Below are positions 1-49,034 of a DNA stretch of 49,034 bases, piece by piece. The notes under the pieces are model-generated. The model was not told the origin of the DNA. It ran no database searches and saw only the letters and a list, made by a program, of their open reading frames with translations. The first letter of the stretch is position 1. Each line of letters begins with the position of its first letter. The DNA comes from Flavobacteriia bacterium (GTDB lineage Bacteria; Bacteroidota; Bacteroidia; Flavobacteriales_D; Crocinitomicaceae): contig CANHRS010000010.1 of NCBI GenBank assembly GCA_947463445.1, positions 1 through 49,034 on the forward strand, read 5' to 3'. The position numbers and the translations under genes were made by a program.

Positions 1-770
1 TAGATGATGAAGGGAATGAATTAATTTTACCTAAATCAGAACAAATTCCTGCAGATTATTTCAAAAAAGGAGAATCTATTCGTGCGGTTGTATCTAAAGT
101 GGATATGCGTAATTCAAATCCGGTGATTATTTTATCTAGAACAGCACCAGAGTTTTTAGAGCGTTTATTCGAATTGGAAGTTCCTGAAGTATTTGATGGA
201 TTAATTACAATCAAACGTATCGTACGTGAACCAGGAGAAAGAGCCAAAGTAGCAGTAGAAAGTTACGATGACCGTGTAGATCCAGTTGGGGCATGTGTTG
301 GTATGAAAGGATCTCGTATCCATGGAATTGTTCGTGAATTACGCAATGAAAATATCGATGTAATCAACTTTACTACAAATACACAATTATTTATTCAACG
401 TGCACTTTCTCCAGCAAAAATTACTGCTGTTGAAATTATCGAAGAAGAAAAACGTGCAAAAGTTTCGTTGAAACCAGACCAAGTTTCTTTGGCAATTGGT
501 AGAGGAGGAAACAATATCAAATTAGCGACTAAATTAACAGGTTATGAAATCGATGTTTACCGTGATGGTGAAGTGGATGTAGACGATGTAGATTTAGAAG
601 ATTTCGCAGATGAAATCGAAGGATGGATTCTAGATGAATTAAAAGCAATCGGTTGTGATACTGCAAAATCTGTACTTGAAATAGGAGTAGAAGATTTAGT
701 AAACAGAACAGATTTAGAAGAAGAAACAATTCAAGAGGTATATAAAATACTTCGTGCAGAATTTGAATAA
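1..770 (+). CDS. nusA: Transcription termination/antitermination factor NusA (3' part only)
   Basis: NusA binds RNA polymerase and nascent RNA and modulates pausing, termination and antitermination. The gene enters from the left edge: the frame is open from base 3 and the first residues (LPKSEQIPADYFKKGE) are typical of the NusA S1 domain, so the internal Met at 99 is not the start. The visible part holds the end of S1, then KH1 and KH2: a GACVGMKGSRI segment and a SLAIGRGGNNIKLA segment are the two KH loops. An acidic tail with a helix-hairpin-helix-like segment follows (ELKAIGCDTAKSVLEIG). It is followed after 91 bases by infB, the usual nusA-infB order. Identity is secure; the N-terminus lies outside the window. 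Confidence 0.96.
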   Translation, partial: DDEGNELILPKSEQIPADYFKKGESIRAVVSKVDMRNSNPVIILSRTAPEFLERLFELEVPEVFDGLITIKRIVREPGERAKVAVESYDDRVDPVGACVGMKGSRIHGIVRELRNENIDVINFTTNTQLFIQRALSPAKITAVEIIEEEKRAKVSLKPDQVSLAIGRGGNNIKLATKLTGYEIDVYRDGEVDVDDVDLEDFADEIEGWILDELKAIGCDTAKSVLEIGVEDLVNRTDLEEETIQEVYKILRAEFE

Positions 771-774
771 TAGT

Positions 775-804
775 AAATGTGTGTACACGTTGCACACATT
801 TTTT
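775..804 (+). terminator. Hairpin with T-tract between nusA and infB
   Basis: A 9-bp perfect stem (bases 775-783 with 793-801, arms AAATGTGTG/CACACATTT) encloses a 9-base loop and runs into TTTT. It starts 5 bases after the nusA stop codon. It resembles a weak intrinsic terminator or attenuator. Because NusA itself acts on such hairpins, autoregulated readthrough into infB is possible but is inference. Confidence 0.5.
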
Positions 805-861
805 ATACCATTAAGTCGCACAAAAAGTTAACCTGTATTTTTACAGGAAGAAATAAAAAAT

Positions 862-3696
862 ATGGCCGGAAAAACACAAAGATTAGGCAAGGTAGCAGGA
901 GAATTGAATGTTGGAATATCCACGTTAACAGAATTCTTGCAATCGAAAGGAGTATCAATTGACCCAAATCCAAACTCAAAATTGGAAGGGGAACATTATG
1001 ATCTATTACGCCGCCAATTTGCAGACGATCAATCGCTTAAAGAACAAGCGAAATTAAGCGCTGTGAAACGTGAAAAAAGAGAGACAGTTAGTTTAACTGA
1101 TGCAAAGTCAGATACTAAGTCTTCAAATGACGATGAGGAAGATGATTTCGACCCAAGTATTTTGGAGAAAGTTAAAGCACAAACTCCTATAGTAACTCCT
1201 CCAGTTGTTAAAGAAGAAGTTAAAGTGGAAACACCAATCGAAAATGATTCGAAAGAACCTGCAATGGATGGTGGTGCTAAAACACTTGGAGAAGGAGATA
1301 TGCAATTACAAGTGTTAGGTAAAATAGATTTAGATAAAATCAATTCCAAAACACGTCCAGATAAAAAGAAAAAACCGGAAAAAGAGGTAAAATCAAAACC
1401 GGAAAATACACCAAAGGTTGCGGCTAAATCTGAGGTGAAACCAGTTGTTGATACACCAAAAGTTGTTGAAACTCCAGTTGAGGTAGAGCCAGTTGCTGTA
1501 AAAGAACCGGAAGCACCTAAAGAAATTGAAACGATTCGTGCAGAACGAAAAGTGCTTACTGGACCTACTGTACTTGGTCGTATTGAACTTCCTGTTGATA
1601 AACCTAAAACAGACCATCGCCCAGCAAGACCGGGGGATGAACCACGTAAAAAAAGAAAGAGAATCAAGAAAATTGATCCTACTAAAGCTGCTACGGGTAC
1701 TCCTGCGATTAATGATCCTAAGGCAGGTCAAACAAAAGAACGTAAATTCTTAGGGAACTCTAGACCAATTGGTAACGCTCCAAAAGTTGCTCCAACGGAA
1801 AGAGATATTCAAAAAGAAATTAAAGATACATTAGCACGTTTATCGAATACAGGTTCCAAATCTAAAGGATCCAAAAATAGAAGAGCTAAAAGAGATAGTA
1901 ATTTACAACGTCGTGAACAAGAAGCTTTAGACGCTGAATTACAAGAAAAAGTATTAAAACTTACGGAATTCGTTACAGTTTCTGAATTAGCTTCCATGAT
2001 GAATGTAGGTCCAACACAAGTAATTTCAGCATGTATGTCTTTAGGGATCTTTGCTTCGATTAACCAACGTTTGGATGCTGAAACAATTCACATTATTGCA
2101 GATGAATTCGGATTTGAGACAGAATTCGTGAGTGCTGAAGTGCAGGAAGCTATTCCTACAGTAGAGGATAAGGAAGAAGATTTAATTTCTCGACCTCCAA
2201 TCATTACCGTGATGGGACACGTAGATCATGGTAAAACTTCCTTGTTAGATAGAATTAGAAATGCAAATGTTACTTCAGGGGAATCAGGAGGTATTACACA
2301 ACATATTGGTGCGTACTCAGTGGTACTTGGAGATGGTCGTAAAATGACGTTCTTAGATACTCCAGGTCACGAAGCATTTACTGCCATGCGTGCGCGTGGT
2401 GCCCAAGTAACAGACGTTGCAATTATCTTAGTTGCTGCGGATGATGACGTGATGCCACAAACAAAAGAGGCAATCTCTCACGCACAAGCTGCAAATGTAC
2501 CAATGGTATTTGCGATAAATAAAATTGATAAAGATGGAGCAAATCCAGACCGTATTCGTGAACAACTTTCTGCTATGAATATTTTAGTAGAAGAATGGGG
2601 TGGTCAATACCAATGTCAAGAAATTTCTGCTAAGAAAGGATTGAATATCCAAGAATTGTTAGAAAAGGTATTGTTAGAAGCTGAAATCTTAAACTTAAAA
2701 GCAAATCCTAACAAAAATGCTGTTGGAACAGTAATTGAATCTTCCTTAGATAAAGGAAAAGGATATGTAACAAATATGTTAGTAGAAGCTGGTACTTTAA
2801 GTATTGGGGATGTTGTTCTAGTAGGACGTAATTACGGTAAAGTGCGTGCTATGCATGACGAACGTGGTGCGAATATTAAAATTGCTGGTCCAGCAACGCC
2901 AGTATCTATTTTAGGTATCAACGGAGCTCCTAATGCAGGGGATAAGTTCCATGTATTAGACGATGAAAAAGAAGCAAGAAGTATTGCTACAAAAAGAGAA
3001 CAATTGTATAGAGAACAAGGTTTACGTACAACGAAACATATTACATTGGAAGAAATTGGTCGTCGTTTGGCAATCGGAGATTTCAAAGAACTTAACTTGA
3101 TTATCAAAGGTGACGTGGATGGTTCTATTGAAGCACTTTCGGATTCCTTACAAAACCTTTCTACGGAAGAGATTGCAGTAAAAATCGTGCATAAAGGTGT
3201 TGGTGGAATTACAGAAGCAGATATCAACTTGGCTTCCGCTTCAGATGCAATTATCCTTGGATTCCAAGTTCGTCCATCGGTTGCTGCGCGTAAATTAGCG
3301 GATGCGGAACAAATCGATATTCGTTTGTACTCTGTAATCTATAAAGCGATTGACGAAATCAAAGCAGCGATGGAAGGTATGTTATCTCCTGAAATTGAAG
3401 AAATAGTGACTGGTTCGGCTGAAATCCGTGAGACATTCGATATCACCAAAGTTGGTACAATTGCAGGATGTTTCGTAACACAAGGTATCATCAAGCGTAA
3501 CGCAAAAATCCGTGTTATCCGTGACGGAATTGTTCTTCACACAGGTAAACTTGGCTCATTGAAACGTTTCAAAGACGATCAAAAAGAAGTGAAACACGGT
3601 TACGAATGTGGTTTAAATATCGATAAATTCAATGATATCAAAATTGGTGATATCGTGGAAGCATTCGAAGAAAACGAAGTAGCTAGAAAATTATAA
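862..3696 (+). CDS. infB: Translation initiation factor IF-2
   Basis: This GTPase delivers initiator fMet-tRNA to the 30S subunit and promotes 50S joining. The protein has 944 residues, normal for Bacteroidota. It opens with a short helical IF2-N segment, then a long charged, low-complexity linker (about residues 60-330, rich in K, E, P and V). A second IF2-N-like segment follows, then the G domain with G1 GHVDHGKTS from residue 452, G3 DTPGHE from residue 499 and G4 NKID from residue 553. Domain 2, the IF2-specific domain 3 and the C-terminal fMet-tRNA-binding domain complete it. The start ATG has an AGGAAG-like sequence about 15 bases upstream. It is downstream of nusA and is closed by a strong hairpin terminator. 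Confidence 0.98.
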
Positions 3697-3740
3697 GTTA
3701 TGAATTCTGAGTTATGAATTAAAACTCACCTATTAAACAA

Positions 3741-3776
3741 AAAAAAACCTGTTAAAATATTTAGCAGGTTTTTTTG
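3741..3776. terminator. Bidirectional intrinsic terminator between infB and pth
   Basis: A-rich/T-rich flanks surround an AACCTGTTAA / TTAGCAGGTT stem with a 5-base loop (the second arm pairs fully if one G-T is allowed) and a run of seven T. It sits between two convergent genes, so it can stop transcription from both sides. Just upstream, GTTATGAATT occurs twice within 24 bases. Confidence 0.85.
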
Positions 3777-3826
3777 TTTTTAGTTCTATATATTTTGTCG
3801 TCACTTCGTCACTCATAACACATCAC

Positions 3827-4390
3827 TCATTTACCATTCCAATTGGTCATGGTTAATCCAATGCCGATAGTAGAAAATCCTTTGATGAATTCTTTTGCAA
3901 TTTTGATACGCTCTTCTAGAGTTGCTTTTTCATGTGGGTTCCATTCACCTAGTACATAGTCAACTTGTTGTCCAGGTTTAAATTCGTCACCTACGCCAAA
4001 GCGTAATCGGGCATATTCTGTAGAATTTAAAACAGCTTGTATATCTTTTAGTCCGTTATGTCCTCCGCTACTTCCTTTACCCTTCATACGTAATTTCCCA
4101 AAAGGTAGCGCTAAATCATCTGTGATAACTAGGATGTTTTCCATTGGAATTTTTTCGGTTTGCATCCAATAATTAACTGCCTTTCCGCTTAAATTCATGA
4201 AGGTATTCGGTTTTAGAAGGAGAATTTGTCTTCCTTTATATTTAGCCTGAGCAAGCTCACCAAGTTTTTTTACTTCAAAAGATACTTCACATTCCTTTGC
4301 GAAAGCTTCCACGACCTTAAAGCCGATGTTATGACGTGTTTCTTCGTATTTGTAACCTGGATTACCAAGGCCAATGATTAGATATTTCAT
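3827..4390 (-). CDS. pth: Peptidyl-tRNA hydrolase
   Basis: Releases tRNA from peptidyl-tRNAs that drop off the ribosome. The 187 residues match the usual length. The N-terminus carries GLGNPG with substrate-binding Asn10, and TRHNIGF with catalytic His20. A KPNTFMNLSG segment, the DDLALPFGKLRMKGKGSSGGHNG signature and a GVGDE loop follow. It starts 15 bases after the stop of the upstream response-regulator gene, so it probably belongs to the same transcript as the two-component genes, an association that need not be functional. Confidence 0.96.
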   Translation of the reverse strand: MKYLIIGLGNPGYKYEETRHNIGFKVVEAFAKECEVSFEVKKLGELAQAKYKGRQILLLKPNTFMNLSGKAVNYWMQTEKIPMENILVITDDLALPFGKLRMKGKGSSGGHNGLKDIQAVLNSTEYARLRFGVGDEFKPGQQVDYVLGEWNPHEKATLEERIKIAKEFIKGFSTIGIGLTMTNWNGK

Positions 4391-4405
4391 AAGGATGTAA
4401 AAATA

Positions 4406-5095
4406 CTATTTCACAATTAATTGAAAGCCCTTACCATGTATATTCATAATTTCTATGGTTGAATCTTCTTTTAATAATTTTCGCAATTTCGCAATATACA
4501 CATCCATACTACGTCCATTGAAATAATTATCATCTCCCCAAATTGCACGTAAAGTTGCTTGGCGATCAATTACTTCATTGGTATTTTTCGTTAACAAACT
4601 TAAAAGTTGGTTTTCTTTTGTGGTTAATTTAACTACTCCAGTTGGTAAATATAACATGCGCGATTGAGCATCGAAGACAATAGCTCCAATTTTGATTTTA
4701 CTATCTTCCATATGATTTTTAACGGAACTTCTTCTACTTATTGCTTCTATGCGCGCAATTAATTCTTCCATGGAAAACGGTTTTGTTAAATAATCATCTG
4801 CACCTACAGCAAAGCCTGCTAATTTATCTTCTTCTAGGGATTTTGCAGTTAAAAATAAAATCGGAATTTGTTTGTTTAATTCACGTATTTCTTTTGCTGT
4901 TGCAATTCCATCTAATATTGGCATCATGACATCCAAAATACAAAAATCAATTTTTTCAGAATTAAAATACTCTAACGCTATTTTCCCATTACGCGCTAAT
5001 TTAACCTGGTATCCTTTGGATGTAAGAAATGTATGTAATAATAGCCCTAGATTGTCATCATCTTCAGCTAATAAAATAGTTAGTTTATTTTCCAT
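4406..5095 (-). CDS. OmpR/RprY-type response regulator
   Basis: DNA-binding half of a two-component system. It has 229 residues. The receiver (about 1-120) has the acidic pocket EDD at 11-13, phospho-acceptor Asp55 in ILDVMMP, a Thr in LFLTAKS and the conserved Lys in DDYLTKPFS. A winged-helix effector domain (about 130-228) follows, with the typical LTTKENQLLSLL and VDVYIAKLRKLL-type segments. It starts 9 bases after the stop of the sensor kinase gene, so the two are co-transcribed partners. The resemblance is to Bacteroides RprY; the signal and target genes cannot be read from the sequence. Confidence 0.93.
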   Translation of the reverse strand: MENKLTILLAEDDDNLGLLLHTFLTSKGYQVKLARNGKIALEYFNSEKIDFCILDVMMPILDGIATAKEIRELNKQIPILFLTAKSLEEDKLAGFAVGADDYLTKPFSMEELIARIEAISRRSSVKNHMEDSKIKIGAIVFDAQSRMLYLPTGVVKLTTKENQLLSLLTKNTNEVIDRQATLRAIWGDDNYFNGRSMDVYIAKLRKLLKEDSTIEIMNIHGKGFQLIVK

Positions 5096-5104
5096 GTTTA
5101 AATT

Positions 5105-6727
5105 TTAAATCGTTAATGGAATTTTGACACTAAATTCCGAACCTATATTTACTTGACTTTTTACTTTCAATTGCCATTGATTTAAAGTTACAATCGCTTT
5201 TACATAACTTAATCCGAGTCCAAAACCTTTCACATTATGTAAATTCCCAGTAGGAATTCGGTATAATTTATCGAAAATCTTTTCAATATGTTCCTTAGGT
5301 ATTCCAATTCCTTCATCCTTTATAGTTAATTCGATGGATTGCTTGTTTTTCCTTAATTCCACTGTAACTTTTGGAATTTCTTTACTGTATTTTATAGCAT
5401 TATCAATTAGGTTAGAAATGATATTTACGGTATGCATTTTGTCTGCAACGATATGAATTGGTGAGATATCTAAATTTTTCACGATCTCTCCACCAAGTGC
5501 TTTGATTCTAAATTGTGCATGTACACATAATTCCTCTACTATTTCAGTTAGATTAATTTGTTCCTTTTTTAATTCAATATCTTTTTTGTCAATAGCAGCA
5601 CTTTGCAGGATTCGCTCCACAAGCAGTTCAAGTCTATTGTTTTCTTGATGAATCATCTGAACAAATGGTTCAGTTTTGGTGGATTCTTCTCCCATTAAAT
5701 CTTTGTCACGAAGTGCTTGACAGGCAAGCGAAATAGTAGAAATTGGTGTTTTGAATTCATGCGTCATATTAGATATGAAGTCATTTTTTAATTCACTTAG
5801 TTTTTTTTGTGTGATGATAGTCTTGAACATATAGGATATTGCATATAGTATTAGTAATACTAGTAGAATACTTATACTAAATGGGATAAACATTTCATAA
5901 AAAAGGAATGATTTTTCGGTTGGAAATTTCAAATAAAGGTATAGACTTTCATCTATAATATTGGATGGAAATAATTGTGTTTTAAATGCATTAGCTGTAT
6001 CTGCAGTACACGCGTAATGTGAGGTAGTTGTATTAAAATGAATTGCTTCATTACTTTCATTTTTAACAACAAAACGAAATTCTTTTGGAAGTTTATCCAT
6101 TCTTGTCTCATATGCAATGATAGAATCAAGAAAGTGGATATCGATTCTTTTTTCTGGTGCAACAAACGTATTATCATGAAAGGCTACAAATAGCATCTCA
6201 TTGATAAGTTTCGATTTTTTAAATATTTGTTGCATTATTCGTTGATCTAATTGATTAGATACGTTTTCGCTTTTATCTTGTTTTGACTTTACAATGTCTT
6301 GATTAAAAATTTGTTGAATATTTCGCACATCTTTTGCTAATACTTGATGCTCTGTTTTTAATCCAGATATAGTATCAAATGCAGAGCCTTGAATAATTAG
6401 GTATTTATTAAATTTTCCATTTTCAAGTAAAACCGTGTCGCGAACACGAATGCTTTCTTCAGAAGTAAGTAAATTTTGGAATTCTTTTTTTAATATGTCT
6501 TTATATTCAAATCCAAAATCTTTGTTGACAACATGTAAGTATTTACGAAGTTCTATTGCTTTTTCATGGCGAATTGCAATACGCTCTATTAGTGTTTTTA
6601 CTTTGTCCTTAAATTCTTCCGATTTTTGATTATACTGTTGAGATACTTGGTAAAATTGAATTAGCAACAATGAAATCATCGCTAGTGATACAATCCCAAT
6701 AATCCAATTAATTCTAATTTTAAGCAT
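5105..6727 (-). CDS. Membrane sensor histidine kinase (RprX-like)
   Basis: This 540-residue inner-membrane kinase partners the response regulator directly downstream. One membrane helix lies at about residues 8-27 and a second at about 275-298. The roughly 245 residues between them form a periplasmic sensor region with no domain I recognise. A HisKA box follows with NMTHEFKTP, giving phospho-acceptor His323. The HATPase domain has the N box (LIDNAIKYS), G1 (DEGIGIP), F box (IFDKLYRI) and G2 (GFGLGLSYV). It is the first gene of a minus-strand kinase-regulator-pth group. A 7-of-8 match to the -7 element (bases 6740-6733) lies just upstream of the ATG. Confidence 0.93.
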   Translation of the reverse strand: MLKIRINWIIGIVSLAMISLLLIQFYQVSQQYNQKSEEFKDKVKTLIERIAIRHEKAIELRKYLHVVNKDFGFEYKDILKKEFQNLLTSEESIRVRDTVLLENGKFNKYLIIQGSAFDTISGLKTEHQVLAKDVRNIQQIFNQDIVKSKQDKSENVSNQLDQRIMQQIFKKSKLINEMLFVAFHDNTFVAPEKRIDIHFLDSIIAYETRMDKLPKEFRFVVKNESNEAIHFNTTTSHYACTADTANAFKTQLFPSNIIDESLYLYLKFPTEKSFLFYEMFIPFSISILLVLLILYAISYMFKTIITQKKLSELKNDFISNMTHEFKTPISTISLACQALRDKDLMGEESTKTEPFVQMIHQENNRLELLVERILQSAAIDKKDIELKKEQINLTEIVEELCVHAQFRIKALGGEIVKNLDISPIHIVADKMHTVNIISNLIDNAIKYSKEIPKVTVELRKNKQSIELTIKDEGIGIPKEHIEKIFDKLYRIPTGNLHNVKGFGLGLSYVKAIVTLNQWQLKVKSQVNIGSEFSVKIPLTI

Positions 6728-6789
6728 AGGTACAAATAAACATCCTAAAGTAAAATTAATCTTCGACTTGCAGTTTTACTTAACTTTTT

Positions 6790-7989
6790 TTAACGCTCTA
6801 TGATTTTTGCTGCAGCCCCTGTAGAATTTTCTATTTCATGAATACATTTTACGTGTAATTCTTGTAAATTAGATTCTATGTATTCTATTGTTCTTGCTAA
6901 ATCTTCTTGCGTTTGAATAGAAAAACCAATGCCAGCATCTATAAATTGCTGTGCTTCTGGGAATTTCGTAAATAAAGGACCAAAAATTACAGGTAATCCA
7001 AACACTACAGGTTCGAGTGTATTATGTAATTTCCCGGTAAATCCACCTCCAATAAAAGCGATTTTTCCATACGAGTATGCATTAGCTAATTTTCCAATAC
7101 AATCCAGTAATAATATCGATTTATTATTTTCGTGCGTGTAGTTGGAATAGCGTACAATCTTGTTGTGAAAGAGTTTTTCAATGGATTGTAAATGATTTTC
7201 GGAAATATCGTGTGGCGCAATGATTATTTTCTCAGTGTCTTGTGTTAAATAACGATGGAATAATTGCTCTTCAACTGGCCAAGAGCTGCCTAAAATCAAT
7301 GCTTTTTCTCCTTGAAGAAAATCTGCTATTACGGCATCTTGGGTGACTAATTTTTTATTTTCGATTACCTTATCAAAACGAGTGTCTCCGGTGACAATTA
7401 CTTTATTGATTCCTATTGTTTGTAATAGCTGTTTTGTTTCTATATTTTGGACATAGAAATTATCGAATGCTTTTAAGGCTTTCCGAAAGTAACTTCCGTA
7501 CCAACGAAAAAAAAATTGAGATGGCCGTAAAATACAACTAACACTGTACAAGGGTATTTTACGTTTTTTGATTTCAAAAATATAGTTTAACCAAAATTCA
7601 TATTTGATAAAGAATACTGCTTTAGGGTTGAAATGACTTACTAATTTTTTTGCGTTTTTTGTGGTGTCTATCGGTAAATAGTAAACAAAATCAGCTGTGT
7701 GTTTTCGTTTATGGTAATGCTCCATGCCCGAAGGACTAAAGAAAGTGACAAGTATTTTGCATGTAGGATTTCTATCTTTTACTAAATTCATCACAGGTAT
7801 TCCTTGATCAAATTCACCTAATGATGCACAATGAAACCAATAGACAGAGGTGTTTTCATTAATAATTGGTAATTTTTCCCAATAATTTTTTCGACCTTGA
7901 ATCCATGCTTTTGCTTTTGGATGATAACTTTGAATCAACCATAAAAAAAACGCATATGCCCTTATGGATATATTGTAGAATAACGCCAT
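6790..7989 (-). CDS. kdtA: 3-deoxy-D-manno-octulosonic acid (Kdo) transferase
   Basis: Transfers Kdo from CMP-Kdo to lipid IVA at the cytoplasmic face of the inner membrane, an essential LPS core step. The 399 residues fit the family. An N-terminal hydrophobic anchor (about 7-20) precedes the glycosyltransferase domain. HCASLGEFDQG contains Glu59, placed like the catalytic Glu of Aquifex KdtA. VTFFSPSGME, the VTGDTRFD motif, ILGSSWPVEE and the C-terminal GGGFTGKLHNTLEP and PEAQ segments are all family hallmarks. The start is 3 bases after the stop of the upstream outer-membrane protein gene, so the two form an operon. Confidence 0.95.
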   Translation of the reverse strand: MALFYNISIRAYAFFLWLIQSYHPKAKAWIQGRKNYWEKLPIINENTSVYWFHCASLGEFDQGIPVMNLVKDRNPTCKILVTFFSPSGMEHYHKRKHTADFVYYLPIDTTKNAKKLVSHFNPKAVFFIKYEFWLNYIFEIKKRKIPLYSVSCILRPSQFFFRWYGSYFRKALKAFDNFYVQNIETKQLLQTIGINKVIVTGDTRFDKVIENKKLVTQDAVIADFLQGEKALILGSSWPVEEQLFHRYLTQDTEKIIIAPHDISENHLQSIEKLFHNKIVRYSNYTHENNKSILLLDCIGKLANAYSYGKIAFIGGGFTGKLHNTLEPVVFGLPVIFGPLFTKFPEAQQFIDAGIGFSIQTQEDLARTIEYIESNLQELHVKCIHEIENSTGAAAKIIER

Positions 7990-7992
7990 GGA

Positions 7993-8748
7993 CTAGTTGT
8001 AATAAAAATCTTTTGGTTTAGTTTTATAAATTGGGATTAACCAACCAGCTCTGAAGCCATTAAGGTTGTCATAACGCATACTTTTTGAAACTTCTTCTGT
8101 AGGTTGGTCAAAGAATATATTTCTTTGGTTGAATGTATATCCTTGTAAAAAATAAAATCCAGCATAGAAATTAATGAGTTCACTATTAGACATATATGCA
8201 TATCCTAAAAATGCATGGGTAGAAAAACCACCAGTTAATCGATCGTAGCCTTTACGATAATCTAGTTCTACTTGAGGAATTACTTGTTTATTAGATTCAA
8301 TACGAATATGATATTGCATGTATCCAGCACCCGCTTGAATAAAGATTCCAGAGTTTGGATTTGAGCCTAGTAGTGGAAATAACTTTCCAAAAGAGAGATT
8401 GGCATTGTAACCTCTCGAAAAAAGTAAAATTGCTGCAATATCTCCATTTATATCTGTAATGTTGCCATACGAATCTCTTAGATTTTTTAAGATGTCTACA
8501 GTTTTAATTTGATTTCCAAAAAAGAAGTTTATGTCCGTACCGAAAAACCAGTTTCGTTTGGTTTTATAACCAGCATTAAACCCCAGGTTATTTAATAAAC
8601 CAAAGCGTTCTTGTAAATTATTCGTTGGTTGATTTATACCGTAATGTATGCCAATCCATGGAGTGGCAATTGTTTCAGAGCTTATATTTCGCTGTGCAAT
8701 AAGCGAAGTGGACAGAATAGTAAATAATAAAAGTAACTGTCGATGCAT
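7993..8748 (-). CDS. Predicted outer-membrane beta-barrel protein, function unknown
   Basis: 251 residues. The N-terminus (MHRQLLLLFTILSTSLIAQ) is a signal peptide with likely cleavage after SLIA or AQ. The rest alternates short amphipathic strands with turns, rich in G, N, Y and F, and contains segments such as WIGIHYGINQP, FNAGYKTKRNWFFGTDINFFFG and HAFLGYAYMSNSELINFYAGFYF. This suits a small outer-membrane barrel of 8-10 strands. I cannot assign a specific function. It is the first gene of an operon with kdtA, which hints at an envelope role. A consensus -7 promoter box lies five bases upstream of the ATG, predicting a leaderless or nearly leaderless mRNA. Confidence 0.75.
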   Translation of the reverse strand: MHRQLLLLFTILSTSLIAQRNISSETIATPWIGIHYGINQPTNNLQERFGLLNNLGFNAGYKTKRNWFFGTDINFFFGNQIKTVDILKNLRDSYGNITDINGDIAAILLFSRGYNANLSFGKLFPLLGSNPNSGIFIQAGAGYMQYHIRIESNKQVIPQVELDYRKGYDRLTGGFSTHAFLGYAYMSNSELINFYAGFYFLQGYTFNQRNIFFDQPTEEVSKSMRYDNLNGFRAGWLIPIYKTKPKDFYYN

Positions 8749-8752
8749 GAAT

Positions 8753-8760
8753 CAAAGATA
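8753..8760 (-). promoter_or_regulatory. -7 promoter box (TATCTTTG) for the OMP-kdtA operon
   Basis: Exact match to the Bacteroidota TAnnTTTG element on the minus strand. The last base of the box (8753) is five bases from the A of the ATG at 8748. Transcription would therefore start at or next to the start codon. No clear -33 TTG is visible. Confidence 0.6.
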
Positions 8761-8855
8761 CGTTGAAAAATGAAATTAACGATATGTGTTAAAAAAGGAT
8801 TTGAAATTTCGTGTTTAAAAGTATGAATATTTTAATGTTTTAAATTCAAAATAAT

Positions 8856-8863
8856 TACTTTTG
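8856..8863 (+). promoter_or_regulatory. -7 promoter box (TACTTTTG) for the sugar-nucleotide cluster
   Basis: Exact TAnnTTTG match about 55 bases ahead of the first gene of the plus-strand cluster. It implies a 5' leader of about 50 bases and excludes in-frame start codons that overlap the box (a TTG at 8861). The cluster shows no other obvious promoter before 15.26 kb. Confidence 0.6.
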
Positions 8864-8917
8864 TATATTGGACTCAAAAGTATTGTTAATACTCAAATTA
8901 CTGAAAAAAAACTACAC

Positions 8918-10054
8918 ATGAAAAAAATACAAATGGTTGATTTGCAGTCTCAGTATAACAAAATAAAGACAGAAATTGATACTGCAATCATAGATGTGAT
9001 TGAACAAGCAAGTTTTATTAATGGTCCAGAAGTTAGTGAATTTCGTTCTGATTTAGAAAAATATTTGAATGTAAAACATGTAATTCCATGTGCGAATGGC
9101 ACAGATGCTTTACAAATTGCATTAATGGCTTTGGGTTTAAAACCAGGAGATGAGGTAATCACACCTTCTTTTACCTATATCGCTACTACAGAGGTGATTG
9201 CTTTATTGCAATTAGTGCCTGTTTTTGTAGATGTTTTACCAGATACTTTTTGTATTGATCCTTCTAAAATAGAAGAAGTAATAACCCCAAAAACAAAGGC
9301 GATTGTACCAGTACATTTGTATGGACAATGTGCAGATATGGATGCTATATTAACTATTGCAAAAAAACACCAACTTGCGGTTATTGAAGATACTGCCCAA
9401 GCAATTGGAGCTGCGTATACGCACAAAGATGGTTCAGTTTCAAAAGCTGGAACAATGGGTGATATTGGATGCACGTCTTTTTTTCCTTCTAAAAATTTAG
9501 GCTGCTATGGCGATGGTGGTGCAATGTATACAAATGATGCACATTTAGCTGCTAGCTTAAAAATGATTGCAAATCATGGACAAGTTATTAAATACAATCA
9601 TGAAGTTGTAGGATGTAATTCTAGATTAGATACTATTCAAGCAGCAATTTTAAAAATTAAATTAAAAGATTTAGATAATTATTGTATTGCACGACAAAAA
9701 GTTGCAGCGTATTATGATGTAGCTTTTGCTTCAGTAAAGCAAATTACAATTCCTGCTAGAAATCCTAAATCTTCCCATGTTTTTCATCAGTATACGGTTA
9801 AATTAGAAGGCATCGATAGAGCCGCTTTAGTGGATTATTTGTCTGAACATGGAATTCCATCGATGATTTATTATCCGCTGCCTGCGCACAAGCAAGGAAT
9901 GTTTAAATCATTTGGTAAAGAGAATCAAGATTTGCCAGTTACTAATTTATTGACAACACAAGTGCTTTCATTTCCAATACATACAGAAATGGAGGAGGAA
10001 CAATTAGCATATATTACAAAACATATCATTCATTTTATAAAAACAAACGCATGA
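8918..10054 (+). CDS. wbpE: DegT/DnrJ/EryC1/StrS aminotransferase, WbpE-like
   Basis: A PLP-dependent sugar aminotransferase of 378 residues. By family and context it aminates C3 of the 3-keto-UDP-GlcNAcA made by the WbpB-type enzyme. The start at MKKIQMVDLQSQ is chosen because the frame upstream overlaps the promoter box and is unlike the family. Visible motifs are the CANGTDAL cofactor loop, TPSFTYIAT, DTAQAIGA with the PLP-contacting Asp, and SFFPSKNLG with Schiff-base Lys192. A C-terminal RLDTIQAAIL and HQYTV segment follow. Its stop overlaps the start of ugd by four bases (ATGA), indicating translational coupling. Confidence 0.88.
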   Translation: MKKIQMVDLQSQYNKIKTEIDTAIIDVIEQASFINGPEVSEFRSDLEKYLNVKHVIPCANGTDALQIALMALGLKPGDEVITPSFTYIATTEVIALLQLVPVFVDVLPDTFCIDPSKIEEVITPKTKAIVPVHLYGQCADMDAILTIAKKHQLAVIEDTAQAIGAAYTHKDGSVSKAGTMGDIGCTSFFPSKNLGCYGDGGAMYTNDAHLAASLKMIANHGQVIKYNHEVVGCNSRLDTIQAAILKIKLKDLDNYCIARQKVAAYYDVAFASVKQITIPARNPKSSHVFHQYTVKLEGIDRAALVDYLSEHGIPSMIYYPLPAHKQGMFKSFGKENQDLPVTNLLTTQVLSFPIHTEMEEEQLAYITKHIIHFIKTNA

Positions 10055-11367
10055 AAAAAATAGCCGTTATTGGTACAGGTTATGTAGGGTTAGTTACTGG
10101 TACTTGTTTTGCAGAAACGGGCAATCAAGTAATTTGCGTAGATAATAATGCTGCTAAGGTAGATAAGATGCGTAATGGAGAGATTCCGATTTACGAACCA
10201 CATTTAGATGTTTTATTCGAACGGAATATCAAAGCAAATCGTTTGGTTTTTACAACAGATTTACAAGAAGGTATTAAAGATGCTGAAATTATTTTTTTAG
10301 CATTGCCAACACCTCCAGGTGAAGATGGGTCTGCGGATTTATCTTACATACTAGGAGTAGCAGAAGAATTAGGGAAAATCATTACGGATTATAAAGTGGT
10401 AGTTGATAAGAGTACAGTCCCAGTTGGTACTGCAGAGAAAGTACGTCTAGCGATGGCGAAAAATGCAACGGTTGACTTTGACGTAGTTTCTAATCCAGAG
10501 TTTTTACGCGAAGGTTTTGCTGTAGATGATTTTATGAAACCAGATCGAGTTGTAATTGGAACTTCTTCGGACCGTGCGAAAAAAACTATGGATCAATTAT
10601 ACAAACCATTTGTTCGTCAAGGTAATCCAATTCTTTTCATGGATGAAAAATCTGCAGAATTAACCAAATATGCAGCTAATTCATTTCTTGCAACGAAAAT
10701 TACGTTCATGAACGAAATTGCAAATTTTTGTGAGTTAGTTGGTGCGGATGTAGATAAAGTACGAATAGGTATTGGTTCGGATGAGCGTATCGGAAAACGT
10801 TTTTTATTCCCAGGAATTGGATATGGAGGTTCTTGCTTCCCAAAAGATGTACAGGCATTAGTGAAATCTGGAAATGAATATAACTTTTCATTTGAAATTT
10901 TGAAATCTGTGATGACTGTTAATGAAGAGCAAAAGACGGTTATTATTCCAAAAATTAAAAACTTCTTTCGTGGCGATTTGAAAGGTAAAAAAATAGCACT
11001 TTGGGGCTTAGCATTCAAGCCAGATACGGATGATATTCGTGAAGCTCCGGCTTTGTATATTATTGATGCTTTAGTAGATGCAGGTGCTAAAGTTACCGCT
11101 TTTGATCCAGAAGCTATGCCAAATGTACAAGGTGTAATTGGAGATAAAATTAACTATGCTTCCAATGAATATGAAGCGCTTGAAAATGCAGACGCATTAG
11201 TAGTTTGCACTGAGTGGGGTATTTTTAGAAATCCTGATTTTGATAAGATTGCTAATTTGCTAAAGGATAAAGTAATTTTTGACGGAAGAAATCTTTTTGA
11301 TTTACATGAAATGAATGAAAGAGGTTTTTATTATAGCTCAATAGGTCGTTCTATTGTTGAAAAATAA
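10051..11367 (+). CDS. ugd: UDP-glucose 6-dehydrogenase
   Basis: Oxidises UDP-glucose twice with NAD+ to UDP-glucuronate in the cytoplasm. It has 438 residues. The N-terminal Rossmann domain begins [19 protein letters not shown]. The central part has [10 protein letters not shown] and NPEFLREG. The catalytic cysteine is Cys262 in YGGSCFPKD, and the C-terminal nucleotide-binding domain has [17 protein letters not shown]. These are the standard UGD signatures and distinguish it from the GlcNAc-type dehydrogenase at 13955. The next gene, a UXS-type decarboxylase, uses its product. It is coupled to the upstream aminotransferase and five bases from the downstream gene. Confidence 0.93.
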
Positions 11368-11372
11368 GCAAT

Positions 11373-12368
11373 ATGGAAAGAAGAAAAAGAATATTAATCA
11401 CTGGAGCAGCTGGATTTTTAGGGTCGCATTTGTGTGATCGCTTCATAAAAGAGAACTACCATGTAATTGGTATGGATAATTTAATTACTGGACGTTTAAA
11501 AAACATCGAACACCTTTTTAAATTAGAAAATTTTGAATTTTATAATCACGATGTTTCTAAATATATTCATGTACCTGGTGAGTTAGATTATATCTTACAT
11601 TTTGCATCTCCAGCAAGTCCCATAGATTATTTGAAAATTCCTATTCAAACATTAAAAGTTGGTTCTTTGGGTATTCATAATTGTTTAGGTTTAGCAAAAG
11701 TCAAAGGTGCTCGTGTATTAATTGCTTCTACTTCTGAAGTTTATGGCGATCCTACAGTACATCCTCAACCCGAAGAATATTGGGGAAATGTTAATCCGGT
11801 AGGACCTCGTGGCGTTTACGATGAGGCAAAACGTTTCCAAGAAGCTATGACAATGGCTTACCATACATATCATGGTTTAGAAACTCGAATTGTACGTATA
11901 TTTAATACGTATGGACCTAGGATGCGTTTGAACGATGGACGTGTATTGCCAGCATTTATTGGACAAGCACTTAGAGGAGAGGATTTAACGATTTTTGGAG
12001 ATGGATCTCAAACTCGTTCCTTTTGTTATGTAGATGATTTGGTAGAAGGTATTTATCGTTTATTACATTCAGATTATGCAGAACCAGTAAATATTGGAAA
12101 TCCTGATGAGATTACTATTGGGCAATTTGCGGAAGAGATCATTAAATTGACTAATACGGATCAAAAGGTTGTTTACCATGATTTACCAATCAATGATCCC
12201 AAACAACGTCAACCAAATATAACTAAAGCAAAAGAGATTTTAGGTTGGGAGCCAAAAGTTTCTCGTAGTGAAGGTCTAAAATTGACATACGAGTATTTTT
12301 GTAGTCTTTCAGAAGAAGAATTGAGACATAAAGAGCATAATAATTTTGATAATTATATTGTAAAATAA
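11373..12368 (+). CDS. uxs: UDP-glucuronate decarboxylase (UDP-xylose synthase)
   Basis: A short-chain dehydrogenase/reductase of 331 residues that converts UDP-GlcA to UDP-xylose. The start shows the NAD-binding [17 protein letters not shown]. The UXS-typical [22 protein letters not shown] and STSEVYGDP follow. The active-site YDEAK gives Tyr149 and Lys153. [12 protein letters not shown], then [12 protein letters not shown] complete the pattern. It lacks the long N-terminal membrane part of animal UXS. Directly after ugd, it makes a two-gene UDP-xylose module. Its stop and the next start share one base (TAATG). Other extended SDRs look similar, but the SPASP and [10 protein letters not shown] motifs favour UXS. 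Confidence 0.87.
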
Positions 12369-12943
12369 TGGATTATTTTGCGCACGAAACTGCTGTTGTA
12401 GACGATGGATGTACGATTGGAAAAGGTACTAAAATTTGGCATTTTTCGCATATCATGCCAAATTGTATACTTGGTGAAAATTGTAATATTGGTCAAAATG
12501 TAGTTGTTTCTCCGGATGTAATACTAGGAGAAAATGTTAAGGTACAAAATAATGTTTCGATTTATACAGGGGTTATTTGTGAGGATGATGTTTTCTTAGG
12601 ACCATCTATGGTTTTTACGAATGTAATGAATCCTAGAAGTGCCGTCAACCGAAAAAATGATTACCTAAAAACGATTGTTCGTAAAGGTGCTTCTATTGGT
12701 GCAAACGCAACGATTGTTTGTGGCCATGATATTGGAGAGTATGCATTTATTGGAGCTGGTGCTGTGGTTACAAAAACAGTCGCTCCATACGCTTTAATGG
12801 TTGGAAATCCTGCGCGTCAATTAGGTTGGATGAGTGAGTATGGACAAAGACTAGAATTTAATAATGTTGGTATTTCTGTCTGCTCTGAAAGTGGAGAGGA
12901 ATATAAATTAGAAAATAATAAGGTCATTAAAATAAGCAAATGA
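12368..12943 (+). CDS. wbpD: Left-handed beta-helix N-acetyltransferase, WbpD-like
   Basis: 191 residues built on hexapeptide repeats of the LbH acyltransferase fold (for example [48 protein letters not shown], split here by short spacers). [14 protein letters not shown] and the C-terminal [26 protein letters not shown] are close to WbpD/WlbB. Such enzymes acetylate the 3-amino group of UDP-GlcNAc(3NH2)A with acetyl-CoA. The neighbouring WbpE-, WbpB- and WbpA-type genes supply the earlier steps, which supports this call. Start and stop overlap both neighbours, so it is translated from a coupled operon. Confidence 0.87.
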
Positions 12944-13986
12944 TTGTAACTAACGAAAAAGTAAGATTTGCAGTTGTTGGTGCTGGACATATCGGTAAGC
13001 GTCATGCAGAAATGATTTCACGTGATCCTGAGGCAGAATTAGTTGCAATGGTCGATGTACGAAGTCCGGAAGAATGTGGTGTCACAAATGAAATACCATT
13101 TTTTAATACAGTAGAAGAGTTATTGAATTCTAATTTAGATTTTGATGTCGTAAATGTATGTACTCCTAATGGTTTACACGCTGAACAATCCATAAAGGCT
13201 TTAGAAGCTAGAAAACATGTGGTTTGTGAAAAACCGATGGGCTTATCTAAAGAAGAGTGTGAAAAGGTAATTTTCAAATCGTTACAAATGTCTCGCAATG
13301 TATTTTGTGTTATGCAAAATAGATATTCTCCACCTTCCGAATGGATCAAAAAAGTAGTGCAAGAAAAAATACTAGGAGATATTTTTATGGTGCAATTGAA
13401 CTGTTATTGGAACAGAGATTCACGCTACTATAAAAAAGGTGGCTGGAAAGGTACACAAGATTTAGATGGTGGTACTTTATTTACACAATTTTCTCACTTT
13501 ATTGATATTATGTATTGGTTATTTGGAGATATAGATAATATCAAAGGTAACTTTGCAGATTTTACGCACCAAGATACGACTGATTTTGAAGATTCTGGAT
13601 TTGTTTCGTTTGATTTCTTAAATGGAGGAATGGGATCAATTAATTATTCAACAGCAGTAGTGGATAAAAACTTAGAAAGTTCCATGACAATTATCGGTAG
13701 TAAAGGGAGTGTTAAAATTGGCGGTCAATATATGAATGAGGTAGAAGTTTGTAATATCCCAGGATATGAAATGCCTATTTTAGCGGAATCTAGTCCTGCA
13801 AATGATTATGGCCCATATAAAGGTTCTGCTGCAAACCATCATTTTCTAATTTCCAATGTGGTTCAAACATTAAAAGGTAAATCCACTGCTACAACAAATG
13901 CTCTAGAAGGGTTAAAGGTAGTAGAAATTATTGAACGAATTTATAACGTAAAAAATGAGCAAATCAATGTATCAAAAGTTAATTAA
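12940..13986 (+). CDS. wbpB: Gfo/Idh/MocA-family oxidoreductase, WbpB-like
   Basis: An NAD-dependent sugar-nucleotide 3-dehydrogenase of 348 residues. The N-terminal Rossmann fold starts [19 protein letters not shown]. The catalytic-region motif HVVCEKPMG gives Lys98, and a C-terminal Gfo/Idh/MocA domain holds [23 protein letters not shown]-like residues (the His in the QFSHFID segment is the expected second active-site residue). In the WbpA-B-E-D pathway it oxidises C3 of UDP-GlcNAcA before the aminotransferase. It overlaps the upstream gene by four bases and the downstream gene by about 32 bases, tighter packing than elsewhere in the cluster. Confidence 0.88.
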
Positions 13987-15259
13987 TAAGGAAGCTAAAT
14001 TAGCTGTTATCGGTTTAGGATATGTAGGTCTTCCGATAGCCCTAGAATTCGCAAGAACGATTCAAGTCATTGGATTTGATATCAATCAAGAACGTGTAGA
14101 AATGATGCGTAAGAATATCGATCCAAGTCATGAGTTAGAAGCAGCTGCTTTTGAGGGGTGTGATATTCATTTTACGGCAGATTTAGACGATCTTAGAGAA
14201 GCAACTTTTTTTATCGTTGCTGTACCTACACCAATTGATTCTGCAAATGTCCCTGATTTAAAACCGTTGATTGGTGCTTCTTCAACTGTGGGAAAAGTAC
14301 TTAAAAAGGGAGATTACGTTGTATTTGAGTCTACTGTATACCCTGGTTGTACTGAAGAGGATTGTGTTCCAGTATTAGAAAAAGAATCTGGTTTGAAATT
14401 TAGAAAAGATTTTATGTTGGGCTACTCGCCTGAACGAATCAATCCAGGGGATAAAGAGCATACACTTAGAAATATTACGAAAATAGTTTCAGGGTGTTGT
14501 ACCGAATCGTTAGATAACATAGCTTCTACCTATGAAATTGTGGTAGATGCAGGTGTACATAGAGCTTCATCTATTAAAGTTGCAGAAGCTGCTAAAATTA
14601 TTGAAAATACGCAGCGAGATGTTAATATTGCATTAATTAATGAACTTTCTATTATATTTAATAAATTAGGTATCAATACATTTGATGTTTTAGAGGCTGC
14701 CGGTACAAAATGGAACTTCTTAAAATTCTTTCCTGGTCTAGTAGGTGGACATTGTATTGGAGTAGATCCATATTATTTGACACATAAAGCAGCACAAGCC
14801 GGTTATATATCGAAAGTGATTACTAGTGGACGTTTTGTTAATGATTCCATGGGTGGCTATATTGCAAAACAAATTGTAAAAAAAATGATTGCTCAAGGTA
14901 AGCATATTCAAGATACACGTGTATTGGTAATGGGTGCTACTTTTAAAGAAGATGTTACCGATATTCGAAATACGAAAGTCATCGATGTAGTAAAAGAATT
15001 ACAATCTTATCAAGTAAAAGTTGATTTAGTAGATCCACATGCTTCCTCTAGTGAGATGGAACATGAATATGGGATTGGACTACATGAACAACCTGAAGGT
15101 TTGTATGATTCTATAATCGTTGCTGTAAACCATAAAGATTATATTGGCTTAACGGAAGCATATTTTAAGTCTTTATTAATCGATGGTAAAGGAACTTTTG
15201 CAGATATCAAAGGGATTTATAGAGGGAAGATTAAAGAATTGGAATACTGGAGTTTGTAA
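13955..15259 (+). CDS. wbpA: UDP-N-acetylglucosamine 6-dehydrogenase (WbpA/TviB-like nucleotide-sugar dehydrogenase)
   Basis: 434 residues of the UDP-glucose/GDP-mannose dehydrogenase superfamily. It oxidises the C6 of a UDP-HexNAc to the uronic acid. Motifs: LAVIGLGYVGLPIALEFA, VPTPID, ESTVYPGCTEE, YSPERINPGDKEHT, KVAEAAKIIENTQRDVNIAL, AAGTKWNFLKF, and GGHCIGVDPYYLTHKA with catalytic Cys267. By these motifs it is closest to the TviB/WbpO branch; the neighbouring wbpB, wbpD and wbpE genes argue that the substrate here is UDP-GlcNAc. The start overlaps the preceding gene by 32 bases; a second Met at residue 5 (13967) is an alternative. The ugd at 10051 is a different subfamily. Confidence 0.85.
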   Translation: MSKSMYQKLINKEAKLAVIGLGYVGLPIALEFARTIQVIGFDINQERVEMMRKNIDPSHELEAAAFEGCDIHFTADLDDLREATFFIVAVPTPIDSANVPDLKPLIGASSTVGKVLKKGDYVVFESTVYPGCTEEDCVPVLEKESGLKFRKDFMLGYSPERINPGDKEHTLRNITKIVSGCCTESLDNIASTYEIVVDAGVHRASSIKVAEAAKIIENTQRDVNIALINELSIIFNKLGINTFDVLEAAGTKWNFLKFFPGLVGGHCIGVDPYYLTHKAAQAGYISKVITSGRFVNDSMGGYIAKQIVKKMIAQGKHIQDTRVLVMGATFKEDVTDIRNTKVIDVVKELQSYQVKVDLVDPHASSSEMEHEYGIGLHEQPEGLYDSIIVAVNHKDYIGLTEAYFKSLLIDGKGTFADIKGIYRGKIKELEYWSL

Positions 15260-15325
15260 AATATTAATGATGGATTTGGAGTGATGAATTCATAAATCCT
15301 AATCCATAAATCATAATTTCATAAG

Positions 15326-16372
15326 ATGAATATATTAGTTACGGGAGGTGCAGGTTTTATAGGCTCACATGTTGTACGTTTATTTGTAAATAAGTATCCG
15401 GAACATACCATTATTAATTTTGATAAATTGACATATGCTGGTAATCTTTCTAATTTAAAAGATTTGGAAGGTAAAACAAATTATCAATTTGTAAAGGGAG
15501 ATATTTGTTCCCAAGCAGATATCAAAGCGGTATTTGAAAAATATCAGATTACAGATGTGATTCATTTAGCAGCTGAATCCCATGTAGATAGGTCGATTGA
15601 AGGTCCTATGGAGTTTGCTATGACAAATGTCATAGGCACACTAAATTTATTAAATGAAGCTAAATCCTATTGGGATTTGACTGAAAAACATACGTTTCAC
15701 CATGTTTCAACGGATGAGGTCTATGGTTCTTTAGGGGCTGAAGGGTTGTTTACGGAAACTACTTCGTATGATCCAAGAAGTCCATATTCTGCATCTAAAG
15801 CTTCTTCCGATCACTTTGTAAATGCTTTTTTTCACACGTATAATTTTCCGGTGAAAATGAGTAATTGCTCCAATAATTATGGGAGTCATCATTTTCCGGA
15901 AAAATTAATTCCTTTGATGATTCAAAATATAGTGAATATGAAACCTTTGCCTGTATATGGTAAAGGAGATAATATTCGTGATTGGTTGTGGGTGGAAGAC
16001 CATGCACGTGCAATTGAAACTATTTTCTTGCACGGTACCTATGGAGAATCCTATAACGTCGGAGGGTTAAATGAATGGAAAAACATTGATTTAGTGCATT
16101 ATTTGTGTAACATGTTAGACGAAAAATTAAAACGTGAGCCCGGAACTTCTGCAAGTCTGATAACGTATGTTACTGATCGTTCTGGACATGATATGCGCTA
16201 TGCAATTGATGCTTCAAAACTGGAAAAAGAATTAGGTTGGACACCTTCCATTACCTTTGAAGAAGGATTGGATAAAACGGTGGATTGGTATTTAGCCAAT
16301 GAAGAATGGGTGAAGGAAGTTACAAGTGGAGATTATCAAAAGTATTATTCAGACATGTATTCTAATAGATAA
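15326..16372 (+). CDS. rfbB: dTDP-glucose 4,6-dehydratase
   Basis: First committed step from dTDP-glucose to rhamnose and other deoxy sugars, giving dTDP-4-keto-6-deoxyglucose. The 348 residues start NILVTGGAGFIGSHVVRLF. HLAAESHVDRSI, STDEVYGSLG with the catalytic Asp-Glu pair, and SPYSASKASSDH with Tyr154 and Lys158 follow. SNCSNNYGSHHFPEKLIPLMI and GDNIRDWLWVEDHARAI are diagnostic of RfbB/RmlB. It lies 66 bases after the preceding gene, across a small AT-rich gap with imperfect repeats. rmlA, C and D are not in the window. Confidence 0.95.
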   Translation: MNILVTGGAGFIGSHVVRLFVNKYPEHTIINFDKLTYAGNLSNLKDLEGKTNYQFVKGDICSQADIKAVFEKYQITDVIHLAAESHVDRSIEGPMEFAMTNVIGTLNLLNEAKSYWDLTEKHTFHHVSTDEVYGSLGAEGLFTETTSYDPRSPYSASKASSDHFVNAFFHTYNFPVKMSNCSNNYGSHHFPEKLIPLMIQNIVNMKPLPVYGKGDNIRDWLWVEDHARAIETIFLHGTYGESYNVGGLNEWKNIDLVHYLCNMLDEKLKREPGTSASLITYVTDRSGHDMRYAIDASKLEKELGWTPSITFEEGLDKTVDWYLANEEWVKEVTSGDYQKYYSDMYSNR

Positions 16373-16374
16373 TT

Positions 16375-17127
16375 ATGGGACTTTTCTCTTTATTTTCAAA
16401 AAAAAAACAAGCAATACAATTACCTCCTTTTGATTTTTCAATAATAGGAGTGGATATGCATAGCCACTTATTACCTGGTATAGATGATGGAGCGGCTACT
16501 TTGGATCATAGTATTGGTATGATTTTGAAATTTAAAGAGTTGGGTTATAAAAAACTGATTGCTACGCCTCATATTATGATGGATTGTTATAAGAATACAC
16601 CAGAAATAATTGCTGCAAAACACGCAGAGGTGAAAGCAGAATTAGAACGCTTAAATATCGATATCGAGTTTGAATCCGCAGCTGAAAATTTTTATGAAGA
16701 GGCTTTAACGGAATCAATTAAGGAAAAACGTGCGGTTACTTTTAACGATAATTATTTATTGTTTGAATTTTCTTTTTTCAGTGAACCATCTCAGATTGAT
16801 CAATTAATTTTTGATATGTCCGTTAATGGATATATACCAGTATTAGCTCATTATGAACGATATCCGTATTATTTTAAAAATCCAGAAAAAATAGAAGAGT
16901 ATAGGAGTAAAGGAGTTCAGATACAAGTAAATTTACTTTCAATTGTTGGTCATTATGGGCCTGAAGTTATGGAACAAGCACATTATTTGATTGATAATCA
17001 GTTAGTAGATTTTGTTTCCTTAGATTGCCATCGTATTGAACACCTCGAAATTTTAGAAAGATGTGCCTCTCATCCATACTTCCATAAATTAGCGGATTTA
17101 GATTTAAAAAATAAATCTTTACTTTAA
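16375..17127 (+). CDS. PHP-domain protein-tyrosine phosphatase (CpsB/YwqE type)
   Basis: A metal-dependent phosphatase of 250 residues. Proteins of this type dephosphorylate the tyrosine kinase/co-polymerase that controls capsule or exopolysaccharide chain length. Metal-binding PHP motifs are present: DMHSHLLPGIDDGA with His29 and His31, IATPHIM, the glutamate-rich AAENFYEEAL, LAHYERYPYY and SLDCHRIEH near the end. It lies two bases after rfbB and is the last gene of the cluster before a strong terminator. No Wzc-type kinase is in the window, so its partner must be encoded elsewhere. Confidence 0.88.
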   Translation: MGLFSLFSKKKQAIQLPPFDFSIIGVDMHSHLLPGIDDGAATLDHSIGMILKFKELGYKKLIATPHIMMDCYKNTPEIIAAKHAEVKAELERLNIDIEFESAAENFYEEALTESIKEKRAVTFNDNYLLFEFSFFSEPSQIDQLIFDMSVNGYIPVLAHYERYPYYFKNPEKIEEYRSKGVQIQVNLLSIVGHYGPEVMEQAHYLIDNQLVDFVSLDCHRIEHLEILERCASHPYFHKLADLDLKNKSLL

Positions 17128-17140
17128 ACATCAAGTTATA

Positions 17141-17185
17141 AAACAAATAAATCCTGCTAATTCAATTAGCAGGATTTATTTGTTT
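17141..17185. terminator. Perfect 20-bp bidirectional terminator
   Basis: Arms 17141-17160 and 17166-17185 are exact reverse complements around a 5-base loop (TTCAA), with a GC core TCCTGC and A/T-rich ends. It separates the convergent polysaccharide cluster and glyS and ends transcription in both directions. Confidence 0.9.
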
Positions 17186-17193
17186 AGTAGGAA

Positions 17194-18735
17194 TTACAAA
17201 TTTTGTAATAAATTTCGCAAGTTTACTTTTTCATCAATTAAAGTATGTAATTCTGAAATTGCAATACGTACTTGTTGCATAGTGTCACGGTCTCTCACAG
17301 TTACCGTATTATTTTCCATGGTTTCATGGTCCACCATCACACAGAAGGGAGTACCAATAGCATCTTGACGACGGTAACGTTTTCCAGGCGAATCTTTTTC
17401 ATCGTATTGACATTGGAAATCGTATTTTAATGTATCGAAGATTTCACGTGCTTTTTCTGGCAATCCGTCTTTACGTGTCAACGGCATAATAGCAACTTTG
17501 TATGGCGCTAATGCAGCTGGTAAAGAAAGTACTACTCGTTCAGATCCGTCTTCCAATTTTTCTGTATTTAAGGAATTACTCAAGACAGCTAAAAACATAC
17601 GGTCTAGACCAACAGAAGTTTCAACTACATATGGCACATAACTTTCGTTTAATTCAGGATCAAAGAATTGTAATTTTTTACCAGAAAATTCTTCGTGTTG
17701 TTTTAAATCGAAGTCTGTACGTGAATGGATTCCTTCTAACTCTTTGAATCCCATTGGGAAATCAAATTCAATATCGCACGCTGCGTTTGCATAATGTGCT
17801 AATTTGATATGGTCATGTAAGCGGTAAGCATCATCTCCTAATCCTAGTGCTTTGTGCCATTTTACACGTGTTTCTTTCCAGTATTCGTACCATTTCATTT
17901 CCTCTCCTGGACGTACAAAAAATTGCATTTCCATTTGTTCGAATTCACGCATACGGAAAATGAATTGACGTGCAACGATTTCATTACGGAATGCTTTACC
18001 AATTTGAGCGATTCCAAACGGAATTTTCATTCTTCCGGATTTTTGTACATTTAAGAAATTCACGAAAATTCCTTGTGCAGTTTCTGGGCGTAAGTAAATA
18101 GTAGCAGCATCTCCAGCAACTGACCCTAACTCTGTAGAAAACATCAGATTGAATTGGCGAACCTCCGTCCAGTTTTTAGAACCGCTAATTGGACATACAA
18201 TTTCTAAATCTATGATTAATTGTTGAACCCCTTCTAAATCATTGTTTTCTAAAGTCGTACGCATACGGTCTTCAATTTCCGTAATTTTTTGAGAATTTCG
18301 CAACACATTTGGATTTGTAGCTAAAAATTGTGCTTTATCGAATGCTTCGCCAAATTTTTTAGATGCTTTTTCAACTTCTTTGTTGATTTTTTGACGAATC
18401 TTTTCGATATGTTCCTCGATTAATACGTCCGCACGGTATCTTTTTTTAGAGTCTTTATTGTCAATTAATGGATCATTGAAAGCATCCACGTGGCCAGAAG
18501 CTTTCCAGGTTGTTGGATGCATGAATATTGCAGAGTCAATACCCACAATGTTTTCATGCATTTGTGTCATCGATTTCCACCAATAGGTTTTGATGTTATT
18601 TTTTAATTCAGAACCTAATTGACCATAGTCATATGTTGCTGCTAAACCATCATATATTTCAGAGGATGGAAATACATATCCATACTCTTTTGCGTGGGAA
18701 ATAACTTCCTTTAATTTGTCTTCTTTTTGTTCCAT
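17194..18735 (-). CDS. glyS: Glycyl-tRNA synthetase
   Basis: A class II alpha2-type enzyme charging tRNA-Gly, 513 residues. The start at 18735 (MEQKEDKLKEVISHAKEYG) is chosen because a longer in-frame version would begin upstream of the promoter box and adds residues foreign to the family. Motif-like segments are GLAATYDYGQLGSELKNNI, the class II motif 2 region RNEIVARQFIFRMREFEQMEMQ (broken up here: RNEIVARQ, FRMREFEQME) and motif 3 ETSVGLDRMFLAVL. A C-terminal anticodon-binding domain has LAPYKVAIMPL. The -7 box ends five bases from the ATG. Confidence 0.95.
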   Translation of the reverse strand: MEQKEDKLKEVISHAKEYGYVFPSSEIYDGLAATYDYGQLGSELKNNIKTYWWKSMTQMHENIVGIDSAIFMHPTTWKASGHVDAFNDPLIDNKDSKKRYRADVLIEEHIEKIRQKINKEVEKASKKFGEAFDKAQFLATNPNVLRNSQKITEIEDRMRTTLENNDLEGVQQLIIDLEIVCPISGSKNWTEVRQFNLMFSTELGSVAGDAATIYLRPETAQGIFVNFLNVQKSGRMKIPFGIAQIGKAFRNEIVARQFIFRMREFEQMEMQFFVRPGEEMKWYEYWKETRVKWHKALGLGDDAYRLHDHIKLAHYANAACDIEFDFPMGFKELEGIHSRTDFDLKQHEEFSGKKLQFFDPELNESYVPYVVETSVGLDRMFLAVLSNSLNTEKLEDGSERVVLSLPAALAPYKVAIMPLTRKDGLPEKAREIFDTLKYDFQCQYDEKDSPGKRYRRQDAIGTPFCVMVDHETMENNTVTVRDRDTMQQVRIAISELHTLIDEKVNLRNLLQNL

Positions 18736-18739
18736 GGTA

Positions 18740-18747
18740 CAAAAGTA
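18740..18747 (-). promoter_or_regulatory. -7 promoter box (TACTTTTG) for glyS
   Basis: Exact TAnnTTTG on the minus strand. The G of the box is at 18740 and the start codon at 18735, the same five-base spacing seen at the OMP-kdtA and XRE promoters. This predicts a leaderless glyS mRNA. Confidence 0.6.
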
Positions 18748-18840
18748 AAAGAAGTATGTTAATTGAGGATTGTTGTTGTTAAATTTATCGAAAAAAATCA
18801 CTTCTAATCTTAGGTATATATCTAGTCCTGATTTAATTCT

Positions 18841-18848
18841 TAAATTTG
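18841..18848 (+). promoter_or_regulatory. -7 promoter box (TAAATTTG) for the prolyl isomerase genes
   Basis: Exact TAnnTTTG match 20 bases before the ATG at 18868, giving a leader of about 15 bases. It is part of a divergent promoter region shared with glyS. Confidence 0.6.
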
Positions 18849-18867
18849 TGCATCTAAAAAAATAACT

Positions 18868-19593
18868 ATGAAAAAAATATTCATTGGTACTTCTCTAGTA
18901 CTACTAACTTTGACTGCTAATGCGCAGGCTAGCTCAAAAAAAACTGCTACGCAAAAAACGGAAGTAAAACCGACTTTAGTTTTGAAAAGTCAATTAGATA
19001 CAGTTTCTTATTTAATTGGTAGAATTTTAGGTGAAAATGTTTTACGTGATTTGTCGAATGCTAATAAAGAACTAGTTATACAAGGTATTACTGATCGATT
19101 AAAAGATCAGTCTGTATTGTGTGAAGATCCTCAAAACAAGATCATTAGCGCTTATTTTCAAAAAATAGAAGCAGAAAAACAAGCTGTTGCAGCTAAAGAA
19201 GGAATGAAAGCCCGTGAAGAAGGAATCTTATTCCTAAATAACAATAAGTCAAAACCAAATATTCAAACTACTTCAACAGGTTTGCAATATGAAGTTATCC
19301 TTTTAGGAAAAGGTGAGAAGCCAAAAGCTTCAGATCAAGTAACTGTTCATTACCATGGTACAACAACGGATGGTAAAGTTTTTGATAGTTCTGTAGATAG
19401 AGGGGAACCTGCAACTTTTGGTTTAAGTCAAGTAATTAAAGGGTGGACAGAAGGATTACAATTAATGCCAGTTGGTTCAAAATTCAAATTTTATATTCCT
19501 CAAGAATTAGCATATGGAGAACAATCTCCTTCTCCTGCAATTAAACCATATTCTGTTTTAATTTTTGATGTAGAGTTAATAAAAATTAATTAA
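18868..19593 (+). CDS. Secreted FKBP-type peptidyl-prolyl isomerase (FkpA/Mip-like)
   Basis: 241 residues that catalyse cis-trans isomerisation at proline and assist folding in the periplasm. A signal peptide (MKKIFIGTSLVLLTLTANAQA) is followed by a helical N-terminal dimerisation region (about 38-115; SYLIGRILGENVLRD and an Ala/Lys/Glu-rich helix). The FKBP domain occupies about 130-240: VTVHYHGTTTDGKVFDSS, FGLSQVIKGWTEGLQLMPVG and IPQELAYGE are the active-site strands. The next gene, one base after the stop, encodes a second, two-domain isomerase, so the pair is co-expressed. Confidence 0.92.
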   Translation: MKKIFIGTSLVLLTLTANAQASSKKTATQKTEVKPTLVLKSQLDTVSYLIGRILGENVLRDLSNANKELVIQGITDRLKDQSVLCEDPQNKIISAYFQKIEAEKQAVAAKEGMKAREEGILFLNNNKSKPNIQTTSTGLQYEVILLGKGEKPKASDQVTVHYHGTTTDGKVFDSSVDRGEPATFGLSQVIKGWTEGLQLMPVGSKFKFYIPQELAYGEQSPSPAIKPYSVLIFDVELIKIN

Positions 19594-19594
19594 T

Positions 19595-20578
19595 ATGAAG
19601 TTTTTAGGGGTACTATTTTTTTGTTTCAGTTTCCTGAAATTTGTTGAAGCTCAACAATTACCTGATGGTTTATATGCAAAGTTTGAAACAAGCAAAGGTG
19701 ATATTTTACTCAAATTAGAACCTGAAAAAGTTCCACAAACTGTAGCTAATTTTGTTGGTTTAACAGAGGGTAACTACCAGTTTGGAGGTAAAATTTTTTC
19801 CAAACCATTTTTTGATAGTTTGAAATTTCATCGTGTTATACCTAATTTCATGATTCAAGGTGGTTGTCCTTTAGGAGATGGAACAGGGGATCCTGGGTAT
19901 AAATTTTACGATGAGTTTGACCCTACTTTGAAGCACGATGCTCCAGGAGTTTTGTCTATGGCAAATTCTGGACCTAATACAAATGGTAGTCAATTTTTTA
20001 TTACGCATGTTGCAACACCATGGTTAGATAACAAGCATTCTGTATTTGGTCATGTGGTGGAAGGACAGGAAGTAGTTAATAAAATTGTACAGAATGATAT
20101 TATTTTACATGTCAAAATTTTACGCGTTGGAAATCAATACCAAAAGTACAATCCATCCAAAGTATTAGAAGAAAAACGTCAAAAACATACGAAAGCTATT
20201 TTGGACACTGCAAAACGTAATTCGTCTAAAGCGAAGCAATTACCTTCCGGTTTGACGTATGTTTTAGATGGTAAAATGAAAGGAAATACACCAAAAACTG
20301 GAGATACGTTAATTGTACATTACACTGGTTATTTATTGAATGGAAATAAATTTGAATCTTCCCGTGATGGCGAAGCTACTCCTTTAAAATTTGTTTACAA
20401 ACAACAAGGTATGATTCCTGGTTTTGAGGAGGCATTAGGAATGTTAGTCAAAGGTGGTAAAGGTCGTTTCTATCTTCCTTATTATTTAGCATATGGTCAT
20501 CGTCAAACAGGACCAATAAATGCATATTCAGATTTAATATTTGATTTGGAGTTACTAGACATAAAATCAAGTCATTAA
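19595..20578 (+). CDS. Cyclophilin-FKBP fusion (dual-family immunophilin)
   Basis: A 327-residue exported protein that joins two unrelated prolyl isomerase folds. A signal peptide (MKFLGVLFFCFSFLKFVEAQ) is followed by a cyclophilin domain at about 24-180, with FHRVIPNFMIQGG, GVLSMANSGPNTNGSQFFIT and WLDNKHSVFGHV containing the usual Arg, Phe, Gln and His active-site residues. A charged linker (about 185-212) leads to an FKBP domain at about 213-325, with LIVHYTGYLLNGNKFESS, MIPGFEEALGMLVKGGKG and LPYYLAYG. The Trp usual in cyclosporin-binding enzymes is present in PWLD. This order corresponds to the CFBP class of dual-family immunophilins reported in some flavobacteria and protists. Confidence 0.9.
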   Translation: MKFLGVLFFCFSFLKFVEAQQLPDGLYAKFETSKGDILLKLEPEKVPQTVANFVGLTEGNYQFGGKIFSKPFFDSLKFHRVIPNFMIQGGCPLGDGTGDPGYKFYDEFDPTLKHDAPGVLSMANSGPNTNGSQFFITHVATPWLDNKHSVFGHVVEGQEVVNKIVQNDIILHVKILRVGNQYQKYNPSKVLEEKRQKHTKAILDTAKRNSSKAKQLPSGLTYVLDGKMKGNTPKTGDTLIVHYTGYLLNGNKFESSRDGEATPLKFVYKQQGMIPGFEEALGMLVKGGKGRFYLPYYLAYGHRQTGPINAYSDLIFDLELLDIKSSH

Positions 20579-20597
20579 TTTATGTTTACTTGAATTT

Positions 20598-22019
20598 ATG
20601 AATAAACTAAAATCTTTATTACCTCCTTTTACATATTCCTATTTATTAGTTTTTGGACTGTTTTTATTTGCTACCGGACATGTTTTGTTTTCAAAATACA
20701 TGTTCATGGACGGTTTATTCTATACTACTATCGCACGAAATATATCTATCGGTGACTGTAGTTTGTGGCATCTTAAATTTACAAATACTTTTTTTACTGA
20801 ATTTCATGAACATCCACCTTTGGCAATGTTTATTGAAAGTCTATATTTTGACTTGTTTGGATATAATTGGTTTGTAGATAAATTTTATAGTTTTTCTACC
20901 TATATATTTACAGCCGTTGTAATCCATAAAATTTGGAAATTAGTAAATCCCAATTATGCTATAAGTTGGCTTATAATTTTATTTTGGTTATTTACACCCG
21001 TTGTTTTTTGGGCAGTTGGAAATAATATGTTAGAAAACACGATGACAATTTTTATTCTTTTGTCCGTGTATTTTCTTCTGCGAAATATAATAAATCAGCG
21101 AGGGTATTTCATTATTTTGGCTGGTATATTTATTGTATTAGGTTTTCTCACTAAAGGATTTGTTGCACTCTTTCCAATTTCTTTTTTCTTCATCCATTTT
21201 TTAGTATTCCGAAATTTTTCAATTGTTTCAATGATACTAAAATCTTTGCTTTTGATTGCGGCATGTGTTATTTCTTTATTACTCCTTTTTTTGCTGCAAC
21301 CGCAAGCTTTAGAAGCAATGAAAGATTATGTATCAGTTCAAGTAATTAATAGTTTAAATAATGTCGTGACTGTAGAATCACGCTTTTTCATTGTTAAGCG
21401 TTTATTGAGTGAGTTGTTAGCTGTTTTGATATTATTAGCAATTCTTTATTTTTTTACACGAAAGAAAGGGGGGAGGTTAAATTCGAATAAGTTCCAAAAG
21501 AAGTGGGCCTTGTTTTTTATTTTCTTTGGATTGACTGGAGTTTTACCTATAATGGTTAGTATGAAACAAAGTGGTTATTATATACTTCCTTCATATCCTT
21601 TGTTAATTATTGGAATAGCTAGTCTATTTATTCAAAAACTATATGTTTTACACCTGAAATTACATGATTTTAAATATTTTAAAATAATTGGAATCGTATT
21701 ATTCAGTTTAGGATTAACCTATTCCTTAACTTCTATCAATAAATACGGAAAAGATGAAAAGTTAGTTAAAGATGTTGAGGTAATTTCCAGTTACCTAAAG
21801 AAAGGAACGATTGTTACTGCTTCAGAAACGATGATCGATGATTTTTCTCTTCATGCGTATTTATATCGATTCAATTTCATAAGTATTGATTGCAATAATA
21901 AATTTACATCTAGGTTTTATCTTGTTAATATAGAAGAACCGAATACTACTGAGTTAGTTACTAAATATTTGCTTGTTCCTTTAAATACAAAGGTTTTAAA
22001 ATTGTATCGCAAAAAGTAA
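20598..22019 (+). CDS. GT39/ArnT-like membrane glycosyltransferase
   Basis: A polytopic membrane protein of 473 residues with about 10-12 hydrophobic helices. The N-terminal periplasmic loop has MFMDGLFYTTIARNI, whose Asp corresponds to the catalytic aspartate of the PMT/ArnT fold, and EHPPLAMFIESLYF, the second hallmark (HPP). Such enzymes move a sugar from a polyprenyl-phosphate donor to lipid A, protein or another envelope acceptor on the periplasmic side. Donor and acceptor are not evident. It follows the isomerase genes by 19 bases and meets mutB tail to tail with only seven bases between, without a visible terminator. Confidence 0.8.
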   Translation: MNKLKSLLPPFTYSYLLVFGLFLFATGHVLFSKYMFMDGLFYTTIARNISIGDCSLWHLKFTNTFFTEFHEHPPLAMFIESLYFDLFGYNWFVDKFYSFSTYIFTAVVIHKIWKLVNPNYAISWLIILFWLFTPVVFWAVGNNMLENTMTIFILLSVYFLLRNIINQRGYFIILAGIFIVLGFLTKGFVALFPISFFFIHFLVFRNFSIVSMILKSLLLIAACVISLLLLFLLQPQALEAMKDYVSVQVINSLNNVVTVESRFFIVKRLLSELLAVLILLAILYFFTRKKGGRLNSNKFQKKWALFFIFFGLTGVLPIMVSMKQSGYYILPSYPLLIIGIASLFIQKLYVLHLKLHDFKYFKIIGIVLFSLGLTYSLTSINKYGKDEKLVKDVEVISSYLKKGTIVTASETMIDDFSLHAYLYRFNFISIDCNNKFTSRFYLVNIEEPNTTELVTKYLLVPLNTKVLKLYRKK

Positions 22020-22026
22020 TTGTAGT

Positions 22027-24096
22027 TTATTCCACGCTCTTAATTAACAATTCTAAAATAGCGATGGCTGCGGTAGGGATTTTTGTTCCTGGTCCAAATA
22101 CGCCAAATACTCCTTTTTCATATAAAAAATCATAATCTTTAGCTGGGATTACACCGCCAGCGATAACCATAATATCTGCTCTTCCGAGTGACTTTAATTC
22201 TTCGATAACTGCTGGAATTAATGTTTTGTGCCCTGCAGCTAGCGAACTGATGCCAAGTATATGTACATCATTTTCAATTGCTTGTTTTGCTACTTCTTGT
22301 GGTGTTTGAAATAGAGGACTAATATCTACATCGAAGCCCATATCAGCAAAGGAGGTTGCAATTATTTTTGCGCCACGATCATGTCCGTCTTGACCCATTT
22401 TTGCCACCATAATACGCGGTCTTCTTCCTTCTAATCGCGCGAATTTATCAGCCAAAGCAATTGCTTTCTTAAAATCTTCATTTTTCATAACTCCTTTTGC
22501 ATATACTCCTTGTATCGAATGAATTTTTGCTTGGTATCTGCCAAAAACACGCTCCAACGCGTCTGAAATCTCCCCAAGAGTTGCTCTGTTTCGCGCGCAA
22601 ATAACTGCAGCTTCTAATAAATTTCCTTCTCCCGTTTGTGCATAATGTTCTAGGGATATTAGACTTTCTTGTACTGCTTCCGAATCTCTTTCTTCCTTCA
22701 AAGTAGTTAGTTGTGCTACTTGTTGTAAACGAACTGTATCGTTGTCAATTTCCAAAGTTTCAATTACTTCTTCCTGTGTTAATTGATAACGATTCACACC
22801 AACGATAATATCTTCTTCACCATCGATCCGCGCTTGTTTTGTAGTTGCTGCTTCTTCGATTCGCATTTTAGGGATTCCTGCTTCGATCGCTTTTGTCATT
22901 CCGCCTAACTGCTCCACTTCTTCAATTAATTCCCATGCTTGTTGACACAATTCAGCTGTTAGTTTTTCAATTACATAACTACCTTCTGTTGGGTCAATTG
23001 TATTTGTAATCCCAATTTCTTCTTGCAGGTATATTTGTGTGTTTCTAGCAATACGGGCAGAAAAATCAGTTGGTAACGCGATTGCTTCATCCAGAGAATT
23101 TGTGTGTAATGACTGTGTTCCACCTAATACTGCAGCCAATGCTTCGATACAAGTACGGGTAACATTATTGAAGGGGTCTTGTTCGGTTAAACTCCATCCG
23201 GAAGTTTGACAATGGGTTCGCAATGCCATTGATTTTTCTTTTTTAGGGTTGAATTGTTTTACAATTTTAGCCCATAATAATCTTCCAGCGCGTAATTTGG
23301 CAATCTCTACCATGGGTTTCATCCCGATTCCCCAAAAGAAACTTAAGCGCGGTGCAAAATCGTCGATATCCAAACCAACATTTATTCCAGCGCGTAAATA
23401 CTCTAGACCATCTGCAAGCGTATATGCAAGTTCTTGTGCAGCAGTCGCACCAGCTTCATGCATGTGATATCCTGAAATTGAAATAGAATTAAATTTTGGC
23501 ATATACTTGGTTGTGTATGCAAAAATATCCGCAATGATCCGCATGGATGGAGTAGGAGGGTAAATGTAGGTATTACGCACCATAAATTCCTTTAAGATGT
23601 CGTTCTGTATCGTTCCTGAAAGTAACTCTTGTTTTACTCCCTGTTCTTCTGCTGCAACGATGAAAAATGCTAAAATTGGGATTACCGCACCATTCATGGT
23701 CATTGAAACGGACATCTGATCTAATGGAATTTGGTCAAATAATACTTTCATATCGAGCACGGAATCAATTGCCACTCCCGCTTTTCCTACATCTCCTACT
23801 ACACGTGGATGATCAGAGTCGTACCCACGATGTGTTGCTAAATCAAAAGCAACCGAAAGTCCTTTTTGCCCTGCCTCTAAATTACGTTTATAGAATGCAT
23901 TAGAATCTTCCGCAGTCGAAAATCCTGCGTATTGACGAATAGTCCATGGGCGAGAACGATACATGGAAGCATATGGTCCTCCTAAAAAAGGTGCAACTCC
24001 GGATTTGAAACCAGTATGTTCGAAAGATATATTTTCTTGCGAAGCAGTAGTAGAAATGTCTTTCCAATCGGTTTTTGTGAAATCTATGTTTTTCAT
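22027..24096 (-). CDS. mutB: Methylmalonyl-CoA mutase, large (catalytic) subunit
   Basis: The adenosylcobalamin-dependent enzyme interconverts succinyl-CoA and methylmalonyl-CoA, linking propionate metabolism to the TCA cycle. The start at 24096 ([13 protein letters not shown]) gives 689 residues and lies four bases after the mutA stop; a longer frame overlapping mutA is possible but less likely. The barrel domain shows [19 protein letters not shown] (given in part), [39 protein letters not shown] and [12 protein letters not shown]. The C-terminal B12-binding domain carries QDGHDRGAK with cobalt-ligating His572, [15 protein letters not shown] and IVIAGGVIP-like residues. Confidence 0.96.
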
Positions 24097-24100
24097 CGTA

Positions 24101-25330
24101 TTAAATTTTGTCAGAAAGTGTTTTTTCAAATTCCTGTTCCAATATCAGAGAATTCATACCTAAAAATGTATCCTTTTCTTTTTTCCAATGTAGATTGCTT
24201 GTTTCTGGATTTAAATAATGATTCACGCCAACCATTTTCTGTTTTTTTACGTTTAGTTGGTGTATTCTTTTTGTGCGTGTTCTTGCTATTTCTTCTTGTA
24301 AAAAGACTTCTGATTCGGAAGTTTCCATCCCACCTTTTACTTCTATTTTCTGAAATAATCTCCAAGATTCGTCTGCTAATATCTTGGTGTAATTTTCTAG
24401 AACAATACTTCCTTCTAATGGGTCAATCCATTGGTTTATTTCTGCTTCTTCTTTTAAGATTAACGAAATGTTAATCGCCATTCGCTCTGTAAACGTGCTA
24501 ATTCCGGTTGTAGCTAGTAAATCGTATGGTTGTATAATTAGTTGATCTACAATACCTATTACTGCTGATAGTCCTTCTGATGTTTGACGGAGCAAGTTTG
24601 TGTAAGGGTCATGTAAAGATTTGTTTACAAACCCTGTTTTAGCAGTGACATATGTTTTAGCATGTGTTTCGCACGCTTTTTGTATTCTATCCCAAAGTAT
24701 ATGAAACGCTCTGAACTTTGCAATTTCCAAAAGGAAATTGGAGCCAATACCAAACTCAAAATGAATTGGTTCTGTTGGATTTTTAGCAAGTAAGGCTTTT
24801 CCTTTTGCGAATGCGAAAGCTAATTGCTGTTTCGTATTGCCTCCTATAGCATCAATTTGGAATGTATTTACTAGGTTTGAAGTGGTATTTATCTGTAAAA
24901 ATAAAGGTGTTTTATTAGAAAACCACGTACGGATAAATTCTGTTTGTTCTTGGTTTTTTGTTGTGAAATAGAGGTAGATATATGCTGTTTCTATGCCAGC
25001 GAGTAATTCGGATAGTGCTAAATCTTGTAGCTGTGTTACATCGAAATTTAATGCATTTGCACCAAGGTTTAGTTGTTTTAGTGCCCATTGATTCGCTGCT
25101 TTTATGTCTAACACTTGCAACTCTACGCCAATCTTCCAATCGTTGGTATTTGGTTTATTAAAAGTCAGAATTTGACCGTTAGGGTTATATATGTTTGTAA
25201 ACGTTAATTCCTCTACTTCATTTTCGAAGCCGGTTGGATCATTTGTGTTGTCCGATTTTAATTCTTTGATTAATTGTGCTTTCCAATCAGTAAGATTCGG
25301 TTTTTCAAATGCTTCAAATAGTTTTTTCAT
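24101..25330 (-). CDS. mutA: Methylmalonyl-CoA mutase, small subunit
   Basis: Non-catalytic partner of MutB. The start at 25330 ([19 protein letters not shown]) is chosen because the frame extends upstream across the promoter box. The 409 residues are well short of the roughly 620-640 of classical small subunits: the barrel-like domain is present ([60 protein letters not shown], each given in part) but the C-terminal B12-binding-like domain is absent. Shortened small subunits are known in Bacteroidota. It precedes mutB in one operon. Confidence 0.9.
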
Positions 25331-25360
25331 TCGTATGGATAGAAAATAAGAATATACATT

Positions 25361-25368
25361 CAAAGGTA
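25361..25368 (-). promoter_or_regulatory. -7 promoter box (TACCTTTG) for mutA-mutB
   Basis: Exact TAnnTTTG on the minus strand, 31 bases upstream of the ATG at 25330. It settles the mutA start, since the longer possible start at 25399 would be upstream of transcription initiation. Confidence 0.6.
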
Positions 25369-25422
25369 AGGATATATCTACTAAATAAAAAGATTCCATA
25401 AAAGTGTATGCTTAAGATGTGC

Positions 25423-25430
25423 TATATTTG
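25423..25430 (+). promoter_or_regulatory. -7 promoter box (TATATTTG) for the HMA lipoprotein
   Basis: Exact TAnnTTTG match about 35 bases before the ATG at 25465; divergent from the mutA promoter. Confidence 0.6.
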
Positions 25431-25464
25431 TTATGTTTAAAGTCTAATCTTTACTATATAAATT

Positions 25465-25848
25465 ATGAAAACGCTCTATTTTTTTTCTTTATGCTTTTTT
25501 CTTGTTGCTTGTTCCTCCAAAACTGAAATTGTAGAAGCACCAAAAAAGATGCGTATTATTAATCAATCTAGCGCCAAGAATGGTATTATAACTGCAAAAT
25601 TTACGGTTTGGGGAAATTGTGGTATGTGTAAAGAAACCATTGAGAGATCTGTAAAAATTTCAGGGGTTAAAAAAGCAAATTGGCAAATTGAAAGTAAAAT
25701 CATGACGGTTTCATTCGATACTACTCTTGTAGATGTAACATCTATTCAAAAAGCAATTGCTGCAGTAGGGTATGATAATGTGCAATATACTGGTGATAAT
25801 ACTGCATATGCGAAATTGCATGCATGTTGTCAGTATGAACGTAAATAA
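25465..25848 (+). CDS. Heavy-metal-associated (HMA) domain lipoprotein
   Basis: 127 residues. A lipoprotein signal (MKTLYFFSLCFFLVAC) places the lipidated Cys at residue 16. The HMA ferredoxin-like domain spans about residues 41-112. Its metal-binding loop is GNCGMC, with Cys52 and Cys55, and the second half (VTSIQKAIAAVGYDNV) is typical. This fold usually binds Cu(I) or a similar ion. A C-terminal tail contains His119, Cys121 and Cys122, possible extra ligands. It is predicted to sit in the envelope as a copper chaperone or buffer. No copper ATPase or efflux gene is adjacent, so the pathway is unknown. Confidence 0.82.
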   Translation: MKTLYFFSLCFFLVACSSKTEIVEAPKKMRIINQSSAKNGIITAKFTVWGNCGMCKETIERSVKISGVKKANWQIESKIMTVSFDTTLVDVTSIQKAIAAVGYDNVQYTGDNTAYAKLHACCQYERK

Positions 25849-25913
25849 ATGCGTTAATCCTTTAGCTTAACTATTATTTAATATTCAATAAAATTTTTAT
25901 TCGTATTAATACT

Positions 25914-25921
25914 TAAATTTG
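25914..25921 (+). promoter_or_regulatory. -7 promoter box (TAAATTTG) for the NarL-type regulator
   Basis: Exact TAnnTTTG match 30 bases before the ATG at 25951, giving a leader of about 25 bases. Confidence 0.6.
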
Positions 25922-25950
25922 TGCTTTTTTTAAAGTCTAATTTTAAGTAA

Positions 25951-26586
25951 ATGATTCATATTTTTCTAGTAGATGATCATAAAATTCTTCGCAAGGGTTT
26001 GAAGTTTATTCTGGAGTTAGACCCCAATTTAAAAGTGGTAGGCGAAGCGAATTCTGTAAGAGAGGCTATATCTACAATTTCTTCCTCGGAAAGTATGGAT
26101 ATTGTTATTACCGGGATCAACTTACCGAATGAATCTGGTTTAGAGTTGATAAAGTATCTTACTCTTACTAACCCTCGTGTCAAAAGTATTGTTTTTTCTA
26201 TGAATTTAGAATGCTCGTATGCGTTAAAGGCAATGGAAATTGGTGCTAGTGGGTATGTAACTAAAAATTCTGAGGATTTTGAATTAGTAAATGCAATCCT
26301 CGAAGTATATCAAGGTAATACTTTTGTATCGCAGACAATGGAGCAGGAGATTAAAAAAAATAAAGCATGCACATTGGATAATGAGATTCAAATTTCGCCA
26401 AGAGAATTAGAAGTCTTGAACCATATAGTAGAAGGCTGGAGCAATAAAATGATAGGAGATATTATGTACGTAAGTGAAAGTACGGTTAACACGCATCGTT
26501 ATCATATCATGAAGAAATTAAATGCTAAGAATACTGCAGATTTGGTTCGTATTGCTTTTTCTAAAAAATTAGTTACTTCAAACTAG
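25951..26586 (+). CDS. NarL/FixJ-type regulator with a receiver lacking the phospho-acceptor Asp
   Basis: 211 residues. The receiver (about 1-120) starts IHIFLVDDHKILRKGL with the acidic pair Asp8-Asp9. At the position of the phosphorylated Asp, within DIVITGINLPNESG, residue 55 is Gly (codon GGG at 26113). The Ser in VFSMN and the Lys in GYVTKN are kept. The C-terminal LuxR-type helix-turn-helix (about 143-205) is normal: ISPRELEVLNHIVEGWSNKMIG and SESTVNTHRYHIMKKL (each in part). It may therefore act without phosphorylation or through a ligand or partner. No histidine kinase is adjacent. Its 3' end overlaps the convergent FISUMP gene by 14 bases. Confidence 0.88.
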   Translation: MIHIFLVDDHKILRKGLKFILELDPNLKVVGEANSVREAISTISSSESMDIVITGINLPNESGLELIKYLTLTNPRVKSIVFSMNLECSYALKAMEIGASGYVTKNSEDFELVNAILEVYQGNTFVSQTMEQEIKKNKACTLDNEIQISPRELEVLNHIVEGWSNKMIGDIMYVSESTVNTHRYHIMKKLNAKNTADLVRIAFSKKLVTSN

Positions 26587-27235
26587 ATCGCATACATCGA
26601 ACACTTAATCCTCCATTTACTTCAAAATTGTAGTGATTAATGTTTGTTGGCGAAAAGTACCACATCCAAGCAAAACCTTTGTAATCTAACGTAGTAGTCC
26701 AAAAATAAGCGAAAGATTGTTGGAAAATATAGTTTCCACTTATCATTCTACCACCAGGGTACTGTAGTATCTTCATGTATGGAATTTCGCTAGATTGATT
26801 TATTTTTTTATAAATGAAGTTTGCATTATCGTTGTCAGTTACTAAATAACTATTTGTTTCTGTATATATTTTGTCCACTAAAGCTTTCCACTCGATATTG
26901 CTTGGTACTTTCCAACCAGTAGGGCAAATTCCGCGATTGTCTACTGCGCATCCCCAAGTGTATAGGTAACCTTGATTTTTAGTTCGTTCTGTATCTCCTC
27001 CCGGTGCCCATCTAAAAATACTATTTGTGTCATTCGCAAGAATGGAATGACTGTTTTTGGTGGTTGGAATGGAATCCCCATTTGAAAAATGTGTCGTTTT
27101 TAAATTTTCAAGAAACCATTCGGTACTATCCACACGAATTATTTGGTAAGTGTTTCCATCAATATCTTGTATGCTATTTTGCGCGAATATTTTCAGTGAT
27201 AGTAAGATAATTAATGCAGATAATTTAAATTTCAT
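26573..27235 (-). CDS. FISUMP-domain secreted protein
   Basis: 220 residues with a signal peptide (MKFKLSALIILLSLKIFAQ). The remainder is one Fibrobacter succinogenes major paralogous (FISUMP) domain. Hallmarks are DIDGNTYQIIRVDSTEWFLENLKT, a YTWGCAVDNRGICPTGWKVPSNIEW segment (in part) and the closing GGLSVRCMR. The two Cys of the RGICPTGW and VRCMR segments are typical. The fold is common in exported Bacteroidota proteins, but its role is not established. It begins 20 bases after the MORN-protein gene and probably shares its transcript. Confidence 0.85.
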   Translation of the reverse strand: MKFKLSALIILLSLKIFAQNSIQDIDGNTYQIIRVDSTEWFLENLKTTHFSNGDSIPTTKNSHSILANDTNSIFRWAPGGDTERTKNQGYLYTWGCAVDNRGICPTGWKVPSNIEWKALVDKIYTETNSYLVTDNDNANFIYKKINQSSEIPYMKILQYPGGRMISGNYIFQQSFAYFWTTTLDYKGFAWMWYFSPTNINHYNFEVNGGLSVRCMRSSLK

Positions 27236-27255
27236 ATACTATATAGTTATTTTTA

Positions 27256-28116
27256 TTAATTGATTTTTCCCTCTGAAAAATAAAATCCATCGCGATAGAT
27301 ACTGATTGATTTTAATAGTCCGTTGTTGTCGTAATTGTACACTTTTCCATTATAAATAGTACCAAATTTGAAGCTTCCTACTTGAAATAATTCATCTTGT
27401 TTGTTGTACACTACATTATATCCATTTGGATCAAATGGACCATCCTTCAAGATTGGACCAGCAACACGAATTGCATTAAATCCTGTGGCTAGTATTGGCA
27501 TATTAGAATTGAATGCAATATCATTATAAACGATTGGTTGAACTTTCCCTTGTTTTTTAATATGTATTTGACTGCTAACTACACCAGATGAAGCATACCA
27601 AGTGACCTCCCCTTGTACTTGATCATTCTTCATGACATAATTTAACGCCAATTGACCAGTATTATAGTAGTGCTTCGTGTTTCCTATTTGTTTTCCTTCT
27701 TTGTCATAAATGGATACGCTAGAAATTTTGCCGTTTGGAAAAAAACAGGTCAATGTATCTCTAAAATGTTTATTAGTATAAATTCCCTTTTCTTTGATCG
27801 TTCCATTAGGATAAAATTTTTCGTAAAATCCGTTCGGTTCGTTTGCTGTATAATTTCCTTTTAATTTAGGTGTTTTACCATCTGGATAATATTTAGTCCA
27901 AACACCTTCTTTTTCCCCTTTAACACTAATTCCTTCTTCTACTTTAACGTGTTGTGCATAATTACTATTTGGTACATCTTTTCCGTAAATGGTCATGAAT
28001 AAAGTGTCCGTTTTTGGTTTTGGATGATTAGATTGAGAAAATCCGAATGGATTAAAGCTTAATAGGAATAAAATGAGTAGTATTTTGTATGAGAATATTG
28101 ATTTTGTCTTTTTCAT
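27256..28116 (-). CDS. Exported MORN-repeat (YwqK-like) protein
   Basis: 286 residues with an N-terminal hydrophobic signal (ILLILFLLSFNPFGFSQ). At least five MORN-variant units follow between about residues 65 and 180, such as GVWTKYYPDGKTPKLKGNY, GFYEKFYPNGTIKEKGIY, FFPNGKISSVSIYDKEGK and YYNTGQLALNYVMK. Similar proteins are often annotated as YwqK-type antitoxins, a label that comes from a remote Bacillus relative. Here the signal peptide and the FISUMP neighbour favour an envelope protein of unknown role. Confidence 0.8.
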   Translation of the reverse strand: MKKTKSIFSYKILLILFLLSFNPFGFSQSNHPKPKTDTLFMTIYGKDVPNSNYAQHVKVEEGISVKGEKEGVWTKYYPDGKTPKLKGNYTANEPNGFYEKFYPNGTIKEKGIYTNKHFRDTLTCFFPNGKISSVSIYDKEGKQIGNTKHYYNTGQLALNYVMKNDQVQGEVTWYASSGVVSSQIHIKKQGKVQPIVYNDIAFNSNMPILATGFNAIRVAGPILKDGPFDPNGYNVVYNKQDELFQVGSFKFGTIYNGKVYNYDNNGLLKSISIYRDGFYFSEGKIN

Positions 28117-28146
28117 TTTTTGTATGCTTTATTCTTTGTACATCGC

Positions 28147-28154
28147 CAAAGTTA
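28147..28154 (-). promoter_or_regulatory. -7 promoter box (TAACTTTG) for the MORN-FISUMP pair
   Basis: Exact TAnnTTTG on the minus strand, 31 bases upstream of the ATG at 28116. Confidence 0.55.
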
Positions 28155-28406
28155 GGTCAATCTTGGGTATGTTTTTATGATTTAAATCATTAAAGTGTTT
28201 TTTCATAGATTTCTATGAGTACCCTGTATTTACTTAACTTTTTGTTAATTATAACGTCACATACTTCCAATTATTTATCTTATTATTTTTTAAAAAAAAG
28301 ACTGTAATAACTTGTGCTAAAAGAGAATAAATTTAAATTCAAATTTTGGTTAATAAAACATGCTTAATAGTTGAAAGAAAATTTTAATCCCAAACTTTAT
28401 TCCTCG

Positions 28407-28414
28407 TATATTTG
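28407..28414 (+). promoter_or_regulatory. -7 promoter box (TATATTTG) for gcvP
   Basis: Exact TAnnTTTG match 24 bases before the gcvP ATG, giving a leader of about 19 bases, too short for a riboswitch downstream of it. Confidence 0.6.
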
Positions 28415-28437
28415 CACCACATTTAAAGCTGTATATA

Positions 28438-31311
28438 ATGAGTGCATTTTCTGAAAGACACATAGGGTCAAATGAAGCTGAAAAGCAAGCTATGTTGGCG
28501 AAAATTGGAGTTTCATCCATCGCTGAATTAATTGATAAAACTATTCCTGCTCAGATTCGTTTGGGACGTGAATTAAATATTTCGGATGCTTTGACAGAAC
28601 AAGAATACCTAACACATATTCAAGAGTTAGCATCTAAAAACAAGGTGTTTAAATCTTATATTGGATTAGGGTATAATGATACAATCACACCTTCTGTGAT
28701 TTTAAGAAATGTATTGGAAAATCCAGGATGGTATACGGCATATACGCCATACCAAGCGGAAATTTCTCAAGGTCGTTTAGAGGCTTTGTTGAACTTCCAA
28801 ACAATGATTTTGGATTTGACAGGAATGGAAATTGCAAACGCTTCTTTGTTGGATGAAGCTACTGCTGCAGCTGAGGCGATGCTTATGTTCTTTAATTCCC
28901 GTTATAGAAATGATATTAAAGCAGGGAAAAATAAATTTTTCGTTTCTGAATTTGCTTTCCCACAAACGATTGATGTAATCAAAGGTCGTGCAGCAAACTT
29001 AGGAATTGAATTAGTAATCGCTGATCCAGAGACAGTAACTTTTGACGGTACATTCTTTGGAGCATTAACACAATATCCAGATGCGTTAGGTCGTATTCAA
29101 GATGTTGCTGGATTTATTACTAAAGCACACGCATTAGAAATTAAAGTTGCAGTTGCAGCAGATATTATGTCCTTAGTATTGTTGAAATCTCCAGGTTCTT
29201 TGGGAGCGGATGTAGTATTAGGTTCTTCACAACGTTTTGGTGTACCAATGGGATATGGTGGACCACACGCTGCATTCTTTGCATGTAAAGATGAGTTCAA
29301 ACGTACAATTCCAGGTCGTATCATCGGTGTTTCTAAAGATGCAGATGATAACCTAGCGTTACGTATGGCGTTACAAACACGTGAGCAACATATTAAACGC
29401 GATAAAGCGACTTCCAATATCTGTACAGCGCAAGCATTATTAGCAGTTATGGCAAGTATGTATGCGGTATATCATGGACCAGCACGTTTAAAAGCGATTG
29501 CTACGGATATTCATACAAAAGCAACTACTGTTGCTAGCGAATTGAAAAAATTAGGATATACGGTAAAATCGGATAACTATTTTGATACATTATGGGTGGA
29601 ATTACCAGCTACTGTTTCTGTTGCAACGTTGAAATACCAAACAGAGGCAAACGAAATTAATTTACGTTATGTAAATGATTCACAGGTTACTATTAGTTTT
29701 GGTGAATCTATTACGAATGCGGATTTAAATACTTTAGTAAATGTATTTGCGCAAGTAGCTGTGAAACCAGTTGTAACGGTAGAGAAATCTTCAACGGTTA
29801 CCATTGCTGCAAATGATTTACGTACAGAAGCAATTTTAACGCACCCAACGTTCAATACCCATCATTCTGAATCGCAAATGATGCGTTACTTGAAACGTTT
29901 GGAAAACAAAGATTTGTCTTTAGTACATAGCATGATTCCATTAGGATCTTGTACCATGAAATTAAATGCTGCGACGGAATTAATGCCTATCACAAACCCT
30001 TCGTTTGCGAATATGCACCCATTTTGTCCGGTAGAACAAGCAGAAGGATACCACGAAATGTTACGCCAGTTAGAAATCGATCTTTCTGAATGTACTGGAT
30101 TTGCAGGGACTTCCTTACAACCAAATTCTGGTGCACAAGGAGAATACGCAGGTTTAATGGTAATGAAAGCATACCACGAATCTCGCGGTGATTTCCACCG
30201 TAAACACATGATTATTCCTTCTTCTGCTCACGGAACAAACCCTGCTTCAGCAGTTATGGCTGGATTTGAAGTAGTAGTTACTGGTTGTGATGAAAACGGA
30301 AACATCGACATCGAAGCATTACGCGAAAAAGCAATTGAGTTAAAAGACACTTTAGGTGGTTTAATGGTTACGTACCCATCAACACATGGTGTATTTGAAG
30401 AAGGTATCATTGAAATTACTTCTATCATCCATGAAAATGGTGGTCAAGTATACATGGATGGTGCAAATATGAATGCGCAAGTTGGATTAACTAATCCAGG
30501 AAATATTGGTGCGGACGTTTGTCACCTGAACTTACATAAAACATTTGCAATTCCACATGGTGGAGGTGGACCAGGTATGGGACCAATCGGTGTGGCAGCA
30601 CACTTAGTTCCTTTCTTACCAGGAAGTCCATTATTGGAAGCTGGTGGTGAAAAAGCAATTCATGCGGTTTCTGGAGCTCCTTACGGAAGTGCATTGATTT
30701 TGTTGATTTCGTATGGTTACATCAAAATGTTAGGTGCAAAAGGATTGAGAGAATCTACGGAAAATGCAATTTTAAATGCAAATTACATCGCTACGCAATT
30801 GAAAGCGCATTACCCAATCTTGTATACAGGTAAAAACGATACAGTAGCACACGAGTTAATCTTAGATTGTCGTGAGTTTAAAAAGAATGCAGATGTTGAA
30901 GTAGCGGATATGGCAAAACGTATGATCGATTTTGGATTCCATGCGCCAACCGTTTCTTTCCCAGTTGCTGGAACGTTAATGATTGAGCCTACGGAAAGTG
31001 AAGATAAAGCAGAATTAGACCGTTTCATTGAAGCAATGATCAAGATTCGTCAAGAGATTGCGGAAATCGAAAATGGACATGCAGATAAAGTAAACAACTT
31101 ATTGAAAAATGCACCGCATACCGCAGATTGCATCATCAATAAAAACTGGGAATACCCATACACACCTGCTGAAGCAGTATATCCAGTAGCTTACTTGAAA
31201 GAGTTTAAATATTGGGTACCTGTACGTCGTGTAGACAATGCGTTTGGTGATAGAAACTTAGTGTGTTCCTGTCCAAGTGTGGAGAGTTATGCGAATGTAG
31301 TGGAGGCTTAG
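28438..31311 (+). CDS. gcvP: Glycine dehydrogenase (decarboxylating), P protein
   Basis: PLP-dependent P protein of the glycine cleavage system: decarboxylates glycine and passes the aminomethyl group to lipoyl-GcvH. At 957 residues it is the fused, full-length form with both halves. The N-terminal half has FSERHIGSN, SYIGLGYNDTITPSVI, GWYTAYTPYQAEISQGRLEAL (in part) and LDEATAAAEAM. The C-terminal half has HSMIPLGSCTMKLNA, SSAHGTNPASA and HLNLHKTFAIPHGGGGPG with Schiff-base Lys701. It is monocistronic, with its own promoter and a terminator about 120 bases after the stop. gcvT and gcvH are not in the window. Confidence 0.98.
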   Translation: MSAFSERHIGSNEAEKQAMLAKIGVSSIAELIDKTIPAQIRLGRELNISDALTEQEYLTHIQELASKNKVFKSYIGLGYNDTITPSVILRNVLENPGWYTAYTPYQAEISQGRLEALLNFQTMILDLTGMEIANASLLDEATAAAEAMLMFFNSRYRNDIKAGKNKFFVSEFAFPQTIDVIKGRAANLGIELVIADPETVTFDGTFFGALTQYPDALGRIQDVAGFITKAHALEIKVAVAADIMSLVLLKSPGSLGADVVLGSSQRFGVPMGYGGPHAAFFACKDEFKRTIPGRIIGVSKDADDNLALRMALQTREQHIKRDKATSNICTAQALLAVMASMYAVYHGPARLKAIATDIHTKATTVASELKKLGYTVKSDNYFDTLWVELPATVSVATLKYQTEANEINLRYVNDSQVTISFGESITNADLNTLVNVFAQVAVKPVVTVEKSSTVTIAANDLRTEAILTHPTFNTHHSESQMMRYLKRLENKDLSLVHSMIPLGSCTMKLNAATELMPITNPSFANMHPFCPVEQAEGYHEMLRQLEIDLSECTGFAGTSLQPNSGAQGEYAGLMVMKAYHESRGDFHRKHMIIPSSAHGTNPASAVMAGFEVVVTGCDENGNIDIEALREKAIELKDTLGGLMVTYPSTHGVFEEGIIEITSIIHENGGQVYMDGANMNAQVGLTNPGNIGADVCHLNLHKTFAIPHGGGGPGMGPIGVAAHLVPFLPGSPLLEAGGEKAIHAVSGAPYGSALILLISYGYIKMLGAKGLRESTENAILNANYIATQLKAHYPILYTGKNDTVAHELILDCREFKKNADVEVADMAKRMIDFGFHAPTVSFPVAGTLMIEPTESEDKAELDRFIEAMIKIRQEIAEIENGHADKVNNLLKNAPHTADCIINKNWEYPYTPAEAVYPVAYLKEFKYWVPVRRVDNAFGDRNLVCSCPSVESYANVVEA

Positions 31312-31313
31312 GC

Positions 31314-31401
31314 TTCGACTCCGCTCAGTCTGACTTAAATGATTGTCAGATTGAGCGAAAATGTCAGATTGAGCGAAAATGTCAGATTGAGCGGAGTCGA
31401 A
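31314..31401. repeat. Compound repeat: 21-bp inverted arms with 18-base tandem units
   Basis: Arm 31314-31334 pairs with 31381-31401 over 21 positions with one G-T (TTCGACTCCGCTCAG... against ...TGAGCGGAGTCGAA). Between them the 18-base unit GTCAGATTGAGCGAAAAT occurs at 31345-31362 and 31363-31380, and its first 13 bases form the start of the right arm. It begins 2 bases after the gcvP stop. It is more GC-rich than its surroundings and resembles dispersed REP-like elements of Flavobacteriales. Confidence 0.8.
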
Positions 31402-31426
31402 ATCGACATGAATTTTTAAAAAAATT

Positions 31427-31457
31427 AAAAGGGAGAATGTGATGTTCTCCCTTTTTT
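31427..31457. terminator. Intrinsic terminator after gcvP (copy 1 of 2)
   Basis: Stem GGGAGAA (31431-31437) with TTCTCCC (31445-31451), 7-base loop TGTGATG, A-run before and T-run after. A nearly identical terminator lies at 37256-37288, after the giant adhesin gene. Confidence 0.85.
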
Positions 31458-31461
31458 AGGT

Positions 31462-31487
31462 CTTTTTCGGAATATATTCCGAAAAAG
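31462..31487. repeat. Perfect 26-base palindrome with a nearby half-site
   Basis: CTTTTTCGGAAT joined to its exact complement forms a perfect palindrome; the half-site ATTCCGAAAAAG recurs at 31507-31518, next to the 3' end of the XRE gene. On the plus strand a T9 tract follows. It could be a terminator for the XRE gene or a protein-binding site. Confidence 0.6.
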
Positions 31488-31528
31488 AAGTTTTTTTTTG
31501 GATTACATTCCGAAAAAGTTGTATTTAT

Positions 31529-31876
31529 TCATTTCCCTCCCATTTTCTTTAGGCGTTCTACCTCGGCTTCCAAGAGTTGTATGTATTTGTCTTTGTAGGT
31601 ATCTGTATAATTATTTGTTTGTGATTGTATGTCAACATTTGCAACACCATAATCCTTGACATTAAAAATTTTAGATGCATCAAAATTGAATATCTGAGAA
31701 ATATCAACCTCTAATATTTCAGCTATTTTATAAAGCTTAGTAATTGTAAATTCAACATCTCCTCTTTCGAGTTTACTGTATCCAGATAAACTCATTTCTA
31801 ATTTATCCGCAATGTTTTCTCGGGTGTAGTTTTTTAATTCCCGAAATTTTTTTATGTTTTCAGTTATTTCTTTCAT
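31529..31876 (-). CDS. XRE-family helix-turn-helix regulator
   Basis: 115 residues. The N-terminal HTH (about 6-62) reads IKKFRELKNYTRENIADKLEMSLSGYSKLERG (in part), with the helix pair and SGYSKLERG recognition end typical of Cro/C1 regulators. A variable middle part and a C-terminal heptad-like helix (YIQLLEAEVERLKKMGG) suggest dimerisation. The gene is divergent from the adhesin at 32137, a common arrangement for a dedicated regulator, but control of the adhesin is inference. A consensus -7 box ends five bases before its ATG, so its mRNA is predicted to be leaderless. No adjacent toxin gene is seen. Confidence 0.87.
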   Translation of the reverse strand: MKEITENIKKFRELKNYTRENIADKLEMSLSGYSKLERGDVEFTITKLYKIAEILEVDISQIFNFDASKIFNVKDYGVANVDIQSQTNNYTDTYKDKYIQLLEAEVERLKKMGGK

Positions 31877-31880
31877 GCCT

Positions 31881-31888
31881 CAAATATA
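31881..31888 (-). promoter_or_regulatory. -7 promoter box (TATATTTG) for the XRE gene, with TTATTAAG sites upstream
   Basis: Exact TAnnTTTG on the minus strand with the G at 31881 and the ATG at 31876, predicting leaderless transcription. The sequence TTATTAAG(G)ATA occurs just upstream at 31900-31910 and again at 31958-31969; the first copy lies where an autorepressor could block RNA polymerase. Confidence 0.5.
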
Positions 31889-31977
31889 TAAAAATAATCT
31901 TATTAAGGATAAATGAGTATTTTTTAGGCGGTTATTTATAGTTAATCCATGTTATATTTATTAAGATAGACAAATAG

Positions 31978-31985
31978 TAACTTTT
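31978..31985 (+). promoter_or_regulatory. Possible -7 box (TAACTTTT) for the giant adhesin gene
   Basis: Seven of eight positions match TAnnTTTG. It lies about 150 bases before the ATG at 32137 and next to the second TTATTAAG site. No better match occurs in the interval, so this is a weak candidate. Confidence 0.25.
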
Positions 31986-32136
31986 ATTTAAACATATGAC
32001 TATCTTACTGGTGGAACACTTTGTAGAATAATAACTATGCAACATCCAGGGAAACAAAGTTTTATAAATTTATTTTCTAGGTTATGAATAGAGGTGATTC
32101 CTAAAAAATTGTCTACTTAATTTAATTTAAATAATT

Positions 32137-35100
32137 ATGAAAACAATAATTATAATAATTAGCTTTTTTATATTAGTTAATGGTTTAAGCCAAACTCCTC
32201 CACCGTTTAATTATCCAATGAGTGGTGCAATAATTGAAGCGTGTCCTGGTCAATTGTTTACAATTTATTCACAAATTTCAATTTGTAAAGAATGCTCTTC
32301 AACTGCATCAAATAACTCAGGTGCTGACAATTATGTATACGAATTACTTAGTTACCCTGATATGAAAACGGTAACTATGTCCTCTGGTAATTCAAAAGAA
32401 TTTAGTTATTTGAGTACCAGTAATTCAAAAGATGGAACGTATCAATATATAGTTCGTGTTTATAATACAAAGGCTGCGACAGCAACAAAATCGTTAAGTC
32501 CAATAATTACGGTTAAAATAATAAGTGCTAAGGTAACTATAATCGGTTCTTCAATTATTTGTGGAAACGGGACTGTTACTTTAAAAGCAAATGTTGACGA
32601 TAAAAGTACAGATCCACAAAACTCTACTGATTTATTGTATGATTGGTGGTATAATGGTAGTTCAATAACAGGTACAAACAGTAGTACATATATTGCTGAT
32701 AAACCTGGGATTTACGCTGTTCAAATATTTAATAAAGGTACTTTCAGTCCAAAAAGTTTACCCAATTATCAAGAATGTATTAGTAAATCTTCTACCGTTG
32801 CTATTCGAAGTATATCTAAGCCTGATTCTGTTTCAATTTTAGTAGCTGATAAATATTTAACTAAAGTTTCAACTTGTGATAGTGCTGTACTACGAAGTAG
32901 TTTACGTTATGGAACTTTTCAATGGATGGTTAACGGTAATGTAATTAATGGTGAAACTGATTCAAGTCTAGTTGTTCGTTCGACTGGTGATTATTCGTTG
33001 GTTATGTATCCAGGAACTGTTTGCCAAATTCAATCTAAGAATGTAATAAAAGTGGATAAATTGCAAGTTCCCATTGGACAGATTAATACAAATTATTTAA
33101 AACCATTGTGTCACGGAGATTCAGTATTTCTTAGCACGGAAAGTATTAAAGGTATAAGTTTTTTTTGGTCGAAAAACGGGAGTTTTTTTACTAAACAGGA
33201 TAGTTTTTATGTAAATAAAACGGGGATTTATACCCTTAATCTATTAAATGATACAAATGGATGTATGAATATGGTTTCTAAACAAATTTATGTAAAAAGC
33301 CCAGACGTAAAAATAACATATAATCCTTTTTCAGGTTTATTAACTAATCCTTTTCCATATCATGTTGGCGAAAAAGTTGAATTTACACCTAATTCAAACT
33401 ATTATTCAAATTCTGCTTGTATAATTGATACTAATTTGAATATTATACAAGTAGATAATAGTTTAAAAATACCCTACTTTGGTTTTTATATTAATGTCCC
33501 TCAAGGTGGAACTAATTATAAATGGTATAGAAATGGTGAATATATGGAGTATTCATCAATTCATACCGGCCATGGTGCCATAGTAAATAATAATTTTTAT
33601 TTAAAGACTACTAACCAATTCATAGGAAGCACTTATATTAAAAATATAAGTGCTTCCTATGAATTAGATGGATGTAATTTTATATCGCCTTTAATTTATT
33701 TTTACATTGTAGGACCTTTTGAAATCGCAAAACATGAAAAGATATTTTATAAATGTGCTGGGCAAGATAGTACAAAAATTAGCATCGATATAAAAGAAAA
33801 AAATTGGAATCAGACAGGTGATCCATATGCAAAATTTGAATGGTATTTGAAAACTAATGACGGTTTAGTATTACAAAAAAGTGAATCTTATCCTGATAAA
33901 TCTTCATTATATGTAAAAAATGTTGGAATGTATATTGTTAAAGTTTCAAATATCATAATGAGTTTGATAGATACTGTGTATGTTGAAAACAAAAATGTAG
34001 CTCCATCACAAATAATATTGCCAGCTTTAGTATGTAAAGGAAATGATTTGTACTCGAATGTTAGGTACGCAAAATCTTACCTATGGGATAACAGTATTAC
34101 AACTGAAAATTTACCTATATCTGTTTCCGGGAAACATAGTTTGGAAATTATAGATTCCAACGCTTGTTATTCCAATGGTGAAGGAATGATTACAATTTCA
34201 AACGAACAATTACCAATAGTTAAAGCTGTAGCAAGTGAGATAAAGGTTTGTAAAGGAGAAAGCATTTTACTAAATGGTAGTGGGGCAATAAATTATTATT
34301 GGCAGGATAAAATTGTTGATGGACAATTAATAAGTCCAACAAATTCAACTATATATACATTAAGAGGCGTAGATGTAAATGGATGTTATAATTTCGATAC
34401 TGTTTTGGTTAAAGTTAATACACCTTCAACGTTATTGTTAAGAGCGATTACTCCTAAATGCCAAGGGCAAGTTATTGACATTGTTGCTTGGTTTAAAGAA
34501 TTATATAATTATTCTTTTCAGATGTCATTAACTCTAAATGATTCTGTAGATGATCCTCCGTTTGAATATTGGCCAGCAGGGATTTGGGATAACCCTGATT
34601 TAACTCCCCAAGAAGTGCGTTACCCAGTAGACCATTCTTTTAGTTGTAAACATTATAAAATTGAAATTTCAAAAAATAAACTTTATACAGCTACTGGGAT
34701 AGATCGAAATGGTTGTATAAGTAAAGCTAGTCTTCAGATTAATATTGAACATTTGCCTAAAATGTCTCGTGTTAAAGCAGTTGCTAGTAGATATTCAGTT
34801 TGTAAGGGTGATAGTGTTATTTTAAAAGCACAAGGTTCAAATTCGTATGAATGGGACAATAATGTAGTTGACTCTGTTTCGTTTATGCCAGATAAGACGA
34901 AAAAATATACTGTTAGAGCTACTGATTTAAATGGATGTCAAAGTTCAGATACTTTATCAATTAAAGTAAATGAATTACCAATTGTGGGTATTTCAACTAA
35001 TAATTATGAATTTTGTTTAGGTGATACTGTGATTTTGAAAGGAACTGGAGCTTCATCATATATTTGGAAAACAGAAAAGTCAAATTTCAAAATTGAAACT

Positions 35101-37236
35101 GGAGTTGGTTTTGTTCCAGATACAATGAAATATGATGAAAAGCTTATTTTCGATTATTTTAAAGAATACTATTTTAATGGTTCTGTTAGGGGGTATGACA
35201 TTAATGGTTGTCATAATACAAATTTTTTTAGAATAGCAGTTAAATCTCTCAATAAATATTCTACATTAACAAGTAAATCTAAAATTTGTTTAGGTGAAAG
35301 CGTTACATTAAGTACTAGTATCACAAATAATGTTAGATATAAATTTGAATGGGATAATAATGTGTTAGATGGGATAGTGTTTACACCAAAAGAGACTAAA
35401 AAATATAAGGTAAAAGTTACAGATCTCGACGGATGCAGTAAAACAGATTCAATAGTTATAATGGTTAGTCCTTTACCAGAAGTGATTTCTACAGCATCAA
35501 AATCAGTAATTTGTTTAGGCGATGATGTAGTGCTAACCGGAATAGGGGCTTTAAAGTATACTTGGGATAATAATGTAAGCAATGGTGTTTCTTTTGTTCC
35601 TAGTGCAACAAAAACATATACAGTTACCGGAACAGACGTAAATGGATGTACTAAAACTGCTACAATAAGCGTTTCAGTAAATAGTTTACCGAATGTGATT
35701 GCTAATACATCCAAATCAGCAGTATGTTCAGGTGAAAATCTTACTTTAACAGGTAGTGGAGCATCTACTTATACATGGGATAATAATGTAAGCAATGGCG
35801 TATCTTTTGTACCAAGTGCAACAAAAACATATACAGTTACCGGAACAGACGTAAATGGATGTACTAAAACTACTACAATAAGCGTTGCAGTAAATAGTTT
35901 ACCGAATGTGATTGCTAATGCATCTAAATCAGCTGTATGTTCAGGTGAAAATCTTACTTTAACAGGTAGTGGAGCATCTACTTATACATGGGATAATAAT
36001 GTAAGCAATGGCGTATCTTTTGTACCAAGTGCAACAAAAACATATACAATTGCAGGAACAGATGTAAATGGGTGTACTAAAACTGCTATAATAAGCGTTG
36101 CAGTAAATAGTTTACCAAATGTGATAGCAAATGCAACTAAAACAACAGTATGTTCTGGTGATAATGTTACTCTAACAGGAGAAGGAGCATCAAAGTATGT
36201 ATGGGATAATAGTGTGAGTAACGGCGTATCTTTTGTGCCTAACGCGACAAAAACATATACAGTTACTGGAACAGACGTAAATGGATGTACTTCAACGGCA
36301 ACGGTTAAAGTTATCGTAAATAGTTTACCAAAAGTAGTAGCATTAGCAACGAAAACTAGTATTTGCTTTGGTGAAAATGTTTCATTAACAGGTTCAGGTG
36401 CATCAATATACATTTGGGATAATAATGTAATTAATGGTGCTGTTATTATACCAACTACTACAACTTCTTATGAAGTAACAGGTACAGACATGAATGGTTG
36501 TATTGGCAAATCAAGCGTTACCATTAATGTAAATCAACTTCCAAATGTTCAGATTTCTTCCAATATATCCACAAATAAGGCTTGCGAAGATGAAGGTTTA
36601 GAATTATCATCCAATTTGAATGGAGTTTACGCTTGGAGTAGTGGTGAGTCAACTCAAACGATTTTTCCTACTAAAAGTGGTATTTATTCTTTAAAATTAA
36701 CAGATGTAAATGGTTGTTCTTCCATTTCCAATGCAGTAAAAGTGACCATTTATCCACTACCGAATGTTGTAATAACAGTGAATGGACCTGCGACGTATTG
36801 CACAAGTAATTTATCTGAGTTGGTATCTAGTACAGGTGTAAGTTATTTATGGAATGATGGTTCGATTTCAAAATCTATCAAACCAACTACGAGTGGTGAT
36901 TACTCGGTTAAAGTAACGGATGTGAATGGTTGTAGTAATACTTCTACTCCTATTACTATAGTTGTGAATGATTGTGCAGGAATAGAACATCTATCTACGA
37001 TGAATATTCGTGTTTTCCCTAATCCAGCATCTGACAAGTTCATGGTTTCATTACCTGAAAACTTAGGTTTGATAGATCTAAAACTCTATGATAATGCTGG
37101 TAAATTAGTAAAAATAATCACGAATATGGAGAAAGAAACTTCCATTTCTGTGGATGATTTAGCGGAAGGTATTTACACGATTAAGTTATATGGCGATAAT
37201 TTGTTTTATGTTACTCGAGTAACGATTTCAAAATAG
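32137..37236 (+). CDS. Giant T9SS-secreted repeat adhesin
   Basis: 1699 residues. A signal peptide (MKTIIIIISFFILVNGLSQ) is followed by about 600 residues of diverged Ig/PKD-like domains with conserved Cys. From about residue 700, at least nine units share the pattern C-x-G-[DE]-x-V-x-L-x-G-x-G-A-x-x-Y-x-W-D-N-N. Units with Cys codons at 35512, 35725, 35938, 36151 and 36364 are spaced exactly 213 bases (71 residues). The second and third are almost identical at DNA level. The last about 85 residues (RVFPNPASDKFMVSLP ... IYTIKLYGD) are a type A T9SS sorting domain, so it should cross the outer membrane through the Por system and be surface-attached or released. A perfect 23-bp hairpin lies within the gene at 33617-33665. 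It is accessory, AT-rich and divergent from an XRE gene. An adhesion role is inferred. Confidence 0.88.
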   Translation: MKTIIIIISFFILVNGLSQTPPPFNYPMSGAIIEACPGQLFTIYSQISICKECSSTASNNSGADNYVYELLSYPDMKTVTMSSGNSKEFSYLSTSNSKDGTYQYIVRVYNTKAATATKSLSPIITVKIISAKVTIIGSSIICGNGTVTLKANVDDKSTDPQNSTDLLYDWWYNGSSITGTNSSTYIADKPGIYAVQIFNKGTFSPKSLPNYQECISKSSTVAIRSISKPDSVSILVADKYLTKVSTCDSAVLRSSLRYGTFQWMVNGNVINGETDSSLVVRSTGDYSLVMYPGTVCQIQSKNVIKVDKLQVPIGQINTNYLKPLCHGDSVFLSTESIKGISFFWSKNGSFFTKQDSFYVNKTGIYTLNLLNDTNGCMNMVSKQIYVKSPDVKITYNPFSGLLTNPFPYHVGEKVEFTPNSNYYSNSACIIDTNLNIIQVDNSLKIPYFGFYINVPQGGTNYKWYRNGEYMEYSSIHTGHGAIVNNNFYLKTTNQFIGSTYIKNISASYELDGCNFISPLIYFYIVGPFEIAKHEKIFYKCAGQDSTKISIDIKEKNWNQTGDPYAKFEWYLKTNDGLVLQKSESYPDKSSLYVKNVGMYIVKVSNIIMSLIDTVYVENKNVAPSQIILPALVCKGNDLYSNVRYAKSYLWDNSITTENLPISVSGKHSLEIIDSNACYSNGEGMITISNEQLPIVKAVASEIKVCKGESILLNGSGAINYYWQDKIVDGQLISPTNSTIYTLRGVDVNGCYNFDTVLVKVNTPSTLLLRAITPKCQGQVIDIVAWFKELYNYSFQMSLTLNDSVDDPPFEYWPAGIWDNPDLTPQEVRYPVDHSFSCKHYKIEISKNKLYTATGIDRNGCISKASLQINIEHLPKMSRVKAVASRYSVCKGDSVILKAQGSNSYEWDNNVVDSVSFMPDKTKKYTVRATDLNGCQSSDTLSIKVNELPIVGISTNNYEFCLGDTVILKGTGASSYIWKTEKSNFKIETGVGFVPDTMKYDEKLIFDYFKEYYFNGSVRGYDINGCHNTNFFRIAVKSLNKYSTLTSKSKICLGESVTLSTSITNNVRYKFEWDNNVLDGIVFTPKETKKYKVKVTDLDGCSKTDSIVIMVSPLPEVISTASKSVICLGDDVVLTGIGALKYTWDNNVSNGVSFVPSATKTYTVTGTDVNGCTKTATISVSVNSLPNVIANTSKSAVCSGENLTLTGSGASTYTWDNNVSNGVSFVPSATKTYTVTGTDVNGCTKTTTISVAVNSLPNVIANASKSAVCSGENLTLTGSGASTYTWDNNVSNGVSFVPSATKTYTIAGTDVNGCTKTAIISVAVNSLPNVIANATKTTVCSGDNVTLTGEGASKYVWDNSVSNGVSFVPNATKTYTVTGTDVNGCTSTATVKVIVNSLPKVVALATKTSICFGENVSLTGSGASIYIWDNNVINGAVIIPTTTTSYEVTGTDMNGCIGKSSVTINVNQLPNVQISSNISTNKACEDEGLELSSNLNGVYAWSSGESTQTIFPTKSGIYSLKLTDVNGCSSISNAVKVTIYPLPNVVITVNGPATYCTSNLSELVSSTGVSYLWNDGSISKSIKPTTSGDYSVKVTDVNGCSNTSTPITIVVNDCAGIEHLSTMNIRVFPNPASDKFMVSLPENLGLIDLKLYDNAGKLVKIITNMEKETSISVDDLAEGIYTIKLYGDNLFYVTRVTISK
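33617..33665. repeat. Perfect 23-bp inverted repeat inside the adhesin gene
   Basis: Arm 33617-33639 (starting AATTCATAGGAAGCAC) is the exact reverse complement of 33643-33665, with only AAA between. It lies in frame within coding sequence and encodes QFIGSTYIKNISASYE. It is not associated with a T-tract and is far too long to be chance. Confidence 0.9.
35512..36576 (+). repeat. Five tandem 213-base coding repeats of the adhesin
   Basis: Cys codons at 35512, 35725, 35938, 36151 and 36364 mark five units at exactly 213-base spacing. The segment from 35725 to about 35850 and its counterpart from 35938 are identical over more than 100 bases. The fifth and flanking units are more diverged, and spacing outside the array varies (219, 225 and 273 bases). 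Confidence 0.88.
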
Positions 37237-37255
37237 AGTAACTATGTATAGATTC

Positions 37256-37288
37256 AAAAGGGGAGAATGTAATGTTCTCCCTTTTTTT
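37256..37288 (+). terminator. Intrinsic terminator after the adhesin gene (copy 2 of 2)
   Basis: Stem GGGAGAA (37261-37267) with TTCTCCC (37275-37281), loop TGTAATG, A-run before and T7 after. It differs from the copy at 31427-31457 by one loop base and homopolymer lengths. Confidence 0.88.
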
Positions 37289-37328
37289 GTGATAACATAT
37301 TTCGAAAAGCAGAAAAACACCAAAATTT

Positions 37329-37355
37329 GCGGTGAAAAATCCTTATTTTCACCGC
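37329..37355. repeat. GCGGTGAAAA inverted repeat
   Basis: Ten-base arms 37329-37338 and 37346-37355 are exact complements around a 7-base loop. The arm sequence recurs in direct orientation within the 16-base repeats at 37360-37375 and 38667-38682. Confidence 0.7.
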
Positions 37356-37359
37356 ATAA

Positions 37360-37375
37360 TCTGCGGTGAAAAATA
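37360..37375. repeat. 16-base direct repeat flanking the RhuM-type gene, left copy
   Basis: TCTGCGGTGAAAAATA, identical to 38667-38682. Each copy lies just downstream (minus-strand sense) of the stop codon of one copy of the small membrane-protein gene: the relic here, the intact gene on the right. Confidence 0.75.
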
Positions 37376-37397
37376 AAAAACCGATGAACTCGAAGAT

Positions 37398-37493
37398 TTA
37401 ATTTTGTTCGATTCTAGTATTTTTCAAATACAACCTGTAAGCCCATAATCCAGTTAATCCTAAATGATAATCAAGGCAAGAATTTAAACTTTC
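37398..37493 (-). pseudogene. Relic C-terminal fragment of a small membrane-protein gene
   Basis: The minus strand reads LGLTGLWAYRLYLKNTRIEQ then N and a stop codon at 37400-37398. This matches the end of the intact protein at 38688-39014 (VGLPGLWAYRVYLRGNRKSEE) at most positions. Upstream in the same frame the similarity fades and a stop codon (TAG) appears just beyond 37493, with no start codon. It is therefore the degraded 3' end of a second copy. Confidence 0.72.
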
Positions 37494-37589
37494 CTAAGGA
37501 TGAGCCATCCTGCTGCTAATGAACATTTTGCCACTAATTATAATTTAACAGGACACCTAAGATTTCGAAGGTTCGTATATCCTTTGAAA

Positions 37590-37605
37590 CGCAGGAAAAC
37601 CTGCG
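37590..37605 (-). terminator. Short hairpin just after the RhuM-type gene
   Basis: CGCAGG-AAAA-CCTGCG, a perfect 6-bp stem one base from the stop codon (37609-37607) of the minus-strand gene. There is no strong T-tract, so terminator function is uncertain. Confidence 0.4.
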
Positions 37606-37606
37606 G

Positions 37607-38458
37607 TTAGCCAAGGAGCTGTTGTTCTTCATTCAATTTATACAAAATGGTTGGCAGAAATTCATTTAATTTAGAAAACGCGAACCACTTCTTACCCAAA
37701 TCTTTTAAAGAAGCACCGATATGGTAAACTTCCTTTCGGTCAAGGATTAGAAATCGGTCGTGGGCAGTTTTCAGTGTTTTAATTTCAATTATCGGATATT
37801 GTATATTGTGTTTTGTCAAATCTAATTGCAATTGAGCACTTAATTTTTGTGTGTAAATGGTAGCATTGCAATTGGGTTTTCGTTTGCTCAACATTAATAG
37901 GGTGGTTTCGTCAACGTAATTATCAATCAGAATAATGGTCTTTTTAGCTCTTTTAATGAGGTCGTTAGCGAAAACATAGGTATCGAATAATTGTCCTTCG
38001 AAAAACACGCCTTGAGTTGGTAGTTCATTGGTATTGAGTTGTAAAGAGATTCTATTCACTTGTTTTGTTAGATCCTCAAGATTATTTTCTATTCGATCCA
38101 CACGCTGGTTAATTGCATAACCTTTGAGTAAGTATTCACGCAAAATAGTTGTTGCCCATATTCTAAATTGTGTTCCTTGTTTGGATTTAACTCTATATCC
38201 AACTGAAATTATGACATCCAGATTATAAAAAGCAACAAGTTTATCGGAATTAGGAATATGCACTTTTTGCATATTGCTTTTTTCATCAAGTTCTTTTTCT
38301 CTAAAAACATTTCTTATGTGCCTCGAAATTACAGATTGATCACGTTGAAAAAGAATAGATATTTGTTCCTGATTTAGCCAAACAGTCTCATTTTCAAGTC
38401 GAACTTCTATGTGTTCATCTGCCTCATTTGGTCGGTATATTATGATTTCATTCTTCAT
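37607..38458 (-). CDS. RhuM-type protein with a PLD-like C-terminal domain
   Basis: 283 residues. The N-terminal half (about 1-120) is the virulence RhuM domain: VRLENETVWLNQEQISILFQRD, SVISRHIRNVFREKEL and YNLDVIISVGYRVKSKQGTQFRIWA (in part). This is a winged-helix-like module found in mobile and phage-associated proteins. After a predicted helical linker (about 120-150), the C-terminal part resembles a phospholipase D-like fold: FDTYVFANDLIKRAKKTIILIDNYVD (in part), HDRFLILD and IGASLKDLGKKW. The catalytic HxKxxxxD motif appears as His233-Arg235-Asp240, with Arg in place of Lys. Function is unknown; a role in DNA or RNA handling, such as defence, is possible. It lies between two copies of another gene and 16-base direct repeats, suggesting insertion. 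Confidence 0.82.
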   Translation of the reverse strand: MKNEIIIYRPNEADEHIEVRLENETVWLNQEQISILFQRDQSVISRHIRNVFREKELDEKSNMQKVHIPNSDKLVAFYNLDVIISVGYRVKSKQGTQFRIWATTILREYLLKGYAINQRVDRIENNLEDLTKQVNRISLQLNTNELPTQGVFFEGQLFDTYVFANDLIKRAKKTIILIDNYVDETTLLMLSKRKPNCNATIYTQKLSAQLQLDLTKHNIQYPIIEIKTLKTAHDRFLILDRKEVYHIGASLKDLGKKWFAFSKLNEFLPTILYKLNEEQQLLG

Positions 38459-38666
38459 AGTTAACTTTAATTTAGTGAAAAATATTCTATGAAATTAAAA
38501 AAACGAATGTTAATTCATCAAAAATTGGTAGATCTATAATCAACAAATTGGCGTTTTTTTCTACCCACTCCATAGGATATTTTATTACCAATCAAATAAC
38601 CCCAATCCTCCTATAATACAGTGGTTCTAAAATGACAATCATAGTAAGTATTAGATATTCTTTAAC

Positions 38667-38682
38667 TCTGCGGTGAAAAATA
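38667..38682. repeat. 16-base direct repeat flanking the RhuM-type gene, right copy
   Basis: TCTGCGGTGAAAAATA, identical to 37360-37375, lying five bases beyond the stop codon of the intact small membrane-protein gene. Confidence 0.75.
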
Positions 38683-38687
38683 TATAA

Positions 38688-39014
38688 TTATTCCTCACTT
38701 TTTCTATTCCCCCTTAAATACACCCGATATGCCCATAATCCAGGTAATCCAACAAGGACAATTACCGCAAACATGTATCCTTTCGTTAACAGATAAAAAT
38801 CTTTAACCCCCAATTGCACTAATTGTTCTTTTGCCGCTCCGATTCCAATGAAATACGAAAGACTAATATTGGCTTTTACTTTCCATGTTTTAGCAGCTGT
38901 TTGGAAAACGATTTCTCCATCAAACAAATTGATTGGAAATAGAAAGAAAACACACATTGAAATGACTACACCTAGTGCAAATACAAACCACGGATTTTTA
39001 AATTTTTGTTTCAT
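38688..39014 (-). CDS. Small two-helix membrane protein, unknown function
   Basis: 108 residues. Two hydrophobic helices are visible, at about 10-27 (PWFVFALGVVISMCVFFLF) and about 79-97 (GYMFAVIVLVGLPGLWAYRVY), separated by a soluble part of about 50 residues (FQTAAKTWKVKANISLSYFIGIG, in part). The C-terminus is basic then acidic (LRGNRKSEE). I do not recognise the family. A decayed second copy of its 3' end lies about 1.3 kb to the left, beyond the RhuM-type gene. Upstream is a dispersed hairpin repeat; no consensus promoter is visible. Confidence 0.7.
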   Translation of the reverse strand: MKQKFKNPWFVFALGVVISMCVFFLFPINLFDGEIVFQTAAKTWKVKANISLSYFIGIGAAKEQLVQLGVKDFYLLTKGYMFAVIVLVGLPGLWAYRVYLRGNRKSEE

Positions 39015-39034
39015 TTTATTGTTTTTATCAGTTA

Positions 39035-39086
39035 GTCACCTCCCTCGATCCTTTTCTCTTCGAGAGCTTTAGAGACCGGGGTTAAG
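39035..39086. repeat. Dispersed hairpin repeat, copy A
   Basis: Begins GTCACCTCCCTCGATCC and includes TCTC-TTC-GAGA and AGAGACCGGGGTTAA. It matches, in opposite orientation, the copy at 44326-44391. It is more GC-rich than its surroundings and lies between two minus-strand genes. Confidence 0.6.
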
Positions 39087-39144
39087 TCTTTTTCTTTTAT
39101 CTATAAGTCTTTCATCTTTTAGTCTTTTGTCTAACGTCTAGCGT

Positions 39145-40692
39145 CTAATGTCTCAAACTTATCCTAAAAGTAGTTCCTTTATCGATTTCGGAATGTAATA
39201 CAAACACATTTCCTTTATGGTATTCATTGATAATTCGTTTCACTAAAGAAAGTCCAAGTCCCCAACCGCGTTTTTTGGTGGTATACCCTGGCTTAAAAAT
39301 GGTTTTAAACTGATTGTTTGCGATTCCTTTTCCTGTATCCTGAATGTCGATATTTACATGGGTATTATCGCGCGAAATATGGATATTTAATTGCCCGGAA
39401 GTTTCCATGGAATCTACAGCATTTTTGGTAATGTTTTCAATCACCCATTCTATCAACGGCGGGTTGTGAGGAACTAGCATTTCCTGTGAATCGCTTTGTA
39501 TGGAAAATTGAATTTTGCTCGAGATACGTAATTTCAAATAATCAATCACCGTACTAACGGTTTCTACTATGTTTTTGTCTTCGAGTTGTGTTGCTGAACC
39601 AATTTTAGAAAAACGGTTGGCCACTTGTTCTAAGCGACTCACATCTTTTTGCATTTCTACAGGAATATTCGGATCTATGTTTTGAGTTTCTAAATATTGT
39701 ACCCAGGCTAATAAAGAGGATAGAGGTGTACCTAATTGATGGGCTGTTTCTTTCGCCATTCCTGCCCAAACTTGGTTTTGTTCCGCTTTACGGAAGGTAT
39801 TGAAGATGAGGTAACCCACAAAAATAAATAGGGTAAAAATGATAAATTGCACATATGGGAAATACTGTAATTTTTTTAATTCAGGACTATCATCATAATA
39901 CAACAAACTATGTTGTTTGCTGCCAAAATTGATTGGAATCGCTTTATTACTGTGCTTTAATTGTTCGATTGTTTCTAACAATTCACTTCTTCGTTGATTG
40001 CTCAATGGAAGATTTGTTGCTAATATGGAATCTGAATCAGCATCTATCAATAATACTGGAACAGCGCCTTCATTCGCTTTCAATTCTATGTTAAATGCAT
40101 GTATCAAAGAATCTCTTTCACGTTCTAATCGTGTGATTTCTTTGGAATCGGTATAGGCACAATTCATCACCAATCCTTCATCGATTTCGATGGTGATTTT
40201 GTATTTCCAAGAATTTGCTAAATAGAGAAGCGTATCGTTAAACATCCGTTTTACGGTCGTGTCAGGTATGGCGTCGTGTAAATTATTGAAATCGGAATAC
40301 GTGAAATCGAGGTGAAGATGTTCTGAAATATCGTTGTTGTTATCGAAGATAATTACAGGAATAGACTTGTTTATGCCTATAATTTTTAAAGGTAAGGTAT
40401 AATCAGGCATTTGTTGTCCGTCGACCGGTTTTAAAATCTCTTTAGTGGCAATACTCCATAATTCCATTTCATTTCGTTCTTTGTCGCGTAGCTGAGAGAA
40501 AGTGCGATTGGTAAGTTGCACCAATTCTGCTTTTTTCTTTATTGCCTCCGCCCATTGTTTTACGCGGTAGCGTTCTCGTATACTTACTTTGGAGACGATG
40601 GAATTAGAGAAAAATAAAGACGCGGATATCAATACCAGCGCGATGCCAAGTAAAATGATTTTCCAACGTTGTTTTTTTGAATAAAGATTCAT
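39145..40692 (-). CDS. Orphan membrane sensor histidine kinase
   Basis: The start at 40692 (MNLYSKKQRWKIILLG) gives 515 residues; a longer frame to 40767 would begin upstream of the promoter box. Membrane helices lie at about 10-30 and 268-290, bounding a periplasmic sensor region of about 235 residues with no domain I recognise. The kinase core has AKETAHQLGTPLSS with phospho-acceptor His318, a variant H box, then the N box (VIENITKNAVDSM), G1 (DTGKGI) and G2 (GWGLGLSLVKRI). No response regulator gene is adjacent, so its partner is elsewhere. The stimulus is unknown. Confidence 0.9.
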   Translation of the reverse strand: MNLYSKKQRWKIILLGIALVLISASLFFSNSIVSKVSIRERYRVKQWAEAIKKKAELVQLTNRTFSQLRDKERNEMELWSIATKEILKPVDGQQMPDYTLPLKIIGINKSIPVIIFDNNNDISEHLHLDFTYSDFNNLHDAIPDTTVKRMFNDTLLYLANSWKYKITIEIDEGLVMNCAYTDSKEITRLERERDSLIHAFNIELKANEGAVPVLLIDADSDSILATNLPLSNQRRSELLETIEQLKHSNKAIPINFGSKQHSLLYYDDSPELKKLQYFPYVQFIIFTLFIFVGYLIFNTFRKAEQNQVWAGMAKETAHQLGTPLSSLLAWVQYLETQNIDPNIPVEMQKDVSRLEQVANRFSKIGSATQLEDKNIVETVSTVIDYLKLRISSKIQFSIQSDSQEMLVPHNPPLIEWVIENITKNAVDSMETSGQLNIHISRDNTHVNIDIQDTGKGIANNQFKTIFKPGYTTKKRGWGLGLSLVKRIINEYHKGNVFVLHSEIDKGTTFRISLRH

Positions 40693-40710
40693 GAATTTCC
40701 TTCGAACTAT

Positions 40711-40718
40711 CAAAGATA
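40711..40718 (-). promoter_or_regulatory. -7 promoter box (TATCTTTG) for the orphan kinase
   Basis: Exact TAnnTTTG on the minus strand, 19 bases from the ATG at 40692. It supports that start over the upstream one at 40767. Confidence 0.6.
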
Positions 40719-40830
40719 TAAATTTGAGAAGGTAAACGATAATTAAGCCGAATTTATTTGTGTTCAAAACTTACGGTTCTTTATGTGGATAATCCCCAAT
40801 AATTTTAGGGTTTCTATCAAAGTAAAATTG

Positions 40831-40838
40831 TAAATTTG
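40831..40838 (+). promoter_or_regulatory. -7 promoter box (TAAATTTG) for the PfkB kinase
   Basis: Exact TAnnTTTG match 25 bases before the ATG at 40863. Confidence 0.6.
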
Positions 40839-40862
40839 GATCACAATTTTTAAATAAGAATA

Positions 40863-41792
40863 ATGAGTTTACTTACCGTAGGAAGTGTTGCGTTTGATGC
40901 GATTGAAACGCCATTTGGAAAAACAGATAAAATAATTGGAGGTGCTGGTACTTATATTGCCTTGGCTTCTTCTTTTTTCGCTAAAAACCAGAACATCGTT
41001 TCTGTTGTTGGAGATGATTTCCCACAAGAAATGTTAGACTTATTGTCGCAACGCGGTGTAGATCTTACTGGTTTACAAATCAAACAAGGTGAAAAAACAT
41101 TTTTTTGGTCTGGTAAGTACCATAACGATATGAATACACGTGATACCTTGATCACAGAATTGAACGTATTAGAAAATTTTGATCCAATCATTCCTTCTGA
41201 TTACCAAGGAGCAGATTTTTTGATGTTAGGAAATTTAAGCCCGCAAGTGCAACGCTCTGTGATTGAAAGATTGACGGAACGTCCAAAGTTAATTGCAATG
41301 GATACAATGAATTTCTGGATGGATATTGCCTTGGATGAATTGAAAAAAACAATGGCATTGGTTGACTTATTAATCATTAATGATGAAGAAGCGCGTCAAT
41401 TATCTGGTCAAAGTTCGTTAGTAAAAGCAGCGAAAGTGATACGTGCGATGGGACCTAAATATTTGATTATCAAAAAAGGCGAACATGGCGCTTTATTATT
41501 CCATGGCGATAAAATATTCTTCGCACCAGCATTACCTTTGGAAGAAGTTTTTGATCCAACAGGAGCAGGAGATACGTTTGCAGGTGGATTTATGGGCTAT
41601 TTAGCAAGTACTGGTGATATTTCTTTTGAGAATATGAAACGTGCAATTATTGCTGGTTCTGCATTGGCTTCATATTGTGTAGAACAATTCGGGACGCAAA
41701 AATTAGTGGAAATCACACAAGAAAATTTAGATGCACGTATACAAGAGTTCGTAGCGTTGTCTAACTATGATATGGTTTACCAAGCAAATTAA
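40863..41792 (+). CDS. PfkB-family carbohydrate/nucleoside kinase
   Basis: 309 residues of the ribokinase fold. The N-terminus has SVAFDAIETP and IIGGAGTYIALASSFF, the glycine-rich substrate-side signature. NDEEARQLSG is the conserved Asn-Glu segment. The C-terminal DPTGAGDTFAGGFMG contains Asp231 of the anion hole motif and catalytic-base Asp237. The family phosphorylates sugars, nucleosides or related alcohols with ATP; the substrate cannot be told. The gene has its own promoter and is followed by a hairpin repeat and the DUF349 gene. Confidence 0.9.
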   Translation: MSLLTVGSVAFDAIETPFGKTDKIIGGAGTYIALASSFFAKNQNIVSVVGDDFPQEMLDLLSQRGVDLTGLQIKQGEKTFFWSGKYHNDMNTRDTLITELNVLENFDPIIPSDYQGADFLMLGNLSPQVQRSVIERLTERPKLIAMDTMNFWMDIALDELKKTMALVDLLIINDEEARQLSGQSSLVKAAKVIRAMGPKYLIIKKGEHGALLFHGDKIFFAPALPLEEVFDPTGAGDTFAGGFMGYLASTGDISFENMKRAIIAGSALASYCVEQFGTQKLVEITQENLDARIQEFVALSNYDMVYQAN

Positions 41793-41804
41793 TAGTTTAT
41801 TATA

Positions 41805-41846
41805 CTTCCTCCCTTTAGGGAGGATTGAGGAGGGTGACCTCTTTTG
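41805..41846. repeat. Dispersed hairpin repeat, copy B
   Basis: Starts with the perfect hairpin CCTCCC-TTTA-GGGAGG (41808-41823), followed by ATTGAGGAGGGTGACCTC. The layout (hairpin, then TGAG-AG-GGTGA) is shared with copy C at 44271-44307. Confidence 0.6.
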
Positions 41847-41865
41847 ACCCTAACAAATTTCAAGA

Positions 41866-43578
41866 ATGGAAAAGAAAAATTTTATCGATCGACTAAAAGA
41901 ATTAGCTGTAAATGAAGATGTTTTTGCAGTATCACGTGCTATTAATGAATTGCGCGGTCAATTTGAAGATTTTTGTATTGAACAAGATCGTTTAAAACAA
42001 GTTGCAGTTTTAGAAGCACAAGAACGTGGAGAAACAGTTGAGTTTATAAATGAACCAGATCCATTAAAAGAGGAGTTTTACACGATTTTTAGCGAGTATA
42101 AAGAACGTAGAAATAAACTTTCTTCCGAGAAAAAGTTAGAAGAGGAATCCAATTTACGTAAGAAAAAAAATTTAATTGATCGACTAAAATTGTTGATTGA
42201 ATCGGAAGAAAATATCGGAGCAGCTGTTGAAACCTATAAAGAAATCCACGAATCTTGGAAAACAGTTGGCGATATACCACGCGAGAAAAGACAAGATATT
42301 CATTCGGAATATTCTAAATTATTAGAGTCTTTCTTTTTTAATTTAAAGATTTACAGAGAGTTAAAAGATCATGATTTGAAGCGTAATTTCCAATTGAAAA
42401 CGGAGATTGTCACTAAAATTGAGACCTTAATAACCAATGATGTTATTCGTGATTTAGAAGTACAAATTAAATTATTACAAAATGAGTTTGACTCATTAGG
42501 ACCTGTTCCAAAAGAAGAGTGGGAAGGATTGAAGAATACGTATTGGAATGGGGTTAAGGCAGTTTACCAAAAAATTACAGATTTCTACGACGGAAAAAGA
42601 CAAGAACAAAAACAAAATGTAGATCGTAAACATACCTTATTAGAACAAGTTAAAGCGTTTGTAAGTCAAATTGGAAATTTACACGATGTAAAAGCATGGG
42701 ATTTAGCTACCGAAAATTTGTTGCAAATTCAAAATGAATGGAAAACAATTGGTCAAGGTCCAAGAAAAGAAAATGAAGAACTTTGGACTGCATTACGTTC
42801 TGAGTGCGATATCTTCTTTGCTGCAAAAAAAGCTTTCTATCAGGTAATTAAAGATAAGTTTGAAGGTGTTGCAAAACAAAAAAATAGCTTAATCGAAAAA
42901 GTTGTTGCGCTACAAGATTCTACAGACTGGAAAGGTACCTCAGAAAAAATTATTCGTTTACAACAAGAATGGAAAAATTTAGGAAGTGCTGGACAAAAAA
43001 ACGAACAAAAATTGTGGAAAGATTTTCGAAGTGCTTGTGATGTTTTCTTTGAAAATAAAAAACAATTCTTTGCAAAAGAAGATGAGGTAAACGCGAGCAA
43101 TTTAGAAGCTAAAAAAGCATTAATTACGGAAATTGAAGCGTATGTAGTTGGAGAAGATAAACAACAAGTAATCGCGGATTTAAAAGAATTCTCAAATCGT
43201 TTTAATGCCATCGGTAAAGTGCCTTTCAAAGAAAAAGATACAATTTATCAAGCATTCAAAAATGTGTTGGATATTCATTACAATAAAATCAAATTGGAAG
43301 GTGTAGAAAAGGATAAAGTGATGTTTCAAGCTCATCTAGATACCTTGAAATCGAATCCAAATGCTCCCAAATTAATTGAAAAAGAACGCCGTGATCTAGA
43401 GCAAATGATTACAAAACAACAACAAGATATTAACCAACTAGAAAATAATCTTGGTTTTGTTTCTAAATCGAAAGCTGGAGATGCCCTTCGAAAAGATGTT
43501 GAGCATAAAATTAATGTAGCAAAAGACCGTATCAAAGAATATAAAACGAAGATTAAATTACTTACTACGAATGAATAA
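41866..43578 (+). CDS. DUF349-repeat coiled protein
   Basis: 570 residues, highly charged and mostly helical, with no signal peptide. At least five DUF349 units are seen, each marked by W/F-K-x-[LIV]-G-x-[VG]-P-[RK]-E/K then a helix with W, F and K. Examples are WKTVGDIPREKRQ (about 125), FDSLGPVPKEEW (about 205), WKTIGQGPRKENEELW (from 292), WKNLGSAGQKNEQKLW (from 369) and FNAIGKVPFKEKD (about 448). A C-terminal coiled coil follows (LEQMITKQQQDINQLENNLG). The function of DUF349 proteins in Bacteroidota is not settled. The last eight bases overlap the next gene. Confidence 0.87.
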   Translation: MEKKNFIDRLKELAVNEDVFAVSRAINELRGQFEDFCIEQDRLKQVAVLEAQERGETVEFINEPDPLKEEFYTIFSEYKERRNKLSSEKKLEEESNLRKKKNLIDRLKLLIESEENIGAAVETYKEIHESWKTVGDIPREKRQDIHSEYSKLLESFFFNLKIYRELKDHDLKRNFQLKTEIVTKIETLITNDVIRDLEVQIKLLQNEFDSLGPVPKEEWEGLKNTYWNGVKAVYQKITDFYDGKRQEQKQNVDRKHTLLEQVKAFVSQIGNLHDVKAWDLATENLLQIQNEWKTIGQGPRKENEELWTALRSECDIFFAAKKAFYQVIKDKFEGVAKQKNSLIEKVVALQDSTDWKGTSEKIIRLQQEWKNLGSAGQKNEQKLWKDFRSACDVFFENKKQFFAKEDEVNASNLEAKKALITEIEAYVVGEDKQQVIADLKEFSNRFNAIGKVPFKEKDTIYQAFKNVLDIHYNKIKLEGVEKDKVMFQAHLDTLKSNPNAPKLIEKERRDLEQMITKQQQDINQLENNLGFVSKSKAGDALRKDVEHKINVAKDRIKEYKTKIKLLTTNE

Positions 43579-44245
43579 ATCGGTAAATATTCTCTTGATA
43601 TTACTTCTAATCCCAGTTTTTGGATTGACAATCTTTGTTGGTTTCGACCTACCGATAGAATTTTTAAAAACGAGTGGTAAAAATTTACCCTACCAACATG
43701 TGGTTTTTATCATTTTCGGGATTTTGATCTTCCTATTAGGTGCGCGTCGTTCCATGCAACGTTGGATAGGTGTGAAAATGGTAAATAAGGAAGAGAAATA
43801 CCAATGGAACCAAGAAATTGATGCGAAAAGAAAAGCACAGATTAATATGTATTTAATCATTGAAGGTGTAATGCATATTTTAGTAGCATTTGCGTTAATC
43901 TTGCTTACCCAAAAAGCATTAGTAATTGCTACTGTGTTTTTTGCTTTGGGATTAGATCACATTTTATTTTGTGTTTTTGGTAACATAAAAAATGTGTGGC
44001 GTGTAGGTGTTACAAATAAAGCGATTGTTATTGCCGAAAGAGATTTTAAAGTGATTTATTTTTCCGGTTTACGTCGTGTGACTGTCCACCAACAAACGTT
44101 ATTTTTTGACTACATCAAAGAATTGCAATTGGCTATTTCCATTGATTCCATATCTCCTAAAAATAGAGCGTCATTTAGAAATGTACTAGAGGAAAAGTTG
44201 AATCGAGATAAGGTTCACTTTTCGGAAACGTTTAAAGAGTTTTAA
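43571..44245 (+). CDS. Predicted membrane protein, unknown function
   Basis: 224 residues with about four membrane helices: about 6-26, 44-60, 96-114 and 118-136. A C-terminal soluble domain of about 80 residues (VTNKAIVIAERDFKVIYFSGLRRVTVHQQTLFFDYI and so on) looks like a small PH-like beta domain. I do not recognise the family. It overlaps the DUF349 gene by eight bases, so the two are translationally coupled and may work together. Confidence 0.78.
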   Translation: MNKSVNILLILLLIPVFGLTIFVGFDLPIEFLKTSGKNLPYQHVVFIIFGILIFLLGARRSMQRWIGVKMVNKEEKYQWNQEIDAKRKAQINMYLIIEGVMHILVAFALILLTQKALVIATVFFALGLDHILFCVFGNIKNVWRVGVTNKAIVIAERDFKVIYFSGLRRVTVHQQTLFFDYIKELQLAISIDSISPKNRASFRNVLEEKLNRDKVHFSETFKEF

Positions 44246-44270
44246 AAAAAAATATTGGAAGAATTTTAAC

Positions 44271-44307
44271 TTTCCTCCTAGAGGAGGGACTGAGAGAGGT
44301 GATATCC
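44271..44307. repeat. Dispersed hairpin repeat, copy C
   Basis: CCTCCT-AG-AGGAGG (44274-44287) followed by GACTGAGAGAGGTGA, the same plan as copy B. Confidence 0.55.
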
Positions 44308-44325
44308 ATTTCATCTAACAAAAAA

Positions 44326-44391
44326 GGAGGTAACATTTAAGTGACCTCCGTTAATCCCACCGTCTCTGAGGTTCTCGAAGAGAAAGAGGGA
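44326..44391. repeat. Dispersed hairpin repeat, copy D
   Basis: GGAGGTAAC and GTGACCTCC pair in eight of nine positions (44326-44349); then GTCTCTGAGG and TTCTC-GAA-GAGAA follow. The reverse complement aligns with copy A over TCTCTTCGAGA, AGAGAC and a GGG-TTAA end. Confidence 0.6.
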
Positions 44392-44440
44392 AAACTTAAA
44401 TTAATTCCGCAATCGATCGAACGAAAAAAAAGATTTAAAA

Positions 44441-45124
44441 TTAAAAATTCGGTTTTAAGTCGTGATTTTTGAAGAATTCATCTACATATTCCACCGCTTC
44501 TTGTGCTGTATCAACTACTTTAAATAAGTCTAAATCTTCCGGTGAAATATTATGTTCTTGTTCGAGCATTGCAGTGCGTATCCATTCAATCAAACCATCC
44601 CAATATGCATGACCAATTAAAACTACAGGCCTACGCGATATTTTCTTCGTTTGAATTAATGTAAGCGCTTCAAATAACTCATCAATCGTTCCTAGTCCTC
44701 CAGGTAAAATAACGAATCCCTGTGCGTATTTTACGAAAATAACTTTACGTACAAAGAAATAATCAAATTGTAGATTATGCTCTTGATCTATATATGGATT
44801 GTGATTTTGTTCAAATGGTAAGTCAATATTTAATCCAACTGATTTTCCTTTTCCTTCTTGAGCCCCCTTATTTCCAGCCTCCATAATTCCTGGTCCACCA
44901 CCTGTAATAATTCCATAACCACTCTCTGCAAATATTCGTGCTACTTCTACCCCTAATTGGTAGTATTTATTTTCTGGTTTCGTGCGAGCAGAACCGAAAA
45001 TGGAGATACATGGTCCTATCTTGGCCATACGTTCATATCCCTCTACAAATTCTGACATTATTTTAAATATGGCCCAGCTATCGTTTGTTTTTATTTCTGT
45101 CCAATCTTTATGAAATCTGTTCAT
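44441..45124 (-). CDS. LOG-family (TIGR00730) Rossmann-fold protein
   Basis: 227 residues. The family (lysine decarboxylase-like fold) includes cytokinin riboside 5'-monophosphate phosphoribohydrolases and PpnN-like nucleotide 5'-monophosphate nucleosidases that cleave base from ribose phosphate. The two signatures are present: GGGPGIMEAGNKGAQEGKG (in part), and PGGLGTIDELFEALT, in which the PGGxGTxxE residues bind the phosphate and the Glu is catalytic. SIFGSART near residue 45 is the first Rossmann loop. It is a lone gene upstream of which no consensus promoter is evident. Biological substrate uncertain. Confidence 0.87.
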   Translation of the reverse strand: MNRFHKDWTEIKTNDSWAIFKIMSEFVEGYERMAKIGPCISIFGSARTKPENKYYQLGVEVARIFAESGYGIITGGGPGIMEAGNKGAQEGKGKSVGLNIDLPFEQNHNPYIDQEHNLQFDYFFVRKVIFVKYAQGFVILPGGLGTIDELFEALTLIQTKKISRRPVVLIGHAYWDGLIEWIRTAMLEQEHNISPEDLDLFKVVDTAQEAVEYVDEFFKNHDLKPNF

Positions 45125-45263
45125 GGCTTCAATATTTGGTAATTTAACAATAAAACAATATATACATTATTTTTCAGTATTTGAATAGGTCTAGGTATAT
45201 ATTTATCCTTGGGAAATATAGATAATTGGTGCGCGAAATAAGTTAAGCAATACGAATTCAATA

Positions 45264-48080
45264 TTATCGCTCGATTTCCTTCTTTAAATAAGGTGCTGTA
45301 TGGGAACGTGTTTTTTTTAATTTTGCTAAAGCTTCAGGTGTGCCTTCAAACAATATTTCGCCACCATTTTTACCGCCTTCAGGCCCTAAATCAACTAGGT
45401 AATCAGCTACTTTAATGATATCCAAATTGTGTTCAATTACTAACACCGTATTCCCTTCATCTACCAATTTTTGTAGTACAATCAATAAAAGTCGTATATC
45501 TTCAAAGTGAAGACCAGTGGAAGGTTCATCTAAAATGTAAATGGTTTTACCAGTTCCTTTTTTTGCTAGTTCCGTTGCCAGTTTAATACGCTGAGCTTCT
45601 CCACCTGAAAGCGTAGTGGATGCTTGACCTAGTTTTACATATCCTAATCCTACGGAAACGAGTGTTTCTAAGATGCGGTGTATTTTAGGTATCTTATCGA
45701 AAAATGTACAAGCCTCTTCAATATTCATCTCCAACACATCACTGATTGATTTTCCTTTAAAACGTACCTCTAATGTTTCACGATTGTATCGCTTACCATT
45801 ACAAGTTTCACAGTTAACATATACATCAGGCAAAAAATTCATTTCAATGACTTGAATTCCAGCTCCGCCACAAGTTTCACAGCGGCCTCCAGCCACATTA
45901 AAGGAAAATCTCCCAGGTTTATAACCTCGAATTTGAGCTTCTGGTGCTGCCGCAAATAAACTGCGTATTTCCGTAAATAAATTCGTGTAGGTTGCTGGAT
46001 TAGAACGTGGTGTTCTACCAATAGGACTTTGGTCTATTTCTATGACTTTATCTAAATGTTCTAATCCGTGTATGGATTTGTAAGGCATTGGTTTTTTAAC
46101 CCCCTTGTAAATGTGTGCATTCAATATAGGGTAGAGGGTATGGTTAATCAAAGTCGATTTTCCACTTCCCGAAACACCCGAAATACAGGTTAAAGTTCCT
46201 AACGGTATGTTTAAATCAACATTACGCAAGTTATTTCCAGTTGCGCCAAGTAAACGTAAGGTATTCCCATTCCCCTTTCTACGTGTTTTTGGGATTTCTA
46301 TTTTTTTGTGTCCTAATAAATATTCGGTGGTCAGTGAATTACTTTCTTTAATTTCATGGAAGTTACACGCGTTTAAAATACGACCACCATGCACACCAGC
46401 CCCAGGACCAATATCTACTAAGAAATCAGCAGCTTCAATCATTTCTTGGTCGTGTTCAACAACTAATACGGAATTTCCACGATCACGTAAATTTTGAAGT
46501 GAATGAATTAATTTTGAGTTGTCCCGTTGGTGTAGTCCAATACTTGGTTCATCTAATATATACAGCACGTTCATTAATTCAGAACCAATTTGTGTTGCTA
46601 AGCGAATGCGTTGTGCTTCACCACCTGATAGACTATTAGCAGAACGATTTAAACATAAATAATTTAGTCCAACCTGAAGAATAAATTGCAAACGTGATTT
46701 TATTTCTTTTAGAATTTCTGCTCCAATAGTAAGTTCACTTTTGGATAAATGTTGTTCTAATTCTGAAAACCAAGTTGCTAATTCTTCGATATCCATTTGG
46801 GTTAATTCCCCAATGTTTTTGTCATTGATTTTAAAGAATAGGGACTCTTTTTTCAAACGGGAACCAGAACAGGATGGACACGTAACTTTATTCATGAAGG
46901 ATTGCGCCCAACGTTGAATGGCAGCACTACTATCTTCCGAATGTCGTGTAATGAATTGAATGATTCCTTCAAAGATAATTTTATTCGCTTTTTTGTCGTA
47001 TTCAATTCCTTCGTTTCCATTGAGAATGGTTTGAAGAACATCGGCAGGTATATCTTCTAAAGGTGTTTCCAAACTTAGATTTTCATGACTTAATAAAGTC
47101 TGTAATTTTTCGAAAATCCATGTTTTTTTATATTCACCTAATGGAATAATTCCACCCTTTTTAATCGATTTTTTAAAATCAGGAATTATTTTATCAATAT
47201 CTATTTCTGCAACATCTCCCAATCCACTGCACTGAGGACATGCACCATACGGTGAATTGAATGAAAATATATTTGGTTCGGCTTCTTGGTAACTAATACC
47301 TGAACTTGGGCACATCAACAAACGACTAAAGTGTTTAATTTCGTTGGTATCGTAATCCAAAATAGAAATGGTTTTTTCACCATATTTCATGGCTGTAACA
47401 ACCGAGTCATACACACGCTTTGGGTCAATTCCTTCGATATGTAATCGGTCTACAACGATAGATATATCGTGAATTTTATATCGATCTACTTGCATACCTG
47501 GAGTTATATCTACTACAACGCCATCGATAAATACTTTCGAGAATCCCATTTTGAGAATCTGTTCAAATAATTCTCGATAATGTCCTTTTCTACCCTTGAT
47601 CTTTGGTGCTAGAACACTTATTTTTTTTCCTTTATATTTCGCAAGTATAAGTTCTACAATTTGTTCGTCTGAATACTTAACCATTTTTTCTCCAGAATTA
47701 TAGGAATATGCTGTTCCTATTCTTGCATAGAGTAAACGTAAAAAGTCATATATTTCTGTTATTGTTCCAACAGTTGATCTTGGTGAGCGTGAAACCGTTT
47801 TTTGTTCTATAGAGATAACTGGACTCAAGCCATTTATTTTATCTACATCTGGTCGTTCTAGATTTCCTAAGAATTGTCGCGCATAGGCTGAAAAGGTTTC
47901 AATATATCTACGTTGACCTTCTGCAAAAATGGTGTCAAATGCTAAAGAAGATTTCCCTGATCCGGATAAACCTGTAAATACTACTAATTTATTTCGTGGA
48001 ATTACTAAATCAATATTTTTAAGATTGTGCTCTCTTGCACCAAGAATTTCAATTACATCTTGTAGTTCTTCCTTTTTCAT
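45264..48080 (-). CDS. uvrA: UvrABC excinuclease subunit A
   Basis: DNA-damage sensor of nucleotide excision repair; dimeric ABC ATPase that loads UvrB. The 938 residues are the standard length. The first ABC module has Walker A GLSGSGKSSLAFDT, a zinc module (CPQCSGLG, CPSCSGSRL), signature LSGGEAQRIRLATQ and Walker B YILDEPSIGLH. The second has Walker A GVSGSGKSTLINH, a zinc finger (CETCGGAG ... CETCNGKRYN), signature LSGGEAQRIKLATE and Walker B YILDEPSTGLH. Its start overlaps the stop of the lytic transglycosylase gene by four bases (ATGA), so it is coupled to it, an unusual pairing. Confidence 0.98.
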   Translation of the reverse strand: MKKEELQDVIEILGAREHNLKNIDLVIPRNKLVVFTGLSGSGKSSLAFDTIFAEGQRRYIETFSAYARQFLGNLERPDVDKINGLSPVISIEQKTVSRSPRSTVGTITEIYDFLRLLYARIGTAYSYNSGEKMVKYSDEQIVELILAKYKGKKISVLAPKIKGRKGHYRELFEQILKMGFSKVFIDGVVVDITPGMQVDRYKIHDISIVVDRLHIEGIDPKRVYDSVVTAMKYGEKTISILDYDTNEIKHFSRLLMCPSSGISYQEAEPNIFSFNSPYGACPQCSGLGDVAEIDIDKIIPDFKKSIKKGGIIPLGEYKKTWIFEKLQTLLSHENLSLETPLEDIPADVLQTILNGNEGIEYDKKANKIIFEGIIQFITRHSEDSSAAIQRWAQSFMNKVTCPSCSGSRLKKESLFFKINDKNIGELTQMDIEELATWFSELEQHLSKSELTIGAEILKEIKSRLQFILQVGLNYLCLNRSANSLSGGEAQRIRLATQIGSELMNVLYILDEPSIGLHQRDNSKLIHSLQNLRDRGNSVLVVEHDQEMIEAADFLVDIGPGAGVHGGRILNACNFHEIKESNSLTTEYLLGHKKIEIPKTRRKGNGNTLRLLGATGNNLRNVDLNIPLGTLTCISGVSGSGKSTLINHTLYPILNAHIYKGVKKPMPYKSIHGLEHLDKVIEIDQSPIGRTPRSNPATYTNLFTEIRSLFAAAPEAQIRGYKPGRFSFNVAGGRCETCGGAGIQVIEMNFLPDVYVNCETCNGKRYNRETLEVRFKGKSISDVLEMNIEEACTFFDKIPKIHRILETLVSVGLGYVKLGQASTTLSGGEAQRIKLATELAKKGTGKTIYILDEPSTGLHFEDIRLLLIVLQKLVDEGNTVLVIEHNLDIIKVADYLVDLGPEGGKNGGEILFEGTPEALAKLKKTRSHTAPYLKKEIER

Positions 48081-48997
48081 TTTTGGTAGTATGCGTAAGG
48101 TCTAAGTTTTTCTTTATTCTCGGGTAAAAGTAAGGTGTATTTTTTGTTTTTAATAGTCAAATGTGTTTTCAATATCCAAGGATTTAATTTTTTTAAGATT
48201 TTATAATTATATCCTTTAGTTATGGCCCAATCTGAAAGGTTTTGTATGGTAGAAGTTATTACATATTTTTTAGTTTGAATCACTGGATATTTTTGTGAAT
48301 CTGGAATTGAAAATCCGTATGCAAGCTGATTTTCTAGGATAATTTTCAAAGCTAATATACGATATACATATCTTCCTGTCTCCTGATTTTGTTCCATGTC
48401 GAAATAATTGCTTGCTTTTTGCCAATGTAAATCTGTGTTTACTCCACCCATTCCTCGGTTATAGGATGTTGCAGCTAAAATCCAATCTCTAAATTGAAGA
48501 TTTGCTTGTTTCAGGTATTTACATGCAGCGTGTGTACTTTTCTCAACATCCAAGCGCTCGTCTACTTCTGGACTTATTTCTAAATGATATTCTTTCGCAG
48601 TAAATGGCATAAATTGCCAAAATCCTTGTGCTCCAACAGGACTAATTGCTTGTTCTACTAGTGCACTTTCAATAACCGCTAAATATTTAAAATCATTCGG
48701 CACATTTTCTTGTTTTAATATTTTTTCGATGACTGGAAACCAGCGATGAGCACGTTTAATAATTTGTGAAGTTGCTGATTGTAAGTATACGTTTGTTAAT
48801 ACTTCTCGATCTAAACGTTCGCGAATATCTTGATCTTCTAAATATATTACTTTCCCTCCAAAGTACATTTTGGCTGGTAAATCCGGTAATTGAAATGCTT
48901 GTTGTGTTGGATTGTTTATTTGTTCTTTAAGAACTTCTTTTTTTTCATTACATGCAAAAAACAAGATGCAAATAGAAAGAATACTAATTATCTTCAT
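48077..48997 (-). CDS. Lytic transglycosylase lipoprotein (MltD-like)
   Basis: 306 residues. A lipoprotein-type signal (MKIISILSICILFFAC) puts the lipidated Cys at 16. The SLT domain (about 85-210) carries catalytic Glu110 in LAVIESAL, then SPVGAQGFWQFMPFTA and ATSYNRGMGGV, all family hallmarks. A C-terminal segment of about 50 residues (ITSTIQNLSDWAITKGYNYKILKKLNPWI, in part) resembles a single LysM domain, which would bind peptidoglycan. It cleaves glycan strands to give anhydromuropeptides, probably at the outer membrane. Translationally coupled to uvrA. Confidence 0.9.
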   Translation of the reverse strand: MKIISILSICILFFACNEKKEVLKEQINNPTQQAFQLPDLPAKMYFGGKVIYLEDQDIRERLDREVLTNVYLQSATSQIIKRAHRWFPVIEKILKQENVPNDFKYLAVIESALVEQAISPVGAQGFWQFMPFTAKEYHLEISPEVDERLDVEKSTHAACKYLKQANLQFRDWILAATSYNRGMGGVNTDLHWQKASNYFDMEQNQETGRYVYRILALKIILENQLAYGFSIPDSQKYPVIQTKKYVITSTIQNLSDWAITKGYNYKILKKLNPWILKTHLTIKNKKYTLLLPENKEKLRPYAYYQK

Positions 48998-49034
48998 GTT
49001 TTGGTATTGGTTGTTTATATTTTAATGTAATAAA

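Follow-up and report, generated by a model that had tools for sequence, protein, structure and literature searches.

Genes and features of the locus

In the window, by which we mean the whole 49,034-nucleotide stretch analysed here, a gene for an atypical NarL/FixJ-type response regulator is preceded by an HMA-domain lipoprotein-like gene and followed by two minus-strand genes encoding a Fib_succ_major-domain protein and a MORN_2-repeat protein, and by a gene which we take to be gcvP (Table 1). The 3' ends of the regulator and Fib_succ genes overlap by 14 nt (26573-26586), and the identical overlap is present in four species. At 37607-38458 the minus strand encodes a RhuM-family protein (PF13310); members of this family often reside on mobile DNA.

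Table 1. Coordinates of genes and candidate regulatory elements, as positions in the window
Feature	Coordinates	Strand	Remarks
HMA-domain lipoprotein-like gene	25465..25848	+	left border of insertion; present without regulator in two congeners
Dyad GTAT-N2-ATAC	25903..25912	.	just upstream of -7 element; arms invariant in four species
TAAATTTG, putative -7 element	25914..25921	+	matches TAnnTTTG; conserved in four orthologous loci
NarL/FixJ-type atypical response regulator (aspartate-less receiver + LuxR/GerE HTH)	25951..26586	+	211 aa ORF
Fib_succ_major-domain protein	26573..27235	-	N-terminal signal-like stretch; convergent with regulator
MORN_2-repeat protein	27256..28116	-	N-terminal signal-like stretch; upstream gene of putative MORN-Fib_succ operon
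CAAAGTTA (plus strand) = TAACTTTG (minus strand)	28147..28154	-	invariant; possible -7 element of MORN-Fib_succ operon
Dyad TGAT-N4-ATCA	28178..28189	.	conserved
Dyad TCATAG-N4-CTATGA	28203..28218	.	16 bp; upstream of MORN-Fib_succ operon; candidate operator of regulator
Dyad TTAAC-N5-GTTAA	28234..28248	.	conserved
gcvP (presumed glycine dehydrogenase)	28438..31311	+	right border of insertion

The acceptor position of the receiver

Pfam assigns residues 4-116 of the regulator to Response_reg (PF00072, E = 1.9e-22) and residues 148-202 to GerE (PF00196, E = 2.5e-19), and this order of receiver and LuxR/GerE HTH, typical of the NarL/FixJ family, is also seen in the AlphaFold model (mean pLDDT 88, pTM 0.62), which shows a complete (beta-alpha)5 receiver followed by an HTH of four helices. 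The solved folds nearest to the model are LiaR (5hev) and DesR (4ldz), with NarL-family proteins overall (LiaR, VraR, DesR, RcsB, NarL) as its structural kin; by profile the best solved relatives are NarL (E = 1.3e-50) and LiaR/VraR.

The phospho-acceptor aspartate that ends beta-3 in canonical NarL/FixJ proteins is absent from the regulator and its three orthologues, all of which have glycine at this position (Gly55; in the window the codon is GGG, at 26113-26115). In the AlphaFold model beta-3 stops at residue 54, so that Gly55 is predicted to occupy the acceptor point, and the residue aligns with an aspartate in every one of the 39 full-length NarL-type relatives taken from the genus, family and order. 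The peculiarity of the regulator, as judged from these alignments, is the loss of the aspartate alone from an otherwise kept active site: D8, D9, S83, K105 and Y102 (three residues before the Lys) are all retained, as are Pro at D+4 and Gly at D+8. A true replacement of the acceptor within an intact remaining pocket, joined to an intact HTH, is thus supported by sequence, in agreement with a preliminary description of the gene which had reported the Gly55 substitution together with an undamaged acidic pair, Ser/Thr, Lys and HTH. Residues found only in the Gly55 proteins are mostly located in the HTH (M167, M172, S177, H185), which would fit a private DNA target; N85 at T+2 is likewise confined to this clade.

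Two neighbouring residues were considered as substitute acceptors. Asp50, which the preliminary description had named as a possible refutation, is the usual conserved residue five positions before the acceptor, and Asp-bearing relatives have aspartate at both 50 and 55. Thr54 is rejected as a compensating gain, since threonine stands in the same position in the Asp-bearing proteins L038 (VVVTDITM) and L039 (IITDMSMP).

Other degenerate receivers were encountered in the compared genomes. A second NarL-type pseudo-receiver of the same genome (L002:1498-2172; G000:C50:4412-5053) has serine for the second acidic residue (ADSNEL), retains the acceptor aspartate (DIILIDYTSP) and has no kinase gene within 1.5 kb on either side; its serine is common to five congeners (L017, L018, L020, L028, L029). 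Two further proteins with a LuxR-type HTH have a degenerate receiver: in one (L030:1477-2133, genome G012) the acceptor is replaced by Glu and the Lys by His, and the other (L006:1483-2133, G000) is devoid of the acidic pair.

Conservation and selection

Three congeneric orthologues share 85, 82 and 76% identity with the regulator, and they also turned up in named metagenome-assembled genomes (MAGs). The public MAG titles for loci L042 and L044 (Chitinophaga pinensis, Chryseobacterium gleum) conflict with the close kinship of the loci and look wrong. Glycine at position 55 is present in all four proteins and is encoded by GGG here and in one other species and by GGT in the remaining two. Pairwise dS among the four genes is 0.6-1.5, with synonymous sites near saturation, and pairwise dN/dS over the whole gene is 0.06-0.12; the linker is the most variable part and, in most pairs, the HTH is the most constrained. 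Persistence of Gly55 through codon changes at high dS and low dN/dS shows that this residue is constrained.

A missing catalytic residue is also what one would expect of a paralogue that is decaying or has no function, or of a sequencing error. Both explanations are refuted by the conservation of the gene and we regard them as exceedingly improbable: the reading frame is intact in four species, the promoter is conserved, dN/dS is low, and orthologues share the glycine with differing codons. The preliminary description had argued against a read error on the ground that GGG is two changes away from an aspartate codon, which is right for the source genome, and conservation now makes such an error untenable; the comparison of orthologues at residue 55, which it had proposed, found Gly rather than Asp in all three. 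On the sequence evidence the regulator, a 211-residue reading frame at the coordinates given in the preliminary description, is an undamaged orphan gene under purifying selection.

The Gly-type protein appears to be confined to this group at the thresholds used. When 84,980 genomes were scanned with a peptide pattern, hits above 34% identity were limited to the three orthologues already described, and order-wide (399 genomes) and phylum-wide (395 genomes) samples contained no further Gly-type relative.

Origin of the gene block and loss of the kinase link

In a maximum-likelihood tree the four Gly55 proteins form a single clade on a long stem (support 100/100), with the Asp-bearing L038 of the same family as sister (92/83, fair support) and other Asp-bearing proteins next. 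The gene order is common to the four species and consists of the genes for the mutase large and small subunits, the HMA protein, the regulator, Fib_succ and MORN proteins, and gcvP. In two congeners gcvP directly follows the HMA gene, the regulator, MORN and Fib_succ genes all being absent from the slot, and in a third gcvP comes after the mutase gene. The neighbourhood comparison suggested by the preliminary description therefore makes the regulator, MORN and Fib_succ genes look like a block that was gained (or lost) together.

Directly upstream of most Asp-bearing relatives, and in equal orientation, lie genes for large proteins; the one preceding L038 encodes a large multi-domain protein. 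Judging from sequence and context, the upstream proteins of L038, L039, L013-L015 and L040-L041 resemble sensor kinases. Linkage to a kinase has been lost in the Gly55 lineage. The earlier statement that there is no kinase nearby holds within about 12 kb of the regulator and does not extend to the whole window, which contains a HisKA kinase (5105-6727), adjoined by an OmpR-type regulator of its own (4406-5095), and, at 39145-40692 on the minus strand, a sensor-kinase-like protein with HATPase_c, lacking both a HisKA-type Pfam match and a neighbouring regulator. A genome-wide search for HisKA_3, the domain of cognate kinases of canonical NarL/FixJ regulators, gave two places (C12 and C5), each adjoining its own Asp-type NarL regulator. 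Because the genome is 91% complete, a partner kinase could sit in the missing part.

Promoters and candidate operators

The sequence TAAATTTG is located about 30 bp upstream of the regulator start, and its conservation in four loci is in line with the good promoter noted previously. We take it to be a -7 element of the Bacteroidota type, which has the consensus TAnnTTTG. The adjacent dyad GTAT-N2-ATAC is a weak candidate for an operator of the regulator's own gene; an equally long dyad arose in 39 of 2000 column shuffles.

Three dyads whose centres are spaced by 27 and 30.5 bp are found on the MORN side. The arms of the longest, TCATAG-N4-CTATGA, are invariant in four species and its spacer varies; column shuffling yielded an arm of at least 6 in 36 of 2000 trials, although, like that for GTAT-N2-ATAC, this test was run after the pattern had been seen. 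A perfect copy occurs once per genome in the four Gly55 genomes, always upstream of the MORN-Fib_succ operon, and in none of nine other congeners. A reversed control pattern is likewise rare (about 0.2 perfect copies per genome, 0 or 1 each), and therefore conservation of the dyad is informative, whereas its absence elsewhere says little. Sites with one mismatch occur at or below the control rate, which leaves a wider regulon unsupported, and a terminator is ruled out, since on neither strand is the stem followed by a T-run. In G012 there is a distant MORN-Fib_succ pair with no regulator and no dyad within 12 kb; thus, the operon does not need the regulator.

Discussion

With a PF00072 receiver that has no acceptor aspartate, the regulator belongs, on sequence grounds, to the known class of aspartate-less receivers (ALRs), and its lineage and gene block are new to that class. 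Two surveys put the share of ALRs at about 4% of receivers (PMC4395418) and at 2.0% of PF00072 domains (PMC12632262). Glycine takes the place of the aspartate in about 11% of ALRs and was, as of 2015, the sole common replacement without a characterised structure (PMC4395418). Nearly all characterised ALRs are orphans (PMC4395418), and our literature search on aspartate-less examples in Bacteroidota gave nothing more. Like RitR, JadR1, RedZ, BldM/WhiI and CmrT, which are usually orphans, the regulator combines a PF00072 receiver lacking the acceptor with a DNA-binding output; unlike the class at large, it has lost the aspartate alone and kept the rest of the pocket as well as the D+4 Pro and D+8 Gly. 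It resembles NarL, VraR, LiaR and DesR in domain order, fold and HTH but differs from them by having neither the acceptor nor an adjacent kinase. With VpsT/CsgD-type proteins it shares a receiver-like domain without normal phosphorylation in front of a LuxR HTH; however, it aligns with VpsT over the C-terminal half alone (profile 104-202).

We consider it probable that the protein is a lineage-specific aspartate-less NarL/FixJ regulator which acts without phosphorylation and has the adjacent operon as its likely target. The acceptor would have been lost once, in the ancestor of the four congeneric species, and the glycine kept since. The protein may fold and dimerise as an ordinary NarL-type regulator and would bind DNA without Asp phosphorylation, its activity being set either by its amount or through contact of the receiver with a ligand or partner. 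The MORN-Fib_succ operon, proposed tentatively as the likeliest target, would be addressed through the dyads at 28178-28248, and autoregulation may occur via GTAT-N2-ATAC. What ties the operator to the regulator is proximity and dyad conservation alone, and other transcription factors could bind there.

The on/off control of pseudo-receivers has been described as unresolved (PMC12632262), and in the present case the sequence does not decide between ligand or protein contact and constitutive activity set by protein amount. A regulator whose emptied pocket binds a metal, a small anion or a protein, and whose targets lie elsewhere in the genome, is conceivable though rather doubtful. The four proteins show no variation at D8, D9, S83 and K105 or in the Y-T pair (S83, Y102), a fuller set than many pseudo-receivers preserve (the figure given for the Y-T pair is 47%; PMC12632262), and the clade-only N85 points in the same direction; yet retention may reflect mere structural constraint, and the sequence suggests no ligand. 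It is tempting to combine pocket and operon into a Gly-type ALR that serves as a dedicated one-operon switch, sensing a ligand in its emptied pocket and gained together with its target as a module, but we hold this to be unlikely. By analogy with BldM and WhiI of Streptomyces, orphan atypical regulators for which heterodimer control is described (PMC4125116), the protein might instead modulate a phosphorylatable NarL-type regulator and alter its DNA binding. Other Asp-type NarL regulators are indeed encoded in the genome (L003, L004), but neither conserved pairing nor co-localisation with another regulator was seen, which makes such a role improbable.

Otherwise one among many aspartate-less receivers, the Gly55 regulator would be a convenient test case for pseudo-receivers, as it offers a single catalytic difference, Asp-bearing relatives and a candidate operator next door.
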